Shown: in pieces, positions 1 to 64,000 of the stretch
Layout of the letters: each line of letters begins with the position of its first letter
Position numbering within the stretch: the first letter of the stretch is position 1
NCBI RefSeq assembly: GCF_009696275.1
Contig: NZ_VUMI01000030.1
Span: 1-64,000, forward strand
Source: Eisenbergiella porci
Lineage (GTDB): Bacteria; Bacillota; Clostridia; Lachnospirales; Lachnospiraceae
Reading direction: 5' to 3'
Length of the DNA: 64,000 bases
Translations under genes and position numbers: made by a program
Notes under the pieces: model-generated
Told to the model about the DNA's origin: nothing
The model's input: only the letters and a program-made list of their open reading frames with translations
Databases searched by the model: none

Positions 1-137
1 AAAGTTGTCCTATAACTTCTGATGGAGGGGGAACTCCTCCTTCCGTTATATCTATATAGATTTATTAGATTGGACTTTGTAACTGTTAACCAGTAGTCGT
101 TCTTGACTACACCATTATTATACTAGGTGGAATTACG

Positions 138-656
138 ATGGATAAGAAGGCGCTTCTAATTAAGACAATGATCAGTTATTATGCAAATGATCCCTGCCGG
201 ATACAGCATTTCATAAAGGTGCATGATTTTGCGGGCGTCATAGGAAAATTGGAGAAGCTTGGGGATGAGGAACAGAATATTCTTGAGATTGCCTCGATTG
301 TACATGATATCGGAATTAAGGTAAGCGAAGAAAAGTACGGGGACGCGGATGGAAAGCATCAGGAGCTGGAGGGGCCTGTCATTGCCAGGGCAATGCTGGA
401 AACGCTGGATTTTGAGGATTCGGTGATTGACAGGGTGTGTTATCTGATCGCACATCATCATACTTACACGGACATCAACGGTTTGGATTATCAGATTCTG
501 GTGGAGGCCGATTTTCTGGTAAACCTATACGAAGGAAATAAGTCAAGGGAAACGGCCGGACAGGTCCTGCGGCGCATCTTTCGTACTGAAAGCGGCAGAC
601 AGATATGCGCCGACATGTTCGGCCTTTCCCTGGATCCGGAGGCTACGCGGGAATAA
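138..656 (+). CDS. HD-domain phosphohydrolase
   Basis: A 172-residue protein of the HD superfamily of metal-dependent phosphohydrolases. The metal-binding residues are visible: a histidine in IQHFIKVH near residue 25, the HD doublet in SIVHDIG near residue 55, a later AHHHTY motif near residue 105 and a distal aspartate in VEADFLV. The ATG follows AGGTGG at a good distance. The family hydrolyses phosphate esters, often nucleotides, but the substrate cannot be told from sequence. It stands alone; its 3' end overlaps the convergent VOC gene by 14 bases. The 137 bases upstream hold two small hairpins (around 24-42 and 93-111) and no gene. Confidence 0.85.
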   Translation: MDKKALLIKTMISYYANDPCRIQHFIKVHDFAGVIGKLEKLGDEEQNILEIASIVHDIGIKVSEEKYGDADGKHQELEGPVIARAMLETLDFEDSVIDRVCYLIAHHHTYTDINGLDYQILVEADFLVNLYEGNKSRETAGQVLRRIFRTESGRQICADMFGLSLDPEATRE

Positions 657-1011
657 TTTCTATCCAATAGCCGTCAGGATCGGCTATAAAATAGATTCCC
701 ATAGCCTCATTTTCAAAGCAGATGCAGCCCATTTCCCTGTGCTTCGCATGGGCAGCCTCCATGTCATCAACAGCAAAGGCCAGGTGGAATTCGTTGTCTC
801 CCAGGTCATAGGAATCCTTTTCCCAGTCCCTCAGCCAGGTCAGCTCCAGCTGATGAGGAGTAACACCGTCGGTCAGGAATGCAAGGATGAAGCTCCCGTC
901 GGAGGATTCTTTGGTGCGGGCGGCCTTCAGGCCAAGAGCCTCTTCATAAAAACGGAGTGATTTATCCAGATCCGTTACGTTTAAATTGTTATGGGCAAAA
1001 CTGAATTTCAT
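643..1011 (-). CDS. VOC-family (glyoxalase I-like) protein
   Basis: A 122-residue single-domain vicinal oxygen chelate protein resembling lactoylglutathione lyase. It opens with FAHNNLNVTDLDKSLRFYEEALGL, whose first histidine is the expected metal ligand; further candidate ligands are the glutamate in HQLELTW, the histidine in EFHLAFAVDD and the glutamate in YWIEIIPA. Length and motifs match bacterial GloA-like proteins, but VOC members also include dioxygenases and resistance proteins, so methylglyoxal detoxification is an inference. The ATG follows GAGGAG. It converges on the HD gene with a 14-base overlap of the coding ends. Confidence 0.8.
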   Translation of the reverse strand: MKFSFAHNNLNVTDLDKSLRFYEEALGLKAARTKESSDGSFILAFLTDGVTPHQLELTWLRDWEKDSYDLGDNEFHLAFAVDDMEAAHAKHREMGCICFENEAMGIYFIADPDGYWIEIIPA

Positions 1012-1192
1012 ATTGGCTCCTCTCTGCGCAATGCTGCGCGTACAGTTTCTGATATGTGCATTTTATACGGAGCAGGTGTGTATTGCAACCTGTTTTTTTG
1101 GAATGACATTTCAGGAAAAGAGCTTTATACTATTGTAGTGATGGGGTTATGCAGACTTATTTTCAGACTTAAGATAAAGGAGAGTTTTTTTC

Positions 1193-2020
1193 ATGCACAC
1201 GTTAGTAGTTCTTATTGTTGTTATTTTGCTTTTGTTTCTGCTTTATATGATCTTGATTATGCCAAGGCTGCATAAGCCGGACTGCGGTGCACTGCTTCAT
1301 CAATATTATGCGCACCGCGGGCTTCACGATTTGGAAGCCGGAGTTCCGGAGAATTCCATGAAAGCATTCAGGCTGGCCATTGAGAAGGGGTTTGGCATGG
1401 AAATGGATGTGCAGCTTTCAAAGGACGGCATTCCGGTGGTTTTTCATGATGCTACCCTGACACGTATGTGCGGTGTGGAGAAACGGGTGAATGAATTGAC
1501 CCTGGCGGAGCTTAAGCAGCTTTCCCTGGCAGGGACGCAGGAGCGGATTCCTACTTTTCAGGAATTCCTTACTCTGGTAAACGGGCAGGTTCCTCTTATC
1601 ATTGAAATCAAAATGGATAAGAAGGATGACAGGATTCCTGAGGCAGTCAATGAACAGCTGAGGGGATACCAGGGTGTTTACTGTATTGAATCTTTTCATC
1701 CTTCCGCGCTTATCTGGTACAGGAAGCACCGGCCTGATGTGTTCCGGGGGCAGCTTTGCACGAATTTCAATAAGGAGAACAAAAATTGCAGCCTTCCTTT
1801 TTTCCTGTTGAGCAAAATGCTTTCCAACATTGCGGCCAGGCCGGATTTTATTGCTTACAACTGGCTTTACCGGGATGATTTGTCAAGAAGGATTTGCTGC
1901 GGCTTCTATCATGCGCTTTCGGTGGGATGGACAATCCGTTCCCAGAAAGAAATGGATGAATGCCGGAAGGACTTTACATTGTTCATTTTTGAAGGTTTTA
2001 TACCGGAAGGGGATGCCTGA
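1193..2020 (+). CDS. membrane-anchored glycerophosphodiester phosphodiesterase
   Basis: A 275-residue GDPD-family enzyme that hydrolyses glycerophosphodiesters to glycerol 3-phosphate plus an alcohol. One hydrophobic segment (residues 3-23) anchors it to the membrane. The catalytic TIM-barrel follows, with YAHRGLHD and PENSMKAF near residue 40, the metal-binding EMDVQLSKDG near residue 65 and VVFHDATLTRMCG near residue 80. The start has GGAG upstream. Its stop overlaps the next start by one base, so it is translationally coupled to the HAD phosphatase. Glycerol 3-phosphate released here could feed the glp genes at 13-17 kb, but that is inference. Confidence 0.9.
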   Translation: MHTLVVLIVVILLLFLLYMILIMPRLHKPDCGALLHQYYAHRGLHDLEAGVPENSMKAFRLAIEKGFGMEMDVQLSKDGIPVVFHDATLTRMCGVEKRVNELTLAELKQLSLAGTQERIPTFQEFLTLVNGQVPLIIEIKMDKKDDRIPEAVNEQLRGYQGVYCIESFHPSALIWYRKHRPDVFRGQLCTNFNKENKNCSLPFFLLSKMLSNIAARPDFIAYNWLYRDDLSRRICCGFYHALSVGWTIRSQKEMDECRKDFTLFIFEGFIPEGDA

Positions 2021-2643
2021 TGCAGGAGCGTCATTTTATTTTTGATATCGACGGAACGTTGATTAATACGGAAAGGGCTATTATAAAAGGGCTTCAGGAG
2101 CTGCTGTTGGAAGAAAAGGGGATCCAATATGCGCCGGAGCAGTTATATTTCTGTCTGGGGATCCCGGGAAGCCAGGCTCTGGCACAGCTGGGGATTGAGG
2201 ATGGAATTCCTGAGAAGCTGAAAAAATGGGATGCCTTCTATAATTCGCATGCCAATGATGTTTCCATTTATCCTGATATTCCGGAGATTCTGGAGCATTT
2301 GAGGGATAAGGGAATTATTCTGGGGACAATAACATCGAAAAATCAGGAAGAGTATGATCATGATATGATACCGTTGGGATTGGAGAAATATTTTACCATC
2401 TCTGTTACTTCCTCGGATACCCCGGAGCATAAACCCAGTCCAGGACCTATGCTTTATTATCTGAAGAAAGCGGGAATTTCTCCGGAACAGGCTGTTTATA
2501 TCGGCGACAGCATTTATGATATGCAGTGTGCCGGGAGCGCAGGGGTAAAACGCGCGCTGGCTCTGTGGGGGTGTAAAAATCCGGAGGCCATAGCCGCAGA
2601 TGTACGGCTGGCGGAGCCCTGGGATATTTTGAAGCTTGTGTAG
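2020..2643 (+). CDS. HAD-family phosphatase (phosphoglycolate phosphatase-like)
   Basis: A 207-residue HAD hydrolase with a type-1 cap. Motif I is FDIDGTLINTE (nucleophile Asp near residue 9), motif II is the threonine in LGTITSKN, motif III the lysine in EHKPSPGPM, and motif IV is YIGDSIYDMQ. The fold and length match Gph/PpaX-like phosphatases; the substrate is unknown. It is coupled to the phosphodiesterase by a TGATG junction, so the two are probably co-expressed. A strong hairpin about 95 bases downstream likely ends the transcript. Confidence 0.85.
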   Translation: MQERHFIFDIDGTLINTERAIIKGLQELLLEEKGIQYAPEQLYFCLGIPGSQALAQLGIEDGIPEKLKKWDAFYNSHANDVSIYPDIPEILEHLRDKGIILGTITSKNQEEYDHDMIPLGLEKYFTISVTSSDTPEHKPSPGPMLYYLKKAGISPEQAVYIGDSIYDMQCAGSAGVKRALALWGCKNPEAIAADVRLAEPWDILKLV

Positions 2644-2737
2644 GCCGCGGGCGGACTTCATCGGTTTTACAGTGATATGCTGCTGTTTTATTGATGAAAA
2701 TTAAGATGATTTTGTGGGATTACAGGATTATCTGCAA

Positions 2738-2787
2738 AAAGGAACCTGCTTCCGTGGGCTGTCTGCCATCGGAAGCAGGTTCCTTTT
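2738..2787. terminator. bidirectional rho-independent terminator
   Basis: A 16-bp perfect stem (2738-2753 with 2771-2786, core GGAACCTGCTTCC) with a 17-base loop. There is a run of T on the + side and a run of A before the stem, so it can end both the converging HAD transcript and the hsp20 transcript. Confidence 0.85.
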
Positions 2788-2917
2788 AACATGATAACAA
2801 AGGATTAAAAGGGGAGGGTATTTTAACAGTCTGGGACTGGTATTGTCCTTTATCTATATAAAACCGGTTACCGCCGGCAGTATCGGAGGGCAATCACTGA
2901 ACCCTGAAGGAAGTCCG

Positions 2918-3346
2918 TCAGCCCTCAATAGGGATGATTGTCTTCTCTTCTTCAATCTTCTTGGGCTGAGGCTTATCAATCATAATCTTCAGAATTCCGT
3001 CCTTGAAGGCTGCATGGATTTCGTTCTCCGTAATCTCCTCGCCGATATAGAAGGTTCTCTTCATGGTTCCGTAATATCTTTCTTTCCTTACATACTTGGT
3101 TCTCTCATCCGCTCTTTCCACAGGCTCTTTCCTGTCTGCGGTAATGGTGAGGTAGCCTTCCTTTAATTCGGCCTTTACATCATCTTTGGTAAAGCCGGGA
3201 ACTTCAATTTCCAGAAGGTACTGTCCGTCCTTCTCGCGGATATCTGTTTTCATCAGCTGGGTCTGAGGAGCGTATCCTCTGTTAAAAAACGGGTCATCAA
3301 ACATATCACCGAAAAAGTCATTGAAAAAGTTGTTTCTGATTAACAT
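2918..3346 (-). CDS. hsp20: Hsp20 / alpha-crystallin small heat-shock protein
   Basis: A 142-residue ATP-independent holdase chaperone. The N-terminus is short and rich in phenylalanine and asparagine. The alpha-crystallin domain spans about residues 35-130, with DIREKDGQYLLEIEVPGF, the GYLTITADRK strand and the conserved ALKDGIL-type motif (here AAFKDGILKIMI). The C-terminal tail holds an IPI motif (TIIPIEG), the I-x-I anchor used for oligomer assembly. The ATG follows AGGAGG. A CIRCE operator overlaps its promoter, so it is predicted to be repressed by HrcA and induced by heat or unfolded protein. It is monocistronic. Confidence 0.95.
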   Translation of the reverse strand: MLIRNNFFNDFFGDMFDDPFFNRGYAPQTQLMKTDIREKDGQYLLEIEVPGFTKDDVKAELKEGYLTITADRKEPVERADERTKYVRKERYYGTMKRTFYIGEEITENEIHAAFKDGILKIMIDKPQPKKIEEEKTIIPIEG

Positions 3347-3425
3347 AGTTCATTCCTCCTGATTTCTTATTATTTATAAAGAGGTCTCCGGCTTGTCTGC
3401 CGTTCCCCTTTGTTGTTCTATAACA

Positions 3426-3454
3426 TTTATAACATGCATTGTTAGCACTGTCAA
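3426..3454 (-). promoter_or_regulatory. hsp20 sigma-A promoter
   Basis: On the minus strand a TTGACA (3449-3454) is followed after exactly 17 bases by TATAAA (3426-3431). This gives a leader of about 70 bases before the hsp20 start. The -35 box lies inside the CIRCE operator. Confidence 0.85.
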
Positions 3455-3468
3455 GAGGTGAGTGCTAA
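3442..3468. promoter_or_regulatory. CIRCE operator (HrcA binding site)
   Basis: The inverted repeat TTAGCACTG, 9 bases, GAGTGCTAA matches the CIRCE consensus (TTAGCACTC-N9-GAGTGCTAA) at all but one arm base (3450). HrcA bound here would cover the -35 box of hsp20. CIRCE normally controls groE and dnaK, and less often small heat-shock genes. Confidence 0.93.
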
Positions 3469-3679
3469 TTTAATTATAAAAAAAATATAAAGCTTATGTT
3501 ATGCATTTATTCTGTATCTTATGCTGAAGGCAGGCGCAATTTTGAAAAGGCAGCGGAAAGGATTTGTCCGTTATGGCTGTTTTTATAAAAAATAAGCGGA
3601 TTCACTGGACATATCCCCCGGAGAACGAGTAAAATAGAACGCAGTAAAATATATTTTCTTATGTGACAGGAGAATTATC

Positions 3680-4771
3680 ATGAGCAAAGTTATCTTAACG
3701 GGCGACCGCCCTACCGGTCCGCTTCATGTTGGGCACTATGTAGGCTCCCTGAAGCGGAGAGTGGAGCTTCAGAATTCCGGAGAATATGATAAGATTTTTA
3801 TTATGATCGCAGATGCGCAGGCGCTGACCGATAATGCAGACAATCCGGAGAAGGTGCGTCAGAATATTATTGAAGTGGCGCTGGATTATCTGTCCTGCGG
3901 GCTTGATCCGGCAAAGTCCACTCTTTTTATTCAGTCCCAGATTCCTGAACTGTGCGAGCTTTCTTTTTATTATATGAATCTGGTTACTGTTTCCAGGCTG
4001 CAGAGGAATCCTACCGTGAAGTCTGAAATTCAGATGCGTAATTTTGAGACAAGCATTCCTGTGGGCTTTTTTACCTACCCTATCAGCCAGGCGGCGGATA
4101 TTACCGCGTTCCATGCCACTACGGTTCCAGTAGGCGAGGATCAGGCGCCCATGATTGAGCAGACGAAGGAAATCGTCCACAAGTTCAATTCCGTATATGG
4201 GGAGACACTTACAGACCCTAATATCCTGCTGCCTGACAACAAGGTATGTCTGCGCCTGCCGGGTATTGACGGGAAGGCAAAGATGAGCAAATCTCTGAAT
4301 AACTGTATTTATCTGTCCGACAGCGAAGCGGATGTAAAGCAGAAAATCATGTCCATGTTCACCGATCCCGGTCACCTGCGTGTACAGGATCCCGGAAAGG
4401 TGGAAGGAAATCCGGTATTTATTTATCTGGAAGCATTCTGCCGGGATGAACATTTTGAACGCTACTGCCCTGATTATCAGAATCTTCAGGAAATGGAGGA
4501 TCATTACGCGCGCGGCGGCCTGGGAGATGTTAAGGTAAAGAAGTTCCTGAATAATGTAATGCAGGAGGAGCTGGAACCCATTCGGAAACGGAGAAAGGAA
4601 TTTGAAAAGGATATTCCTGAAATTTACCGGATCCTGAAGGAGGGCAGCGAGGCTGCCGAGGCAGAGGCCGCCAGGACGTTGTCCGAGGTGAAGAATGCGA
4701 TGAAGATCAACTATTTTGAGGATCAGGCGCTGATTCAGGAGCAGGCGGAAAGATTTGCTTCGGATAAATAA
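3680..4771 (+). CDS. trpS: tryptophanyl-tRNA synthetase
   Basis: A 363-residue class I aminoacyl-tRNA synthetase that charges tRNA-Trp. The HIGH-type motif appears as PLHVGHYVG near residue 14 and the KMSKS motif as AKMSKSLNN near residue 200. The protein is slightly longer than the usual 330 residues and starts [16 protein letters not shown], like the TrpS2-type branch. The ATG follows AGGAG. No T-box structure is recognisable in the 330-base gap upstream; a weak promoter (TGGACA, 18 bases, TAAAAT around 3607-3636) is possible. A strong terminator follows 30 bases after the stop, so it is monocistronic. Confidence 0.95.
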
Positions 4772-4796
4772 AAGCCGATTTGTGCTTTTGGAGAGC

Positions 4797-4848
4797 ATAT
4801 AAAAGCCCGGACAGGCGGTTTAATAAACTGCCAGTCCGGGCTTTTCTG
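4797..4848. terminator. bidirectional terminator after trpS
   Basis: A 12-bp stem AAAAGCCCGGAC (4801-4812) pairs with 4834-4845, and a nested GGCGGTTT/AAACTGCC stem extends it. A/T runs on both sides make it work for trpS (+) and the DUF362 gene (-). Confidence 0.88.
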
Positions 4849-4885
4849 ATTCTTTTTTATGTATTTTGTCAGATTATGTACTATA

Positions 4886-5992
4886 TCAGATTTCAATCAA
4901 CTCATACTGGTCGCTGCCAAGGCCGATTTTCACCGCATGTTCAATGCAGGAGTGCCAGTTGGTCTCCGGAGCGGAATCAATGAAGTGGTCATGGTGTACA
5001 TGGGGCATCCGGTCAAGCTGGCTGCCGCTGATAACGGGCTGTTTATTTACCGCATCTGCACAGGCTACGTCCAGTGCTACCGGATCGAAAGAGGCAAACA
5101 TTCCCACATCAGGAACGATGGGAATATCGTTTTCGGAATGGCAGTCGCAGTTGGGGGAAACATCCACTACAAGGCTGATATGGAAGTGGGGGCGTCCGGT
5201 TACCACAGCTTTGCTGTATTCCGCTATTTTACGGTTGAGGATATCATTGCTTTCATCTCCGGGAGTGCAGACGGCATCCATGGGGCAGACTCCGATGCAG
5301 CGGCCGCAGCCAACACATTTGTCGTGGTCAATGGAGGCCTTGCCGTCTGTAATGGAGGGAGCATCATGGGCGCAGATTTTGATACAGCGGCCGCAGCCGA
5401 TGCAGTTTTCCTGCTCCACATAGGGCTTGCCTGCGTTGTGCATTTCCATCTTGCCGGCGCGGGATCCGCAGCCCATGCCGATATTCTTCAGCGCGCCGCC
5501 GAAACCGGTGGCTTCGTGTCCCTTGAAATGGCTGAGAGTGATAAAAACATCCGCATCCATAATGGCGCGGCCGATTTTGGCTTCCTTTACATATTCCCCG
5601 CCTTCTACGGGAACCAATTCTTCATCGGTTCCCTTCAGTCCATCGGCAATGATGACATGGCAGCCGGTGGAAAATGGGGAAAAACCATTCTGGTAGGCTG
5701 CATCTATGTGATCCAGGGCATTCTTTCTACCGCCCACATACAGTGTGTTGCAGTCCGTGAGGAAGGCCTTGCCGCCGAGTTCTTTGATTACCTTTACCAC
5801 CACTGCGGCGTAGTTGGGACGCAGATATGCCAGGTTGCCTGGCTCGCCGAAGTGCATTTTTATAGCGGCGTACTTGTTGCTGAAATCAATGTTTCCGATT
5901 CCTGCCGTTTTAATCAGACGTTCCAGCTTCTGAGGCAGATTCTCAGAAAAAGAAGTTTTCATTGTTGTAAAATAAACCTTTGATTTTTCCAT
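4886..5992 (-). CDS. DUF362 protein with two [4Fe-4S] clusters
   Basis: A 368-residue cytoplasmic protein. Residues 1-180 are the DUF362 domain (KMHFGEPGNLAYLRP, then a conserved SHFKGHEATGFGGALKNIGMG motif). Two ferredoxin-type cluster motifs follow, CIGCGRCIKICAHDA and CVGCGRCIGVCPMDA, around residues 190-240. Proteins of this type are common in anaerobes and are often annotated as Fe-S or uncharacterised redox proteins; the reaction is unknown. It may be co-transcribed with the ZIP transporter upstream, but a 138-base gap with a hairpin separates them. Confidence 0.85.
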   Translation of the reverse strand: MEKSKVYFTTMKTSFSENLPQKLERLIKTAGIGNIDFSNKYAAIKMHFGEPGNLAYLRPNYAAVVVKVIKELGGKAFLTDCNTLYVGGRKNALDHIDAAYQNGFSPFSTGCHVIIADGLKGTDEELVPVEGGEYVKEAKIGRAIMDADVFITLSHFKGHEATGFGGALKNIGMGCGSRAGKMEMHNAGKPYVEQENCIGCGRCIKICAHDAPSITDGKASIDHDKCVGCGRCIGVCPMDAVCTPGDESNDILNRKIAEYSKAVVTGRPHFHISLVVDVSPNCDCHSENDIPIVPDVGMFASFDPVALDVACADAVNKQPVISGSQLDRMPHVHHDHFIDSAPETNWHSCIEHAVKIGLGSDQYELIEI

Positions 5993-6086
5993 TTGTAATT
6001 CCTCCCAATTTATTTTTTATGTACAGCGGGCCTGACAGATACGCGTGCATTAACACCGGCATGCCAGCTTAATGGCTGGCGGGAGA

Positions 6087-6122
6087 CCGGATGTGTCCCG
6101 CAGCCCGCGGCAGGACATCCGG
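6087..6122. repeat. intergenic hairpin between ZIP gene and DUF362 gene
   Basis: CCGGATGT (6087-6094) pairs with ACATCCGG (6115-6122), nested in a longer imperfect palindrome bounded by TTAATGGC and GGCCATTAA. There is no T run, so it is not a clear terminator. Confidence 0.4.
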
Positions 6123-6130
6123 CCATTAAT

Positions 6131-6925
6131 TCATCCCAGTGCCACATCCAGTATCATCATAATGAGGAAACCGACCATAACCCCCAGGGTTCCCACATTG
6201 GAATGCTCTCCCAGATGTGCTTCCGGAATCAGCTCTTCCACCACCACATACATCATGGCACCGGCTGCAAAGCTGAGAAGCCAGGGCATCAGCGGCTGGA
6301 TTCCGCCGGCCACAAGCACAACAAGAATTCCGAAAACCGGCTCCACAATACCTGAAAGGCTGCCATACAGAAAGGCTTTCCATGTAGGGATTCCTTCCTG
6401 GCGCAGAGGCAGTGATATTGCCGCGCCTTCGGGGAAGTTCTGGATACCGATACCCAGGGCAAGCGCAAATGCGGCGGCGGCTCCCGCCTCCATCCCCATG
6501 TTCTGCGCCGCCATGGCGAATGCAAGGCCTACCGCCATTCCCTCAGGGATATTGTGCAGGGTGACGGCCATGACAAGAAGCGTGGTACGCTTCCAGGAAG
6601 AAGTCATTCCCTCCGGTTCCGAAGAACCGGCATGCAGATGGGGAAGCAGCTGATCCATCAGGAGCAGAAAGAGAATGCCCAGCACAAAACCGCCCGCTGC
6701 CGGAATCCATCCGATGCCTCCTGCCTTTTCCGCCTCATTAATCGCAGGGATCAGCAGGGACCATACGGACGCAGCAATCATGACTCCCGCCGCAAATCCC
6801 AGAAAGACCCTCTGTATTTTCATATTGATCTCGCCGCGGAACAGAAATACCATAGCGGCGCCCAGCGTTGTCATCAGGAACGTAAAGCCGGTTCCGCCGG
6901 CCGCCCAAATCAATGCCTGACTCAT
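6131..6925 (-). CDS. ZIP-family divalent metal transporter
   Basis: A 264-residue integral membrane protein with about eight hydrophobic segments. The two ZIP signature helices are clear: TLHNIPEGMAVG (fourth segment) and GIQNFPEGAAISLPL (fifth segment). Their histidine, asparagine and glutamate residues form the binuclear metal site of this family. ZIP proteins import zinc, iron or manganese into the cytoplasm; specificity cannot be read here. The loop carries a histidine (LPHLHAGSSEPEG). The start has AGGAGG. Just upstream lies a short tandem GTAGCTGTGTCAGA/GTAACCGTGTCAG (6944-6970). Confidence 0.92.
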   Translation of the reverse strand: MSQALIWAAGGTGFTFLMTTLGAAMVFLFRGEINMKIQRVFLGFAAGVMIAASVWSLLIPAINEAEKAGGIGWIPAAGGFVLGILFLLLMDQLLPHLHAGSSEPEGMTSSWKRTTLLVMAVTLHNIPEGMAVGLAFAMAAQNMGMEAGAAAAFALALGIGIQNFPEGAAISLPLRQEGIPTWKAFLYGSLSGIVEPVFGILVVLVAGGIQPLMPWLLSFAAGAMMYVVVEELIPEAHLGEHSNVGTLGVMVGFLIMMILDVALG

Positions 6926-7025
6926 AAATTACCTCCTTTTTCAGTAGCTGTGTCAGAGTAACCGTGTCAGCTTAAAGCGCAGGCCCCGGCAGCAAGGGCA
7001 CTGACCTGACTGAATAGCTGCCCTT

Positions 7026-7538
7026 TTATTCATTATTCTGCAGAAGGCTGCTTCCTTGCTTTATCCCTTCCGGAGTTATCAATATCAGCTTTCTGTACAG
7101 GAAGGGATTCAGGTTCTCCCGCAGCAGGGCCTGATCCTCTATAATCAAGTCCCCGTCTGTGATAAGAAGCAGCAGCCGGGAACGGGCCTGAAACATTTTC
7201 AGCTGTCCGCAGAGCAGCTCCAGCCTTTTCCGGGAAGCAAAAGGTTCATAATCCTGAAAGGCGCTTCCTGTCTGCAAATAGGCAAGGGCGGATATTTCAT
7301 GATTAATGTCGTCATCCGCTTTCCATCTGACCAGGTTCAGACGCACATTACGGAAGGTATCTCCCATGGACTTGAGTACGGCCACAATTTCCTTGCCGCA
7401 TTCGGCCAAAGCTTCCCCGTCTGCGGAGTAATCGGCCACAACCGCCATTTCTATCGGGCCGCCGCGATAATTTCCGGGCACATGAAGCACCCGCTGCACC
7501 GCATTTTTCAACTGCAGCTTTTGCACCTGAGTCAGCAT
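7026..7538 (-). CDS. uncharacterised vWA-like protein
   Basis: A 170-residue protein of unknown function. The start was placed at 7538 because this ATG overlaps the upstream HAD stop (TGATG junction). The pattern MAVVADYSADGEAL, then an amphipathic helix, a strand, and LLLLITDGDLI resembles the strand-helix order of a von Willebrand A domain with a degenerate metal site (DYSAD in place of DxSxS). No signal peptide or membrane segment is visible. Translational coupling suggests a joint role with the HAD phosphatase or simple co-expression. The vWA assignment is by eye only. Confidence 0.6.
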   Translation of the reverse strand: MLTQVQKLQLKNAVQRVLHVPGNYRGGPIEMAVVADYSADGEALAECGKEIVAVLKSMGDTFRNVRLNLVRWKADDDINHEISALAYLQTGSAFQDYEPFASRKRLELLCGQLKMFQARSRLLLLITDGDLIIEDQALLRENLNPFLYRKLILITPEGIKQGSSLLQNNE

Positions 7539-8191
7539 CACAGCATATCCTCCAGAAAATCCCTGACAGCAAAAAGACTGTCGCATTTGTGATAGAGCAA
7601 TTCTTCTATTTCGGGCGTAGGTTCCACCATATCAGGCACCATAACAGGAAGCATGCCTGCTGCCGCTGCGGAACGAATGCCGTTGGGCGAGTCCTCTATG
7701 GCAATGGCGTTCTCCGGCTTCACCCCCAGCAGCTCGCATGCCTTCAAATAAATATCAGGAAGAGGCTTGCTGTGCTCCACCATATCCCCGCCGATTACCA
7801 CCTGGAAAAAGTCCGTAAAATCCGCTCTGCGCAGATGGCTGAGCACCTTTTCCTGTCCGGTGGAGGAGGCCAGGGCGATCTTTACGCCTTTTTCCTGCAG
7901 CCAGGTCAGGAGCTCCCCGGCTCCCTTCATCACAGGAAGTCCTTCTTTTTCCACTCTTTCCTGGAAAAGGGCGGAGGTCTGTTCCCTGAAATAATCATAG
8001 GGGAAGTCCTCTCCGTAAACCTCCTTCAGGAAAATGCGGCAGTCCGTACGGTTCAGTCCGATGCAGCCGTATACTCCTTTTTCAATGTTTCCCAGTCCTA
8101 ATTTTTCGGCAACGGCAATCCAGCTTTCCACGCTCAGTCTTTCCGTGTCGAATAGTATGCCGTCCATATCAAAACAGATTGCTTCAATCAT
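7538..8191 (-). CDS. HAD hydrolase, beta-phosphoglucomutase-like
   Basis: A 217-residue HAD hydrolase with a four-helix cap. Motif I is CFDMDGILFDTE, motif II the serine in IALASSTG, motif III the lysine in EHSKPLPDIY, and motif IV the aspartates in AIEDSPNGIRSA. The last motif (GIRSAAAAG) is typical of the beta-phosphoglucomutase/YcjU/GS1-like group, which acts on sugar phosphates. The ATG follows GGAG. It sits third or fourth in a compact minus-strand run and is coupled to the vWA-like gene. Confidence 0.85.
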   Translation of the reverse strand: MIEAICFDMDGILFDTERLSVESWIAVAEKLGLGNIEKGVYGCIGLNRTDCRIFLKEVYGEDFPYDYFREQTSALFQERVEKEGLPVMKGAGELLTWLQEKGVKIALASSTGQEKVLSHLRRADFTDFFQVVIGGDMVEHSKPLPDIYLKACELLGVKPENAIAIEDSPNGIRSAAAAGMLPVMVPDMVEPTPEIEELLYHKCDSLFAVRDFLEDML

Positions 8192-8244
8192 ATTTTCTCC
8201 ATACTGTTGGTTTATTAAGCTTTCCTCTGCGGATCCTTCTGTCG

Positions 8245-8727
8245 TTAAAATATCGTCAGCGTACGGTAAATGGTATTTTCCGCCTGGGAATCAGGTATTT
8301 CAAACACTTTTTTCAGGCTTTTGCGGTAAAAGCCTTCCGCGTGCTCCGCCCAGCCGATGACCGCATAGCCATAGCCCGCCTCCCGCATGCCAAGCAGCGC
8401 TGCGCGCAGGAGAGCCTGGCCGGTGCCGTGCCCTTTTTCATCCGGTCTGATACCGATTGGGCCGAAATAGCCTTTTGCCGTGGCATCAAAGCAGGAAAAG
8501 CCGATGATTTCCCCTTTCTGCACCGCGATATAGCAGGTGATGGGATCGTGGGAAAAGGCGTGTTCACATTCGCTTTCCCAGCCGCCCTCGTAATATTTAC
8601 GGACGAACTCCATTACCTTTCCTTTATCCGGGCTGAGGACGCGGCGGATGGTGATTCCTGCCTCCTCCAGCTTTTCCGGAGACCAGGACGGATCCATATC
8701 ATACAAATTCACCAGATAATCAGCCAT
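8245..8727 (-). CDS. GNAT-family N-acetyltransferase
   Basis: A 160-residue single GNAT domain. The acetyl-CoA binding motif A is visible as IGPIGIRPDEKGHGTGQALL near residue 95 (Q/RxxGxG/A form RPDEKGHGTG). The preceding strand is GEIIGFSCFDA. The acceptor is unknown. It has an AGGAG site and lies 20 bases after ksgA, so the two probably share a transcript; a similar protein next to ksgA may be modifying a ribosome component or a metabolite, but nothing in the sequence decides this. Confidence 0.85.
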   Translation of the reverse strand: MADYLVNLYDMDPSWSPEKLEEAGITIRRVLSPDKGKVMEFVRKYYEGGWESECEHAFSHDPITCYIAVQKGEIIGFSCFDATAKGYFGPIGIRPDEKGHGTGQALLRAALLGMREAGYGYAVIGWAEHAEGFYRKSLKKVFEIPDSQAENTIYRTLTIF

Positions 8728-8747
8728 ATTCCCTCTCCTTTTTTCTT

Positions 8748-9614
8748 CTATTTTTTCCGGTACAAAAGCTCAGACAGGCGGGCGAACTGCTCCAGTGTGA
8801 AGGTTTCGCCACGTACATTGGCGGGCAATCCCATCTGCTCCAGCGCCTCCGTAATCTGTGCTTTGGGAAGATTCAGGCCGGATGCATTGCTCAGGCCGTT
8901 TACCAGCGTCTTTCTGCGTTGGTTAAAGGACGCCCGGATCAGGCTGAATAAAAAGCTTTCGTCCGCAGCCTCAACCGGCGGCTTTTCATACCTGGTCAGC
9001 CGGATTACGGTGCTTCCCACGTTAGGTCTGGGAATAAAGCAGGTGGGAGGCACATGGGTGATAATTTCCGGGCGGGAATAATACTGGACCGCCAGGGAAA
9101 GCGCTCCGTAGTCTTTTGTTCCCGGCCCCACCTTCATCCGCTGGGCCACCTCGGTCTGCACCATGATGGTTATGCTGTGAAGCGGCACATGGCTTTCAAA
9201 CAGCTGCATGATGATGGGGGTGGTTATATAATAGGGAAGGTTTGCCACTACCTTTACAGGGCGGCCGTCATTTTTCTCTTTTACCAGTTTTTCCAGATCT
9301 ACCTTGAGAATATCCTCATTGATTATGGTAACATTGGGATACTCGGAAAGGGTATCCTGCAGGATGGGGATCAGGGCCTTATCTATCTCCACCGCCACGA
9401 CTTCCCTGGCCTGTTCCGCCAGATACTGGGTCATGGTTCCAATACCGGGCCCTATTTCCAGCACACAGTCATCCGTTTGTATGTGTGCCGCGTCCACGAT
9501 TGTTTCCAGCACCTGGGGTTCTATCAGGAAGTTCTGGCCGTATTTTTTCTGAAAGTTAAACTGATATTTCTGAAGTACCTCAACTGTTCTGCCGGGCGTA
9601 CCTATTTTGGGCAT
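8748..9614 (-). CDS. rsmA: 16S rRNA (adenine1518-N6/adenine1519-N6) dimethyltransferase
   Basis: A 288-residue KsgA/RsmA enzyme that dimethylates two adenines in the 3' hairpin of 16S rRNA late in small-subunit assembly. The SAM-binding motif is VLEIGPGIGTMTQYLAE near residue 48, followed by the acidic VAVEIDKALIP, and the catalytic NLPYYITTPI motif. The N-terminal KKYGQNFL matches the family. The C-terminal helical domain is complete. The ATG follows GGAGGAG. Order tatD-ksgA is common in Firmicutes and supports one operon. Confidence 0.96.
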   Translation of the reverse strand: MPKIGTPGRTVEVLQKYQFNFQKKYGQNFLIEPQVLETIVDAAHIQTDDCVLEIGPGIGTMTQYLAEQAREVVAVEIDKALIPILQDTLSEYPNVTIINEDILKVDLEKLVKEKNDGRPVKVVANLPYYITTPIIMQLFESHVPLHSITIMVQTEVAQRMKVGPGTKDYGALSLAVQYYSRPEIITHVPPTCFIPRPNVGSTVIRLTRYEKPPVEAADESFLFSLIRASFNQRRKTLVNGLSNASGLNLPKAQITEALEQMGLPANVRGETFTLEQFARLSELLYRKK

Positions 9615-9695
9615 AAAATCTCCTCCGTACCATATGCTGATGAAGCCTGTATCACTGCCGCAGATAATGGGCCGGTATAAGGCCTGCTGCGTTTT

Positions 9696-10463
9696 TTAAT
9701 TGATTCCATAAAATTTTCTGGCGTTTAAATCCGTGATTTCCACCACCTCTTCCGCCGTCATGCCCTTCAGCTTCGCTATCTGCTTCGCAACATAAGGAAG
9801 GTTCAGGGAAGAATTTCTTTTTCCCCGGTTCGGCTCCGGCGTTAAATACGGGCAGTCCGTTTCCAGAAGGATCCTGTCTATGGGGATGTACTCCACCGCT
9901 TCTTTAGCCTTCCTGGCATTTTTAAAGGTTACCACGCCGCCGATTCCGATCATGCATCCCAGATTCAGGAAGTCTCTGGCCGCCTCCCTGGAATAAGAAA
10001 AACAGTGAATAACCGCAGGTTCTCCTTTTCCGTATTCTTCCCTCATAATATCCAGGGTATCCAGACAGGCGTCCCTGGAATGAATTACCACGGGACGCTT
10101 TACCTCCCGGGCAAGAGCCAGCTGGCTGATAAAGGCTTTCTTCTGAATTTCACGGGCCGGCTCATCCCAGTAGTAGTCAAGGCCGATCTCTCCCACCGCC
10201 ACCACCTTGGGATTGGAAAACTGTTCCCGGAGCCATTCCAGGCCTTTATCATCCAGGGCATCCGCATGTTCGGGATGGATTCCCACCGCTGCATACAGAA
10301 ACGGATACCGGGAAATCAGCTCCATTGTTTTTTTATTTGAAGCAAAGCTTGCGCCGGCATTTACCACACAGCCGATGCCATTTGCGGGAAAGCTGTCAAG
10401 GAGCGCCTCCCTGTCCGCATCAAAGGCTTCATCATCATAGTGTGCATGACTGTCAAAAATCAT
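9696..10463 (-). CDS. tatD: TatD-family metal-dependent DNase
   Basis: A 255-residue TatD/YcfH hydrolase with 3'-5' exonuclease activity on DNA in characterised members. Metal ligands are visible: HAHYDD at the start, VGEIGLDYYW near residue 90, VIHSRDA near residue 128, VIHCFSY near residue 153 and the late ETDCPYLTPEP near residue 203. I place the start at 10463 since AGAGGTG lies 6-7 bases upstream; a TTG 13 codons earlier is possible but has no such site. It heads the minus-strand run leading to ksgA. Confidence 0.92.
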   Translation of the reverse strand: MIFDSHAHYDDEAFDADREALLDSFPANGIGCVVNAGASFASNKKTMELISRYPFLYAAVGIHPEHADALDDKGLEWLREQFSNPKVVAVGEIGLDYYWDEPAREIQKKAFISQLALAREVKRPVVIHSRDACLDTLDIMREEYGKGEPAVIHCFSYSREAARDFLNLGCMIGIGGVVTFKNARKAKEAVEYIPIDRILLETDCPYLTPEPNRGKRNSSLNLPYVAKQIAKLKGMTAEEVVEITDLNARKFYGIN

Positions 10464-10518
10464 TATAGCACCTCTTATCGTTTCTATCATTATTTCTTTC
10501 AATTCTCCAGAATAATAA

Positions 10519-10655
10519 GTAACAGTTCAGCTTTCGGCCGAACTGTTACTGCATCCGCCCATTATAAGTCGCCTTCGGCGAGGGGCGGATACTTGCTGCC
10601 ACCACGTTTTCTCACGGTTTGCGCAGTGAATGCGCAAACCTGCCTGAATGGTTAC
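10519..10655. repeat. palindromic MITE-like element, copy 1
   Basis: A 137-bp intergenic element. The ends GTAACAGTTCAG and CTGAATGGTTAC are inverted repeats matching at 10 of 12 positions. Inside are three hairpins: 10518-10550 (11-bp arms), 10553-10590 (ATCCGCCC/GGGCGGAT around a nested CGCC-TTCGG-type hairpin) and 10616-10640 (GGTTTGCGCA/TGCGCAAACC with a 5-base loop). The right half matches the copy at 28.2 kb in opposite orientation. There is no coding capacity. Confidence 0.75.
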
Positions 10656-10723
10656 AATAATAACATACTTTATAGTATTCTTAAAGCAGGTGAAAAAATT
10701 TCTTAATTTTTTTAAAAAAGGTA

Positions 10724-10752
10724 TTGCAAAAATGAAATTTATATAATATAAT
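10724..10752 (+). promoter_or_regulatory. tRNA-Lys promoter
   Basis: TTGCAA (10724-10729), 17-base spacer, TATAAT (10747-10752), in a very AT-rich stretch ending about 36 bases before the tRNA. Confidence 0.8.
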
Positions 10753-10788
10753 AAATCCTGCACTGCGGAAGATAAAACAAAGAAATAA

Positions 10789-10861
10789 GCGCCTTTAGCT
10801 CAGTTGGTAGAGCACCTGACTCTTAATCAGGGTGTCCAGGGTTCGAGCCCCTGAAGGCGCA
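10789..10861 (+). tRNA. tRNA-Lys (anticodon CTT)
   Basis: A complete 73-base cloverleaf. The acceptor stem is GCGCCTT/AAGGCGC with discriminator A, the D arm is AGCTCAGTTGGTAGAGC, the anticodon stem CCTGA/TCAGG encloses loop CTCTTAA (anticodon CTT, reads AAG), and the T arm has GGTTCGAGCC. The CCA end is not encoded. It is a single-gene unit with its own promoter and terminator. Confidence 0.98.
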
Positions 10862-10867
10862 CTTTGA

Positions 10868-10916
10868 AAGTACCGATTTTGAAGACTTAAGAGCTTCGGG
10901 GTTGGTGCTTTTTTTT
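10868..10916 (+). terminator. terminator of tRNA-Lys
   Basis: A 17-bp stem, continuous if G-U pairs are allowed (10868-10884 with 10894-10910), followed by eight T. Confidence 0.85.
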
Positions 10917-10963
10917 GTGTTTAAAAGCAATGCAGGCAATTCGCATCAGGGCGGAAACAATGC

Positions 10964-11012
10964 CGGCCCGGGAAGCCGTGACAGAGTGTCAGGCCTTCCG
11001 GGCCGTTTTTTT
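10964..11012. terminator. terminator between tRNA-Lys and the GyrI gene
   Basis: A GC-rich stem (CGGCCCGG with CCGGGCCG plus further pairs interrupted by a bulge) followed by seven T on the + strand. It lies between converging transcripts; it would act best on the + strand. Confidence 0.7.
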
Positions 11013-11036
11013 GATGTTTTGGCGGCAATTGTTCAG

Positions 11037-11693
11037 TTATTCCACAGGTACTGCTTTGCGTTTTATGGGGTGGCGGATTATGGTTTTTCTTTTTTCCGGC
11101 GCCTGTTTCCTCGGATCCCCCAGGTAGATCTCGTGGTGCCTCCTCTGTGGAGTGATGTCCGTTTCATAGCCTTCCTGCTCCAGGAACTCATTCATCCGCC
11201 GGATGGTTTCCGGTTCACTGTCATAGGTTCCCACATGCATGCACTGCACGCACAGTCCTTCCTCAAAAATCTCAAGGCGCACTGCCGACGGATTTAACCC
11301 CGGCTTTTTGGTACGCAGCTTTTTTGCAGCCCATTTCAGCACCTGAGGGGTGACATAATCGGGCACCGCCATAAAGGATGTCCAGGCAAAGCGTTCCTTA
11401 TCCGTAATCCGGTGTCCGTCAAAGCCTTTCCCATCAATATCCCAGAAGCCCTCCAGCGGAGGCGCCACATAGTCAAAATAGCCCTGCGCAGGCGCTTCTG
11501 TCCTGCTCATTTTTATTGTATAAGTGATACCATACAGGAGCGCAACCGCATCCTGATATTCCCGGCTGGTATTCGGATCCCCGAAGCCGTCCACACACAG
11601 ATATTTTCTGGGGGGAACCTGTATCACCACCGGATCCGTCTTCGTCTGGTACAGCTGTCTGTATTCTTTTTTGAAATCATATTTATCCGACAT
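11037..11693 (-). CDS. GyrI-like small-molecule-binding protein
   Basis: A 218-residue stand-alone GyrI-like domain protein, of the group with a CFYDFKKEYRQLYQ-type start and the motif PPRKYLCVDGFGDPN. These have the SOUL/BRCT-like fold of the BmrR and Rob effector domains and bind amphiphilic small molecules; some hydrolyse them. Its ATG overlaps the end of the upstream MerR gene by 11 bases, so the two are co-translated. It may sequester or process the same ligand that the MerR regulator senses (inference). Confidence 0.85.
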   Translation of the reverse strand: MSDKYDFKKEYRQLYQTKTDPVVIQVPPRKYLCVDGFGDPNTSREYQDAVALLYGITYTIKMSRTEAPAQGYFDYVAPPLEGFWDIDGKGFDGHRITDKERFAWTSFMAVPDYVTPQVLKWAAKKLRTKKPGLNPSAVRLEIFEEGLCVQCMHVGTYDSEPETIRRMNEFLEQEGYETDITPQRRHHEIYLGDPRKQAPEKRKTIIRHPIKRKAVPVE

Positions 11694-12507
11694 AATTATC
11701 CTTTCCCGGTTCTTCCGCCACCGGCAGCATCAGTTCTGTCCTGTAGTGCGCCGGGTTTCCCCGGAAAATGGCGCCAGGACCTTTCAGGTATATCTCGCGT
11801 GAGGGGCCTTGCGGTATCAGCTTTCTCTCCGCCGCGCCATCCAGCAGTGCCTTATAGGCCGCGCCAAGCTCCTCATAGCTGCCCTCATGCATCGTACACA
11901 GCGCCGTGATTCCAGGCAGTCTCCTGCAGGTAATCTCCGGGACCGCTATCCGGCTGCTTACAGGAAGGCAAAGCTCAATATCCGCTTCCTCCCTGTATTC
12001 TTCATCATAATACAGACTGAAGGGCGCTCCGCAGGCCTTGCTTCCTGCCGCCTTAAACAGTCTGCCGGCGTATTTGCCCACCTCCGGATATTTTCCCCTG
12101 AAACGGATGGAAATAACAAGAAGCTCTTCCGCCGTTTTACGCTCCAGCGTATAGCTGCGGTTCACAGCGGAGGCTTCCGTTCCGGAGGGAAGGGCTTCCT
12201 CCAGCTTTTTTAACAATGCCTTTTCCTTAGAGATACGCTGCCGGACCTGCGCCTGCTTTTCTTTGAGAAAGAAAGCCAGATCCTCTTCTCCCACACAGGC
12301 GGAAAGCACATCCTTAATCTCCATAATGGAAAAATCCAGCTCCCGAAGCAAAACGATCTGTCTTGCCTTCTCGTAATCCGTTTCATTATACAGACGATAT
12401 CCGTTCTTATCCCGCTCCGAGGGGCTGAGGATTCCTTCTTCATCATAATAGCGCAGCGCTTTTACCGTCAGACTTGTAATCCTGGAAAATTCACCGATAC
12501 GATACAT
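11683..12507 (-). CDS. MerR-family regulator with GyrI-like effector domain
   Basis: A 274-residue BmrR-type transcription regulator. The start was set at 12507, where GAGGAGG precedes MYRIGEFSRITSLTVKALRYYDEEGIL, the MerR winged helix-turn-helix. A coiled-coil dimer helix covers about residues 75-120. The C-terminal half (RFRGKYPEV onward) is a GyrI-like ligand pocket. Such proteins bind multidrug-type ligands and activate promoters with long spacers. The only gene coupled to it is the separate GyrI-like protein, which is probably its target. Confidence 0.88.
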   Translation of the reverse strand: MYRIGEFSRITSLTVKALRYYDEEGILSPSERDKNGYRLYNETDYEKARQIVLLRELDFSIMEIKDVLSACVGEEDLAFFLKEKQAQVRQRISKEKALLKKLEEALPSGTEASAVNRSYTLERKTAEELLVISIRFRGKYPEVGKYAGRLFKAAGSKACGAPFSLYYDEEYREEADIELCLPVSSRIAVPEITCRRLPGITALCTMHEGSYEELGAAYKALLDGAAERKLIPQGPSREIYLKGPGAIFRGNPAHYRTELMLPVAEEPGKDNYVG

Positions 12508-12641
12508 ATTTTTCCTCCTCTCCGCTTTTCCCCAGAAGGCCCCCGCCTTCCGAACAGCTTCCGATATACATAATATACACCCTCCCCCGCAGGGAAAAGT
12601 CAAGTCTTTCTTAATTGCGGGATGTAAGCAGAAATTAATTG

Positions 12642-12773
12642 GTTACTGTTCACTCAGTACTGTGCATTTACTGCACAGTACATAAGAAAGTGATTCAAGA
12701 GTGCATAAATCCCATCGCCGCAGGCGATTTTTAATGGATTTATGCAGTTACTGGTCACGGAGTGAACAGTAAC
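12642..12773. repeat. palindromic MITE-like element, copy 2
   Basis: A 132-bp element bounded by perfect 14-bp inverted repeats: GTTACTGTTCACTC (12642-12655) and its complement at 12760-12773. Inside are GTACTGTGCA/TGCACAGTAC (12657-12681, loop TTTAC) and GCATAAATCC/GGATTTATGC (12702-12745) around ATCGCC/GGCGAT. A TAATTG occurs at each flank (12636-12641 and 12776-12781), not quite abutting on the right. Size and end sequence match copy 1. Confidence 0.78.
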
Positions 12774-12814
12774 ACTAATTGCGTCTGATAGTGTCAATAA
12801 TTCAGACTATTTTC

Positions 12815-12843
12815 TTGCGTTTGCCACTCTGCTGTGCTAAAAT
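12815..12843 (+). promoter_or_regulatory. glpP operon promoter
   Basis: TTGCGT (12815-12820), 17-base spacer, TAAAAT (12838-12843). Transcription would start near 12850, just before the leader hairpin. Confidence 0.65.
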
Positions 12844-12859
12844 GGATTCAGAGACAGGA

Positions 12860-12909
12860 GACAAAACAATGGGCTTTTACAAAGAGCCTGTTTTCGTTTG
12901 TCTTTTTTT
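12860..12909 (+). terminator. glpP leader terminator (possible GlpP antitermination target)
   Basis: A hairpin from GACAAA (12860-12865) to TTTGTC (12897-12902), with inner AAAACA/TGTTTT and GGGCT/AGCC pairing, ends in a run of seven T. It sits between the promoter and glpP, about 120 bases before the gene. GlpP in Bacillus relieves such a leader terminator when glycerol 3-phosphate is present, so autoregulation is likely. CAGGAGA just precedes the stem, as at the second hairpin (13675). Confidence 0.7.
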
Positions 12910-13030
12910 ATTCCCACAGGCAGCGGGGCAGGCGCTTTTTCATGCTGTACTGCAGTAAAGGCTGTCAGCCAGCAGCCTTCAGGACTGAGGCGGCCGAGGG
13001 ATATTTTACATGGACTTCAGAGGTATATGC

Positions 13031-13597
13031 ATGAATAAGCTATTGATGGAACAGTTTGAGGATTGTCCCGTAATCGCCGCCGTAAAAGACGAAGAGGGGC
13101 TGCGGGCCTGCCTTGACTCCGAAATCCGGATTGTATTTGTCCTGTATGGGGATATCTGCAGTATTTCCGGAATCGTGGGGCGGCTGAAGGATGCCGGTAA
13201 AACAGTGATTGTCCACCTGGATCTGATTTCAGGGCTTTCCGGAAAGGAAATTGCGGTGAGCTTTATCCACAGCACCACCGCCGCTGACGGTATCATATCC
13301 ACAAAACCGGCGCTGATACGGCAGGCAAAGGAGCTGGGGATGTTCACCGTCATGCGTTTCTTCGCCATTGATTCCATGGCCTTCGAAAATATCCGGAGGC
13401 AATCCGAATCGGTACATCCTGATTTTATTGAAGTTCTTCCCGGCCTGATGCCCAAGGTGATACGGCGCATCTGTGCGGAAGGAAGAATCCCGGTCATTGC
13501 CGGCGGCCTGATCACGGATCGGGAGGACATTATGGCGGCGCTGAATGCGGGGGCGATTTCCATATCCACCACCAACCGGAAGGTCTGGTTTATGTAA
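13031..13597 (+). CDS. glpP: glycerol-3-phosphate-responsive antiterminator
   Basis: A 188-residue GlpP-family RNA-binding protein. The family senses glycerol 3-phosphate and stops termination in the leaders of glp genes. Visible family features are CPVIAAVKDEEGL near the start, the HLDLISGLSGKE motif, GIISTKPALIRQAKELG and the C-terminal IPVIAGGLITDREDI phosphate-binding-like loop. The start at 13031 follows AGAGGT; an ATG seven codons upstream lacks a site. It leads the operon for glycerol 3-phosphate oxidation and is itself preceded by a terminator-type leader. Confidence 0.93.
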   Translation: MNKLLMEQFEDCPVIAAVKDEEGLRACLDSEIRIVFVLYGDICSISGIVGRLKDAGKTVIVHLDLISGLSGKEIAVSFIHSTTAADGIISTKPALIRQAKELGMFTVMRFFAIDSMAFENIRRQSESVHPDFIEVLPGLMPKVIRRICAEGRIPVIAGGLITDREDIMAALNAGAISISTTNRKVWFM

Positions 13598-13674
13598 AAA
13601 GCAACTGTGAGGGTACTGAACACTTACAAAAAAGATTTGCGGAACTGAATATTGTATTTGCAGGAGAAAAAGAG

Positions 13675-13724
13675 ACAGCAAAAAAGGCATACCCTGTGGG
13701 TATGTGTTTTTGGGCTGTTTTTTT
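13675..13724 (+). terminator. internal leader terminator between glpP and the oxidoreductase genes
   Basis: A stem of about 20 bp (ACAGC with GCTGT, an A/T tract, then GGCATACCC with GGGTATGTG, loop TGT) followed by seven T. It separates glpP from the FAD genes and, like the first leader, has CAGGAGA a few bases upstream. It may be a second GlpP-controlled site, keeping the enzymes off while glpP is made. Confidence 0.75.
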
Positions 13725-13775
13725 CTTATGGTTTTGCAGCCGAGGGGCCGCGCAGGCGGCAGAATGGAGGAAAAT

Positions 13776-15212
13776 ATGTATGATGTAATCGTAATAGGCG
13801 CGGGTGTTACAGGCTGCGCCATTGCCAGGGAGCTGTCACGTTACCAGCTGAAGCTGGCTGTCCTGGAGCGGGAGGAGGATGTGTGCTGCGGTACCTCCAA
13901 GGCCAACAGCGCCATTATCCATGCGGGGTATGATGCGGTTCCCGGCACGCTGAAGGCCAGAATGAACGTGGCGGGAAACCGCATGATGGATGCGCTTTCC
14001 AAAGAACTGGATTTTCCATTTAAAAGAAATGGATCCCTGGTTCTCTGTTTTGATGAAAAGGATCTGCCCGGGCTTGAAGTACTCAGGGAGCGCGCCGAAG
14101 CCAACGGCGTTGCCGATGTGCGTATCGTTTCCGGAGAGGAAATACATGAGCTGGAGCCGAATCTGTCGCCTGAGGTGACAGCCGTGCTGGATGCCCCCAC
14201 AGGCGGGATTGTCTGTCCCTTTAAGATGACAATCGCTTTTGCGGAAAATGCCTTTGAGAACGGCGTGGAGTTCCATTTTAATACGGAAGCAGAGAACATT
14301 GAAAAAACGGCGGACGGTTATCGCATTACCACCCCCGCAGGAATTTATGAAACACGCTGCATTGTGAATGCCGCAGGCGTTTATGCGGATCGGTTCAACA
14401 ATATGGTGAGCGGAAGGAAGCTTCATATCACTCCCAGGAAAGGGGAGTATATCCTTCTGGATAAAAAGGCGGGAAATTTTGTTTCCCATACGATTTTCCA
14501 GCAGCCCACAAAGCTGGGCAAGGGAATCCTCATCACGCCTACCGTGCATGGCAATCTGCTTACCGGGCCTACCGCAGAAGACATTACCGACAAGGAAGCG
14601 GTGAACACCACCGCGGAGGGCCTTGCCCAGGTAATGGAAAAAGCGCGGCTGAGCGCGGAAAAGATACCGCTTAACATGGCTATTACTTCCTTTGCCGGAC
14701 TGCGCGCCACCGAGGATGACGGGGATTTTGTTCTCGGGGAAGCGGAGGACGCGGAAGGCTTTTTCAACGCGGCAGGCATTGATTCCCCCGGCCTTTCCAG
14801 CGCGCCGGCCATCGGCTGCTTCCTGGCGGAGCAGATTGCGGAAAAGCTGGAAGCCAAAAAGAAGGTGAATTTCCATTCCAGCCGGAAGGATATCCCCTGC
14901 GTGGCGGAAAGCACGCCCGAGGAAATCGCCCGGCTTGTGGCCAAGGATCCTGCCTACGGGAATGTCATCTGCCGCTGTGAAATGGTCACGGAGGGAGAAA
15001 TTATCAACGCTATCAAAAGGCCTTTGGGAGCGCGTTCCCTGGATGGCGTCAAACGCCGTACCCGCGCGGGCATGGGACGCTGTCAGTCGGGCTTCTGCTC
15101 TCCCAGGGTAATGGAGATACTTACCAGGGAACTGCAGATTTCCTCCCTGGAGCTGACAAAATCCGGCAAAGATTCCTATCTGCTCACCGGCTCCACCAAG
15201 GAAAATCTGTAA
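13776..15212 (+). CDS. glycerol-3-phosphate dehydrogenase-type FAD oxidoreductase with BFD [2Fe-2S] domain
   Basis: A 478-residue flavoprotein. MYDVIVIGAGVTGCAIAREL is the FAD-binding Rossmann start, chosen because TGGAGGA precedes it. The DAO catalytic domain follows (CCGTSKANSAIIHAGYD near residue 45). The C-terminus, about residues 390-445, is a BFD-like [2Fe-2S] domain (ICRCEM ... GRCQSGFC, four cysteines). This architecture is the anaerobic GlpA/TM1432-like enzyme that oxidises glycerol 3-phosphate to dihydroxyacetone phosphate. It works with the next two genes, forming a soluble complex in relatives. Confidence 0.9.
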   Translation: MYDVIVIGAGVTGCAIARELSRYQLKLAVLEREEDVCCGTSKANSAIIHAGYDAVPGTLKARMNVAGNRMMDALSKELDFPFKRNGSLVLCFDEKDLPGLEVLRERAEANGVADVRIVSGEEIHELEPNLSPEVTAVLDAPTGGIVCPFKMTIAFAENAFENGVEFHFNTEAENIEKTADGYRITTPAGIYETRCIVNAAGVYADRFNNMVSGRKLHITPRKGEYILLDKKAGNFVSHTIFQQPTKLGKGILITPTVHGNLLTGPTAEDITDKEAVNTTAEGLAQVMEKARLSAEKIPLNMAITSFAGLRATEDDGDFVLGEAEDAEGFFNAAGIDSPGLSSAPAIGCFLAEQIAEKLEAKKKVNFHSSRKDIPCVAESTPEEIARLVAKDPAYGNVICRCEMVTEGEIINAIKRPLGARSLDGVKRRTRAGMGRCQSGFCSPRVMEILTRELQISSLELTKSGKDSYLLTGSTKENL

Positions 15213-15298
15213 CCCCTGTATAAAGAACGTGACAGTTCTGTTGTCCGGACTGCTGTCAAAAAGCGACAATGCATGTATCCATGCAGAAAGGTATTAAT

Positions 15299-16600
15299 AT
15301 GGCTGAATATGATTTGATTATAATCGGAGGCGGCCCGGCCGGCCTGGCTGCGGCGGTTTCCGCCCGGAAAAACGGGATTGATAAAATACTTATCCTGGAA
15401 CGGGATAATGAGCTGGGGGGTATCCTGAACCAGTGCATTCACAATGGTTTTGGTCTGCATACCTTCCATGAGGAGCTGACAGGCCCTGAGTATTCCGCCC
15501 GCTTCATTTCCCAGGTGAAGGAGCTGGAAATTCCTTATAAGCTGCATACCATGGTGCTTGATATCTCTACTTCGGGGAAGGGCTCCGAAAAAACGGTGAC
15601 GGCAATGAACCGTGAGGACGGCCTGATGAGGCTTACCGCCGCCGCAGTCATCCTGGCCATGGGCTGCAGGGAACGGCCCAGAGGCGCGCTGAATATTCCC
15701 GGCTACCGCCCCGCCGGCATTTATTCCGCAGGAACCGCACAGCGGCTGGTGAATATGGAAGGCTTTATGCCCGGAAAGGAAATCGTCATCCTCGGTTCCG
15801 GAGATATCGGCCTGATCATGGCGCGGCGCATGACGCTGGAGGGCGCTAAAGTTAAGGTAGTCGCGGAGCTTATGCCCTATTCCGGCGGCTTGCAGAGAAA
15901 TATCGTGCAGTGTCTGGACGACTTCGGCATTCCTTTAAAACTCAGTACCACTGTCGTTGATATCGACGGCAGGGAACGGGTGCGCGGCGTAACGCTGGCG
16001 AAGGTGGATGAGAACAGAAAGCCTGTCCCCGGCACGGAGGAATACATTCCCTGCGACACCCTCCTGCTCTCCGTGGGACTGATCCCCGAAAATGAGCTGT
16101 CCGGGAAGCTGGGCGTGGCTATGGCTCCCGTCACCTCCGGCCCCAGCGTCAATGAGAGCCTGGAAACAAGCACTCCCGGCGTCTTTGCCTGCGGCAATGT
16201 GCTCCATGTACATGATCTGGTTGACTATGTTTCGGAGGAAGCGGAAAAAGCCGGAAAATATGCGGCGCAGTACATACGCGGCGGACAAACGACTGCCAAT
16301 GACGGCAGACCGGTATCCCTGCTGGCCAGAAACGGCGTCCGCTATACGGTTCCGCAGGAAATCCGCCCTTCCCATATGGAGGATACCCTCACCGTCCGCT
16401 TCCGCGTGGGCGATGTTTATAAAAACTGTTATATCGGCGTATATGTAAATGACAGGCAGATCGCCAGACTGAAGAAAAACAAGCTGGCTCCTGGTGAAAT
16501 GGAGCAGGTAATTATAAAAAAATCCGATCTCCTGTCCGTCCAGGCACCGGAAACCATCACCATCCAGGTAGAAAGGGGTGAAGCGAATGGAAACGCGTGA
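15299..16600 (+). CDS. FAD/NAD(P)-dependent oxidoreductase, partner subunit of the G3P enzyme
   Basis: A 433-residue two-dinucleotide-binding flavoprotein. YDLIIIGGGPAGLAAAVSARKNG binds FAD; a second Rossmann motif, IVILGSGDIGLIMARRM near residue 160, binds NAD(P)H; GVFACGNVLHVHDLVDYV is the typical C-terminal FAD-contact motif. It resembles the NADH-linked subunits that sit with GlpA-like proteins (Thermotoga TM1433 type), passing electrons from glycerol 3-phosphate to NAD. The ATG at 15299 follows GAAAGG; two upstream ATG/TTG codons have no site. It overlaps the DUF1667 start by 14 bases. Confidence 0.88.
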   Translation: MAEYDLIIIGGGPAGLAAAVSARKNGIDKILILERDNELGGILNQCIHNGFGLHTFHEELTGPEYSARFISQVKELEIPYKLHTMVLDISTSGKGSEKTVTAMNREDGLMRLTAAAVILAMGCRERPRGALNIPGYRPAGIYSAGTAQRLVNMEGFMPGKEIVILGSGDIGLIMARRMTLEGAKVKVVAELMPYSGGLQRNIVQCLDDFGIPLKLSTTVVDIDGRERVRGVTLAKVDENRKPVPGTEEYIPCDTLLLSVGLIPENELSGKLGVAMAPVTSGPSVNESLETSTPGVFACGNVLHVHDLVDYVSEEAEKAGKYAAQYIRGGQTTANDGRPVSLLARNGVRYTVPQEIRPSHMEDTLTVRFRVGDVYKNCYIGVYVNDRQIARLKKNKLAPGEMEQVIIKKSDLLSVQAPETITIQVERGEANGNA

Positions 16601-16946
16601 ACTCATCTGTATTAACTGCCCTTTAGGCTGCGCACTTACCGTAACCCTTGAAAACGGGGAGGTTACCCGGGTAACAGGCAATACCTGCCCCAGAGGCGAG
16701 GCCTATGCAAGAAAGGAATGCACCAATCCCACCCGTATCGTCACCACCACCGTTCGCGTGGAGGGCGGACGGCTGCCTGTTGTTTCCGTGAAAACAGCTT
16801 CCGACATCCCCAAAGGAAAAATTGCCGATTGTGTCAGGGCGCTTAAGAATGTAAAGGTGAAGGCCCCTGTCCATATCGGGGATGTGATTTTGGAAAATGC
16901 CGCCGGGACCGGCGTAAATATCATTGCCACCAAGGACGTGCTTTGA
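16587..16946 (+). CDS. DUF1667 cysteine-rich protein of the G3P oxidoreductase
   Basis: A 119-residue DUF1667 protein. The start was set at 16587, after GAAAGGGGTG, giving METRELICINCPLGC. The cysteines CxxCxxxC near residues 8-15 and the pair in NTCPRGEAYARKEC suggest a metal or Fe-S site. The family always travels with the two flavoproteins above and is taken to be the third component of the complex, but its role has not been shown. The start lies inside the end of the previous gene, so translation is coupled. Confidence 0.88.
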   Translation: METRELICINCPLGCALTVTLENGEVTRVTGNTCPRGEAYARKECTNPTRIVTTTVRVEGGRLPVVSVKTASDIPKGKIADCVRALKNVKVKAPVHIGDVILENAAGTGVNIIATKDVL

Positions 16947-17045
16947 TATATTAGGTATGACTGTATTGTTTCCCCGCAGTTAATGCCAATTATACAAACA
17001 GGCAGCCGAAATGCTGCCATACTCTGATTAAAGGAAGGTTCACAC

Positions 17046-17864
17046 ATGATAACAGATTTCTACGGCCGCTGTGCAGATATATTAAAGCGGAAAAAACTAT
17101 GGCTGCTGGACATGGACGGCACAATTTACAACGAAAATGAGATCTTCGACGGCACGCTCGATTTTCTGCAGCAGATTAAGGATCACGGAGGCCGTTATAT
17201 TTTCATTACCAACAATTCCTCCAAGTCCGTAAACGATTATGTGGAAAAAGTGACCCGCATGGGCATACAGGCGGGCTTTGAGGACTTCTATACCTCCAGC
17301 CAGGCTACCGCCATGTACATCCGTGAAAATTATCCCGGGCAGACCGTATACTGCATGGGGACCCGTTCCCTGGTAACGGAACTGCGGGAAAGCGGCCTTA
17401 CGGTGGTAACGGAGCCGGATGAGAACGCCTCCATTGTCCTCATCGGTTTTGATACGGAAAACACCTCCGAAAAAATCCGTAATACCTGCATCATGCTGGG
17501 CCGTGATGTGGTGTATCTGGCTACCAATCCGGATCTGGTGTGCCCGGTAAGCTTCGGCTTTATCCCGGACTGCGGCTCCATGAGTATTATGCTGAAAAAC
17601 GCCACAGGGAAGGAACCGTTCTTTATCGGCAAGCCAGAGCCCATCATGGTGGACTGTGTGCTGAAAAATACCGGCTGCCTGCCGGAGGATGCCGTCATCG
17701 TGGGCGACCGTCTGTATACGGACATTGCCACCGGTAAAAATGCTGTTGTGGACGCTGTCTGTGTGCTCTCCGGCGAAGCCACCCTGTCGGATATAGAGGA
17801 AGGGGATATCAAGCCGGATTTCCTGTTCCGTGATGTAAAGGAAATCTGGGAGAAGCTCCGGTAA
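17046..17864 (+). CDS. HAD-IIA family sugar/glycol phosphatase (NagD-like)
   Basis: A 272-residue HAD hydrolase with a type-2 cap. Motif I is WLLDMDGTIYNEN, motif II ITNNSSKS, motif III the lysine in FIGKPEPIM and motif IV IVGDRLYTDIATG. Relatives include NagD, AraL and glycerol-1-phosphate/2-phosphoglycolate phosphatases. Its place directly after the glp genes suggests it handles a glycerol phosphate or related by-product; this is inference. AGGAAGG precedes the ATG. A small GGCAGC/GCTGCC hairpin lies in the 100-base gap upstream (17001-17018). Confidence 0.88.
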   Translation: MITDFYGRCADILKRKKLWLLDMDGTIYNENEIFDGTLDFLQQIKDHGGRYIFITNNSSKSVNDYVEKVTRMGIQAGFEDFYTSSQATAMYIRENYPGQTVYCMGTRSLVTELRESGLTVVTEPDENASIVLIGFDTENTSEKIRNTCIMLGRDVVYLATNPDLVCPVSFGFIPDCGSMSIMLKNATGKEPFFIGKPEPIMVDCVLKNTGCLPEDAVIVGDRLYTDIATGKNAVVDAVCVLSGEATLSDIEEGDIKPDFLFRDVKEIWEKLR

Positions 17865-17876
17865 GTTTCCTTCTGT

Positions 17877-17927
17877 AACAGATCAAACAGGTCTGCGCAG
17901 TAAATGCGCAGACCTGTTTGATCTGTT
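17877..17927. repeat. short palindromic element, copy 3 of the family
   Basis: A perfect 23-bp inverted repeat with a 5-base GTAAA loop (arms 17877-17899 and 17905-17927). Its core GGTCTGCGCA/TGCGCAGACC matches the third hairpin of copy 1, and its ends (GTAACAGATC) match the family ends. No T run follows, so it is not a standard terminator. It lies between converging HAD-IIA and LytTR genes. Confidence 0.78.
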
Positions 17928-17942
17928 GCGTTCTTCTTGCTA

Positions 17943-18683
17943 TCAGGAAAAACGCTTCTTGATTTCCTCATATTTATCCGCCGTAATCAGCGCATCCTTA
18001 TCAATATCCTTGAAGGCCACAATATAGGTCCAGCGGCCGTAGGGTTCTATTTTTTTGATTTTGGAAACGTTAATAATGTAGGATTTGTGGCTTCTTAAGA
18101 ACACATCCGGATCCAGCTTCGCTTCGATATCTCCCAGACCGGCCGACGTGGTGAAGGAATCCTGCTTTGTGTAGATGACGGTGCTGTTATTTTCCCGCTG
18201 CACCAGGATGATATCCTGGATATCCACAAAGCTCATGCTTTCCCTGCCCTTTACCAACAGGCGGTCCAGGCCTCTTTCGTAGCGTACTATTTTATCCAGA
18301 TGATCCAGAGGCTCCGGCTCCTGCAGGGAAAGAATCCGATCCAGCGTGCGTTCCACTCTCTCAATGTCGAAGGGCTTTATGAGGTAATCAAAAGCATATA
18401 CCTCAAAGGCCTCGGACATATACTCTGAATGAGCCGTGGCGAATACGATTTTCGTTTTAGGCTCCATGTCGGCAATAATCTTGGCACAGTCTATACCGCT
18501 TGCCCCGTTGATTTCAATATCAAGGAAAACAACCTCCGGCTTCAGCCTGGCAAAGAGGCTCACCGCATCCGCCAGATTATCGCATTCGCCCGCCACCTGG
18601 AATTCTTCCTTCTTTTCTATGATTTTTTTCAGCAGCATCCGTATGCCGCTTTCATCTTCGACCAATATTACTTTGATTGCCAT
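17943..18683 (-). CDS. LytTR-family response regulator
   Basis: A 246-residue two-component regulator. Residues 1-120 are the receiver: acidic pair in VILVEDESGIR, phospho-acceptor in VVFLDIEING near residue 54, threonine in VFATAHS and lysine in YLIKPFD. The C-terminal 100 residues are a LytTR DNA-binding domain (LLVKGRESMSFVDIQDIILVQRENN, then FLRSHKSYIINVSKIKKIEPYGRW). The start at 18683 follows AAGGAAAG. The likely kinase is the one at 20933-21751, with the nfeD-floA genes between them. Such pairs often read peptide or envelope signals. Confidence 0.9.
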   Translation of the reverse strand: MAIKVILVEDESGIRMLLKKIIEKKEEFQVAGECDNLADAVSLFARLKPEVVFLDIEINGASGIDCAKIIADMEPKTKIVFATAHSEYMSEAFEVYAFDYLIKPFDIERVERTLDRILSLQEPEPLDHLDKIVRYERGLDRLLVKGRESMSFVDIQDIILVQRENNSTVIYTKQDSFTTSAGLGDIEAKLDPDVFLRSHKSYIINVSKIKKIEPYGRWTYIVAFKDIDKDALITADKYEEIKKRFS

Positions 18684-19041
18684 AAGCTTTCCTTTTTCTT
18701 TTCCTGCACACCGGTTCCCCGATAATTTCACTAAAAACGACCGCCTGCCTCAGCGCCGCCCGGCCTTCCGGCATACGGGAAGTTTCTTGCTGCCGCGGCC
18801 TTTGCGCCGCCCGGCCGGCTGACGGGGACACCTGCTGCATCAACGCTTCCGGCGCCTCGTCCATGTCTGCCTCTTCCTCCCATTTTGGAAAGGACTCCGG
18901 GGCGGCAGCCTTTGCCGTTTTCTTCTTTTTTTTGAACGTACTGCCTGCAAAAGGGAGCTGTGCACCCAAATAGCCCTGCAGCTGCATTTTTTCCGATATT
19001 AATGTCCTTGAAAGCTCTTCCGTCAGTCCTTTAAAGGTCAT
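18652..19041 (-). CDS. small uncharacterised protein between floA and the LytTR gene
   Basis: A 129-residue protein I do not recognise. The ATG at 19041 is just after the floA stop and follows GGAAGGAAT. The N-terminal 30 residues look amphipathic (MTFKGLTEELSRTLISEK), then comes a lysine cluster, an acidic stretch and a proline/glutamine/arginine-rich linker. Near the C-terminus is RQAVVFSEIIGEPVCRKRKRK, which looks like a short conserved motif with a basic tail. The end overlaps the LytTR start by 32 bases in another frame. Overlap on both sides argues for a real, co-translated gene; function unknown. Confidence 0.6.
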   Translation of the reverse strand: MTFKGLTEELSRTLISEKMQLQGYLGAQLPFAGSTFKKKKKTAKAAAPESFPKWEEEADMDEAPEALMQQVSPSAGRAAQRPRQQETSRMPEGRAALRQAVVFSEIIGEPVCRKRKRKAYGNQSNIGRR

Positions 19042-19042
19042 A

Positions 19043-20020
19043 TTAATCATTCCTTCCGTCACTGGTCAGATCCACGTCAATGCTGCCCGCTCCTGAAATG
19101 GAGGAACGCATATCGGTATCCGCCTTCAGATTCTGAAGCTCATAATAGTCCATAACTCCCATTTTGCCTTCACGCAGGGCATAAGCAAGCGCCTTGGGCA
19201 CCTCGGCTTCCGCTTCCACCACGTAAGCGCGCATTTCCTGTTCCTTCGCAACAGCCATGGCACGTCTTTCCTCCGCCTTGGCCTGGGCGATATTCTTGTC
19301 TGCCTCCGCCTGCAGGGACTGCAGCTGGGCGCCGATGTTTCTTCCCACGTCGATATCCGCAATATCTATGGAAAGGATTTCAAAAGCCGTTCCGGAATCC
19401 AGCCCCTTGCTCAGGACACGTTTTGAAATGTCATCCGGGTTCTCCAGCACTTCCTTATGGGACTGTGCGGAACCAACGGTAGTTACGATGCCTTCACCGA
19501 TTCTTGCCAGAATTGTCGCTTCGCCGGCGCCGCCCACCAGGCGTTCCAAATCCGCTCTTACGGTTACTCTTGCTTTTACAAGAAGTTCAATACCATCCTT
19601 TGCCACAGCCGATACATTGGTGGTTTCGATGACCTTGGGATTTACGCTCATTTTTACAGCTTCCAGGACGTCACGGCCTGCCAGGTCGATAGCCGCCGCC
19701 TTTTCAAAAGGAAGCTCTATGCCCGCCCTTTCCGATGCAATCAATGCATTAACCACATTGTCCACGTTGCCGCCTGCCAGATAATGGGCTTCCAGCTGGT
19801 TTACTCCCAGATTCATACCTGCCTTTCTGGCCTTAATCAGAGGAAGCACGATACGGGACGGAACCACACGCCGCAGCTTCATACCGATGAGGTTGAAAAT
19901 GCTGATTTTTACGTTAGCAGCCAGTGAAGAAATCCACAGGCCTATGGGAACAAAGATGAAAAATAAAACGATAAGTAGTCCAAGTATGCCAATTAATGTG
20001 ATAACTACTATATTACTCAT
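19043..20020 (-). CDS. floA: flotillin-like protein FloA
   Basis: A 325-residue SPFH-domain scaffold protein that organises functional membrane microdomains. It has one N-terminal membrane hairpin (residues 5-35, [23 protein letters not shown]). The SPFH domain runs to about residue 200 ([31 protein letters not shown]). A coiled coil with alanine/glutamate repeats follows ([29 protein letters not shown]). Length matches Bacillus YqfA/FloA. nfeD lies directly upstream, as in many Firmicutes. The leader between nfeD and floA holds a 30-codon copy of its own N-terminus. Confidence 0.96.
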
Positions 20021-20113
20021 TATGATACCCCCTGACTATGGTTGTTTTTAGTTTTTTAGTTCCTTCAGTTACAGTTGTTCTGCGATTCCTCCGAAACCGT
20101 TGCTTCTAAGAGT

Positions 20114-20206
20114 TCAGATCCATGGAACAGGCATGGTCTTCATAAAAAACAGAACCAGAAGAAGGCCAAGTACGCCGACTAATGTTATAACTATTGTATT
20201 GCTCAT
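20114..20206 (-). CDS. 30-residue peptide resembling the FloA N-terminus (partial duplication)
   Basis: A short reading frame with a GGAGAT site. It starts MSNTIVITLVGVLGLL, against [16 protein letters not shown] in FloA; about 16 of the first 21 residues are identical, and then it diverges to a short MKTMPVPWI tail and a stop. The DNA similarity covers the start region too. It encodes a single transmembrane segment. It could be a translated small membrane peptide or a leftover of a tandem duplication of the floA 5' end. The ribosome site and intact frame favour translation. Confidence 0.6.
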   Translation of the reverse strand: MSNTIVITLVGVLGLLLVLFFMKTMPVPWI

Positions 20207-20231
20207 TATAATATCTCCTGCCTATTTTTAT

Positions 20232-20258
20232 GCAGCCGTTCACTGCCTTCACAGTTAC
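20232..20258 (-). repeat. 27-base dispersed repeat
   Basis: On the minus strand: GTAACTGTGAAGG, CAGT, GAACGGCTGC. It matches the 27-base copies at 46.9, 54.1, 59.0 and 61.0 kb. It starts within the nfeD stop codon region and lies just before the 30-codon peptide. Confidence 0.65.
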
Positions 20259-20734
20259 TGTTGTTTTACGATCAGTTTGGAGCCGTTTACTTTTATGATT
20301 TCCAGGGAAGCGCCCTTTGATATATATTTTCCTTCGGAAATTACATCAAAATTGACACCTTCAAAGTTACCCACGCCGGTAGGCCTCAGATCCGTTTCCG
20401 CAATCCCTTTTTTACCCAGCAGGTAATCCAGGTCCACGGAGCTGATATAGCCTTCATCCTTCTTCTGCTCTTCCTCCAGGATGATGGGCGAGTGTATCTT
20501 CCCCTTTGACAGCATCCACAGGATAATGGCCATCATGATGGCCAGCAGCGCCAGCACTATGACTGTGATGAACGCGCCCTCCTCAATGGTATCCGCCGTC
20601 AGGAAAAGTCCGATTACCAGACAGGCTATGCCGCTGATTCCCGGCGCCCCGAAACCCGGAACCACCATTTCAACAGCGATGAGGATAAATCCCGCAATAA
20701 ACAGGATAATTCCCACTATCATCAATGTATCCAT
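20255..20734 (-). CDS. NfeD-family membrane protein
   Basis: A 159-residue short NfeD protein. It has about three transmembrane segments in the first 85 residues (MIVGIILFIAGFILIAVE; GISGIACLVIGLFL; AFITVIVLALLAIMMAIILWML). A C-terminal OB-fold of about 60 residues ends in DVISEGKYISKGASLEIIKVNGSKLIVKQ. NfeD proteins pair with flotillins, and this one directly precedes floA. It lacks the long protease domain of NfeDa-type proteins. Confidence 0.92.
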   Translation of the reverse strand: MDTLMIVGIILFIAGFILIAVEMVVPGFGAPGISGIACLVIGLFLTADTIEEGAFITVIVLALLAIMMAIILWMLSKGKIHSPIILEEEQKKDEGYISSVDLDYLLGKKGIAETDLRPTGVGNFEGVNFDVISEGKYISKGASLEIIKVNGSKLIVKQQ

Positions 20735-20932
20735 TCCTGTATCCTCCTTTCCCGGTACACGTCTTTTTCGTCTGCCTTAACTGTAAGCTCATGCACCAGC
20801 TTTATGAATCTGATTATAAACTGCATTTAGTTTAAAAAAAGCCATAATCCGCAACTTATACATAATCAAAGCTGTAATGTCATAAAAATCAATCCAATTG
20901 CGTTTATCCTGCTGTCCCGGACGACCCGGCGG

Positions 20933-21751
20933 CTACCGGGGGAGCCGCACCTCAAAGCAGGTCTCCTTTTCATCGGAGGTCAGGCTGATGGTGCCCCTGA
21001 TATCCTTTACGATTTCCGAAACAATGGTGAGGCCGGTGCCATGCCCTTCCTCTCTTTTCGTGGAAAAGCCCTGATGGAAAATGAGCGGCTGCCTGTCCGC
21101 AGGGATGGCCGGCCCATTGTTGCATATGCGGAAAATATACATCTCCTTTTCCTGACGGATTTCCACGGTCAGCTTTCTGTCCTTCTCCCTTTCTCCCAGC
21201 GCAGTAATCGCATTATCGATGAGGTTTGCAAGGATTTTACACAGCTCCCACGGCTCCAGGGGGATTTCCTTAAGAGGAGTGCCCACCTCCACCACCATAT
21301 CGATCCCGTTCTTTTCCGCGGACTCCATTTTCGCCTGAAGAAGGGCATTGACAGCGGGCTGGGAGGTTTTCATGGCCTTAGTCACCCTGCTGATATCCCT
21401 GAATACCGGCTCCATATACTCCCTGGCATCCTCATACTCTCCCAGCTGGAGCAGGCCGTAAATCACCTGCAGATGGTTCAGATAATCGTGCCGCTGGGCG
21501 CGCAGCTTCAGATTGAGATTCTCTAGATTTTTCATGCTTTCCCGATAGCTGTCGTCCTGGTAACGGCTGGCCGCATACAGACCGAGCAGGGTAAGCAGGC
21601 TGCTTAACAGCAGGATTCCTATGGTCAGGTAAACTGCCGGGTTCACCCTGCCCAGCACATGGGTGCCTATGACAAGCCAGAGCAAAATGGCGGCGATAAA
21701 CTGCAGGCCGTTGATGATTAAAAGCGCTTTTACCGTTTTCTTAATATTCAT
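20933..21751 (-). CDS. sensor histidine kinase, Spo0B/GHKL type
   Basis: A 272-residue kinase with two N-terminal transmembrane segments (about residues 8-30 and 38-60) and no extracellular domain of note. The dimerisation and phospho-acceptor motif is QRHDYLNHLQVIYGLLQLGE (histidine near residue 91), the Spo0B-alpha form seen in AgrC- and DcuS-like kinases. The ATPase domain follows with an N box (CKILANLIDNAITA) and G2 box (EGHGTGLTIVSEIV). The LytTR regulator at 17943 is the only nearby partner. Confidence 0.88.
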   Translation of the reverse strand: MNIKKTVKALLIINGLQFIAAILLWLVIGTHVLGRVNPAVYLTIGILLLSSLLTLLGLYAASRYQDDSYRESMKNLENLNLKLRAQRHDYLNHLQVIYGLLQLGEYEDAREYMEPVFRDISRVTKAMKTSQPAVNALLQAKMESAEKNGIDMVVEVGTPLKEIPLEPWELCKILANLIDNAITALGEREKDRKLTVEIRQEKEMYIFRICNNGPAIPADRQPLIFHQGFSTKREEGHGTGLTIVSEIVKDIRGTISLTSDEKETCFEVRLPR

Positions 21752-21788
21752 AGCCTTCCGGCTCCTGTCTGTTTGGATTTTACAAAAA

Positions 21789-23161
21789 TCAGTGGATTCT
21801 GGCCAGATATTCCTTTGACAGAATCTTCTTAATATTCAGTGCAAAAAGAATGCAAGCGGTGGCTGCGGAAATAATGTCGGATATAGGCTCCGCATAATAA
21901 ATTCCCATAACGCCGAAAAACCGGGGCAAAACCAGGGCCAGCGGCACCAGCAGGATCACCTTCCGGAACATGGCGATAAACAGGGATATTTTGGCCTGTC
22001 CAAGTGCCAGGAAGGTGGGCTGGATCCCGTTCTGCAGCCCGAAAAACAGCATTCCGAAAAGAAATACGGGCATCACCCGGCTTACCAGGACGATCAGCTC
22101 CTCATCATTGGTAAAAAGAGAGGCATAAAGAGCCGGAAAGCACATGGCCGTCATATTAGCCACAAAGGATATGGTGAAGCTGACCGCAATCATGCTGCGG
22201 TACAGTTTTTTTACCCGATCGAACTTACCCGCGCCGTAATTGTAGCTGATAATGGGCTGCACACCCTGGGTGAAGCCGGTAAGAGGCGCCGAGAACAGCT
22301 GAAGGACACTCTGCATGATGGTGAGGGAACCCACATACAAATCCCCTCCATACATCTGCAGCCCCCTGTTAAGCACGATACTGATCAGGCTCTCCGTGGC
22401 ACGCATGATAAAAGGTGAAATCCCCAGAGAGCAAATCTGTCCCATAATTCGGAAATCCGGCCTGATATTACAAAAAGACAGACGCAGGGAGGATTTTTTC
22501 CCCATAAGAAAGTTCACATTCCAGGCGGCGCTGACCGCCTGGGAAAGCACCGTAGCAATCGCCGCGCCCTTTACGCCCCAGCCGAAAACAAAAATAAACA
22601 GCGGATCCAGGGCAATATTGACCACCGCCCCGATAACAATAGAAATCATGGCAATCCGGGAACGCCCCTGGGATATGATAAAAGGATTCAGCCCCAACGC
22701 CAGCTCTACAAACAGTGTGCCCAGAAGATAAATGGACATATAATCCAGAGAATACCCGATAGTGGCGTCAGACGCGCCGAACATATAAAGGAACGGCTTC
22801 TGGAACAGATAGAAAACAGCCATCAAAACAATTGTAAAAATAACCAGAAGACAGGTGCCGCTCCCCAGTATTTTTTCCGCATGCTTCCTGTCCCCCTTTC
22901 CCATCCAGATAGCCGCCAGCGGCGCTCCCCCATACCAACAAAGGCGGAAAAAGCCGAAATCAGCGTAATAATAGGAAAGGTGATACCCACCCCTGTAAGC
23001 GCCGCAGCACCCACGCCGGGAATATGCCCTATGTAAATCCGATCCACGATATTATAAAGAATATTGATTATCTGCGCAATAATAGACGGAACCGCCATAC
23101 TCACCATAAGCCTGCCAATCCGTTCCGTTCCCATCCGCGACTCATTTACACCTGCACTCAT
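21789..23161 (-). pseudogene. MATE-family multidrug/cation exporter, broken by one frameshift
   Basis: Two adjoining frames together make one full MATE protein of about 457 residues. The first (23161 downward) holds the start MSAGVNESRMGTERIGRLM and the first two helices up to SAFVGMG. The second frame (to 21789) continues WMGKGDRKHAEKILGSG and the remaining helices. The frame breaks at a run of five G on the coding strand (C run at 22927-22931); six would restore MGGAPLAAIWMGKG. MATE proteins export drugs using a sodium or proton gradient. Either a true inactivation, a slippage site, or a sequence error. A TG-TATACT extended -10 box (23200-23208) lies upstream. Confidence 0.85.
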
Positions 23162-23242
23162 ACATATCCTCCTGAAGCAAAAATTCTTTTCTGGATATTA
23201 GTATAACACGAAGTGGAGGGGGTGGAGAGAAAAAAGTGATGC

Positions 23243-23271
23243 GGGGGGCGGGGGGTGTTTTGGGGCGGGGG
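23243..23271 (+). other. G-quadruplex-like G-run cluster
   Basis: Four G runs of 6, 6, 4 and 5 bases with loops of 1, 6 and 1 bases lie on the + strand in a gap between the diverging MATE and aminopeptidase genes, in an otherwise AT-balanced genome. Confidence 0.6.
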
Positions 23272-23374
23272 CTTTTATCCCGCTATCCCAAAGATTTTTA
23301 CCTCCCAGGGCTGGTTTTGGAGGAGTAAACGTGGTAATCTGGTAACAGAAATTATAGATGGAGGTCATTTTAAT

Positions 23375-24451
23375 ATGAGAGATTATTCGGAATATACGGA
23401 GTATATTGTGGAGAGGACGAAGGAGCTGCTGGGGATTGATAGTCCTTCGGGGTATACACGGGAGGTTTCTGGATATTTGATGCATTTGTACCGGGGGCTG
23501 GGGTATGAGCCGGAGCTGACGGTAAAGGGCGGCGTGGTTGTTAAGATCGCGGACGGTGAACGTAGCGGAGCGGATGGCTGCGGGAAAGCCGATCCGGCGG
23601 CGGGAGCCATTATGCTGGAGGCGCATGTGGATACGCTGGGGGCTATGGTGGCTGAGGTATCTTCAACGGGAAGGCTGCATCTTACTCCTGTCGGGGGAAT
23701 GAATGCGAATAATGCGGAGGCTGAAAACTGCCGGGTGATTACGCGCGGCGGAAAGGTTTATACAGGGACGTTTCAGCTGAAGAATGCTTCAATTCATGTG
23801 AATGATAATTATAATGAGGTTAAGAGAAGCTATGGGGAGATGGAGGTGCTTCTGGATGAAATCGTCCGCAGCAAGGAGGATGTGCTGGCTTTGGGGATTA
23901 TGCCGGGGGATTTCGTTTGTTTTGAGCCGAGGACAGTGGTGACGGAATCCGGGTTCATTAAGAGCCGTTTTCTGGATGACAAGCTGAGTACGGGAATTCT
24001 TCTTGGGTTTGCAAAATATCTGAAGGATGAGGGTATCAGGCCTGCACGGACGATTTATCAGCATATTACAGTGTTTGAAGAGGTGGGTCACGGCGGCTGC
24101 GCTTCTATCCCGGCGGATGTGACTGAGGTTCTTTCTGTGGATATGGGCTGCGTGGGCGATGGCCTTGGGTGTGATGAATGCCAGGTTTCTATCTGTGCGA
24201 AGGACAGCAGGGGGCCTTATCATTATGATGTGGTAAGCGGTTTAATCGATGCTGCAAAAAGGGCGGAGGCTGATTTCGCGGTGGATGTGTATCCTCATTA
24301 TGGGTCGGATGCGGATGCGGCGCTGACTGCGGGTTATGATGTGCGTCATGGGCTGATCGGGCCTGGTGTCTATGCTTCTCATGGCTATGAGCGCAGCCAT
24401 AAGAAGGGCGTGGAGAATACATTTAAGCTGCTGAAGGCTTATCTGGCCTGA
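23375..24451 (+). CDS. M42-family aminopeptidase
   Basis: A 358-residue di-metal aminopeptidase/endoglucanase-like enzyme. The start at 23375 follows GGAGGT. Metal ligands are visible: the histidine-aspartate in MLEAHVDTLGAM near residue 90, an aspartate in FLDDKLST near residue 200, the catalytic glutamates in TVFEEVGHGG near residue 235 and the aspartate in VLSVDMG. The C-terminal histidine is in ASHGYERSH. Characterised members form large tetrahedral complexes that trim peptides in the cytoplasm. It is followed 27 bases later by the zinc-ribbon gene. Confidence 0.9.
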   Translation: MRDYSEYTEYIVERTKELLGIDSPSGYTREVSGYLMHLYRGLGYEPELTVKGGVVVKIADGERSGADGCGKADPAAGAIMLEAHVDTLGAMVAEVSSTGRLHLTPVGGMNANNAEAENCRVITRGGKVYTGTFQLKNASIHVNDNYNEVKRSYGEMEVLLDEIVRSKEDVLALGIMPGDFVCFEPRTVVTESGFIKSRFLDDKLSTGILLGFAKYLKDEGIRPARTIYQHITVFEEVGHGGCASIPADVTEVLSVDMGCVGDGLGCDECQVSICAKDSRGPYHYDVVSGLIDAAKRAEADFAVDVYPHYGSDADAALTAGYDVRHGLIGPGVYASHGYERSHKKGVENTFKLLKAYLA

Positions 24452-24478
24452 TAGTCCGGGCTGTGAGGGAGGATTTTT

Positions 24479-24835
24479 ATGGATTACCTGCAAAAGATAA
24501 TACCTGTTACCGCTTTGTTTCTGATTATTTTGTTTATTCTGATCCTGATTGTGCGCAGGCTGTCCTACAGGCGTACTTCCCATTGTAAGTGCCCGGCCTG
24601 CGGGCAGGAATTTAAGCCTTCACTGATGCAGCTGATTTTTTCAGTAGGCGGAAAGGGCGGGCAGATATTGTATTGTCCTAACTGCGGGGAGAAGAATTAT
24701 CTGGAGAGGATTCCGGATGAGGAGGATTCCAGCGGGGATAATAAGGATTCCCCAAAAAATAATAGCGATTCCAGTGGAGATGATAAGGATTCTGGAAAAA
24801 CTGAAAGCGATTCTGGCAGGGATGCGGAGACGTAA
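24479..24835 (+). CDS. small membrane protein with zinc ribbon and Ser/Asp-rich tail
   Basis: A 118-residue protein of unknown function. Residues 9-28 form one membrane segment. A zinc-ribbon pair (CKCPACGQ near residue 38, YCPNCGEKN near residue 65) follows. The last 40 residues are a low-complexity tail of SSGDxKDS-type repeats. The start has GGAGG. It is likely co-transcribed with the aminopeptidase. A weak hairpin (CATCCGGTTTC/GAAATCGGATG, 24879-24914) lies downstream. Confidence 0.7.
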   Translation: MDYLQKIIPVTALFLIILFILILIVRRLSYRRTSHCKCPACGQEFKPSLMQLIFSVGGKGGQILYCPNCGEKNYLERIPDEEDSSGDNKDSPKNNSDSSGDDKDSGKTESDSGRDAET

Positions 24836-25005
24836 GAAAAAGAGCTTTGGATAGAAATAAAAACCATATTATACATTGCATCCGGTTTCCTGTCAGAAGT
24901 ACAGAAATCGGATGTTTGCATATTCTTTTGAATTAGTTTTAGTATGAGGTTTGCATTGGCATTATAAGGATTTCTACGGAACATGCGCCTGTTTATTTTC
25001 GTATT

Positions 25006-25051
25006 AAAAAGAACACCCGTCAGCCGGTATAAGCCGGCTGACGGGTGTTCT
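25006..25051 (-). terminator. lacZ terminator
   Basis: A perfect 18-bp stem (25010-25027 with 25034-25051) with a 6-base loop. On the minus strand it is followed by a T run (A run at 25006-25010), 28 bases past the lacZ stop. Confidence 0.92.
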
Positions 25052-25078
25052 AATTCCAAAATTACAAGCATTTCTTCC

Positions 25079-28163
<3,085 letters not shown>

Positions 28164-28192
28164 TACAAAACGGAAGAAATAGTGAAATAATT

Positions 28193-28252
28193 GTTACAGT
28201 TGGGCAGGTCTGCGCATTTACTGCGCAAACCATGAGAAAACGCGGCGGCAAC
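28193..28252. repeat. palindromic element, truncated copy 4
   Basis: About 60 bases that align, in opposite orientation, with the right half of copy 1 (10597-10655). They share the hairpin GGTCTGCGCA/TGCGCAAACC (28207-28231, loop TTTAC) and the adjoining TGAGAAAACG segment. It lies in the lacZ-rlmI divergent gap and ends right before the rlmI ribosome site. Confidence 0.75.
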
Positions 28253-28268
28253 AGGAATGTGAGGTAAT

Positions 28269-29471
28269 ATGTACGATACTCTGGTTACATTGAAAAAAGG
28301 GGCCGGCAGGACTTTAAAGGCCGGCAGCATGTGGGTTTATAACAATGAAATAGAAAGTATTGCAGGGGATTTTGAAAACGGCGATATCGTAACCGTACAC
28401 GATTCCGACGGTTTTTTTCTGGGGATTGGCTTTATTAATACCAGGTCAAAGCTTACGGTAAGGCTTCTTTCCCGGAAAAAGGGAACGGTCATTGATGATG
28501 CGTTTCTGGAAAAAAGAGTGCAGAATGCCTGGGATTACCGGAAACAGACGGTGGATACCGGCTGCTGCAGACTGATTTTCGGGGAGGCGGACTGGCTTCC
28601 GGGCCTGGTGGTGGACAAGTTTTCGGACTGCCTGGTGGTGGAATCCCTGGCTCTTGGCATCGACCGGCTCAAGCCCGCAATCCTGGACGCGCTCTGCCGG
28701 GTGCTGAAAAAGGACGGCATCGTAATACGCGGCATTTTTGAGCGCAGCGACGCCAAGGTACGGCTTCAGGAGGGAATGGAGCGTTATAAGGGCTTTATCA
28801 GCGAACCCTTTGATACGAAGGTGGAAATTGAGGAAAACGGCGTTAAATATATTGTGGATATGGAGGATGGCCAGAAGACCGGCTTTTTCCTGGATCAGAA
28901 ATACAACCGGGCCGCTGTCCAGCGTCTCTGTAAAGGGAAAAAGGTTCTGGACTGCTTTACGCACACCGGTTCCTTTGCATTGAACGCAGGAATCGCCGGC
29001 GCGGACAGCGTGCTTGGCGTGGACGCCTCTCAGACCGGAGTGCTGCAGGCGGAGGAAAATGCCCGCCTGAACCATCTGGAGGATCGGGTGAAATTCCAGT
29101 GTGCGGACGTGTTTGAGCTGCTGCCACAGCTGGAGGAAAAGGGCGAGAAGTTCGATGTGGTGATTCTGGATCCTCCCGCTTTTACCAAATCCAGAAATTC
29201 GATCAAGAATGCGGTAAAAGGATACCGCGAAATTAACCTGCGGGGAATGAAGCTGGTGGAGGACGGTGGCTTTCTTGTAACCTGTTCCTGTTCTCATTTC
29301 ATGGAACCGGAGCTTTTTGCCAAGACCATCCGGGAGGCGGCTCATGGGGCGCACAAGAGGCTGCGGCAGGTAGAGTTTCGTACCCAGTGCTGTGATCATC
29401 CAATTTTGTGGGCGGCGGACGAATCCTATTATCTGAAATTTTATATTTTCCAGGTGTGTGAGGAGCAGTAA
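28269..29471 (+). CDS. class I SAM-dependent rRNA methyltransferase (RlmI family)
   Basis: A 400-residue protein with an N-terminal PUA-like domain (residues 1-75, AGSMWVYNNEIESIAGD and the beta strands after it), an EEHEH-like linker and a Rossmann methyltransferase domain. The SAM motif is VLDCFTHTGSFALNAGIAGA near residue 222, with LGVDASQTG next, and the catalytic-loop DPPAFTKSRNSIK near residue 305. Escherichia coli RlmI makes m5C1962 in 23S rRNA; the cysteine in LVTCSCSHFM fits m5C chemistry. GAGGTAA precedes the ATG. Confidence 0.9.
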   Translation: MYDTLVTLKKGAGRTLKAGSMWVYNNEIESIAGDFENGDIVTVHDSDGFFLGIGFINTRSKLTVRLLSRKKGTVIDDAFLEKRVQNAWDYRKQTVDTGCCRLIFGEADWLPGLVVDKFSDCLVVESLALGIDRLKPAILDALCRVLKKDGIVIRGIFERSDAKVRLQEGMERYKGFISEPFDTKVEIEENGVKYIVDMEDGQKTGFFLDQKYNRAAVQRLCKGKKVLDCFTHTGSFALNAGIAGADSVLGVDASQTGVLQAEENARLNHLEDRVKFQCADVFELLPQLEEKGEKFDVVILDPPAFTKSRNSIKNAVKGYREINLRGMKLVEDGGFLVTCSCSHFMEPELFAKTIREAAHGAHKRLRQVEFRTQCCDHPILWAADESYYLKFYIFQVCEEQ

Positions 29472-29547
29472 AGGCGCTGCCGGGGCGGTAAATTATGCCA
29501 GCTCAATATGCAGGCGGCAGGCCTGCTGACGGAGGAATTTACTTAAG

Positions 29548-30486
29548 ATGTATCAGACGATTCTGAAGGACTTTGATATACGGATGCTGATGGGTTCCGG
29601 GCAGGTATTCCGGATCGCCCCGTGCGGGGAGGACTGTTATACGGTGACTGCTGGAGATCATTTCGTATGCCTGCGCTGTGCCGGGCATCAGGATGCGGGC
29701 TGTGGGAAAGATGAGGCTTTTGTGGAATTTTCCTGCACTGAGGAGGAATTTCTGTCCTTCTGGCATAATTATTTTGATTTGTCCCTGGATTACGGCGCCA
29801 TAAAGGAAACGGTTGATCCGGAGGATGCATTTTTACAGGCGGCTGTTGCTTATGGAAGCGGTATCCGTATTCTGCGGCAGGATCTCTGGGAAACGATAAT
29901 CAGCTTTCTGATATCACAGAATAATAATATAACACGGATACGAAGGAGCATTGAAGCGCTCTGCGCCAAATTCGGGGAGAAGCTGGATACGGACGGGCAT
30001 TCCATGTCATTTCCGGAGGACAGGCCTTTTACCGGGGCTTCCTTTTATTCCTTTCCCACGCCTGAGGCCATTATCGCCGGCGGATTGGATGGGCTGCAGG
30101 ATCTGGGGCTGGGTTACCGGGATAAATATATCCTGGCCATGGCAAAACGCTGCAGCGGCGCGCCCGGACAGGAATTCCTGGCTTCCCTGGAGCAGGCGGA
30201 TTATGATGGGGCGCAGGCAATCCTGATGGGAGAATTCGGCATCGGACGTAAGGTGGCTGACTGTATCTGTCTGTACGGCCTCCACCATATCGGCGCTTTT
30301 CCTGTGGATACCCATGTGAAACAGATTCTGGCTTCTTTTTATCCGGACGGATTTCCCTTCCGCCGTTACGAGGGATTTGCCGGGATAATACAGCAGTATA
30401 TGTTCTATTACAAGCTCTCCCTTTCTGCTTCCGGCACCGTTAAGAAAACGGGAAAACAAAGAACTGCAAAGAAAAAAGCCGGATGA
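29548..30486 (+). CDS. ogg: 8-oxoguanine DNA glycosylase (OGG1-type)
   Basis: A 312-residue DNA repair enzyme. The N-terminal OGG domain (residues 1-110) precedes a helix-hairpin-helix GPD domain. The catalytic lysine is in GIGRKVADCICLYGL near residue 240, and the conserved aspartate in AFPVDTHVKQIL near residue 260. The start of the HhH fold, WETIISFLISQNNNITRIRRSI, is the family signature. It removes oxidised guanine opposite C and nicks the strand. The C-terminus ends in a lysine-rich tail. GGAGG precedes the ATG; it may be co-transcribed with rlmI. Confidence 0.93.
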   Translation: MYQTILKDFDIRMLMGSGQVFRIAPCGEDCYTVTAGDHFVCLRCAGHQDAGCGKDEAFVEFSCTEEEFLSFWHNYFDLSLDYGAIKETVDPEDAFLQAAVAYGSGIRILRQDLWETIISFLISQNNNITRIRRSIEALCAKFGEKLDTDGHSMSFPEDRPFTGASFYSFPTPEAIIAGGLDGLQDLGLGYRDKYILAMAKRCSGAPGQEFLASLEQADYDGAQAILMGEFGIGRKVADCICLYGLHHIGAFPVDTHVKQILASFYPDGFPFRRYEGFAGIIQQYMFYYKLSLSASGTVKKTGKQRTAKKKAG

Positions 30487-30612
30487 AAAGCGGCCTGGAA
30501 ATACAGAGTCCGGTCATTCCGGACAATCCCTGACATCATAACAGTCCTGACGGGGCTGAACCGTTACCTGACATCAGTCATATGCCCGGCGTGGCGGGCA
30601 GATAGGAGCCTA

Positions 30613-31053
30613 ATGGATAACACCGATAACATCATACTTTCCATATTAAAGGAGAACAGCCGGGCAAGCGCCTCCGAAATCAGCAAGCAGGTAAATCTTT
30701 CCGTTCCCGCTGTTACGGAACGTATCCGTAAGCTGGAGCTGTCCGGCGTCATCGAAAAATATACTGTCCGCGCCAATCCCTATGCACTGGGGTATAATCT
30801 GCTGGCCTTTGTTATTGTTAAGGTGGACTGCTCGGTGAATCTGGAAGCCTTTCAGGATGCCATTGCCGGCCTTCCTCAGGTACTGGAATGCCACCATACC
30901 GCAGGGCCGGGTGACTATCTTCTGAAGGTGCTTTTCCGGGATATGCAGGATATGGAGAATTTTCTTTCACGCACGCTGAAGGATATCAGGGGCGTAGCTG
31001 ATACCAACACAATCATCTGTCTTTCCACCTTGAAGGAGGAAATCACAGTATAG
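30613..31053 (+). CDS. Lrp/AsnC-family transcription regulator
   Basis: A 146-residue regulator. The N-terminal HTH lies in residues 4-52 (NIILSILKENSRASASEISKQVNLSVPAVTERIRKLE). The C-terminal RAM/AsnC ligand-binding domain begins around residue 68 (LLAFVIVKVDC) and contains the GPGDYLLKVLF motif. Members form octamers and respond to amino acids. No obvious target operon is adjacent. AGGAG precedes the ATG. The 125-base gap upstream holds a GTCCGG/CCGGAC hairpin and a partial copy of the 27-base repeat (30541-30567). Confidence 0.92.
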   Translation: MDNTDNIILSILKENSRASASEISKQVNLSVPAVTERIRKLELSGVIEKYTVRANPYALGYNLLAFVIVKVDCSVNLEAFQDAIAGLPQVLECHHTAGPGDYLLKVLFRDMQDMENFLSRTLKDIRGVADTNTIICLSTLKEEITV

Positions 31054-31099
31054 CAGAATATGGCTGAGAAAGGTACGCTGCGGAGTACGCTTTCAGGCT

Positions 31100-31180
31100 C
31101 CAGGCAGGCTTTTCTTTCATGCTTTCGGGCTTTTCTGTGGACTTTTCTGCAGCCTTTTCTATCGGCTTTTCTATGGTATT
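31100..31180 (-). repeat. degenerate GAAAAG tandem repeat after alkD
   Basis: On the minus strand, GAAAAG recurs at about 12-base steps (GAAAAGCCGATA, GAAAAGGCTGCA, GAAAAGTCCACA, GAAAAGCCCGAA). In one frame it reads as IEKP-IEKA-AEKS-TEKP. It starts one base out of frame after the alkD stop codon, so it may be an extinct or frameshifted C-terminal tail. Confidence 0.55.
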
Positions 31181-31181
31181 T

Positions 31182-31910
31182 TTACAGCCTTTTCATGGCG
31201 CGGATTCTTTTTTTCGTCTCTTTGTCCACGCTGAGGGATTCTGTGATTTTCTGAAGGGACTTATTATAAGTGAAATCATCCAGCCGACAGCGGCCCAGAT
31301 AGCTTTCCGTTTTTTCGGGGAACTTAACATAGCACATGGAAACGGCCCAGGCAACCGCCATTTTTACGTAATAGCCCTCATGGCTGATACCGTCGAAAAT
31401 GGGGAACAGCCTGTCGATATAATCCGGCGTAATATAGTAGTCCAGGAGCATCACTATGGCAAAGCGCACGGTGAACTCTTCACCGGATAGGATGCAGGGC
31501 TGCAGGAAGTCCCAGAACTCTGCGGGGTTCTCCCCGGCCGCCTTGAGGGTGATGCAGAAGCTGTCGCATACAGACCAGTTGTTTATTTTGGGAAGAAAGG
31601 CGGCGATCTGTTCCAGAATATCGGGAAGCGGCGCTTTGGCATAGCCGATGATGAAGCCCTGAAGCATGATTTCCTCAAAGCTGTCCTGGGTGCACCGGGC
31701 GAGATTTTCCAGCCAGTTTTCTTTTGCCAGCTTCCGGGCTATCTTACGCAGGGCAGGAAAGCGGACGCCGAGTATATGCTCCGTTCCCGGAAGGAGGGAG
31801 GATGAAAAGTCCCTGTAGGCAGGTTCTGCCAGCAGGGACAACTGTTCCTTTATATCTGTGGTATCGTTGCTGTGGGCGGTATTATTCTTTTTCCCTGAAG
31901 ATGGCGGCAT
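31182..31910 (-). CDS. AlkD-like DNA alkylation repair protein
   Basis: A 242-residue HEAT-repeat protein of the AlkD/DNA_alkylation family. Characterised members excise N3- and N7-alkylated purines. Visible family motifs are HILGVRFPALRKIARKLAKENW, MLQGFIIGYAK and INNWSVCDSFCITLK with the tryptophan-aspartate pair, and VRFAIVMLLDYYI. The start at 31910 follows GAGGG; an ATG 11 codons upstream exists without a site. It overlaps the end of the gamma-carbonic anhydrase gene by 29 bases, so the two are co-transcribed. Confidence 0.85.
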   Translation of the reverse strand: MPPSSGKKNNTAHSNDTTDIKEQLSLLAEPAYRDFSSSLLPGTEHILGVRFPALRKIARKLAKENWLENLARCTQDSFEEIMLQGFIIGYAKAPLPDILEQIAAFLPKINNWSVCDSFCITLKAAGENPAEFWDFLQPCILSGEEFTVRFAIVMLLDYYITPDYIDRLFPIFDGISHEGYYVKMAVAWAVSMCYVKFPEKTESYLGRCRLDDFTYNKSLQKITESLSVDKETKKRIRAMKRL

Positions 31911-32385
31911 ATTCTTTTCCCTCGCTGCTGTAGATTTCCGCATTGCGGCGGTTGTTTTCCACTTCCCGGTCCATGACCTGCCTTTTTACGGCGGCCGGGC
32001 TTCCCATTGCCATTGAGTTATCCGGAATTATGGTGTTCTGGGTTACCAGCGCTCCTGCGCCGATGATACAGTTCTTTCCGATGGATGCGCCGTTTAAGAT
32101 AATGGCTCCCATGCCGATCAGGGTATTATCTCCGATACTGCAGCCATGAATTATAGCTCCGTGGCCTATTGTGACACCGGTCCCGATCCGTACCGGATGT
32201 CCGGCATCCACATGTATGACGGCATTATCCTGTATGTTACTGCCGCGGCCGATACGGATGCTCTCCGCCTCCGCACGCACAACGGCGTGAAACCATATGC
32301 TGCATTCCTCTTCTATATGTACGTCGCCCAATATTACGGCATCCGGCGCTGTAAATACATTTTCTGCTATTTCCGGGGTTTTCAT
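31882..32385 (-). CDS. gamma-carbonic anhydrase family protein (hexapeptide repeat)
   Basis: A 167-residue left-handed beta-helix protein of the YrdA/PaaY gamma-CA group. Hexapeptide repeats run from residue 15 to 130 (AVILGDVHIEEECSIW, IGRGSNIQDNAVIHVD, TIGHGAIIHGCSIGDNTLIG). The three histidines that bind zinc in this family are present: HVD near residue 65 and two in GHGAIIHGC near residues 80-86. A trimer with metal at the subunit interface is expected. Enzyme activity is not certain, as several members are inactive. AAAGGA precedes the ATG. Confidence 0.9.
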   Translation of the reverse strand: MKTPEIAENVFTAPDAVILGDVHIEEECSIWFHAVVRAEAESIRIGRGSNIQDNAVIHVDAGHPVRIGTGVTIGHGAIIHGCSIGDNTLIGMGAIILNGASIGKNCIIGAGALVTQNTIIPDNSMAMGSPAAVKRQVMDREVENNRRNAEIYSSEGKEYAAIFREKE

Positions 32386-32430
32386 GGCATAATTTCCTTT
32401 GTGGTGGGTGGGTTATTGTTATTATGTAAC

Positions 32431-32457
32431 ATAATGTTTTGTTGCCTTTACAGCTAC
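32431..32457 (-). repeat. 27-base repeat, partial copy
   Basis: On the minus strand it starts GTAGCTGTAAAGG, identical to the left half of the other copies; the right half is diverged. It lies 50 bases upstream of the gamma-carbonic anhydrase start. Confidence 0.5.
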
Positions 32458-32549
32458 ATTATGCCATTCCACGTCAGGAGCGTCAATTGGTATTTCGTGT
32501 CTGTTTGTGTTCATCTTATGACGGGGTTACTATATGCCATGTAACCGTC

Positions 32550-33040
32550 TTACCGGATATCATATACGCTGCGTACCTGCAGATTTTCCGGTTTTCCTTC
32601 CAATATTCTGATGGAACGGCATCCGGGATTCATATCAAAATATTTATCCCCCAGAAGCAGCGTATCATCCCCATTCTTTATTTCCACGCTTTTGGCAAAG
32701 GATGAGGCATAAATCTTTAAAACCCCTTCCTCTGCCTTCTCCACACACAAATGAGGATCCGCAAAGTGGAAATGCTTGGGCGCACAGAACAAAACACTTC
32801 CGGCTGAAACGATCAGGATCGGAGCTGTAAAACCAAATAACAGGTTCAGGCCGCTCAGGACCAGGGTATTTCTTATCAGGCGTGAAAAATAGTGGCCGGA
32901 TATAAATTTCTGAAACCATTTCAGCCCTACCCATTTCACCTCCGGGAATGCGGAACCCGGCACATAATCCTGAAATGCAATTATCAGGCCGTACGTCTGA
33001 TTGTTGGGCTCAATATATATGAAGTACGCATTTTTTTCAA
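32550..33040 (-). pseudogene. chimeric relic: LplB-type permease fragment joined to a GH2 C-terminal tail
   Basis: One open frame joins two unrelated pieces. The first (about 32814-33014) is the start of an LplB-type sugar permease (YGLIIAFQDYVPG, VGLKWFQKFISG, LIRNTLVLSGLNLLFG), compare the intact permease at 38590-39531. The second (about 32550-32807) is the C-terminal Ig-like end of a GH2 beta-mannosidase-type enzyme (YFDMNPGCRSIRILEG ... VRSVYDI). The bulk of both genes is missing, as expected from a deletion between them. Upstream codons in the same frame to 33209 show no clear similarity. Confidence 0.75.
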
Positions 33041-33265
33041 CTGCCAGAAATTTCTGGAGGGAACAGAATGTGCGGGAAGGGAAATTTTCCAGGAATTTAT
33101 GCGGCTTCAAAGAATTTATGGAGAGGAAAAATTTGTTCACCGCGGAAAATTTTGTTCTTTGAGGGTAAGAAAACTTTATTTTACTGTTTACTCCCATACC
33201 CAACAGCAACCCATGGCTTGTCTATTATCCATATCAGCCATTTAAAAGATATTTCAAAAAAACCA

Positions 33266-33294
33266 TTGACATTTTCCTCTATATTTTGTATTAT
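33266..33294 (+). promoter_or_regulatory. tRNA-Pro promoter
   Basis: TTGACA (33266-33271), 17-base spacer, TATTAT (33289-33294), 24 bases before the tRNA. Confidence 0.85.
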
Positions 33295-33318
33295 TGAAGG
33301 GCTTGATAAAGTCTAGTT

Positions 33319-33392
33319 CGAAGCGTGGCTCAGTTTGGTAGAGCGCTGCGTTCGGGACGCAGAGGTCGCGTGTTCGAATCACGTCGCTTCGA
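33319..33392 (+). tRNA. tRNA-Pro (anticodon CGG)
   Basis: A complete 74-base cloverleaf with acceptor stem CGAAGCG/CGCTTCG, discriminator A, anticodon stem CTGCG/CGCAG and loop TTCGGGA (anticodon CGG, reads CCG), and T arm GTG-TTCGAAT-CAC. CCA is not encoded. Confidence 0.98.
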
Positions 33393-33399
33393 CTACAGT

Positions 33400-33435
33400 A
33401 AACCCTTGGAAACTTATTGTTTTCAAGGGTTTTTG
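33400..33435 (+). terminator. terminator of tRNA-Pro
   Basis: A 14-bp stem AAACCCTTGGAAAC with GTTTTCAAGGGTTT (one G-U pair), 5-base loop, then T run. Confidence 0.9.
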
Positions 33436-33487
33436 TTATTCATTACCTTTTTAATCATTTTATAAAAATTTCGTTTTATATTTATCG

Positions 33488-33516
33488 TTGTAGAACATCC
33501 CTGTAAAGGATATAAT
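33488..33516 (+). promoter_or_regulatory. glgX promoter and leader hairpin
   Basis: TTGTAG (33488-33493), 17-base spacer, TATAAT (33511-33516). The 134-base leader contains CCGGCG (33547-33552) pairing with CGCCGG (33568-33573), followed by TAGCTTTTT, which looks like a weak attenuator. Confidence 0.65.
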
Positions 33517-33656
33517 ACTAATATCCCAATAGTTACCGCATTTCGGCCGGCGCGTCATCCTTATTGCCGCCGGTAGCTTTTTAACCCTGAAACAGCGGCA
33601 TATATTTACACCCGATAATAAATTCCCCAACACCCCACCACCGGGAGGTACCGTCT

Positions 33657-35855
33657 ATGAAAAACATGTCCCAATCCACAGATCCGCAGTTCCCGCCGCA
33701 TGAAAATACACCGCTTATCACTACCGCCCAGCCCGGTTCCGCTTATTTGCTGGAAAGCATCACTGGCGAAGAAATATCGTCCAATCTGAAGCCTTTGGAT
33801 AAAATCAACGGCTATGATGTGCGGCCCGGCTTTTATGAGGTGAATGGAGCTTCAGCGCTGCCCGGAGGGGTAAACTTTACGCTGGCTTCCCACGGCGCCA
33901 CCTCCTGTGAGCTTCTTTTATTCCACCGGAAATCCTCAGAGCCATTCGCAAGTATTCCTTTTCCGGAACACTACCGGATCGGCAATGTTTTTTCCATGAT
34001 CGTCTTTGGACTGAGAATTGATGAGTTTGAGTATGCTTACCGTCTGGACGGCCCCTATCAGCCGGAGAAAGGCCTGATTTACGATAAGACAAAATATATT
34101 CTTGACCCTTATGCAAAGGCTGTTACCGGGCAGAGCGAATGGGGCATCCACCTTCCCTGTACGCAGAACTGCCAGTATAAATCCCGTGTCGTGAGAAATA
34201 ACTTTGACTGGGGAAACAGCAAACAGCCTCTGATTCCCATGAAGGATAATATTATTTATGAACTGCATGTGAGGGGCTTTACCAGGCATTCCTCCTCCGG
34301 AGTGCACAATCCCGGAACCTTTGCAGGTCTTATGGAAAAAATTCCCTATATGAAAGAATTGGGAATCAATGCGGTTGAGCTGATGCCGATTTTTGAATTT
34401 GATGAAATGAATGGCTGCAGAGAGGTAAACGGCCGGAAGCTGCTGGATTACTGGGGCTATAACCCGGTATGCTTTTTTGCGCCGAATACCAGCTATACTG
34501 CCCAAATCGAATACAATCAGGAAGGACTGGAACTGAAAAAGCTCATAAAGGCCCTGAATGAAAATGGAATTGAAGTCATTCTTGATGTAGTATTCAACCA
34601 TACGGCGGAAGGAAATGAATTGGGTCCCTACTTTTCATTTAAAGGCCTGGATAATAATATTTATTACATGCTCACACCGGATGGCCATTATTATAACTTC
34701 AGCGGCTGCGGCAATACGCTTAACTGCAATCATCCCATTGTCCGGCAGATGATTCTGGACTGCCTGCGGTACTGGGTCATTAATTACCGGGTGGATGGTT
34801 TCCGTTTTGATCTGGCGTCTATTCTGGGAAGGAGCGAGGACGCGGCACCAATGAGCAGGCCGCCGCTTCTGGAAAGCCTGGCCTATGATCCCATCCTGGG
34901 AAATGTGGATCTGATTGCGGAGGCCTGGGATGCGGGCGGGCTTTATCAGGTTGGCTCCTTCCCATCCTGGAACCGCTGGGCGGAATGGAATGGAAAATAC
35001 AGGGATGATATCAGAAGCTTTCTGAAAGGGGACGACGGCTACGCTGCTGCCGCCGCACAGCGCATTATGGGTTCCCCGGACCTATATCCCCCGGATAAGC
35101 GGAGCTATAATGCTTCCGTCAATTTCCTGACCTGCCACGATGGATTTACATTGTATGATCTCTATTCCTATAGTACCAAGCATAATGAGGCAAACGGCTG
35201 GAACAATACGGACGGCGCCGATGATAACCGGAGCTGGAACTGCGGTTATGAAGGCCCGACAAACAATGGAGAAATCATGGATCTGCGTTTCCGTATGATA
35301 AAAAATGCCTGCGCCGTTCTTATGTGCAGCCGGGGGACCCCCATGTTCCTTGCCGGTGATGAATTCGGAAACACGCAGTTTGGAAACAATAATTCCTACT
35401 GCCAGGATAATGAAATATCCTGGCTGGACTGGTCTTTGCTGGAAAAAAACAAAGAAATTTTTGAATTTTTCCGGTATATGATAGCCTTCCGCCAGCAGCA
35501 CTCCGTCATCCGGGGAAATACCGCGCCCTGCAGCTGCGGTTTTCCTCCCATGAGCCTGCACTGCATAAAGGCCTGGGACAGCAGCTATGTACGGGATACC
35601 AGATTTTTGGGTGTCATGTTTTCAGGAATCGATTCCACGGGACGGGATGATATTGTTTACCTGGGGATCAATACCTTCTGGAAGCCTCTGCAGATAGAAC
35701 TGCCTGCGCTGCCTTCTTCAAAATACTGGATTCCCGCTGTCGATACCGGACGTGGGGATATGTCGGTGATTACCGAGGAAGAGATTCTGGATAAAAGTGT
35801 GTATGTTATGAATCCCAGATCGGTACTTGTGTGTGTAGTGAGGGACAGTGGCTGA
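33657..35855 (+). CDS. glgX: glycogen debranching enzyme / isoamylase-type GH13
   Basis: A 732-residue GH13_11 enzyme that cleaves alpha-1,6 branches in glycogen or similar glucans. A CBM48-type N-terminal domain (GGVNFTLASHGATSCELLLF) precedes the (beta/alpha)8 barrel. Catalytic residues: nucleophile aspartate in DGFRFDLAS near residue 385, acid/base glutamate in IAEAWDAGG near residue 422 and the stabilising aspartate in LTCHDGFTLYD near residue 497. Region I is DVVFNHTAEGNE. The N-terminus is about 50 residues longer than usual GlgX. GGGAGGT precedes the ATG. No other glycogen genes are adjacent. Confidence 0.93.
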   Translation: MKNMSQSTDPQFPPHENTPLITTAQPGSAYLLESITGEEISSNLKPLDKINGYDVRPGFYEVNGASALPGGVNFTLASHGATSCELLLFHRKSSEPFASIPFPEHYRIGNVFSMIVFGLRIDEFEYAYRLDGPYQPEKGLIYDKTKYILDPYAKAVTGQSEWGIHLPCTQNCQYKSRVVRNNFDWGNSKQPLIPMKDNIIYELHVRGFTRHSSSGVHNPGTFAGLMEKIPYMKELGINAVELMPIFEFDEMNGCREVNGRKLLDYWGYNPVCFFAPNTSYTAQIEYNQEGLELKKLIKALNENGIEVILDVVFNHTAEGNELGPYFSFKGLDNNIYYMLTPDGHYYNFSGCGNTLNCNHPIVRQMILDCLRYWVINYRVDGFRFDLASILGRSEDAAPMSRPPLLESLAYDPILGNVDLIAEAWDAGGLYQVGSFPSWNRWAEWNGKYRDDIRSFLKGDDGYAAAAAQRIMGSPDLYPPDKRSYNASVNFLTCHDGFTLYDLYSYSTKHNEANGWNNTDGADDNRSWNCGYEGPTNNGEIMDLRFRMIKNACAVLMCSRGTPMFLAGDEFGNTQFGNNNSYCQDNEISWLDWSLLEKNKEIFEFFRYMIAFRQQHSVIRGNTAPCSCGFPPMSLHCIKAWDSSYVRDTRFLGVMFSGIDSTGRDDIVYLGINTFWKPLQIELPALPSSKYWIPAVDTGRGDMSVITEEEILDKSVYVMNPRSVLVCVVRDSG

Positions 35856-35887
35856 AAAAAAGTATCCATTACTAAATTCACAATAAG

Positions 35888-35932
35888 AAAAACCGCACCG
35901 AAAAGCTGTCAGACTTTTCAGTGCGGTTTTTT
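35888..35932. terminator. bidirectional terminator between glgX and the binding-protein gene
   Basis: AAAACCGCAC-C-GAAAAG pairs with CTTTTC-A-GTGCGGTTTT (one mismatch), with A/T runs on both sides, between converging transcripts. Confidence 0.87.
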
Positions 35933-35971
35933 GATACAGGAACTTAATAATATTCTTACTAATTAATCAAA

Positions 35972-37578
35972 TTAGAATCCATATAACTCTTTAATTTCAG
36001 GGACTCTTTCTGTCATATAAGAATTCAGCTCATTGACGCCTATTTTTTCCAGAAGATTCATGTAGTCCTGATAAACCTTCTCAAACTCTTCATCGCTGGC
36101 TGCAGTATATAGCTTTACGTACTCCGCCTCTCTTGCTTCTTTGATTTTATTATAAATGATACCAGGATCGGAATCCGATGTAGGCACTGCCACTGACAAT
36201 TCGGGATAGTTTGTGTATTTATCCATGTTTTTCTCAAAGCTGGCCACTACTTCCGGATCAACATCCGCATAGTAAAGATATAATTCATCCAGTTCCGTAG
36301 TACACAGGAAATAACCATTGTTATATTTTTCTGTCATAACTTTAGAATCCTTGTATGCTTCCTGCCATTCTTCGGAAAAAGAAGGGGCTCCATTTTCGGT
36401 CAGCGTATAATCAATACCTTCTCGTCCCCAAAGTGCAAGGTGCCTTCCCTCTTCACTGTTCAGGTAAGAAATTACCTTAATAGCAGCCTCCGGATTCTTA
36501 CAGTTCTTTGATATAAATACACCTGACCAGCCTGCATTTGCACGTGTCATGGCAGCTGCGTCGTCAGGTACCTCCAGACATGCCCATTCGGCATCAGGAA
36601 TATTTTTCTGTGTTTCCGTATTCAGCTGGGTCAGCTGGTTGGGACGTGCATTCCACTCATAGATAAAGCAATTACCGTTAAGCGCCTGTTGTTTGGCATC
36701 ATCTTCATTAATAATGGCAAGATTTTCTTCTGAGAATAAACCGTTTCTATACATCTCATTGATATATTTAACTCCATCATAAAAAGAGTCTGCGGTATCA
36801 CAGTAAATTACATTCCCATTCTCATCATACAGAAAATCGTTGGAATTTCCCATCCATTCTTTAAAGGGGCGAAGCCTCCAGGTGGGGTTTCCTGCATTTA
36901 CCACCTGCATATCCGGATATGCCTCCTTCACCTGAAGCATTACCTTCATAATATCGTCCATTGTTGTCATGGCAGGACTGCCGATGCTTCCCAGATGTCT
37001 TTTCTATAGTAAAGAGTTGATACGGACGGAACTACTCCTTCTGCTTTATTCCATTCTTCTGTACTATTGTAATTCTGCATGATTGTATAATAATGCTCAT
37101 CCGCCGGATCTGTATTATGTGACTTCGCTATGGCAATACGGTCTCTGCTTGGTTCCCAGTCAATTCCATATTGTTCTATCAGTTCATCATAGCTGTAACA
37201 AATATCACTGTTGCACAGACGGCTCAGTTCATTTGACGTAAATACGAGATCCGGCAGGTCTCCGGAAGCTATCATCAGGCCAAGCTGGCTGTCGTCCGCC
37301 GATCTGTTTATATTAAAACGCACTCCGGTATTCTTCGTAATCTCTTCCGGGATAATCCCTGTCCAGCTGTCCGAACCAAACCAGGTATAGTCAATATAAA
37401 GATCTAAAACTGCTTCTTCGTCCCCCGATTGGGCTGCCTGTGTGCCCTCATCTGCCTGCACCGCTCCTGCGGAAGCCGCTGTTTCTCCTGATTTTTGCTC
37501 TGTACCTCCGCCGCAGCCGGTCAGCATTCCGGTCAGCATTGCCATACACAAAAAAGCTGAAATCAATTTCTTTTTCAT
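35972..37578 (-). pseudogene. LplA-type sugar-binding lipoprotein, broken by one frameshift
   Basis: Two frames together make one family-1 extracellular solute-binding protein of about 535 residues. The first begins MKKKLISAFLCMAML with lipobox LTGC at residue 22, giving a lipid-anchored protein, and ends early after RKDIWEASAVLP. The second continues MTTMDDIMKVMLQVKEAYPD to the normal end. One extra base near 36985 would join them as WEA-IGSPAMTTMDD, the expected family sequence. It is the third gene after the two permeases and would deliver an oligosaccharide or sugar acid to them. A true defect or a sequence error. Confidence 0.87.
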
Positions 37579-37695
37579 TCCTATACTCCTTCTCTTTCTT
37601 GTTTTTTATATCACCTGTTCCCTTTATTGCGCGGAGGGAACAGGAAACTGCCATATTTTTATTTTAAGCAGGCATTTTTACTTTTCCATGCGTGC

Positions 37696-38580
37696 CTACT
37701 CCTTTACTGCACCAACCATCATTCCGGTCACAAAATACCTCTGAAGAAATGGATAAATAAATATGATTGGCACCACGGAAACCACCATAGCTGATAACTG
37801 TATGGACAGGCTTGTAGTGCTGCTCTGGTGTACCGCGGCATTCAGGTCGCTTGGGGCCTGTGACTGGTTAATAACCTCCATCAGAAGGTACGGCATTGTC
37901 CTAAGCGTTTTCGTTTTTATAAAGAAGGTGGAATCATACCAGTTATTCCAGTGCCCCACCCCGACAAAAAGCGCCAGAGTAGCCATAAAAGGCTTGGAAA
38001 TCGGCATGATAATACTGCGGAAAATTCTGAATTCCCCGGCGCCGTCAATTTTAGCGGATTCCCTCAGAGATTCCGGTATTCCTTCAAAAAACGTCCTTCC
38101 AATCGTAATATAAAACAGATTCAACATTCCGGGTATCACATATACCCAAAAGGTATCTATCAGATGCAGGCTGCGCAGAACTGTATAGTACGGAATAATT
38201 CCTCCTGAAAAGTACATGCATATAATTACAAATGTCATATACCATTTTCTTCCCAGCAAATCCTTAAAGGAAAGTCCATAAGCAACCAATGTCGTAAATA
38301 ATACGCCCAGCAATGTCCCCAGCAGTGTCTTCAACACCGTAAGCAGTAAAGCAGTCAGCCACTTCATATCATTAAAGAACTGCGTATAATTTTCCAGGGT
38401 GAACTCTCTCGGGAGCCAGTATATTCCTCCCAGGCTGGCATCCAGCCCATCATTGAAGGAAAGAACAAAAACATAATAGAACGGATAAATTGTTATGAAC
38501 AAAACTATGATTGAAAAGACATAGATAACGGAATCCATAATCCAGTCTTCCCTGGTGCGTTTCCTTTTCTTAGCTTTCAT
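37696..38580 (-). CDS. carbohydrate ABC permease, LplC/YtcP (MalG-type)
   Basis: A 294-residue inner-membrane permease with six transmembrane segments. The first is DSVIYVFSIIVLFITIYPFYYVFVLSFND. The EAA loop that docks the ATPase reads ESLRESAKIDGAGEFRIFRSIIMPISKP near residue 190. It pairs with the LplB-type permease 9 bases upstream. No ATPase gene is present; systems of this class generally share a general MsmX/MsmK-type ATPase. AGGAGG precedes the ATG. Confidence 0.92.
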   Translation of the reverse strand: MKAKKRKRTREDWIMDSVIYVFSIIVLFITIYPFYYVFVLSFNDGLDASLGGIYWLPREFTLENYTQFFNDMKWLTALLLTVLKTLLGTLLGVLFTTLVAYGLSFKDLLGRKWYMTFVIICMYFSGGIIPYYTVLRSLHLIDTFWVYVIPGMLNLFYITIGRTFFEGIPESLRESAKIDGAGEFRIFRSIIMPISKPFMATLALFVGVGHWNNWYDSTFFIKTKTLRTMPYLLMEVINQSQAPSDLNAAVHQSSTTSLSIQLSAMVVSVVPIIFIYPFLQRYFVTGMMVGAVKE

Positions 38581-38589
38581 AATTTCCTC

Positions 38590-39531
38590 CTAGAACAAGC
38601 TCGTATCGCTGATTTTTTTTGCTGCAAAATTACTGCAGAAAATCAATACAAGAGAGATTACCGACTGTATCATTCCCACCGCTGTAGCATAGGCGTACCG
38701 GCCCTGCGCCAGACCTACGTCAAATACATAAGTCTGTATGATTTCAGAAGTGTCCGCATTGACACTGTTTCCCAGAAGATAGCACTGCTCAAAGTTGGAA
38801 CCGCTCAGTCCTCCTCCGAAAAGATTTCCCATGGTCATAATCAGCACCACCACTATGGTTCCTTTGATGCATGGCAGCGTTATATAGCGAATCCGCTGCA
38901 TCCGGCTGGCCCCGTCAATCTGTGCGGCTTCATAATAATCCTGGTTGATCCCTACTATAGCTGCCAAAAAAATAATGGTCCACCACCCCATTTCTTTCCA
39001 GATATCCAGTACTACCGCCAATCCCCAAAACAGGTTACTGTCGGTCATAAAACCTATTGGGCCGGAAGTCAGGTGGAACTTCAGAAGCAATGTATTAATT
39101 ACCCCCGTTTTGGATAAAAACTGAAAAGCCAGGCTTGAAATGATAACCCAGGAAATAAAATGCGGAAGATAGCTGCAGGTCTGAAGTACCTTCTTGAACT
39201 TCAGGTTCTTAATCTCGTTTACCATGACTGCGAAAACAATTGGTATCGGGAAAGTAAACACCAGCTTCAGTACACTCAAGACAACCGTGTTACGCACCAG
39301 CCTGCCAAACTTATAGTCCGTGACAAATTCCTTAAAATACTTCAGGCCAACCCAGTCACTTGTAAAAATTCCTTTAACTCCGCTGGTAATATTATAATTT
39401 TTAAATCCCATAATCAATCCGAACATGGGAATCAAATTAAAAACTACCAGATATAACATTCCTGAAAGGACAAAGAGCTGAAGCATTCCCTGCTTTCTGA
39501 ATGTTTTAAGCCATGTGCTTTTCTGTTTCAT
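38590..39531 (-). CDS. carbohydrate ABC permease, LplB/YteP (MalF-type)
   Basis: A 313-residue six-helix permease. Family sequence is evident in MFGLIMGFKNYNITSGVKGIF, VGLKYFKEFVTDYKFGRLVRNTVVLSVLKLVF and the EAA loop DYYEAAQIDGASRMQRIRYITLPCIKG near residue 205. It is the first gene of the permease-permease-binding protein unit and starts 228 bases from the divergent regulator genes. CAGGAGG precedes the ATG. It is also a good template for the relic permease fragment at 32.8 kb. Confidence 0.92.
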   Translation of the reverse strand: MKQKSTWLKTFRKQGMLQLFVLSGMLYLVVFNLIPMFGLIMGFKNYNITSGVKGIFTSDWVGLKYFKEFVTDYKFGRLVRNTVVLSVLKLVFTFPIPIVFAVMVNEIKNLKFKKVLQTCSYLPHFISWVIISSLAFQFLSKTGVINTLLLKFHLTSGPIGFMTDSNLFWGLAVVLDIWKEMGWWTIIFLAAIVGINQDYYEAAQIDGASRMQRIRYITLPCIKGTIVVVLIMTMGNLFGGGLSGSNFEQCYLLGNSVNADTSEIIQTYVFDVGLAQGRYAYATAVGMIQSVISLVLIFCSNFAAKKISDTSLF

Positions 39532-39688
39532 AGCCGCCTCCTGTTTTCAATTTTCGTGGAGTTTTTTTATCTGAAATTATTTTATCAATGTATTCTTTCT
39601 TATTCACCTATCCATTTTTCAGAATAATTAACATTAATTCACATCTTTTACAATTTCTCAGATCCGAGGGCGGAGAGCGGACGTTTTC

Positions 39689-39717
39689 TTGACAAAAAAG
39701 CCTGATAAGAATACGAT
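39689..39717 (+). promoter_or_regulatory. promoter of the YesN/YesM operon
   Basis: TTGACA (39689-39694), 17-base spacer, TACGAT (39712-39717), 43 bases before the regulator start. The opposite strand of this 228-base gap must carry the permease promoter (a TAAAAT near 39582 is a candidate). Confidence 0.7.
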
Positions 39718-39759
39718 TTAGACACAGTAAAACAGTTTTATCTGAAAGAAGGGGAAGCC

Positions 39760-41270
39760 ATGTTTAAAATCATGATTGTAGATGATGAGCTCATCATTCT
39801 GAATGGTATAAAAATGATGATCGAAAACTGCCGGGAAATCTCGTTTCCCATTGATATTGTTACCGCATCCAATGTGCCGGCGGCTATAGAAATCCTTTCC
39901 AGCCTGATCTTCTGCTGGTGGATATTACCATGCCTGTTATGAATGGATTTGATCTGATTCGGCATATTCGTGCGAATTCCTATTCTATGGATATCGTCAT
40001 CCTTACCAGTCATGCTAATTTTGATTATGCAAAGGAGGCTATTACCCTTCAGATTAATGATTATCTGCTCAAGCCGGTGAATATCCAGTCCCTGATTAAG
40101 GCGATCCAAACCTCCAGGGATAAAAAAATGGCGGAATCGGACAGTGCAAGAAAGCAGACCCTGGTTTCTCTGCGGGCCATGATGCTGTACGACATTCCCT
40201 TCTCCGATCTTCTTCTTGACACTGCACTTCTCCGGGATCTCTTTCCGTATGCCTACATTTCTGTAGTTGTGCTGGAACCTGGAGCGGGTCTGAAGCTTCC
40301 CGATCCGGAGGTGTATAAGGATATTTTCCTTGATTTCTATGACGTTTGTTACCCTATGATTTTTGTGGATCGCAGAGAAGTTGTTTTTATCTGCAACCAT
40401 GCAATTTTTTCTGTTAAGACAAAGGCGCTGAAGGAACGTCTTATTGAAAGGCTTCATTCCTCGGATTTTGCTCTGGGCACCAGTATCAGCAGTAGTTCCT
40501 GTGAAACGCTGCACCAGTTGTATATGAACAGCGTACAGAGAATTTTTTATCAGAAAGCATTCCCTGATACCCCCGCGCTGGCGGGCGCCGCTCTGTTCAC
40601 CTATAACGATTGCGTGGATATTTTCCTGAACACAGCTCCGGATCAAATAAAAAATGCCCTGAATACCTATGTACTTAAATTAAACAGTCTTACTGCAGCG
40701 TTTTCAGACAGAATCTTTCTGGAGCAGATCTGTCACAGCTTCTTTTATAATATTTATTTTTATCTGGACAGCCTTTCCATCAGTCTGCCACAGTTTAGGC
40801 CCGATGAACGCCTGCCCGAAGCAGTTACCGATTTACCTTCCGCAATTGATGCGATTGCAGACAGAATACTGTGGATTAAGCAGGAGCTGAAAAAACAGGA
40901 TGATAACACAGACAACCATGAGGTTATCCCGCATTTAGTCCAGTACATTAAAGCCAATTACCAGAAGGACCTGTCTTTGAATGATTTGGCGCAGGAGGTA
41001 AATATGAATCCCAATTACCTGTCCGGCCTGTTCAAGAAAACCATTTCCTGTTCCTATCTGGAATGTCTCCATCACGAACGGCTGGCTATTGCAAAACAGC
41101 TTCTTCTCCAGACCGATTTGAGCATGGAGCAGATTGCAGGCAAGGTAGGCTATAACAGTTCCATACAGCTGCTGCGCATTTTTAAAAAATATGAACATAT
41201 GCTGCCCTCCGAGTTCCGCGCAAGAAAGCGTCAGGTTAATACCGGAATCATGTCACAGGAGAACCAATGA
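39760..41270 (+). pseudogene. YesN-type AraC response regulator, broken by one frameshift
   Basis: Two frames together make one 500-residue regulator. The first (MFKIMIVDDELIILNGIKMM) is the start of the receiver and stops after ILSSLIFCWWILPCLL. The second picks up at DITMPVMNGFDLIRHIRA, which contains the phospho-acceptor aspartate, and continues through HANFDYAKEAI and LLKPVN. The AraC DNA-binding domain is intact at the end (DLSLNDLAQEVNMNPNYLSGLFKKT). One extra base near 39900 restores IEILSS-x-PDLLLVDITMP. GGGGAAG precedes the ATG. Normally it would switch on the divergent sugar transporter. Confidence 0.87.
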
Positions 41271-43063
41271 TGAATAAACAGAAAAATCCTGAAGCCGCAG
41301 TTTCCGCCGAATCGGTCACCGGACGAAAAAAACAGTCTTTTTTCCAGCAGTCCTCCCGGCTTTTTATAGGACTTATTGTATTTCCCACACTGCTCTGCTG
41401 GATTTGCTATATTCTTTTTCTGAATGTACACTTTACCCTGCGGAGCCTGGAAACCCAGCAGCTGGGCCTTCAGAATCAGCTGGAACAGACCGAAAACACA
41501 ATGAAGGGAATTAATGACGGAATTGTCCATATGCTGGAAAGCAATTCGGAAATGACTTACTACCTTAACGGCCTCTATGACGGGCCGGATATGGTATATA
41601 CTATTATGAAAAATATCCGCCCTCTTTGGGACAGTATCGGTTCCTGCTACCCGGCTGTTTCCGAATTTCATATTTATACGGATGCGGACGTTATGCTTTT
41701 TGAAACCTTCCGGGATGTGGATTCCCTCCCTCTTTCAGATACAGAGCGTGAAAATCTTTATGGTTCGCTGTTTCGTGAAATCCTGTGGAAAGTAGACACC
41801 TCGGCCGACGGTTATCCCATATTTTCTTCATACCAGAAGGTATATAACCAATCCTATTCCCAATGCATCGGTTATCTGGAAATCTGTTATAACAGCGGAT
41901 TCTTTCAGAATATGTCGGAAGTGCTGAGGGATATGCTGTACGATTCTCATGCAGGATATTTTTGTGTTTATGACGGAAAAGAAATTTACCGCTCTTCAGA
42001 TACTGCGCAGGAGGCTGTAAAGATACCGGAGGAAGACGGTGTCAGGCTTTTCTGGCAGTCGGATACCTACTGTAATGCGCTCACGCTTAATGGCTGCAAT
42101 CTGCGCATAATTTTTACCGGCAAACTGTTCCCCACTATTTTTCATTCTTCGGACACCTTTCCTATTTTAATGATATCCCTGCTCATTCTCCTGCTGCTGT
42201 TTTGTTTTTTCTGTTTTTTCAAGGTAATCCGCAGGCTTTCCGAAAAAATCTATGCATTTTCATCCTTTCTGGATAAGTCGGCAGAAGGGAATCTGAAGGA
42301 ATACCAGCTGTCTTCCGAAGAAAAATTTGCGGAAATCGATACACTTGTCAGAAGCTACAATGATCTGGTACATAAAAACCGTATTCTGAACGAAAGGATG
42401 ATGCATATGGAGGCTCTGACCCAGGAAGCGCGCTACCAGGCCCTTCAAAGCCAAATTCATCCCCATTTTATTTATGGGACACTGGAAACAATACGTATGC
42501 TTGCCATGGCCAACCAGGATATGGACACAGCTTCCATGATTTATTCCCTCTCCTCCTTAATGCGTCAGTCCGTGGAGATTACCTCTCATGCATCCACGCT
42601 GGAAAAAGAGCTTTCCATTGTCCAGGATTACATGGATATTCAGCAAATCCGCTTTTCCGGCGCCCTTCGGTATGATGTAAACGCTGACTCTTCGTTACTT
42701 GATTTAAAGCTTCCGCCATTTACTTTGCAGCCTATTGTGGAAAATGCAATTGTTTACGGAATTTCACAGACGCTTGATCCGGGTGAAATACTTATCCGGA
42801 TCAGCAGACAGGTCAAAGGAAATACTGTCTGTATTTCTATCAGTAATACCGGAAATCCAATGGAGCCAGAACGCCTCCGGGAAGTAAATTCTCTTCTTGC
42901 AGGTCTTACCGTCCCGGAAGCGATTCGCACACAGGGTAATGGGATCGCTCTGAACAATATTTTGAAGCGTCTGCAGTTTTTATATCCGGATCGCATAGAT
43001 ATGAAAATAGAAGCAGAGGATATATGGACAAGGGTAATTATCATGATTCAGGAAACGGCCTGA
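41267..43063 (+). CDS. YesM-type sensor histidine kinase
   Basis: A 598-residue membrane kinase. Transmembrane segments lie near residues 25-50 and 295-315, enclosing an extracellular sensor of about 240 residues. A HAMP-like segment leads to the His_kinase domain with HPHFIYGTLETIRMLAM (acceptor histidine near residue 400). The ATPase domain has an N box (FTLQPIVENAIVYGI) and G box (TQGNGIALNNIL). The ATG overlaps the regulator's stop (ATGA), so the two are coupled. It would sense the ligand of the adjacent transporter. Confidence 0.92.
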   Translation: MMNKQKNPEAAVSAESVTGRKKQSFFQQSSRLFIGLIVFPTLLCWICYILFLNVHFTLRSLETQQLGLQNQLEQTENTMKGINDGIVHMLESNSEMTYYLNGLYDGPDMVYTIMKNIRPLWDSIGSCYPAVSEFHIYTDADVMLFETFRDVDSLPLSDTERENLYGSLFREILWKVDTSADGYPIFSSYQKVYNQSYSQCIGYLEICYNSGFFQNMSEVLRDMLYDSHAGYFCVYDGKEIYRSSDTAQEAVKIPEEDGVRLFWQSDTYCNALTLNGCNLRIIFTGKLFPTIFHSSDTFPILMISLLILLLLFCFFCFFKVIRRLSEKIYAFSSFLDKSAEGNLKEYQLSSEEKFAEIDTLVRSYNDLVHKNRILNERMMHMEALTQEARYQALQSQIHPHFIYGTLETIRMLAMANQDMDTASMIYSLSSLMRQSVEITSHASTLEKELSIVQDYMDIQQIRFSGALRYDVNADSSLLDLKLPPFTLQPIVENAIVYGISQTLDPGEILIRISRQVKGNTVCISISNTGNPMEPERLREVNSLLAGLTVPEAIRTQGNGIALNNILKRLQFLYPDRIDMKIEAEDIWTRVIIMIQETA

Positions 43064-43076
43064 ATGCAGAAATGAC

Positions 43077-43110
43077 AAAAAGCGAAACGGTTTTCCCATT
43101 TCGCTTTTTT
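43077..43110. terminator. bidirectional terminator between the YesM kinase and the antiporter operon
   Basis: AAAAAGCGAAA (43077-43087) pairs with TTTCGCTTTTT (43099-43109), 11-base loop, T run on the + side and A run on the left. Confidence 0.88.
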
Positions 43111-43131
43111 GTTACAATAAATCCTATACCT

Positions 43132-45408
43132 TCAGTCAATCAACATATACAACAACGTCAGCAGCAACCCAAAGCACGCCAGAAACAGCCCAAAGGAAAG
43201 ACTCCTCCTGATAATCGTCCCGTTCTCCTGCAGATCATCATGTACCATAGCCAGCTTATGCTCATACTTACCATCCATATGCTGCCGGATATACTCCTCC
43301 TCCGCCAGCTCCTCTTCCGTGGCATCCGGGTGGTTGAAGTAATCCGTCACACCGTCAAGCACACTTCCCACAATATGGGTAAGCGCTGTTCCCTCCTTTA
43401 ATTCATGGGGTATTTTACTGTCTCTGTATATAGTCTTTCTCAACAGTACCACTAAAGAGTCCACCAGCCTGTCTGCGATGCGGCAAATACTTCCGAACAA
43501 CAGGGGAAGGAGCCTTCGCAGCACCGGACGGTAAATCCTGTCCTCCAGATCCAGCCAGGAAGGCCAGCGTTCAACGTAAACCGACTGTCCTTCTCTCACA
43601 CACAGCATCCACATACGCACCACTGTCAGGTACAGCAGGATCCCGATGATAAGGGAGATGCCCGCGCCCTTCAGGTTTACGAGAGAGAAATAGGCCACCA
43701 CAGCCTCCGGCTGCTGCGCATTCAGAAATGCGGAGGACATATCCGCCAGTCGGTCGGTAATCAGATGAGGCAGAAGTCCCAGCAGGGGAAGCAGCACGGC
43801 GCTGCCTGCCAGGGCGAAGCTGCTGATTCCATTCATATAGCGCCCCATACCCTCGAATTCCTTCTGCCTGTCTTTATCAGCATTCTTCTCCAGAAACAGG
43901 CAAATATACAGCTTCAGCATATAAGCCACAGTCAGCCCGCCGCTAATTAAAAAGACCCATTCCACAACCCCCATCCATAAAGGGCCTGTAAAGAAGGAAA
44001 GCACACTGCCCGCCGCCGGACTGCCTGCAATTCCTGCACAGGAAAGCTCTGCCACAGCCTGGGCCGCATGGGCGCCGCCCGCCGGCACGCCCGCATTTGC
44101 CGATGCCAGCAGGAGCCGGTATTCCACGATGGATTCATGAAGCAGCGTTTTGCTGGTGTAGCCGTTCCACAACGGCACGCCGCCGATTCCCAGCGCCCCC
44201 ATGAGAAAGCAGACATTTAAAAGAGGTTTTTTCCTGCCAAACCCTCTGATTTCATTCAGATTCAGTTTATGAAGGTTCATGAACACTACGCCGGCCGCCA
44301 TAAACAAAACCAGCTTAATCAGCGAGTGGTTTACCATATGGAGCAGGCTGCCCCGGATTGCCAGGCTTCCTTCTTCCCCCAGCAGTCCCTGCATGCCGAT
44401 GCCAATCAGGATAAAACCGATTTGGGATACGGAGGAGCAGGCCAGCGTCCGTTTCAGGTTCACGGAAAACAAAGCCAGCAGCGCCCCTGTAAACATGGTC
44501 AGGACGCCCAGGAACAGAATGAGCGCACCCCATCTCACATCAAACTGCAGAAGGCTGCAGCTGACCACCAGGACACCGAAAATCCCTGCCTTGGTAAGAA
44601 TCCCCGAAAGCAGTGCGGAAGCCGGCGCAGGAGCTACCGGATGGGCCTTGGGAAGCCAGATGTGAAGCGGGAATACACCGGCCTTGGCGCCGAAGCCAAA
44701 CAGCAGACAGGATGCCCCGATAAAAAGGTTCCGATAACGGACCGCCCCGCTCTCCCCCGCCAGCGTATGGCTGCGCACCGCCTCCGCCAGCGCCGTGATT
44801 TCCAGTGTTCCCAACTCACGATAAAGGATAAACAGCCCCATCAGCATTACCAGCCCGCCGATTACCGCCACAGCCAGATAGGTTTCCGCCGCCCGCAGCG
44901 CTTCCTTCGTCTCCTCATGCGCCACCCAGGTATAAGAGGTAAAGGACATAATTTCAAAGAATATAAAAGCCGTATATAAATCCGCGGAAAGGAACACGCC
45001 CACCGTCGCCCCCAGGGTCAGCAGGGTAAAAAAACGATACCGGTTCCTGGACGTATAGCTTCCCATATACTCCATGGAAAAAAAGGAAGTCATCATCCAC
45101 ATCAGAGAGGCCACCAGGCAGTACAGCGCCCGGAAACCGTCCATGCACAGATGCAGCCCCAGGCCGCAGAAGCCTTCCCATTGGAAGTCGAAGGCGATAC
45201 CCGTCCTGCCGCCTGCAAGAAATATTACGAACAGGGAGGCAAAAATCAGCATTTCCGCAGCGGTTATCAGACCGGTCCATATATCCCTTTTCTTTTTTCC
45301 GTCGCTGCTCTCTCCCGCACCCTTTTCCCCGCCGCGAAGCAGCAAAGTCACCAGCGCCCCCGCGAAGGGAATGCACAGGATCAGCAGAAGCATATAATCA
45401 CCAGTCAT
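43132..45408 (-). CDS. large antiporter-like membrane subunit (HyfB/MrpA-N type)
   Basis: A 758-residue polytopic protein of the NuoL/M/N-MrpA/D superfamily. About 14 helices form the core. The proton-path glutamate is in YTAFIFFEIMSFTSYTW and the conserved lysine in FGFGAKAGVFPLHIWLPKAHPVAPAPASALLSG. The last 200 residues are an extra cytoplasmic/membrane extension ending in one helix (LFLACFGLLLTLLYML). HyfB-like proteins share this build. The ATG at 45408 follows GGAGGA. It is the final gene of the ten-gene cluster. Its C-terminal extension is not part of the usual MrpD. Confidence 0.85.
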   Translation of the reverse strand: MTGDYMLLLILCIPFAGALVTLLLRGGEKGAGESSDGKKKRDIWTGLITAAEMLIFASLFVIFLAGGRTGIAFDFQWEGFCGLGLHLCMDGFRALYCLVASLMWMMTSFFSMEYMGSYTSRNRYRFFTLLTLGATVGVFLSADLYTAFIFFEIMSFTSYTWVAHEETKEALRAAETYLAVAVIGGLVMLMGLFILYRELGTLEITALAEAVRSHTLAGESGAVRYRNLFIGASCLLFGFGAKAGVFPLHIWLPKAHPVAPAPASALLSGILTKAGIFGVLVVSCSLLQFDVRWGALILFLGVLTMFTGALLALFSVNLKRTLACSSVSQIGFILIGIGMQGLLGEEGSLAIRGSLLHMVNHSLIKLVLFMAAGVVFMNLHKLNLNEIRGFGRKKPLLNVCFLMGALGIGGVPLWNGYTSKTLLHESIVEYRLLLASANAGVPAGGAHAAQAVAELSCAGIAGSPAAGSVLSFFTGPLWMGVVEWVFLISGGLTVAYMLKLYICLFLEKNADKDRQKEFEGMGRYMNGISSFALAGSAVLLPLLGLLPHLITDRLADMSSAFLNAQQPEAVVAYFSLVNLKGAGISLIIGILLYLTVVRMWMLCVREGQSVYVERWPSWLDLEDRIYRPVLRRLLPLLFGSICRIADRLVDSLVVLLRKTIYRDSKIPHELKEGTALTHIVGSVLDGVTDYFNHPDATEEELAEEEYIRQHMDGKYEHKLAMVHDDLQENGTIIRRSLSFGLFLACFGLLLTLLYMLID

Positions 45409-45426
45409 TGACAGTTCCTCCAATTC

Positions 45427-46905
45427 TTATATATTGCCGCCTGCAATCTGTGTAAAAAAGTCTACAATCGGCGCGGAATGCAGCCCGAAGTAGATAATGG
45501 CTCCTGCGAAAATACACAAAGGCACCAGCATCATCCATCCCGGATCCGCCGTTTCCTCCGGTATACTGCACTCTTTTTCCTTATAGGGGAAGAAAGCCCG
45601 GATCACAATGGAAAGCATATAGATGGCCGTCAGAAGCGCGGAAACCAAAAGCGCGCCTATTCCCACATATGCCAATACGTTATCGCTCATCACCGCAGCG
45701 GAAGCCAGGTTCCACTTGCTTATAAAGCCGGCCAGCCCGGGCACGCCCATAAGACCCAGGGAAGCTATGGTAAAAATTCCGAATACCACCGGCATCCTCC
45801 TGCCGAAGCCGTCAATTTCATGCACATATTGTTTTCCCGTTTTATACATTACCGCCCCCACGCAGAAGAAGGAGCAGATTTTCATTACCGCATGGAATAC
45901 CATATGGCTTAAAGCCCCCACCAGTCCCATGGGCGTCATAATACAGACCCCGAAAAGGATATAAGAAAGGTTGCTGATGGTGGAATAGGCCAGCCTCCGC
46001 TTCAGGTGCGTTTCCTTCAGCGCCCGGCTGCAGCCGTATACGATTGTAAATATAACGATTCCCATCACCACGTTCTGCGCCCAGCTGCCTCTGATAAAGT
46101 CAGGGCCGAAGCTGTAAAAGGTCAGTCTGATAATGGCAAACGCCCCCGCCTTCACCACCGCCACCGCATGCAGCAGCGCTGTTACCGGCGTGGGAGCCAC
46201 GCCTGCCTGGGGGAGCCAGGAATTAAACGGGCTTACCGCCGCCTTCACCCCAAAGCCGCAGAAGGCAATCACATATATCAGCAGAAGAAGTGTCCTCTTA
46301 TCACCGCTGATTACCGCCGGATCAAGCACACCTCCGAAGGTAAAATTGATCGTGGTCCCATAGGTCAGCAGGAAAATCAGCCCGATAAAAGCAAAAGCCG
46401 CTCCGCCCAGGGAATAATACAGGTATTTCCGGCTGGCAAGAATTGCCTCCCTTGTCAGCGTATGGAGCACCAGGGGCACCGTCACCATGGTCAGAAGCTC
46501 ATAGAAGAAATACATGGTGAGCATATCCTCTGCAAATGCAATACCCAGCGTAATTCCATAGGTGATTGTATAAAACATGAAAAAGAACCGTTCCCTCTTT
46601 TCATGCTTCATATATTCAAAAGAATACAGTGTGGCAAGAGGCCATAAAGCCGCCACCAGTCCTGCAAATACCATGGACAGTCCGTCGATTTCCAGGGAAA
46701 GGGAAAGATTGTTCACAAACCGGACGATGGGAAACGGCTCCGACGGCCTGTTAACCAGCAGGCCCGCCACAATCAGAGTGGTCAGCACCACCACCGACTC
46801 AATGTATATTTCCATATGGATTCTTTTTTTAAAGGGTATCAGCGGCGCCACCGCCCCGCCCAGCACAGGCAGGAGTATGGCCACAAGCATCATTTCTGGT
46901 TTCAT
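45427..46905 (-). CDS. MrpD/NuoM-like antiporter subunit (copy 3)
   Basis: A 492-residue 14-helix protein. The transport glutamate is in MYFFYELLTMVTVPLVLH, and the lysine-bearing helix is FCGFGVKAAVSPFNSWLPQAGVAPTPVTALLHAVAVVKAG. It matches MrpD/HyfF-type subunits in length. The AAAGGTG site precedes the ATG, and it follows the previous antiporter gene after 106 bases, the largest gap in the cluster. Confidence 0.88.
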   Translation of the reverse strand: MKPEMMLVAILLPVLGGAVAPLIPFKKRIHMEIYIESVVVLTTLIVAGLLVNRPSEPFPIVRFVNNLSLSLEIDGLSMVFAGLVAALWPLATLYSFEYMKHEKRERFFFMFYTITYGITLGIAFAEDMLTMYFFYELLTMVTVPLVLHTLTREAILASRKYLYYSLGGAAFAFIGLIFLLTYGTTINFTFGGVLDPAVISGDKRTLLLLIYVIAFCGFGVKAAVSPFNSWLPQAGVAPTPVTALLHAVAVVKAGAFAIIRLTFYSFGPDFIRGSWAQNVVMGIVIFTIVYGCSRALKETHLKRRLAYSTISNLSYILFGVCIMTPMGLVGALSHMVFHAVMKICSFFCVGAVMYKTGKQYVHEIDGFGRRMPVVFGIFTIASLGLMGVPGLAGFISKWNLASAAVMSDNVLAYVGIGALLVSALLTAIYMLSIVIRAFFPYKEKECSIPEETADPGWMMLVPLCIFAGAIIYFGLHSAPIVDFFTQIAGGNI

Positions 46906-46920
46906 AGATGAACACCTTTC

Positions 46921-46947
46921 ATAACTGTGAAGGTATTAAACAGCTGA
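46921..46947 (+). repeat. 27-base dispersed repeat
   Basis: ATAACTGTGAAGG, TATT, AAACAGCTGA, close to the 27-base consensus. It lies in the 106-base gap between two antiporter genes of the cluster. Confidence 0.6.
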
Positions 46948-47011
46948 TAACAGTCCGGATACCCGGGCTGCGGCAGCAATTTCCACTTTTTTATCTGTTT
47001 TGGATACCACA

Positions 47012-48496
47012 TCAGGCCGTAAACAGCTGGCCGGTAATCCCTGCAATACAGGAAAGCAGGCCTCCTGGGAACATTCCCAGCACTACGGCCAGTATTGCCA
47101 GTATCAGCAGGGGCACAAGCATAACGGAATCCACTTCCTTTTTCTCAAAGCCTGTCTTCTCCTCTTCCTCTCCCGGAAAAAATCCCTTCATGGGAATGGG
47201 AAGCAGATAGCCCGCTGTAAGCAGGGCGGACAGCAGAAGCACCACAGGGCCCAGCCAGCTGAATATTCCGGTATCCGAGGCAAGCGCTCCCTCAGCGAGG
47301 TACCATTTGCTCACAAACCCGCTGGCCGGCGGAATACCAATCAGCGCCAGGGACAGAAGCGTCATACAGCCAATGGTTACCGGCATCTCTTTTCCGATTC
47401 CCTTAAGCTGGGATACCTGACGCTTTCCCGTACGGAAGATAATGGCCCCGGCACAAAGGAACAGGCCGGATTTAATCATTGCATGGAATATGACGTGCAG
47501 CAGCGCCCCGGTCATTCCCGCAGGATTGAGAAGCGCCAGGCCGAACAGGATATAGGAAACCTGGCTTACCGTGGAATACGCCAGCCTTTTTTTCAGGCCT
47601 TTTTCCATATAAGCCAGCATGGATCCTAAGAAAACCGTAACCAGCGTCAGTATGAGAAACACCTTCTGCACCCATGTTCCATGCAGGAACTGTGCGCCGA
47701 AGATAAAATAAATGACACGGATAATTCCAAGAACGCCGGACTTCACGATAATGCCGGAAAGAACCGCCGACGCCGGGGCGGGCGCCACGGGATGGGCCGC
47801 CGGAAGCCAGCCCTGCATGGGAAACAGGCCCGCCTTTACGCCGAAGCCCAGCAGCATGAGGAAGGCCACCACAAGAAGCAGCGCCTCATGTCCCGTAACC
47901 AGGGAAGGATCCAGCACGCCGCCCGGCGTAAAGGTCAGCGTGTTGCCGTAACGGTTGATAAAGTACAGGCCGAACAGTGCCAGATACGCGCCGCACAACG
48001 AATAAAACAGATATTTCAATCCCGCCATAACCGCTTCCCGTGTCCGGGAATGGAATACCAGCGGCAGGGAAAGCAGCGTCATACACTCATAAAACAGATA
48101 AAAGGTAATCAAGTTTCCGGAAAAATCCAGCCCCACCAGAATTCCATACACAATAAGGTAAAAGCCGAAATACCTTTTATTACAGTCCTCATGCTCCATA
48201 TACCGGAATCCATAGATCCCGGCCAGCACCCATACAATGGTTACCACCGATACAAACAGCCTGCCCACTGCATCCGCCTTAAAATAGATGGGAAGCAGGG
48301 TCGTCAGCTGAAACAACGTAAAGGATACCTCACCCTGCGCAAGCACGCAGATAACAGCAAGCGCCGTTACAAGCAGGCCCGCGGCCGTAATAAGCACCAT
48401 TGTTTTTCTCTTTGTAGTTTTCTTCATAAACAGCAGCAAAGTCCCCAGGATAATCGGGAAAAAAATGGGGAAAAGAAGCATGCCTGATTCCTTCAT
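47012..48496 (-). CDS. MrpD/NuoM-like antiporter subunit (copy 2)
   Basis: A 494-residue 14-helix protein. The glutamate is in TFYLFYECMTLLSLPLVFH, the lysine helix in LGFGVKAGLFPMQGWLPAAHPVAPAPASAVLSG. It is closer in the loop motif (AHPVAPAPAS) to the 758-residue subunit than to copy 3, so the four paralogs are not simple tandem duplicates. AGGAGC precedes the ATG. Confidence 0.88.
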   Translation of the reverse strand: MKESGMLLFPIFFPIILGTLLLFMKKTTKRKTMVLITAAGLLVTALAVICVLAQGEVSFTLFQLTTLLPIYFKADAVGRLFVSVVTIVWVLAGIYGFRYMEHEDCNKRYFGFYLIVYGILVGLDFSGNLITFYLFYECMTLLSLPLVFHSRTREAVMAGLKYLFYSLCGAYLALFGLYFINRYGNTLTFTPGGVLDPSLVTGHEALLLVVAFLMLLGFGVKAGLFPMQGWLPAAHPVAPAPASAVLSGIIVKSGVLGIIRVIYFIFGAQFLHGTWVQKVFLILTLVTVFLGSMLAYMEKGLKKRLAYSTVSQVSYILFGLALLNPAGMTGALLHVIFHAMIKSGLFLCAGAIIFRTGKRQVSQLKGIGKEMPVTIGCMTLLSLALIGIPPASGFVSKWYLAEGALASDTGIFSWLGPVVLLLSALLTAGYLLPIPMKGFFPGEEEEKTGFEKKEVDSVMLVPLLILAILAVVLGMFPGGLLSCIAGITGQLFTA

Positions 48497-48533
48497 ATGA
48501 AGCTCCTGTCTGAACAGTCACCTGTTCCTATAT

Positions 48534-50027
48534 CTATGCAAACATATCCAGCCCCATTTTTATCCACTCCACAATGGGCTGGGACAGCATGCCCAGCGCA
48601 ATGTTCAAAGCGATAAAAAGTACGATGGTCAGCGCATAGGTTTTTTCACTTTTTATGGTAATCACTTCACAGTCGGACCGTCTTTCCGGAACGAAAATAC
48701 GGATCACGGTCTTCATGAAATAGATTGCATTCAAAATAGTACTGATGCCAAGCACGATCAATGCGGGAAGCATTTTATAAGCATGGCCGATGGAAGCCTG
48801 GGCAAACAGCAGCTTGCTCACAAACCCGGAAAACAGCGGCATGCCAACCATGGACAGGGAGCCCACGGTAAAGCCGATGCCCGCAATTTTATGGCGGTAG
48901 GCGGCTCCCGTCAGATCCTGGAACTTCCTGCTGCCCTTTGATACGTCCGTCAGGCCGATGGCCGAAATAAACAGCAGGGATTTGGTTGCCGCATGGGAAA
49001 GGATGTGGAAAATGCTCGCTACCATCCCCAGCTCGGTTCCCAGCCCGAAGCCCATATAAATATAACCTATCTGCGCCACACTGGAAAAAGAAATCATCCG
49101 CCGGATGTCATTTTCCTTGATAGCGCTTAAGGAACCGAATATCATTCCCATCAGGCCGAAAACAAACAGCACGTTTATGATTTTATTTCCCGCAATAATA
49201 TCAAATCCGATTACCCGGTAGAAGATTTTGATCAGCAGGAAAATATACCCCTTGGATACCAGGCTGGACAGCATGGCCGCAGAGGATACCGTGGAATAGC
49301 CGTAGGCATCCGGAAGCCAGGAATGGAAGGGAAACAGCGCGCTTTTTATGGCAAGGCCAACACAGATAAGGCCGATGGTTACCACCAGCGGAACCTGATA
49401 TTCCCCATGGGCCACGATTTCACCCACGCTTTCCTTGATATTGCTCATGAGCAGATGCCCTGTCATATCATAGAGCATGGAAATGCCCACCAGGAGGAGG
49501 CCGCTTCCCAAAAGGCTCATGATCATATACCTTACCGCCGCCTCTATCGTCCGTCCGTTCTGCCGGATCATAATCAGCCCGCAGGCGGAAATGGTGTTGA
49601 TTTCCACGAATACATAGGCGGTGAACAGGTCGTTTGTATATACCAACGCCAGCAGGGAGCTTAAAAGCAGGTCGGTAAGAATGTAATACAGATTATGCTT
49701 GCTGTATTCCACCTCGCCTAACAGCTTCTTCCGGCCGCCCATCATGGAAAGCAGCATGATAACACAGAAAAACAGCGCCATGCCCGCTTCCAGGACGCCC
49801 GCCCGGATTTCGTTTCCCCAGGGAGCCGGGAAATGTCCCATCATATAAGTATAGCTGGCGCCTTTTCCCATGAGATACACCAGCAGAACAGCCGACATAC
49901 AGCCCACGGCGCCGATAACGAAGGTATTCACCCATTTGGCGGCCTTCGCCGGGAGCACCGAGCTCACCGTGCCTGAGAACATGGATAAAAAAATGGAGAA
50001 GAAGGGAAAATTCTGTACAAAATCCAT
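48534..50027 (-). CDS. MrpD/NuoN-like antiporter subunit (copy 1)
   Basis: A 497-residue 14-helix protein in the canonical MrpD position right after MrpC. The glutamate is in FTAYVFVEINTISACGLI and the lysine in GLAIKSALFPFHSWLPDAYGYSTVSSAAMLSSLVSKGYIF. Its loop (LPDAYGYSTVSS) differs from copies 2-4 and is closest to MbhH/MrpD types. The ATG immediately follows the MrpC stop with GGAGGGGC in the end of that gene. Confidence 0.9.
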   Translation of the reverse strand: MDFVQNFPFFSIFLSMFSGTVSSVLPAKAAKWVNTFVIGAVGCMSAVLLVYLMGKGASYTYMMGHFPAPWGNEIRAGVLEAGMALFFCVIMLLSMMGGRKKLLGEVEYSKHNLYYILTDLLLSSLLALVYTNDLFTAYVFVEINTISACGLIMIRQNGRTIEAAVRYMIMSLLGSGLLLVGISMLYDMTGHLLMSNIKESVGEIVAHGEYQVPLVVTIGLICVGLAIKSALFPFHSWLPDAYGYSTVSSAAMLSSLVSKGYIFLLIKIFYRVIGFDIIAGNKIINVLFVFGLMGMIFGSLSAIKENDIRRMISFSSVAQIGYIYMGFGLGTELGMVASIFHILSHAATKSLLFISAIGLTDVSKGSRKFQDLTGAAYRHKIAGIGFTVGSLSMVGMPLFSGFVSKLLFAQASIGHAYKMLPALIVLGISTILNAIYFMKTVIRIFVPERRSDCEVITIKSEKTYALTIVLFIALNIALGMLSQPIVEWIKMGLDMFA

Positions 50028-50402
50028 TTACAGCCCCTCCTTTTTCAGCCTGGCCGAAATTTCATCCAAATCCAGCGTATGGTACCTGCGGTACAGCCGG
50101 ATGGTGAGGGAGAGCATCAGCGCCGTAACGGATACGGAAACCACGATTCCCGTGAGCACCAGCCCGCTGGGCACCGGATTGATATAGTTCTCCACCGCCT
50201 GGATTCCGTCCACTACGATGGGCGCCTTCCGCCCCATGATAAAGCCTTTTTCCGCAAGGAACAGATAAACGGCGGTATCCATGATGTTAAGGCCGATTAT
50301 TTTTTTAATCAGGTTCTTCTGAAGAAGAAGATTGGAGAATCCGATGCCGAACAGGATCATGGCAATGGCTTCGCCATAGTTGGATAACAGGTTCCCGCCC
50401 AT
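50028..50402 (-). CDS. mrpC: MrpC / NuoK-like subunit
   Basis: A 124-residue three-helix protein. NLLSNYGEAIAMILFGIGFSNLLLQKNLIKKIIGLNIMDTAVYLFL is the first two helices; NPVPSGLVLTGIVVSVSVTALMLSLTIRLY the third. The PVPSGLVLTGIVVS motif is typical of MrpC/MnhC. The ATG at 50402 lies at the end of the preceding gene with a GGGGGGATT site. Confidence 0.92.
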   Translation of the reverse strand: MGGNLLSNYGEAIAMILFGIGFSNLLLQKNLIKKIIGLNIMDTAVYLFLAEKGFIMGRKAPIVVDGIQAVENYINPVPSGLVLTGIVVSVSVTALMLSLTIRLYRRYHTLDLDEISARLKKEGL

Positions 50403-50403
50403 C

Positions 50404-51372
50404 CTAGAATCCCCCCTTCCGGAATAAGGCATAAAACGCGTACATGGTGCAGGTCACCACCAGGCCGACGCAGATATTCAGGACCAGTATCAGCCCGCTG
50501 CTTAAAATAGCCCCCGGCGTCCCCAGCGGAATTCCGCTTTCCAGATGATTGGCTCCCATGTAAAAGGAATAGCTTTTGGCCAGACAGTAACAGGTCAGCG
50601 CACCGAAGCAGATCCACTTATAGGTTTTTTCTGTAAAAAACCGCTCCGTTTTGGCAAAGCCGAAAGCATTCAGGTATAAAATCAGTCCCGCACCGATAAT
50701 CGCGCCGCCGGAAAAACCGCCGCCGGGGGACAGATGTCCGTTCAGTATGACATAAATACCGAAAATCATGATGAGCGGAACAAGAAAGCCCGCCACCTTC
50801 TGCAGAATCAGATCATTTTTCGGCTCATAGATCCTGTCGTTGGCTTCGGCCTCCGACTGGGTCATGGAAGTATCGGGACCGTCGCCCTCTTTCTTCTCCT
50901 TTTTATCAATACGCAGCAGAATCAGCACCGTAATCGTTGCAATAAAAAGCACATTGGATTCGCCGAAGGTATCAAAGGCACGGTAATCCAGGATCATTCC
51001 CGTAACGATATTCACCGCCCCTGTTTCCTGAAGACCCTTTGTGATATACCGCTCCGAAACCTCGTTGTTGTCAGGATTGGCCGCATTTCCCGTCCTGGGA
51101 AGATAGGAAACCGCCACAAGCATAATGGCAATGAGGCAGATACAGAAAACCACCGCCATCACACGGTAGGCCTTATTAAAAAGAAGGAGCTTCTTGTTAT
51201 GCTCCATATCATATACTTTTTCCTGCAGCTGCTGATGCTCCCGCATCCTTTCCTGGACGCTGGCTTCCTCTTCCACATATTCCTTCTGCGGCTGCATTTC
51301 CACCCGTCCCAGCAACGGATCCTCTTCCCCATAAAACCACCGGGAAAAACGGCTGCTATTCTTTTCCGTCAT
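50404..51372 (-). CDS. fused MbhE-like and MrpB subunit
   Basis: A 322-residue protein that joins two subunits. After a 60-residue cytoplasmic lead rich in charged residues, residues 65-150 match MbhE or the C-terminal end of MrpA (ISERYITKGLQETGAVNIVTGMILDYRAFDTFGE). Residues 190-320 match MrpB/MnhB (ILNGHLSPGGGFSGGAIIGAGLILY). In the archaeal Mbh cluster these are separate genes (mbhE, mbhF). The ATG at 51372 follows GGAGGACGAC and overlaps the DUF4040 gene by 17 bases. Confidence 0.85.
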   Translation of the reverse strand: MTEKNSSRFSRWFYGEEDPLLGRVEMQPQKEYVEEEASVQERMREHQQLQEKVYDMEHNKKLLLFNKAYRVMAVVFCICLIAIMLVAVSYLPRTGNAANPDNNEVSERYITKGLQETGAVNIVTGMILDYRAFDTFGESNVLFIATITVLILLRIDKKEKKEGDGPDTSMTQSEAEANDRIYEPKNDLILQKVAGFLVPLIMIFGIYVILNGHLSPGGGFSGGAIIGAGLILYLNAFGFAKTERFFTEKTYKWICFGALTCYCLAKSYSFYMGANHLESGIPLGTPGAILSSGLILVLNICVGLVVTCTMYAFYALFRKGGF

Positions 51373-51622
51373 TTTCGTCGTCCTCCCTCCGGATTGCATG
51401 GATTTTTTTCAGCGTTACAAAGAAAAGCACGCTGGTGACGCCGGCCCCTACGGCGGCCTCCGTAATTGCCAGATCCGGCGATTCCAGGAGAATCCATATA
51501 ATCGACATGACCAGGCTGTAGGACATGAATATCAAGATGGAATTAAGCAGGTTCTTGGAAAAGCTCACAGAAACCGCGCAAATCACCAGAAAGCCCATCA
51601 ACAGATATGTAAATGTCTGCAT
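51356..51622 (-). CDS. DUF4040 subunit (MbhD-like, MrpA C-terminal part)
   Basis: An 88-residue three-helix protein. FLVICAVSVSFSKNLLNSILIFMSYSLVMSIIWILLESPDLAITEAAVGAGVTSVLFF is the DUF4040 signature, with the LDAxDLAITEAAVGAG-type loop. In Mrp systems this region belongs to MrpA; here it is a separate gene, as in Mbh (mbhD). Overlaps the next gene by 17 bases. AGGAGA precedes the ATG. Confidence 0.9.
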   Translation of the reverse strand: MQTFTYLLMGFLVICAVSVSFSKNLLNSILIFMSYSLVMSIIWILLESPDLAITEAAVGAGVTSVLFFVTLKKIHAIRREDDENDGKE

Positions 51623-51643
51623 AGCAATCTCCTTCCTATTTCC

Positions 51644-51994
51644 TTAAGCTTCTTCCCGCTCTTCCTCTTTCAGGTAATCAAGCTCGCAGTGTTCCGGCAG
51701 CGTTTCATCCGTCATGACCTCCAGACGGGAGATCAGATGAGAAGAAACCGGAGACGCAAACCATAAAAAAACGATGACAAGCAGCATTTTCAGGCTGGTA
51801 AAATTCAGTCCCGAAAAAATAATCAGCCCCGTGAGCGATATCCCGATTCCCAGGGTATCCCCCAGCGCCGCCGCATGCATCCTGTTGAGTACAAATTCAT
51901 AACGATAGGAACCGAAAACCTCAAGGGCAAAGGTAAGCAGGCCGATTATCAGGACAATGGTTCCTATAATAAAACGAAGTATTTCAAGATTCAT
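51644..51994 (-). CDS. mrpG: MrpG / MnhG subunit
   Basis: A 116-residue protein with three helices. The signature LNRMHAAALGDTLGIGISLTGL (family form RMHAATKADTLG) is present near residue 37. The start at 51994 follows GGAGG inside the end of mrpF, giving an 11-base overlap. Expected to be a small structural subunit of the antiporter complex. Confidence 0.92.
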   Translation of the reverse strand: MNLEILRFIIGTIVLIIGLLTFALEVFGSYRYEFVLNRMHAAALGDTLGIGISLTGLIIFSGLNFTSLKMLLVIVFLWFASPVSSHLISRLEVMTDETLPEHCELDYLKEEEREEA

Positions 51995-52319
51995 GAGCCG
52001 CTTCCTCCTTACCTTCCTCTTTTTCCCGATCCTTCCTTTCGCGGTAAACACCCATATAAACCTTGGTCAGTACGATTACCGCCAAAAAGCTTATCATGGC
52101 ATAAATGATACAGATATCCACCAGATATCCTTCCTTCATCAGGAGGGCAAGGATAGCTATCATAACCATAACCATGGTTCCCATCATATTCACGGCCACC
52201 AGCCGGTCCGCCACACGCGGCCCGCGCACCGCCCTTATCAGGCACAGCAGCAGCATGACTCCCAGAAAGACAAGCGCCGCCGTAAATACTGTTTCATATG
52301 CCTGCTCCAAACCGGTCAT
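51984..52319 (-). CDS. mrpF: MrpF / MnhF subunit
   Basis: A 111-residue three-helix protein. ALVFLGVMLLLCLIRAVRGPRVADRLVAVNMMGTMVMVMIAIL contains the family motif RGPxxxDRxxAxN. The ATG overlaps the mrpE stop (ATGA). Ends in a charged tail. Co-translated with mrpE and mrpG. Confidence 0.92.
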   Translation of the reverse strand: MTGLEQAYETVFTAALVFLGVMLLLCLIRAVRGPRVADRLVAVNMMGTMVMVMIAILALLMKEGYLVDICIIYAMISFLAVIVLTKVYMGVYRERKDREKEEGKEEAAHES

Positions 52320-52816
52320 TGTGCCACCTGCCCTTCTATTTTGTGCAGCAAACGCACAAAGGAACTGTCCGCAAGGCCTTCGCCAAAGCGCCTGTCCAGA
52401 CAGTGTACCGTATATTCATTATCCTCCAGGGCTACTGTGATCGTCCCCGGCGTAAGCGTGATGGAATTGGCCAGCAGCACCCGGGCCGTCCTTGTCCTTA
52501 AATCCGCGCGGAAGCGGACGATTACAGGATGGACCCTGGTATGTGGAGAAACAATAAGCTTGAGAGTTGCCGCATTGGCTTTGATGATTTCCCAGATAAG
52601 AACCCCAAGATAAGCGAGGATGTATCCTGATTTCTTCAGTATCATCCAGTCCTTCCCGGGGCTGTAGTCCAGAAATTTGCAGCAGAAGGCATAGACCGCC
52701 CCCGCAATGACGATTCCAAACAGGACGATTTCCAATGTGACCTGTCCGTTAAAAAGCACCCACAGCAAAAAAAAGAGTATGTACATAAACCCATTTCCCC
52801 TCAACTTTAAACTCAT
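52316..52816 (-). CDS. mrpE: MrpE / MnhE subunit
   Basis: A 166-residue protein with two helices at the N-terminus and a cytoplasmic C-terminal part. The MrpE signature is visible: VWEIIKAN-type (here IWEIIKANAATLKLIV), RTARVLLANSITLTPGTITV and DNEYTVHCLD. The start at 52816 has GAGGAG upstream; an ATG at 52786 is a weaker alternative. It is the first gene of the cluster; trxA lies upstream on the same strand but ends in its own terminator. Confidence 0.92.
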   Translation of the reverse strand: MSLKLRGNGFMYILFFLLWVLFNGQVTLEIVLFGIVIAGAVYAFCCKFLDYSPGKDWMILKKSGYILAYLGVLIWEIIKANAATLKLIVSPHTRVHPVIVRFRADLRTRTARVLLANSITLTPGTITVALEDNEYTVHCLDRRFGEGLADSSFVRLLHKIEGQVAQ

Positions 52817-52875
52817 AACCGCCCGGCTCCTCACCGCCGCGGCTTACCTTCCAAAACACGGCATAACGCCATGAG

Positions 52876-52905
52876 AAAACGGACGCTGGCTGTTAAGCCA
52901 ACGTC
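52876..52905 (-). terminator. trxA terminator
   Basis: On the minus strand GACGTTGGCT (52896-52905) pairs with AGCCAGCGTC (52882-52891), 4-base loop that holds the trxA stop, then a T run. Confidence 0.85.
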
Positions 52906-53213
52906 TGCTCCAGTTTGTTTTTCAATTCATTCTTGGATACTGCGCCAACAATTCTTTCCTTCTCCTGCCCGTCCTTGAAAATAAGGAAGGTGGGGATATT
53001 CATAACACGGTATTTCTCAGCGATGTCCATATTCTCATCAATATTCAGCTTGCCGACCTTGGCTTTCCCTTCCAGTTCCTTCGCCAGCTGCTCCACCACC
53101 GGCGCCATCATCTTACAGGGGCCGCACCAGTCTGCAAAAAAATCCACAAGCACCGGCTTGTCCGATTGCAGCACTTCCTTCTCAAAATCTGCTGATGTAA
53201 ATTTATATTCCAT
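52893..53213 (-). CDS. trxA: thioredoxin
   Basis: A 106-residue thioredoxin, the normal length. The redox motif is [15 protein letters not shown] near residue 30, the cis-proline loop is [11 protein letters not shown] near residue 72. The start at 53213 follows AAGGAGG; upstream codons in the same frame are not part of the family. It reduces disulfides in the cytoplasm. Its terminator overlaps its stop codon, separating it from the antiporter cluster. Confidence 0.97.
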
Positions 53214-53380
53214 TTGTCTGCCTCCTTGTCCTATGACTCTTTTGTTATTATAGTTTTGACCGTTTTTATTGTTTCCATACCAGGACGGTCTTACTGGCGG
53301 AAAATCCAATGGATTTTCCCATGCCTTTAGCATATTACATATAATTCCGCTTTGCAAGGAGAAAAATTGTTAAAATACAC

Positions 53381-53409
53381 AAAAAGCACTCCTCCTGTGG
53401 GGGAATGCT
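53381..53409 (-). terminator. trmB terminator
   Basis: On the minus strand AGCATTCC (53402-53409) pairs with GGAGTGCT (53385-53392), then a T5 run. It lies 55 bases after the trmB stop. Confidence 0.75.
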
Positions 53410-53463
53410 CTTGGGGAAAATACATAAAATGCCTGTGAATCACCAGAAAAAATATGACGGGCA

Positions 53464-54102
53464 TTACCTTCTGATAATATATTTACAAATCGGATTTCCC
53501 ATGGAAGAAAAGCGTTCTTCATATTCCGTCATCACATTCCCCTGCACAAGCTTCTCATCCCCATGCAGATCGAATGTCACAACATCCGCCCTCCAGCCTG
53601 CCGGCTCCAGCTCCTCCAGCGCAAAATCAAAGAGCAGCCTGTTGTCCGTCTTGAACTCAATTGTCCCATCCTTTTTCAGGATTTCATCATACCGCGCCAG
53701 AAACTGCCTGGAAGGCAGACGCCGCTTCGCATGCCTGTCCTTCGGCCAAGGATCGGAAAAATTCAAATAAATCCGCTCCACCTCTCCCCTGCCGAATACA
53801 TTGGTGATTTCTTCCGCGTCCATGCGGATAAATCTGACATTGGGAAGCTCTTCCTCCTCCATCTTCTGTATGGCTCGCAACAGCACGCTGGAATATTTCT
53901 CAATTCCCACATAATTCACCTCCGGGTGCAGCTTTGCCATATCCATGAGGAACCTGCCCTTGCCCATTCCTATTTCAATATGAAGCGGCGCATCATTTCC
54001 GAACACCCCGGCCCATTTTCCCTTGTTCTCCTCCGGGTTATGTATCACAAAATGACTCTCTGCGATTACCTCCCTGGAACCTGGTACATTTTTCAGTCTC
54101 AT
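53464..54102 (-). CDS. trmB: tRNA (guanine46-N7)-methyltransferase
   Basis: A 212-residue SAM-dependent enzyme that makes m7G46 in tRNA. The SAM motif is LHIEIGMGKGRFLMDMA near residue 42, followed by YVGIEKYSSVL, and the catalytic aspartate region YLNFSDPWPKDRHAKRRL near residue 118. The C-terminal FKTDNRLLFDFALEEL motif is present. The ATG follows AAGGAGG. It is a single gene. Confidence 0.97.
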   Translation of the reverse strand: MRLKNVPGSREVIAESHFVIHNPEENKGKWAGVFGNDAPLHIEIGMGKGRFLMDMAKLHPEVNYVGIEKYSSVLLRAIQKMEEEELPNVRFIRMDAEEITNVFGRGEVERIYLNFSDPWPKDRHAKRRLPSRQFLARYDEILKKDGTIEFKTDNRLLFDFALEELEPAGWRADVVTFDLHGDEKLVQGNVMTEYEERFSSMGNPICKYIIRR

Positions 54103-54129
54103 TACTTTCCTCCTTATTTATGAACCCGC

Positions 54130-54156
54130 GTAACCGTTCAGTACCTCCCCAGCTAC
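54130..54156 (-). repeat. 27-base dispersed repeat
   Basis: On the minus strand: GTAGCTGGGGAGG, TACT, GAACGGTTAC. It matches the copy at 20.2 kb at most fixed positions and lies 28 bases before the trmB start. Confidence 0.6.
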
Positions 54157-54271
54157 AAAACCACAATATGCGGGATTTTACCCTGTCTTTTTGCTTACAA
54201 TTTTCTCTTTTCTATTTTACACTAACTTACCCTGATTGAAAAGAAGCTGTATCATAATCATGAATTCGGGA

Positions 54272-54359
54272 GGCGCTGCAGTTCCCACCCCATATGTGCT
54301 TCAGCCGGGAGGCAGGACCGCGGCGGCTGAAGCACATATGGGGTGGGAACTGCAGCGCC
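54272..54359. repeat. 35-bp perfect inverted repeat (long hairpin)
   Basis: Two perfectly complementary 35-base arms (54272-54306 and 54325-54359) enclose an 18-base loop. The arm starts GGCGCTGCAGTTCCCACC and contains CATATG. No T run follows, and no reading frame fills it. CGGGA lies just outside each arm. It sits in the 477-base gap between trmB and the carboxypeptidase gene, and is not related to the other palindromes in the window. Confidence 0.85.
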
Positions 54360-54456
54360 GACGGGATAAACTTTATGAATTTTTCCTTAAAGCCCTTAAA
54401 ATTTATTGCCGGATAGTGTATGATGAAAGCGGTAAAAATGTATACTAGCAGATAAA

Positions 54457-54494
54457 AAATGCGGTAAGTCTGTCTTTTGGGCCGCATTTCTTTT
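54457..54494 (+). terminator. hairpin with T-rich tail before the carboxypeptidase gene
   Basis: AAATGCGG (54457-54464) pairs with CCGCATTT (54482-54489), followed by CTTTT. It may end a short transcript from the inverted-repeat region or attenuate the downstream gene. Confidence 0.5.
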
Positions 54495-54579
54495 ATCCGG
54501 CACGGAAAAAACTGTATACGGCCCGGAATTTAGCCCTTTGCTCCATCGGTCCGTTTATGCAGGAATAAAGGTGATGTTA

Positions 54580-56064
54580 ATGAAGTTATCTTCTCTTATC
54601 CATATCAGGACAGGCCGCAGCGTTGTGTGTTTTCTGTCCTCTCTGCTCTTATTACCGGTACTTTTTCTTTCCGCTCCCCTGACTGCGGCAGCAACGCCTG
54701 CTGCCGGCGGCAACAGCTTTCAGGAGGAGGCAGAAGCCCGCAAAGAGCTTCCCGTCCAGTCCAATGAGTGGGAAAACTGGCCCGCAGGGCCCTTGATCGG
54801 GGCACAGGCCGCCATAATTATGGAATCTAATACCGGAGCCATTCTTTATGAAAAAAATATCCATGATCAGCTCTATCCCGCCAGCGTTACGAAAATCCTG
54901 ACTGCCCTGATCGCAATCGAGAACTGTCCTCTTGACGATATTGTAACCTACTCCAATGAAGCGGTCGCAAGCATTGACTGGCAGACGGATTCCAACATCG
55001 GCATTAAGCCGGGAGAGCAGATCACCATGGAGCAGTCGCTATACGGCCTGCTCGTAGGCTCCGCCAATGAGGTGGGCAACGCCATCGGCGAACACATCAG
55101 CGGAAGCATGGGCGCCTTTGTGGATCTGATGAATCAGAGGGCCAGGGAGCTTGGCTGCAGGGATTCCCATTTTGTGACCACAAATGGAACCTTTGATGAG
55201 AATCACTACACCTCGGCCTATGATCTGGCGCTCATCGCACGCGCTTTTTTTTCCAATGACCTGCTGTGCAAAATGTCGGATACGGCCAATTACACCATCC
55301 CCGCTTCTGCAACCGTCAGCCAGGAAATGAATATCCATAGCAAGAACCAGCTGTATCCCGGTAAAACCTATGCCTACGAATACCTTGTGGGCAGCAAGAC
55401 CGGTTATACCTCCGAAGCCAGGCAGACCCTTGTATCCTGCGCGCAGAAGGATGGGCTCAAGCTCATATGCGTGATTCTGAAGGAAGAATCACCCGCGCAG
55501 TACACGGATACCATAGAATTGTTTAATTACGGTTTCAGCAATTTCCGCGCGGTTAATGTCTCAGAAGCGGACACCAGATACGCCGTGGGGAATAACAGCT
55601 TTTTTGAATCGGACAGCGATGTGTTTGGAAATTCTTCTCCGCTGCTCACCATCAATCCCTCGGATATCATTGTCCTCCCCAACACCGCGGATTATAAGGA
55701 TTTGGAATCCAGCCTGAACTATGACGACAGCGCAAAGGGTACTGCGGTAAAAATTGATTTTACCTATAACGGCACCTTTGTCGGAAGCGCCTCCATTGAA
55801 ATGGTCCCTCAGAAGGTAACCTCTTCCGATAAGACGACGAAACCAAGTGTTGCTCCGAGAAAGGTTTACTATATTAATATCAAGCTAATCCTGATTGGCG
55901 TCGCTATCGCTGTTCTGGTATTGTTCCTGATAATATATGTCATTTCCCTCATAGGGAACTACAGCTTTGGAAAAAGGCGGAAAATCAGCCTGAAACGCAG
56001 CAAACGGCGGAAAACCAGTACCATTGATTTTGACAGATATACGAAGGGACCTGACGGGTATTAA
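54580..56064 (+). CDS. D-alanyl-D-alanine carboxypeptidase (serine-type, PBP5/DacF-like)
   Basis: A 494-residue low-molecular-weight penicillin-binding protein that removes the last D-Ala from peptidoglycan stem peptides. A signal peptide covers about residues 1-38. The active-site motifs are PASVTKILTAL (SxxK near residue 102), VGSANEVGNA (SxN near residue 161) and VGSKTGYTSEAR (KTG near residue 273). A PBP5-C domain follows; a C-terminal transmembrane segment near residues 440-465 anchors it to the membrane, ending in a basic cytoplasmic tail. The start at 54580 fits AAAGGTG; ATG at 54574 is too close. Confidence 0.93.
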   Translation: MKLSSLIHIRTGRSVVCFLSSLLLLPVLFLSAPLTAAATPAAGGNSFQEEAEARKELPVQSNEWENWPAGPLIGAQAAIIMESNTGAILYEKNIHDQLYPASVTKILTALIAIENCPLDDIVTYSNEAVASIDWQTDSNIGIKPGEQITMEQSLYGLLVGSANEVGNAIGEHISGSMGAFVDLMNQRARELGCRDSHFVTTNGTFDENHYTSAYDLALIARAFFSNDLLCKMSDTANYTIPASATVSQEMNIHSKNQLYPGKTYAYEYLVGSKTGYTSEARQTLVSCAQKDGLKLICVILKEESPAQYTDTIELFNYGFSNFRAVNVSEADTRYAVGNNSFFESDSDVFGNSSPLLTINPSDIIVLPNTADYKDLESSLNYDDSAKGTAVKIDFTYNGTFVGSASIEMVPQKVTSSDKTTKPSVAPRKVYYINIKLILIGVAIAVLVLFLIIYVISLIGNYSFGKRRKISLKRSKRRKTSTIDFDRYTKGPDGY

Positions 56065-56089
56065 TCCTTTCTTTAAAGGTAAGAAGGCG

Positions 56090-56218
56090 CTGCATGAAGC
56101 GTTGGTAAAGGCTGTCCGTCCGGATGCCAGGCCCGCAGCTGCCCAGTATGGCGGCAGTAAATGGATTACGCTGCCCGATCCTGGCGGACATCCCTTCTGC
56201 CTGGTTATCCGGGACTGA
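56090..56218 (+). pseudogene. C-terminal relic of a VOC/glyoxalase-6-type protein
   Basis: About 40 codons after the carboxypeptidase read AVRPDARPAAAQYGGSKW, ITLPDPGGHPFCLV, then a stop. This is the typical C-terminal end of Glyoxalase_6-type VOC proteins (LxDPxGHPFCL). No N-terminal half is present, and the frame has no ribosome site of its own, so it is a leftover. Confidence 0.55.
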
Positions 56219-56256
56219 AATTATCTTAACTATCCTCCGGTTAACGCACCAAATTT

Positions 56257-56287
56257 AAAACAGCAGGGGATTATTCCTCCCCTGCTG
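56257..56287 (-). terminator. terminator of the pepF-exonuclease transcript
   Basis: CAGCAGGGGA (56261-56270) pairs with TCCCCTGCTG (56278-56287); on the minus strand a T4 run follows. The stem overlaps the exonuclease stop codon. Confidence 0.85.
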
Positions 56288-57239
56288 CCTCTTTATGGCG
56301 CTTGATCCTGCGTATCTCCCGCGCCCTTTCTTTTTTCTGGAAAATCTCAGCGGCCTCCTCCTCGGAAATGAACTTCATGGTCTTTACCGCATAAACCCCA
56401 TCGTCATCCGCCTTCCTGATACGGATTTTCCCCTTCATGTATCCATGTTTCTCACAATAGGAAACACTGTAATAATGCTTTCCGTTGGGAGTGAACCATC
56501 TGATTTTTCTTTTCAGGTTGCGGTGGCACAGATAGCACTTTGTGGAAGCCACCTCTTTATCCGCAAGAAGCTCTCCTTTATCACTGAACTCCCTGGAAAT
56601 ATACTTCGCATAATCATCAAAAACTATATGAATCTCATCCCTCTTATTATGGGGGACGTTGAAGCCGTCAAAGGAAACCTTCTGCAGTACCTGCGGATCC
56701 TTGATTTTTTCCAGCACCCGGCCCGTATAGTAGGCGTCGCTCAATGCCCTGTGGAACGGGACATCTTTGGATAAGGCAAGATAATCCACCGCATATTCCA
56801 GATTGCGGCGGGATTTTTTATCCTCAAAGGCAATGCTGAACAGCTTCTGGACGTCATAGAACTTCAGGGGCCTGGGACTGAGCGGCGGCAGACCGAAATA
56901 TTTCATATTCCGCTGAAGCTCCGTCAAATCCTGCGGCCCCCAGGTGCCGAACATAAACTCCTCAGTCCCGCACCAGGCAAGGAAACTGCGTATTACCTCA
57001 GGGAAGTCGCGGCTGTCCTGAAGCTCATCCATATCAAGCTGGAGGAGCTTCTTTGTCATATAATGCATTTCCTTATAAACCTGCGGCCGTATCAGCTCAT
57101 GGAAGCTATCGCATATTTCCATGCGGCTGTTTAATTTCACCGCACCGATTTCAATAATTTCAAACGGCAGCTCCTTCAGCTGTTTTTCCTTCTGTTCGTT
57201 TCCCTGATTCCATTCCAGGTCCAAGATAATATAATTCAT
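56271..57239 (-). CDS. DEDD-type 3'-5' exonuclease (DnaQ-like)
   Basis: A 322-residue protein. The DEDDh residues are visible in YIILDLEWNQ (Asp-x-Glu near residue 7), the aspartate in FMFGTWGPQDLTEL near residue 103, and HRALSDAYYTGRVLEKI near residue 184. The C-terminal 100 residues carry a cysteine pair and a histidine (KCYLCHRN, SYCEKHGY), suggesting a zinc-binding extension. The substrate, RNA or DNA, cannot be told. It lies 6 bases after pepF and shares its transcript. Confidence 0.85.
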   Translation of the reverse strand: MNYIILDLEWNQGNEQKEKQLKELPFEIIEIGAVKLNSRMEICDSFHELIRPQVYKEMHYMTKKLLQLDMDELQDSRDFPEVIRSFLAWCGTEEFMFGTWGPQDLTELQRNMKYFGLPPLSPRPLKFYDVQKLFSIAFEDKKSRRNLEYAVDYLALSKDVPFHRALSDAYYTGRVLEKIKDPQVLQKVSFDGFNVPHNKRDEIHIVFDDYAKYISREFSDKGELLADKEVASTKCYLCHRNLKRKIRWFTPNGKHYYSVSYCEKHGYMKGKIRIRKADDDGVYAVKTMKFISEEEAAEIFQKKERAREIRRIKRHKEAAGEE

Positions 57240-57245
57240 ACAATA

Positions 57246-58928
57246 TTATGCTTCTTTCATCAGCTTCTTTTCCAGTTTCTCCGCGATTTCCTTCATACAG
57301 CCTTCCTCAAAGGGAAGCTTCAGCCCCGCTTCCTTTATCATGTTCGTAAAAAAGTCCGAAGCGGACAGCCTGCACAGCTTCAGATAGCTCTTCCAGGCCG
57401 CATCAAAATCCTCATCCATCCACAGCTTATATTCAAAGGCAACCGTCTGTGCAATTACATAGTCAATATAGTAGAAGGGGAAGCTGTAAATATGGTGCTG
57501 CTGCTGCCAGAAACCGCCGTTTCCGAAGAAGGGATCTCCTTCATAATCCAGATGAGGCTTATATTCCTTCTCCAGCCTGCTCCAGGCTTCCTTCCTCTCC
57601 GCCGGGGTCAGCTCAGGGCTTTCGTAAACAATATGCTGGAACTCATCCACCATACAGCCATAGGGAATAAACATCATCGCATCTTCAAAATGCATTTCCC
57701 TGTAAGCATCCGCCTTATCTCCGAAAAACCAGTCCATCCATTTTTCCGTGAAAAATTCCATGGACATGGAATGGCATTCCGCCGTCTCCATCGTAATATC
57801 GCTGTGCTCGCGGATGGGATCTTTACCGGACAAATACCCCTGGAATGCATGTCCGCATTCATGGGTGATCACATCCACATCTCCGCTGGTTCCATTGAAA
57901 TTGGCAAAAATAAAGGGCGCCTGATATACGGGAAGGTAGGTCATGTAGCCTCCCACCCTCTTATTTTTACGGCCCAGCACATCAAACAGCTCATTTTCCC
58001 TCATGAAATCAAAGAATTCCTTTGTTTCCACGGAAAGCTCGCTGTACATCCGCTGCCCTGCCGCCAGGATTTCCTCCGGCGTTCCTGTGGGCTTGGGATT
58101 ACCATCCTTAAAATAAACACCCTCATCAATAAAGGAAAGCTTCTCCAGGCCCAGACGCACTCTCCTTCTGTCATGAAGCTTCTCCACAAAGGGGACGAAA
58201 TCCTCCTTTACCTGCTTCCGGAAGGCTTCCACCGCATCCTTATCATAACAGTTGCGTCCCATGCGGTAATAGCCCAGCTCCACATAGTTCTCATAACCCA
58301 TTTTCCGGGCCTGCTCCGTGCGGTTTTTCACCAGCTTGTCATAGATATCGTCCAGCTCCTTCTCATGCTCCAAAAAGAAGGCGGACAGCTTATCCCAGGC
58401 CTTCTTCCGGATGCTTCGATCCGTATCCTTCATGTAGGCCTTGATCCGTGAGATATTTACTTTTTCCCCATCCCAGTCAAATTCGGCCTCCGCCGGAATT
58501 TTTTCGTAGGTTGTGGTAAGCGCGTTTTCTTCCTGGAGCAGGGGAATCAATATCTCATCCATGGATTTTCTGGCAAGCTCCATGTTCTTAAAGGCCACGG
58601 CTCCTATTTTCTCCTCCAGTTCCTTCCTGTAAGGGGAATCATACAGCAGTGTCTGATATTCAATGATCATGTTGCTGTACTTCGGGCTCTGCTCATCATA
58701 GTAATCCTGCTCCGCGCTGTAAAAAGCATCGGCAGTATTCACGTCATGGCGGATCTGTGCAATGGTCATCATCGTATCCACCTTATCCCTGAGCCGGTAG
58801 TATTTTTGATGTACGGCAAACTGTCCTTCCCCTGTAGCAGCTTCCCCAAACTCCTTCATCAGCTGTTTGAATTCTTCCTCTACCTTATTGAAATCCACTC
58901 TTTCATAAGGCATTTCTGAAAATTTCAT
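57246..58928 (-). CDS. pepF: M3-family oligoendopeptidase F
   Basis: A 560-residue zinc peptidase that cleaves short peptides in the cytoplasm. The zinc motif is DVITHECGHAFQGYL (HExxH near residue 352), with the third ligand in ETAECHSMSMEFF near residue 380. The family's long helical domain occupies the N-terminal half. The GGAGGG site precedes the ATG. Length is at the short end for PepF (about 600). Confidence 0.94.
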   Translation of the reverse strand: MKFSEMPYERVDFNKVEEEFKQLMKEFGEAATGEGQFAVHQKYYRLRDKVDTMMTIAQIRHDVNTADAFYSAEQDYYDEQSPKYSNMIIEYQTLLYDSPYRKELEEKIGAVAFKNMELARKSMDEILIPLLQEENALTTTYEKIPAEAEFDWDGEKVNISRIKAYMKDTDRSIRKKAWDKLSAFFLEHEKELDDIYDKLVKNRTEQARKMGYENYVELGYYRMGRNCYDKDAVEAFRKQVKEDFVPFVEKLHDRRRVRLGLEKLSFIDEGVYFKDGNPKPTGTPEEILAAGQRMYSELSVETKEFFDFMRENELFDVLGRKNKRVGGYMTYLPVYQAPFIFANFNGTSGDVDVITHECGHAFQGYLSGKDPIREHSDITMETAECHSMSMEFFTEKWMDWFFGDKADAYREMHFEDAMMFIPYGCMVDEFQHIVYESPELTPAERKEAWSRLEKEYKPHLDYEGDPFFGNGGFWQQQHHIYSFPFYYIDYVIAQTVAFEYKLWMDEDFDAAWKSYLKLCRLSASDFFTNMIKEAGLKLPFEEGCMKEIAEKLEKKLMKEA

Positions 58929-58962
58929 TTGTCTGCCCTCCCGTTTTTGTTATAAATTCAGT

Positions 58963-58989
58963 GCAGCTGTTCAAATCCTTTACAGCTAC
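58963..58989 (-). repeat. 27-base dispersed repeat
   Basis: On the minus strand: GTAGCTGTAAAGG, ATTT, GAACAGCTGC. It lies 35 bases before the pepF start. It fits the consensus at every fixed position. Confidence 0.65.
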
Positions 58990-59103
58990 AATTCAGTTTA
59001 CAATACTTTATGGGCATAGTCAAACACACCGGCTGATTTATGCGCCTTTATGCATCGCCCGGCAAGCCGCAGATTACTGTCCACGAAGAAATAATTAACT
59101 GTT

Positions 59104-60849
59104 TTATGGCTTCTTCACAGGAATGGTTATTTCAACAACAGCTCCATAGCCCTCATCCATATTGGTAAAATTTATTTTTGCCTTATCCCCGTACATGATT
59201 TTCAGCCTTTTCAGCGAATTCTGAATGCCGATGTGCTTCCTGTCATTATAATAAATAGGCTTATCCTGCTCAATTGCTTCCAGAATATCCGGCGGGAATC
59301 CTTTTCCGGTGTCGGAAACACAGATATACAGATATTCACCATCCTCATAGTTTTCATTTACAATGTATAAGGTAATCTCCACATGGTTATCCAGAGATAC
59401 GGCATGAGTAATCGCGTTTTCCACAAAATTATGGATGATGAGTGTGGGGACAAGATATTCCTCCATATTATTATCCATAATGACTTCAAAGGAAAATGCC
59501 TCTTTTCCATACCGGATTTGCTGAATTTCCACATAGTTTTGGATAAATTCGATTTCCTCCTTCAGCTGTCTGGGCTCAAAGGCATCCCTCATGACATAAC
59601 GCATGTAATTTGACAGAATTGATGTTATATAAACAATTTTTTCCTGTTTAGCCACATCGGCCATTCCGTGAATCAGGCTCAGGCAGTTCAGATAAAAATG
59701 GGGCTTAATCTGCATCTGCATAGCCTCCAGCTCCGTTTTCTGGCGGGCAAGCTCCTTCTCATAAATGTCGATTTTCAGCGCCTTTATTTTCCGCAGCAGT
59801 CCCTTGAACTCCTTGCTTGCCATTTCCAGCTCCAGAATATTGTTGTTTCCGTTTTCATTGATCCACTGCTCCTCCTCCGTATTTTTCAGGCTGTTTACAA
59901 ACTGCTTCATAGGCCTGAGGACACTCTGATAGTATACCCTGATCACCAGCGCGCATCCAACGATAATTCCTATGGAAAGGAATACAAGAATTACCTGCAG
60001 GCGCATAATTTTTTCAAGTATACCGCCGCTTGGTGATATCATTATATGAAATGCCCGGGTTTCGCCTATGATTCCGCTGATAGGAAAGGAATAAATTACG
60101 CTCTCCGAAAAGATTCCTGCCCTTTTCCCGGCAATCCGCTTCAGCGTCTCCGGATCAATTTTATCCCTGTCCCTGGAGGATACAAAAATTGTCCCATCTT
60201 TATCTAGGATATATGGAATTCCTTCATAGCCCAGGCTGTTGATATGAAGCGTATTAAACAATTCCTCCAGCCTGATTGCGCATCCCATTGTCATCCCATT
60301 CTTTGAAAAACGGCTGAATACATAATCCTGTTCTCCGTCATTGACAAAATACCATTGCGAATAAGGCGTCCTCTCCCCTTTCCTCATTCGCAGTTCTTCC
60401 ATAAGAACATTGCTGAGCCCCTGTTTCTGGCTGTCCTTGAAAACGCTTCCGCTATCGGATATGAATAAATCTGCTTCCTCAAGATAAACAAAAAAGCAGC
60501 ATGGCTCCTTATAACGTATTTTCAGATTGCGGTTCTGCTCCACTAATTCATTAAGAATGGGGTAATACTGACTGTCTTCCGGCCTGACTCCGGCAGGTAT
60601 GTTGTTCGCTTCCCCCTTTTTACTCGTGAGGGTAACAATTTCATAATTGATTTTAGTAATATCCGTATTAATCTGTTCCACATAGAGCCTTGCCGTGTCC
60701 TCGATATAACGGTATACCAGCTGTCTGGCTTCAAACATGCTCTGGAACATAACCACAAGAATTCCAAGAAACAGAATAATTACAGGAATCATGACCTGTA
60801 TGGTGAGCTTTCCCATACTTTTATGTTTCTTTTCATTTTTTTCCGCCAT
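59104..60849 (-). CDS. YesM-type sensor histidine kinase
   Basis: A 581-residue kinase. Transmembrane segments lie near residues 12-35 and 285-305, flanking a Cache-like extracellular domain of 250 residues. A HAMP linker follows. The acceptor is in MQIKPHFYLNCLSLIHGMADVAKQ near residue 385, the N box in LIIHNFVENAITHAV and the G box in GKGFPPDILEAI. The cluster motif IGIQNSLKRL is present. It follows GH31 on the same strand but has no adjacent response regulator in the window. AGGAGGA precedes the ATG. Confidence 0.9.
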   Translation of the reverse strand: MAEKNEKKHKSMGKLTIQVMIPVIILFLGILVVMFQSMFEARQLVYRYIEDTARLYVEQINTDITKINYEIVTLTSKKGEANNIPAGVRPEDSQYYPILNELVEQNRNLKIRYKEPCCFFVYLEEADLFISDSGSVFKDSQKQGLSNVLMEELRMRKGERTPYSQWYFVNDGEQDYVFSRFSKNGMTMGCAIRLEELFNTLHINSLGYEGIPYILDKDGTIFVSSRDRDKIDPETLKRIAGKRAGIFSESVIYSFPISGIIGETRAFHIMISPSGGILEKIMRLQVILVFLSIGIIVGCALVIRVYYQSVLRPMKQFVNSLKNTEEEQWINENGNNNILELEMASKEFKGLLRKIKALKIDIYEKELARQKTELEAMQMQIKPHFYLNCLSLIHGMADVAKQEKIVYITSILSNYMRYVMRDAFEPRQLKEEIEFIQNYVEIQQIRYGKEAFSFEVIMDNNMEEYLVPTLIIHNFVENAITHAVSLDNHVEITLYIVNENYEDGEYLYICVSDTGKGFPPDILEAIEQDKPIYYNDRKHIGIQNSLKRLKIMYGDKAKINFTNMDEGYGAVVEITIPVKKP

Positions 60850-60874
60850 GTCATTTCCTCCCGGAATAGTAAAA

Positions 60875-60919
60875 TTGCCTGGCAGGATAAAAAGACCACA
60901 TAAGATTCCCTGCCAGGCA
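60875..60919 (-). terminator. terminator/attenuator between GH31 and the sensor kinase
   Basis: TGCCTGGCAGG (60876-60886) pairs perfectly with CCTGCCAGGCA (60909-60919). On the minus strand an AATTTTA tract follows. It would cut most read-through from GH31 into the kinase gene. Confidence 0.7.
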
Positions 60920-60992
60920 TTTCCTTCAATTCTATTATATCGCTATCCGCAGTCAAAGCAACTGTTTCCAGACTGCCGATTACTGGTTTGCA

Positions 60993-61019
60993 GCAGCTGT
61001 CCCGTTCCTTTACAGTTAC
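60993..61019 (-). repeat. 27-base dispersed repeat
   Basis: On the minus strand: GTAACTGTAAAGG, AACG, GGACAGCTGC. It lies 9 bases after the GH31 stop. Confidence 0.65.
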
Positions 61020-61027
61020 GGTTTACT

Positions 61028-63076
61028 TTACACATTAATTTCCCATTTGCTTCCGGCCTTTATAAACACCGGAATTTTATCCATGGGGGCATCCACGGTA
61101 ACCGTCCGCCCGCCTTCATAGCAGATACCGCTGAATACGTCCTTCCAGCTGCAGCCCAGGGGAAGATATACGGATCTTTCATATACATCCTCTTCCATTA
61201 CCGGTGCCACGCAGAAGTCCGTACCGAACATATAGGTGTCATCCACTTCCCATGCCTTTTTATCCTGAGGGAAATCATAAAACAGAGGTCTCATCACAGG
61301 CGTTCCCTTTTCATGGGTCAAAAGCATCTGTTCTTTTATATAAGGCCTGAGCGCTTCTCTCAGGAACATATATTTCTTACAGATTTCAAAGACTTCCTCC
61401 CCGAAGCTCCATACCTCGTTATCCGCCCCTGATCCAAACAGGCCGATTCCGGATACCACATCTCCTTCAAAGCCCTTCTGCGGCTCCCTGTTTCCATGGA
61501 GGCGCATTACCGGACAGAAGCATGCATACTGGAACCAGCGGATAAAAAGCTTCCTGAAGGAAGGATCATCCCCTCTGGCGCCGTGAAAACCGCCGATATC
61601 GGTTGTCCACCAGGGTATTCCCGCCATGGCCATGGAAAGCCCCGCCCTCATCTGCCTGCGGAAGCATTCAAAGGTGCTGACAATATCACCTGACCAAACA
61701 AGCGCGCCATACTTCGCACTGCCGGCCCAGGCGGAACGAACCAGGTTTACGGGCATTTCATCCCCCTGCTCCTTCATACCTTCATAGAAGCCCTGTGTAT
61801 ACATTTTCGGATAAATATTTCCTACTTCCATTACGCTTCCCAGCTGATATCTGTAATTGGAATAGTCATAGGTAGTGTATTCCGGCTCCGCCACATCCAG
61901 CCAGTACAGCCTTGCACCTTTATCCCAGTAGTTCTGTTTGATTTTGCTCCATACATAGCTTCTGGCATCCGGGTTTGTAGCATCAAAGAAAAGCTCCTGG
62001 CCAAAGCAGGTCATGGCAATGCGCACACCGCTTTCCGTACGTACCAGATAACCTTTTTCCATCATTTCCTGGAAATTCTCCGAACGGTAATCCACGGTTG
62101 GCCATACGGAAACCATAACCCTGATTCCCATCTCGTTTAATTCCCTGCACATTCCCGGGACATCCGGCCAGTATTTTTCATCAAATTTATACTCGCCCTG
62201 TTGTGTCCAATGGAAGAAGTCCACAACAATCACATCCAGAGGAAGTCCCAGTGACTTGTATTTCCTGGCAACCTCCAACAGCTGCTCCTGTGTCTGATAG
62301 CGCAGCTTACACTGCCAGAAGCCCATTCCATAATCAGGCATCATGGGCGCTTTACCTACAAGCCCCATATAGGTTTCTTCTATTTCCGCCGGCGTATCTC
62401 CTGCAATAACAAGATAATCCAGCTCCTTCGTACATTCAGCAAGCCACTCCGTACCGTTTATACCGAAGGTTACCCTGCCTACCGCCGGATTATTCCATAG
62501 GAATCCGTAACCGATACTGGACACATAAAAAGGAACGCTTACCTGGGAATTTCTCTGCGCCAGCTCCAGCATACAGCCCTTCATATTCATATATTTCTGC
62601 TGATATTGTCCCATTCCGAATATTTTTTCATCATCATCCGCTATAAACCTGGAAACTGTACGGAAGGAATCTCCCGCTACAGCTTTAAATTCCCTGCCGT
62701 AAACATTTAAGGGCATACTGGGTGTGTCCTTCAGCCGTTTCCACTGCTCCTTAAGAAGAAGCTTTTTGTCCTGGTTATAGAAGGAGATTACGCCGTCCGC
62801 ATTGACTGTTGCCGTGATTTTCCCGTTTGTAAGGGAACCAAAGGATTCATTTTTCCCGCTGTACATATTGGCATAGACAACAGCGGATGCATCCTTGTCA
62901 TCATATATCTGTATTTCTCCCAGGCTCTCCGGCTTTTCCTCCAGCGCCCAGTCATGTCCGGTAAAAGAAGCATTCATGGTGGCCCTTATTCTGACCGCAT
63001 CCTTCCCCCATGCTTCGATCTGGACTGTTTCATTATCGTATTGGTAAATAAGACAGTTGTTTTTTTCTAAAATCAT
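61028..63076 (-). CDS. glycoside hydrolase family 31 (alpha-xylosidase/alpha-glucosidase-like)
   Basis: A 682-residue GH31 enzyme acting on alpha-linked glycosides. The nucleophile aspartate is in RLYWLDVAEPEY near residue 393, and the acid/base in ALVWSGDIVSTF near residue 464. The N-terminal galactose-mutarotase-like beta domain is short. No signal peptide is seen, so it works in the cytoplasm on imported sugar. It lies between a solute-binding protein gene (upstream) and a sensor kinase (downstream), so it likely processes the transported oligosaccharide. GAAAGGA precedes the ATG. Xylosidase versus glucosidase cannot be decided. Confidence 0.9.
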   Translation of the reverse strand: MILEKNNCLIYQYDNETVQIEAWGKDAVRIRATMNASFTGHDWALEEKPESLGEIQIYDDKDASAVVYANMYSGKNESFGSLTNGKITATVNADGVISFYNQDKKLLLKEQWKRLKDTPSMPLNVYGREFKAVAGDSFRTVSRFIADDDEKIFGMGQYQQKYMNMKGCMLELAQRNSQVSVPFYVSSIGYGFLWNNPAVGRVTFGINGTEWLAECTKELDYLVIAGDTPAEIEETYMGLVGKAPMMPDYGMGFWQCKLRYQTQEQLLEVARKYKSLGLPLDVIVVDFFHWTQQGEYKFDEKYWPDVPGMCRELNEMGIRVMVSVWPTVDYRSENFQEMMEKGYLVRTESGVRIAMTCFGQELFFDATNPDARSYVWSKIKQNYWDKGARLYWLDVAEPEYTTYDYSNYRYQLGSVMEVGNIYPKMYTQGFYEGMKEQGDEMPVNLVRSAWAGSAKYGALVWSGDIVSTFECFRRQMRAGLSMAMAGIPWWTTDIGGFHGARGDDPSFRKLFIRWFQYACFCPVMRLHGNREPQKGFEGDVVSGIGLFGSGADNEVWSFGEEVFEICKKYMFLREALRPYIKEQMLLTHEKGTPVMRPLFYDFPQDKKAWEVDDTYMFGTDFCVAPVMEEDVYERSVYLPLGCSWKDVFSGICYEGGRTVTVDAPMDKIPVFIKAGSKWEINV

Positions 63077-63107
63077 AATTTATCCTTTCTTACTCTGCTC
63101 TTCAGCT

Positions 63108-63142
63108 AAAAACAGGGTGCACACCCCACAGGATATGCACCC
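63108..63142 (-). terminator. weak terminator between the binding-protein gene and GH31
   Basis: GGGTGCA (minus strand, 63136-63142) pairs with TGCACCC (63115-63121), followed by TGTTTTT. The 7-bp stem and 14-base loop suggest partial read-through into GH31, a common way to set binding protein above enzyme. Confidence 0.65.
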
Positions 63143-63151
63143 GGTAATTAT

Positions 63152-64000
63152 TTATTTGCCCATGGATTCAAGGTATGCATCATAAGCCTGGTTCTGAATT
63201 GTCAGCAGATCCTGTAAGCCCATGTTATCCAGCTGTTTCAGGTAAGCATCCCATTCTTCATCGATGCCTCCGTCAACTACCCAGTGTGCGAACTGTGCTT
63301 CCACGTATTTATAAATATCCGTACCAAGAGATGTCAGCTGTGTCAGTTCTTCATCTGTGTATTTTACCATAGGGAAAGCGACTACATTGTCCTCAGCAAC
63401 ATATTTGCCGTTGACAGCGTCCTCAGACAGCTTGATTCCATCGCCCTGGTCTGCAGGAAGGCTTACCTTATCATAGAATTCAGGATTCATATACTTCGGC
63501 CCGAAGTCACGCATGGAATTGGACCATGCAGATGTATCCAGTGAACTTCCGTCAGTAGGAACAAGTACTTCATAGGTGCCGTCTCCGTTATCCTTCACCT
63601 GATCCGGAATGGAGCCGTAGAAGGTCTGCAGTGAAGCCAGATCCGTATAGAAATCATCCGCCCATGCAAGAAGCTTCTCAGGATTTTCACAGTTCTTTGT
63701 GATTAAAAGCTCTCTGTCAGAAATATCAAGGAAGTTCTGCGCATTTTCAACATGATGTTTTCCATCAGGTCCTGTAACGGCTTCAAGAGGAATGAACTGT
63801 CCTGCGTTCAGACCTGTCTCAGCATCTGCAGTCCATGCGGAAACCAGGCCTACCTGTGAACCGCCTTCTGCCTGCAGTTTACTTCTTCTCATGGATTCTT
63901 CCTGGGTAAAGAACTCAGGGTCGATAATTCCCTTCTGATACATGTCGCTGAACCATTTAACTGATTCTTTATAGTTTTCTTCCACCGGCATGAATACAGG
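63152..64000 (-). CDS. extracellular solute-binding protein, family 1 (C-terminal part, runs off the window)
   Basis: About 283 codons of the C-terminal half of a carbohydrate-binding lipoprotein; the reading frame is open to the window edge, so the start is missing. Family features are KWFSDMYQKGIIDPEFF, ITKNCENPEKLLAWADDFYTD, and DEEWDAYLKQLDNMGLQDLL at the end. It would be an LplA-type receptor feeding GH31. It is distinct from the frameshifted binding protein at 36-37.6 kb. Confidence 0.9.
   Translation of the reverse strand, partial: PVFMPVEENYKESVKWFSDMYQKGIIDPEFFTQEESMRRSKLQAEGGSQVGLVSAWTADAETGLNAGQFIPLEAVTGPDGKHHVENAQNFLDISDRELLITKNCENPEKLLAWADDFYTDLASLQTFYGSIPDQVKDNGDGTYEVLVPTDGSSLDTSAWSNSMRDFGPKYMNPEFYDKVSLPADQGDGIKLSEDAVNGKYVAEDNVVAFPMVKYTDEELTQLTSLGTDIYKYVEAQFAHWVVDGGIDEEWDAYLKQLDNMGLQDLLTIQNQAYDAYLESMGK

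Follow-up and report, generated by a model that had tools for sequence, protein, structure and literature searches.

The gene cluster and its setting

The window, i.e., the whole 64,000-nucleotide stretch of Eisenbergiella porci DNA analysed here, carries ten open reading frames (ORFs) in one row on the minus strand, from 52834 to 43132, in the order mrpE-F-G-DUF4040-(MbhE+MrpB)-C-D1-D2-D3-D4 (Table 1). Their proteins matched the Pfam families MNHE, MrpF_PhaF, PhaG, MbhD, MbhE and MnhB (in one ORF), Oxidored_q2 (MrpC) and, four times, Proton_antipo_M, all above the curated cut-offs and with E-values ranging from 9e-11 to 2e-57. This is the ten-gene Mrp/Mbh-type order with four antiporter-like subunits that an earlier, sequence-only reading of the window had described. 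Textbook Mrp antiporters have two proton-channel-like subunits, whereas this cluster has four.

Table 1. Features of the cluster and their positions in the window
Feature	Position	Strand	Remarks
mrpE	52316..52786	-	ATG is codon 16 of a 172-aa ORF (ORF to 52834); PF01899, E 2.6e-30
mrpF	51984..52319	-	PF04066, E 2.2e-13
mrpG	51644..51994	-	ATG is codon 19 of a 135-aa ORF; PF03334, E 3.3e-18
DUF4040/MbhD gene, first part of MrpA C-terminal domain	51356..51622	-	PF13244, E 1.8e-20
MbhE + MrpB fusion, rest of MrpA C-terminal domain and MrpB	50404..51372	-	PF20501, E 9e-11; PF04039, E 1.7e-25
mrpC (NuoK-like)	50028..50402	-	PF00420, E 2.3e-20
D1, first antiporter-like subunit	48534..50027	-	PF00361; trees
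D2, middle-type antiporter-like subunit without TM8 histidine	47012..48496	-	PF00361
D3, middle-type antiporter-like subunit with MrpA/NuoL-type TM8 histidine	45427..46905	-	PF00361
D4, antiporter-like subunit with C-terminal extension (TM15, lateral helix, TM16)	43132..45408	-	PF00361
Terminator-like hairpin downstream of D4	43077..43109	-	14-pair stem, then T-rich tail

The same reading had each start codon overlapping or abutting the previous stop up to the first MrpD, which holds for most junctions; a gap of 21 bases separates the mrpG stop from the DUF4040 gene, so not all junctions up to D1 are of this kind. Gaps of 37 and 106 bases follow D1 and D2, respectively, and 3-18 bases lie between D3 and D4, a protein of 758 aa from its ATG or 763 aa from a possible TTG at 45423. 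A thioredoxin gene (trxA, by Pfam) upstream and the terminator-like hairpin downstream bound the cluster as had been proposed, the hairpin search having found one such structure against 0.3 expected from shuffles. The labels trmB, trxA and dacA were at first our own presumptive assignments by reading, and Pfam later backed trxA and a trmB-type methyltransferase.

Distribution in related genomes

From 582 confirmed D4 matches in GTDB genomes the best 80 loci were taken, and because of this choice they lean toward the four-subunit form. The full ten-gene order was present in 68 of these best 80, mostly in Lachnospiraceae, and the other 12 begin at a contig end within the cluster. Given this recurrence and the Pfam E-values, chance order or domain assignment is not an issue. 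L128, which has masked stretches, was retained in the alignment and counts.

Of 200 sampled family genomes, 41 had a D3-type gene, used as the marker of the four-subunit form, and one further case (G474) is unclear. The marker cut-off of 1e-90 alone does not separate D3 from D2 or from P2 of the three-subunit relatives; scored against the D3 of the window, ten other D3 proteins gave 448-706 bits, D2 proteins at most 401 and P2 proteins at most 388. The best match reached at least 442 bits in the 41 genomes and 325 bits in G474, whose D3 status is therefore unclear. Thirty of these 42 genomes also gave a further, lower-scoring match, the pattern expected from D2, and seven of the 42 were less than 90% complete or more than 5% contaminated.

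In the 5 kb around each of the 68 complete clusters (best 80 of 582), the commonest upstream families were those of trmB (15/68) and trxA (12/68), and the commonest downstream family occurred at only 7/68. With counts this low, a conserved neighbouring gene was ruled out as a clue to function.

The split MrpA and the proposed cation module

The window genome yielded no full-length MrpA; its five PF00361 matches are D1-D4 and EchA, none of them fused to MbhD, so the single long chain of Mrp group 1 (antiporter, lateral helix and MbhD/E together) was not found. DUF4040 is a separate ORF of 84-159 aa in all 69 loci holding it among the best 80 of 582, i.e., no full-length MrpA appeared in these relatives either. 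The claim that the MrpA function is split is thus borne out by four PF00361 proteins, an MbhD ORF and an MbhE+MnhB ORF. What the cluster does contain, in one place, is mrpE, F, G, B and C with at least one mrpD, the separate C-terminal parts of MrpA and no full-length mrpA, as in group 3 Mrp.

Residues of the proposed cation site are also those of group 3 (MrpA Glu706/MbhD Glu69 and the MrpC/MbhG site), with the proviso that, at the second of its site residues, MrpC has Tyr in place of His. Glu55 of the MbhD-type protein aligns with MbhD Glu69 (6cfw_D, 6u8y_D) and is present in 69/69 of the best 80 loci, while MrpC Asp42 aligns with MbhG Asp37 (top PDB match 6u8y_G), is kept in 70/70, and is accompanied by Tyr46 at the position of MbhG His41. 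Elsewhere in the module, and again among the best 80 of 582, MrpE Thr110, Thr112 and Pro113 are invariant in 68/68 loci, MrpF Asp38-Arg39 in 69/69, and Arg131 and Glu138 of the MbhE+MrpB fusion in 70/70. The top PDB match of the fusion, 6u8y_E, spans both of its parts, and, judging by where the 7qru_A match starts and stops, Arg131 and Glu138 would be MrpA Arg773 and Glu780.

An exchanged cation other than Na+, such as K+, is unlikely in view of the invariant MbhD-type Glu and MbhG-type Asp, although the substitution of Tyr46 for MbhG His41 would be in keeping with it, as would the report that one Mrp exchanges Ca2+ for H+ and a relative Na+(K+) for H+ (PMC5703873, partial text). The invariant pair does not settle the ion, since in the Mrp structure of A. 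flavithermus the proposed cation site also held K+ (PMC7419157, partial text).

Four antiporter-like subunits

The residues regarded as essential for proton passage, i.e., Glu in TM5 and Lys in TM7, TM8 and TM12, as expected for group 3, were identified as Glu142, Lys228, Lys259 and Lys405 in D1, Glu137, Lys221, Lys252 and Lys397 in D2, and Glu136, Lys221, Lys252 and Lys397 in D3. After antiporter ORFs of up to 430 aa had been dropped from the best 80 of 582 loci (leaving 70 D1, 74 D2, 75 D3 and 80 D4), the set was kept in every copy of D1-D4 except for the TM8 Lys in 7/75 D3. The proton-path residues of all four subunits are thus consistent with the suggestion of up to four ion paths. The TM8 histidine site, in the same loci, is His in D3 (75/75) and Ser in both D2 (74/74) and D4 (80/80). 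Among D1-D4, the MrpA-type TM8 histidine belongs to D3 alone and the lateral helix to D4 alone. Two of the clusters compared, the five-subunit cluster and L176, had no subunit with this histidine; the second P2-like gene of L174, which contains a masked stretch, was left out of this comparison and of the second tree.

The predicted fold of D4 has TM15 and a lateral helix, as in the N-terminal domain of MrpA, and lacks the TM8 histidine of MrpA/NuoL. In structure comparisons, the model matched MrpA to about residue 636-649 and NuoL chains to about 672, and the second half of the TM15-TM16 linker was modelled at low confidence (49-81 for 10-residue blocks between ~640 and 740). Searched by sequence against the PDB, the C-terminal third of D4 gave chance-level matches only. 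The closest solved sequence to D4 is MbhH. Among curated families D4 scores best with hydrogenase-4 subunit B, though short of the cut-off set for it, which makes these genes easy to misread. Judged by sequence, D4 is not MrpA. The D4 alignment began from the best 80 of 582 loci, of which L117 (<640 aa) and three without the start motif were dropped, and six of the resulting 76 were removed by hand to leave 70 plus the window.

A longer lateral helix for each added subunit is the pattern of 2M complex I, reportedly the subject of Chadwick 2018. We rejected this pattern here as the TM15-TM16 linker did not lengthen with subunit number, the medians being 130, 135 and 125 for three, four and five subunits (n = 8, 93 and 1), in a comparison of clusters with three to five subunits that did not include the cut-off L044. 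The number of residues after TM13, a cruder measure, had medians of 238, 254 and 239. In one family, f47, the linker went from 144 with three subunits to 193 and 211 with four, and other rows contradict this.

In quick IQ-TREE phylogenies with SH-aLRT support only, where the long branches of HyfB, HyfD, Halo H1-H3 and L175_P2_8560 are unsure, D1 fell on the MrpD/NuoN side and D4 formed a clade of its own together with P3 of the three-subunit clusters. One- and two-subunit clusters, the more distant members of the series, grouped with MrpD and not with D1. The four-subunit loci of the main tree were the window, four of the best 80 (of 582) and four others, and in it the four subunits did not reduce to a standard MrpA and MrpD pair. 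The best reading of these trees is that the four-subunit form probably grew from a three-subunit ancestor by duplication of the middle subunit, giving D2 and D3.

Search for a redox arm

No NuoB/MbhJ-type or NuoH/MbhM-type gene was found beside the cluster, as the sequence-only reading had noted, so the PF01058 and PF00146 subunits that accompany MBH, MBS and complex I-type clusters are absent here. That reading had also offered, as an alternative, the membrane arm of a complex whose catalytic arm is encoded elsewhere, perhaps by orphan NuoBCDI/MbhJKLN homologues. A redox-driven pump of this kind would suit the gene order, which resembles archaeal mbhA-H, and the window genome does encode one NuoB-type (PF01058) and one NuoH-type (PF00146, searched in this genome) subunit; but both are part of a complete ech cluster, echABCDEF, that includes an EchA of its own, leaving no orphan of either type, and PF01058 had no match in 39 of the 42 genomes of the family in which a D3-like gene was found. 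Nor did adjacent hydrogenase genes appear in relatives among the best 80 loci. When the six Ech subunits of the window genome were searched against the best 80 of 582 loci, no catalytic gene was found and the sole matches were two ferredoxin-like EchF proteins, both in L133; flanks of more than 1.5 kb were covered at some 60 of the 68 clusters with the full order, around which the commonest families are those of trmB and trxA.

The redox-arm reading is already contradicted for the four-subunit form, for which we rejected it, and as an account of this cluster it is extremely improbable. The rejection is firm only for that form, because among seven genomes of three-subunit relatives five encode a PF01058 protein away from the cluster, either on a different contig or at a distance of more than 3 Mb.

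A probable stand-alone antiporter and its possible stoichiometry

The best explanation overall, with a probability of about 0.7, is that the products of the ten genes make up a single cation/proton antiporter of Mrp type, similar to 'group 3', which stands alone without a redox module. The sodium/proton antiporter of the sequence-only reading therefore stands as regards a Mrp-type machine with a split MrpA, and Na+ itself we infer. All ten proteins would form one complex, in which four antiporter-like subunits in a row would be coupled to a module for the cation, made of MrpE, F and G, MbhD and MbhE (together the MrpA C-terminal domain), MrpB and MrpC. If the presumed order of D1-D4 within the row is right, D1, of MrpD type, would sit next to MrpC, the duplicated middle subunits D2 and D3 would come next, and D4 would close the row and hold it together with its lateral helix in the manner of MrpA. 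Protons entering through the row, down the membrane potential, would then drive Na+ (possibly K+) out, or the reverse, and a larger number of subunits could raise the proton cost of each cation, to about four as against two.

A division into two machines, in which D1 serves a core Mrp and D2-D3-D4 act as a unit of their own, is very unlikely: the larger gaps after D1 and D2 and the reported antiport by single MrpA homologues (PMC5703873, partial text) would allow it, yet D2-D3-D4 follows the core in all 68 loci long enough among the best 80 of 582, and three-subunit relatives retain the same single gene row. One complex with an unchanged ion ratio, its extra subunits being structural, regulatory or alternative (e.g., D2 and D3 swapped by condition), has to be taken seriously, though we put it below an even chance. 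The D1-D4 order, fixed in 68/68 complete loci, and the nearly unbroken Glu/Lys set (both among the best 80 of 582) argue against it, while the unchanged ratio would agree with a D4 linker no longer with four subunits than with three and with the exceptionless difference between D2 and D3 at the TM8 site. It would also agree with the 2.2 Å Mrp structure, where the proton routes of MrpD look closed on both sides, so such subunits need not all be full channels (PMC9568556, partial text).

Returning to the stand-alone antiporter, we tentatively extend it to a geared family, a proposal we would back at somewhat under even odds: subunit number (1-5 in related clusters) would set the H+/Na+ ratio, with the D3/P2 histidine switch and the D4/P3 lateral helix on separate proteins in most three- and four-subunit clusters. 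If true, fermenting gut bacteria with the four-subunit form could keep up a steep Na+ gradient even when the proton motive force is very low, and this would account for a large, conserved ion-exchange investment of common gut bacteria that is apparently undescribed in the literature searched. Stand-alone clusters with three, four and five subunits (and, more distantly, one and two) would make a link between the number of antiporter-like subunits and Mrp stoichiometry testable by ion fluxes alone. In 2022, a structure paper described the stoichiometry of Mrp as not known (PMC9568556, partial text).

Comparison with known systems

P. furiosus MBH and MBS supplied the top-ranked solved sequence for each of the seven proteins searched (of the ten), namely 6cfw_H for D2, D3 and D4, 6u8y_H for D1, and 6u8y_D, 6u8y_G and 6u8y_E; both carry redox modules (PMC8415708, partial text), whereas none was found here. 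Extra antiporter-like subunits likewise occur in Nitrospira (2M complex I) and in Ca. Manganitrophaceae, whose complex I has five pumps, but these enzymes are redox-driven and have a lateral-helix insertion (26 residues in Manganitrophaceae) (PMC9040806, partial text); here no redox arm was found and the linker does not lengthen with subunit number.

Further relatives are the three-subunit clusters of Clostridia (a Peptoclostridium acidaminophilum plasmid, L144; L165-L170 and L172) and Halostagnicola larsenii (L146), which have the same gene order and whose first and middle subunits share clades with those of this cluster; all have three antiporter-like subunits, and the clostridial ones also have separate MbhE and MnhB genes, which are fused here.

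The sequence-only reading was right about the split MrpA and overlooked that a name, 'group 3' Mrp, already exists for the class of clusters that lack mrpA, several mrpD being present in some of them (PMC8415708, PMC5703873, partial texts). The class includes the stand-alone mrpEFGBB'CD of P. furiosus, likewise E-F-G-(MbhD/E)-B-C-D with neither mrpA nor redox module, and the cyanobacterial mrpCD1D2EFGAB, some members having several mrpD (same sources). With the class itself already known, what is new relative to group 3, as far as sequence tells, is four antiporter-like subunits where those members have one or two MrpD, a D4 with a predicted lateral helix, and middle copies that differ at the TM8 site, His being in D3 only. 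In group 1 (B. pseudofirmus 7QRU, A. flavithermus 6Z16), a single MrpA chain bears both the TM8 His and the lateral helix (PMC9568556, partial text), whereas here the former is on D3, the latter on D4, and two further antiporter-like subunits are present.

Results

Gene content and conservation of the cluster

The 6.1-Mb source genome of the window (149 contigs) encodes, in order by Pfam assignment, MrpE, MrpF, MrpG, MbhD/DUF4040, MbhE fused to MnhB, MrpC and four Proton_antipo_M proteins, D1 to D4, of 497, 494, 492 and 758-763 residues. Gene junctions are tight through D1, except for 21 bases 3' of mrpG, and a terminator-like hairpin lies 3' of D4. The sequence-only reading had described a ten-gene Mrp/Mbh-type antiporter cluster with four antiporter-like subunits and no hydrogenase, and open reading frames, Pfam profiles, junctions and hairpin bear out this description. 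Elsewhere in the window, two very long frames overlap on opposite strands, the plus-strand one of which is probably not a gene.

Coordinates of the clusters and other features
Feature	Location	Positions	Strand	Remarks
Ten-gene Mrp-type cluster	window	52834 down to 43132	minus
Open frame, 981 aa	window	24983-27928	plus	no Pfam match at 1e-8
Beta-galactosidase, 1014 aa	window	25079-28123	minus	GH2 domains
Complete echABCDEF [NiFe]-hydrogenase set, then hypF	L008, window's own genome, contig C1	3239-11001
Five-subunit cluster	L047, G058, contig C6	6435-14496
Cluster with two D4-like subunits	L176, G268, contig C3	5634-14357
Three successive single-D clusters	L053, G051, contig C148	720-12838
D1 in two pieces	L041, MAG G002 (same record as L062)	6986-8316

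Conservation was assessed in the best 80 of 582 confirmed matches to D4, whose record titles name Lachnospiraceae or a genus of it in 65 cases, no family in 12 and others in three; holders among the matches listed include Hungatella hathewayi, Schaedlerella arabinosiphila and MAGs labelled Roseburia, Blautia and Acetatifactor. Among these 80 loci, the full order E-F-G-MbhD-(MbhE+MrpB)-C-D1-D2-D3-D4 was found in 68, three of which have one gene split in two pieces, and in the remaining 12 the first gene is a later one of that order, lying within 170 bases of the sequence start. No conservation of flanking genes was found across the 68 full-order loci, and since the flanks vary, the ten genes seem to belong together as a unit. 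The split D1 of L041/L062 (113 and 333 aa) is probably a frameshift or sequencing error.

Origin of the fourth subunit

In quick IQ-TREE trees with SH-aLRT support, D1 clusters with the first subunits of related three-subunit clusters (96), D2 and D3 are sister clades (99 and 100; joint 96) adjoining P2, the only middle subunit of those clusters, and D4 groups with P3, their third subunit. The same gene order with three subunits was present in seven genomes of the class (in one of them the first subunit is split in two), on a plasmid of Peptoclostridium acidaminophilum and in the haloarchaeon Halostagnicola larsenii. These clusters and the tree positions together indicate that the four-subunit form most likely arose when the middle subunit was duplicated. 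Family f47 suggests another way to reach four subunits: genome G082 has three and G193 an extra P2-like one, branching deep but with an unsure position.

Subunit number varies further. The five-subunit cluster of G058 (90% complete, 1% contamination) comprises three D1-type subunits, one D2-type and D4, and no PF01058 (NuoB/MbhJ-type) profile match was found in that genome. Elsewhere in the order, clusters with one subunit and a single cluster with two were found, but their subunits group with MrpD. Mrp-type clusters without an adjoining redox arm therefore range from one to five antiporter-like subunits. At locus L053, three single-D clusters follow one another head to tail within some 12 kb, with gene orders E F G EB C D, F G DUF4040 C D and E F G EB C D. 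L176 has three antiporter-like subunits, two of them D4-like sisters of 727 and 618 aa; the TM8 histidine is in none of these three subunits, nor in any of the five of L047.

The question of a redox arm

The window's genome has one match each to PF01058 and PF00146 (NuoH/MbhM-type), and both belong to a complete ech set with hypF next to it, whose own antiporter-like subunit, EchA, is the fifth and last PF00361 match in the genome. PF01058 was not found in seven of the 11 first-found cluster genomes, the window's own counted, and control genomes had a match in 11 of 14. A D3-like match occurred in 42 of 200 sampled genomes of the family (clearly D3-type by score in 41), and PF01058 was not found in 39 of those 42, or in 32 of 35 when high-quality genomes are considered. 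Given this, and since the copies in the window's genome are those of ech, the four-subunit system does not include a hydrogenase- or complex I-like arm, and the alternative of a membrane arm whose catalytic arm is encoded elsewhere, raised by the sequence-only reading, is not supported. This exclusion is confined to the four-subunit form, as five of seven genomes with more distant three-subunit clusters encode a PF01058 protein elsewhere.

Proton-path and cation-site residues

The alignments comprised 70 D1, 74 D2, 75 D3 and 80 D4 sequences from the 80 best-matching loci. No sequence lacks the Glu of TM5 or the Lys of TM7 or TM12, Lys of TM8 is missing solely in seven D3, and every sequence has the His/Lys pair of TM11 (NuoL His338 and Lys342). 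In four related P3/D4-type proteins outside the aligned set (L169, L172, L174 and L175) the TM11 Lys is Glu. DUF4040 Glu55, aligned to MbhD Glu69, is invariant (69/69 loci), MrpC Asp42, aligned to MbhG Asp37, is kept (70/70), and the MbhE part has an invariant Arg131 and Glu138 (70/70). MbhD Glu69 corresponds to MrpA Glu706, at the proposed cation site (PMC7419157). The cation module is intact, as are the proton-path residues of all four subunits, and there is no electron input.

Discussion

We infer from sequence that the ten proteins may form one complex, possibly of changed stoichiometry, in which D1 would lie against MrpC in MrpD's position, with the row continued by D2 and D3 and ended by D4. 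For complexes with two antiporter-like subunits, two models built on structures arrive at 2 H+ per Na+, and in one of these models each subunit has its own coupling point (PMC7419157, PMC9568556). In the four-subunit form, inward protons would power Na+ export with more H+ spent per Na+, perhaps four. At a ratio n the Na+ gradient could reach up to n times the proton motive force, so a fermenter whose proton gradient is weak would be well served by such a device; reverse operation would make it a low-gear proton exporter. The window's genome also has an RnfC gene, consistent with ion-gradient energetics.

By the precedent of 2M complex I, more subunits predict a longer lateral helix (PMC9040806). 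No lengthening was found: the linker has a median of 130 at three subunits (n = 8), 135 at four (n = 93) and 125 at five (n = 1). Either the three-subunit form already had a helix of sufficient length, or D4 fails to span the row.

D1-D4 resemble MrpA and MrpD in having Lys on TM12, where E. coli NuoM, HyfB and HyfF have Glu; NuoL, NuoN, HyfD and EchA likewise have Lys, so this residue alone cannot tell antiporters from redox pumps. D4 is nearer in sequence to MbhH and HyfB than to MrpA, and 'D4 is MrpA' therefore refers to the fold only. Mrp clusters that lack mrpA form an established class, group 3; some of them have several mrpD (PMC8415708), and cyanobacterial members have two (PMC5703873). 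In the part of the literature covered, no account was found of stand-alone Mrp antiporters having three to five antiporter-like subunits, and the four-subunit cluster lends itself to a clean test of whether stoichiometry follows subunit number.
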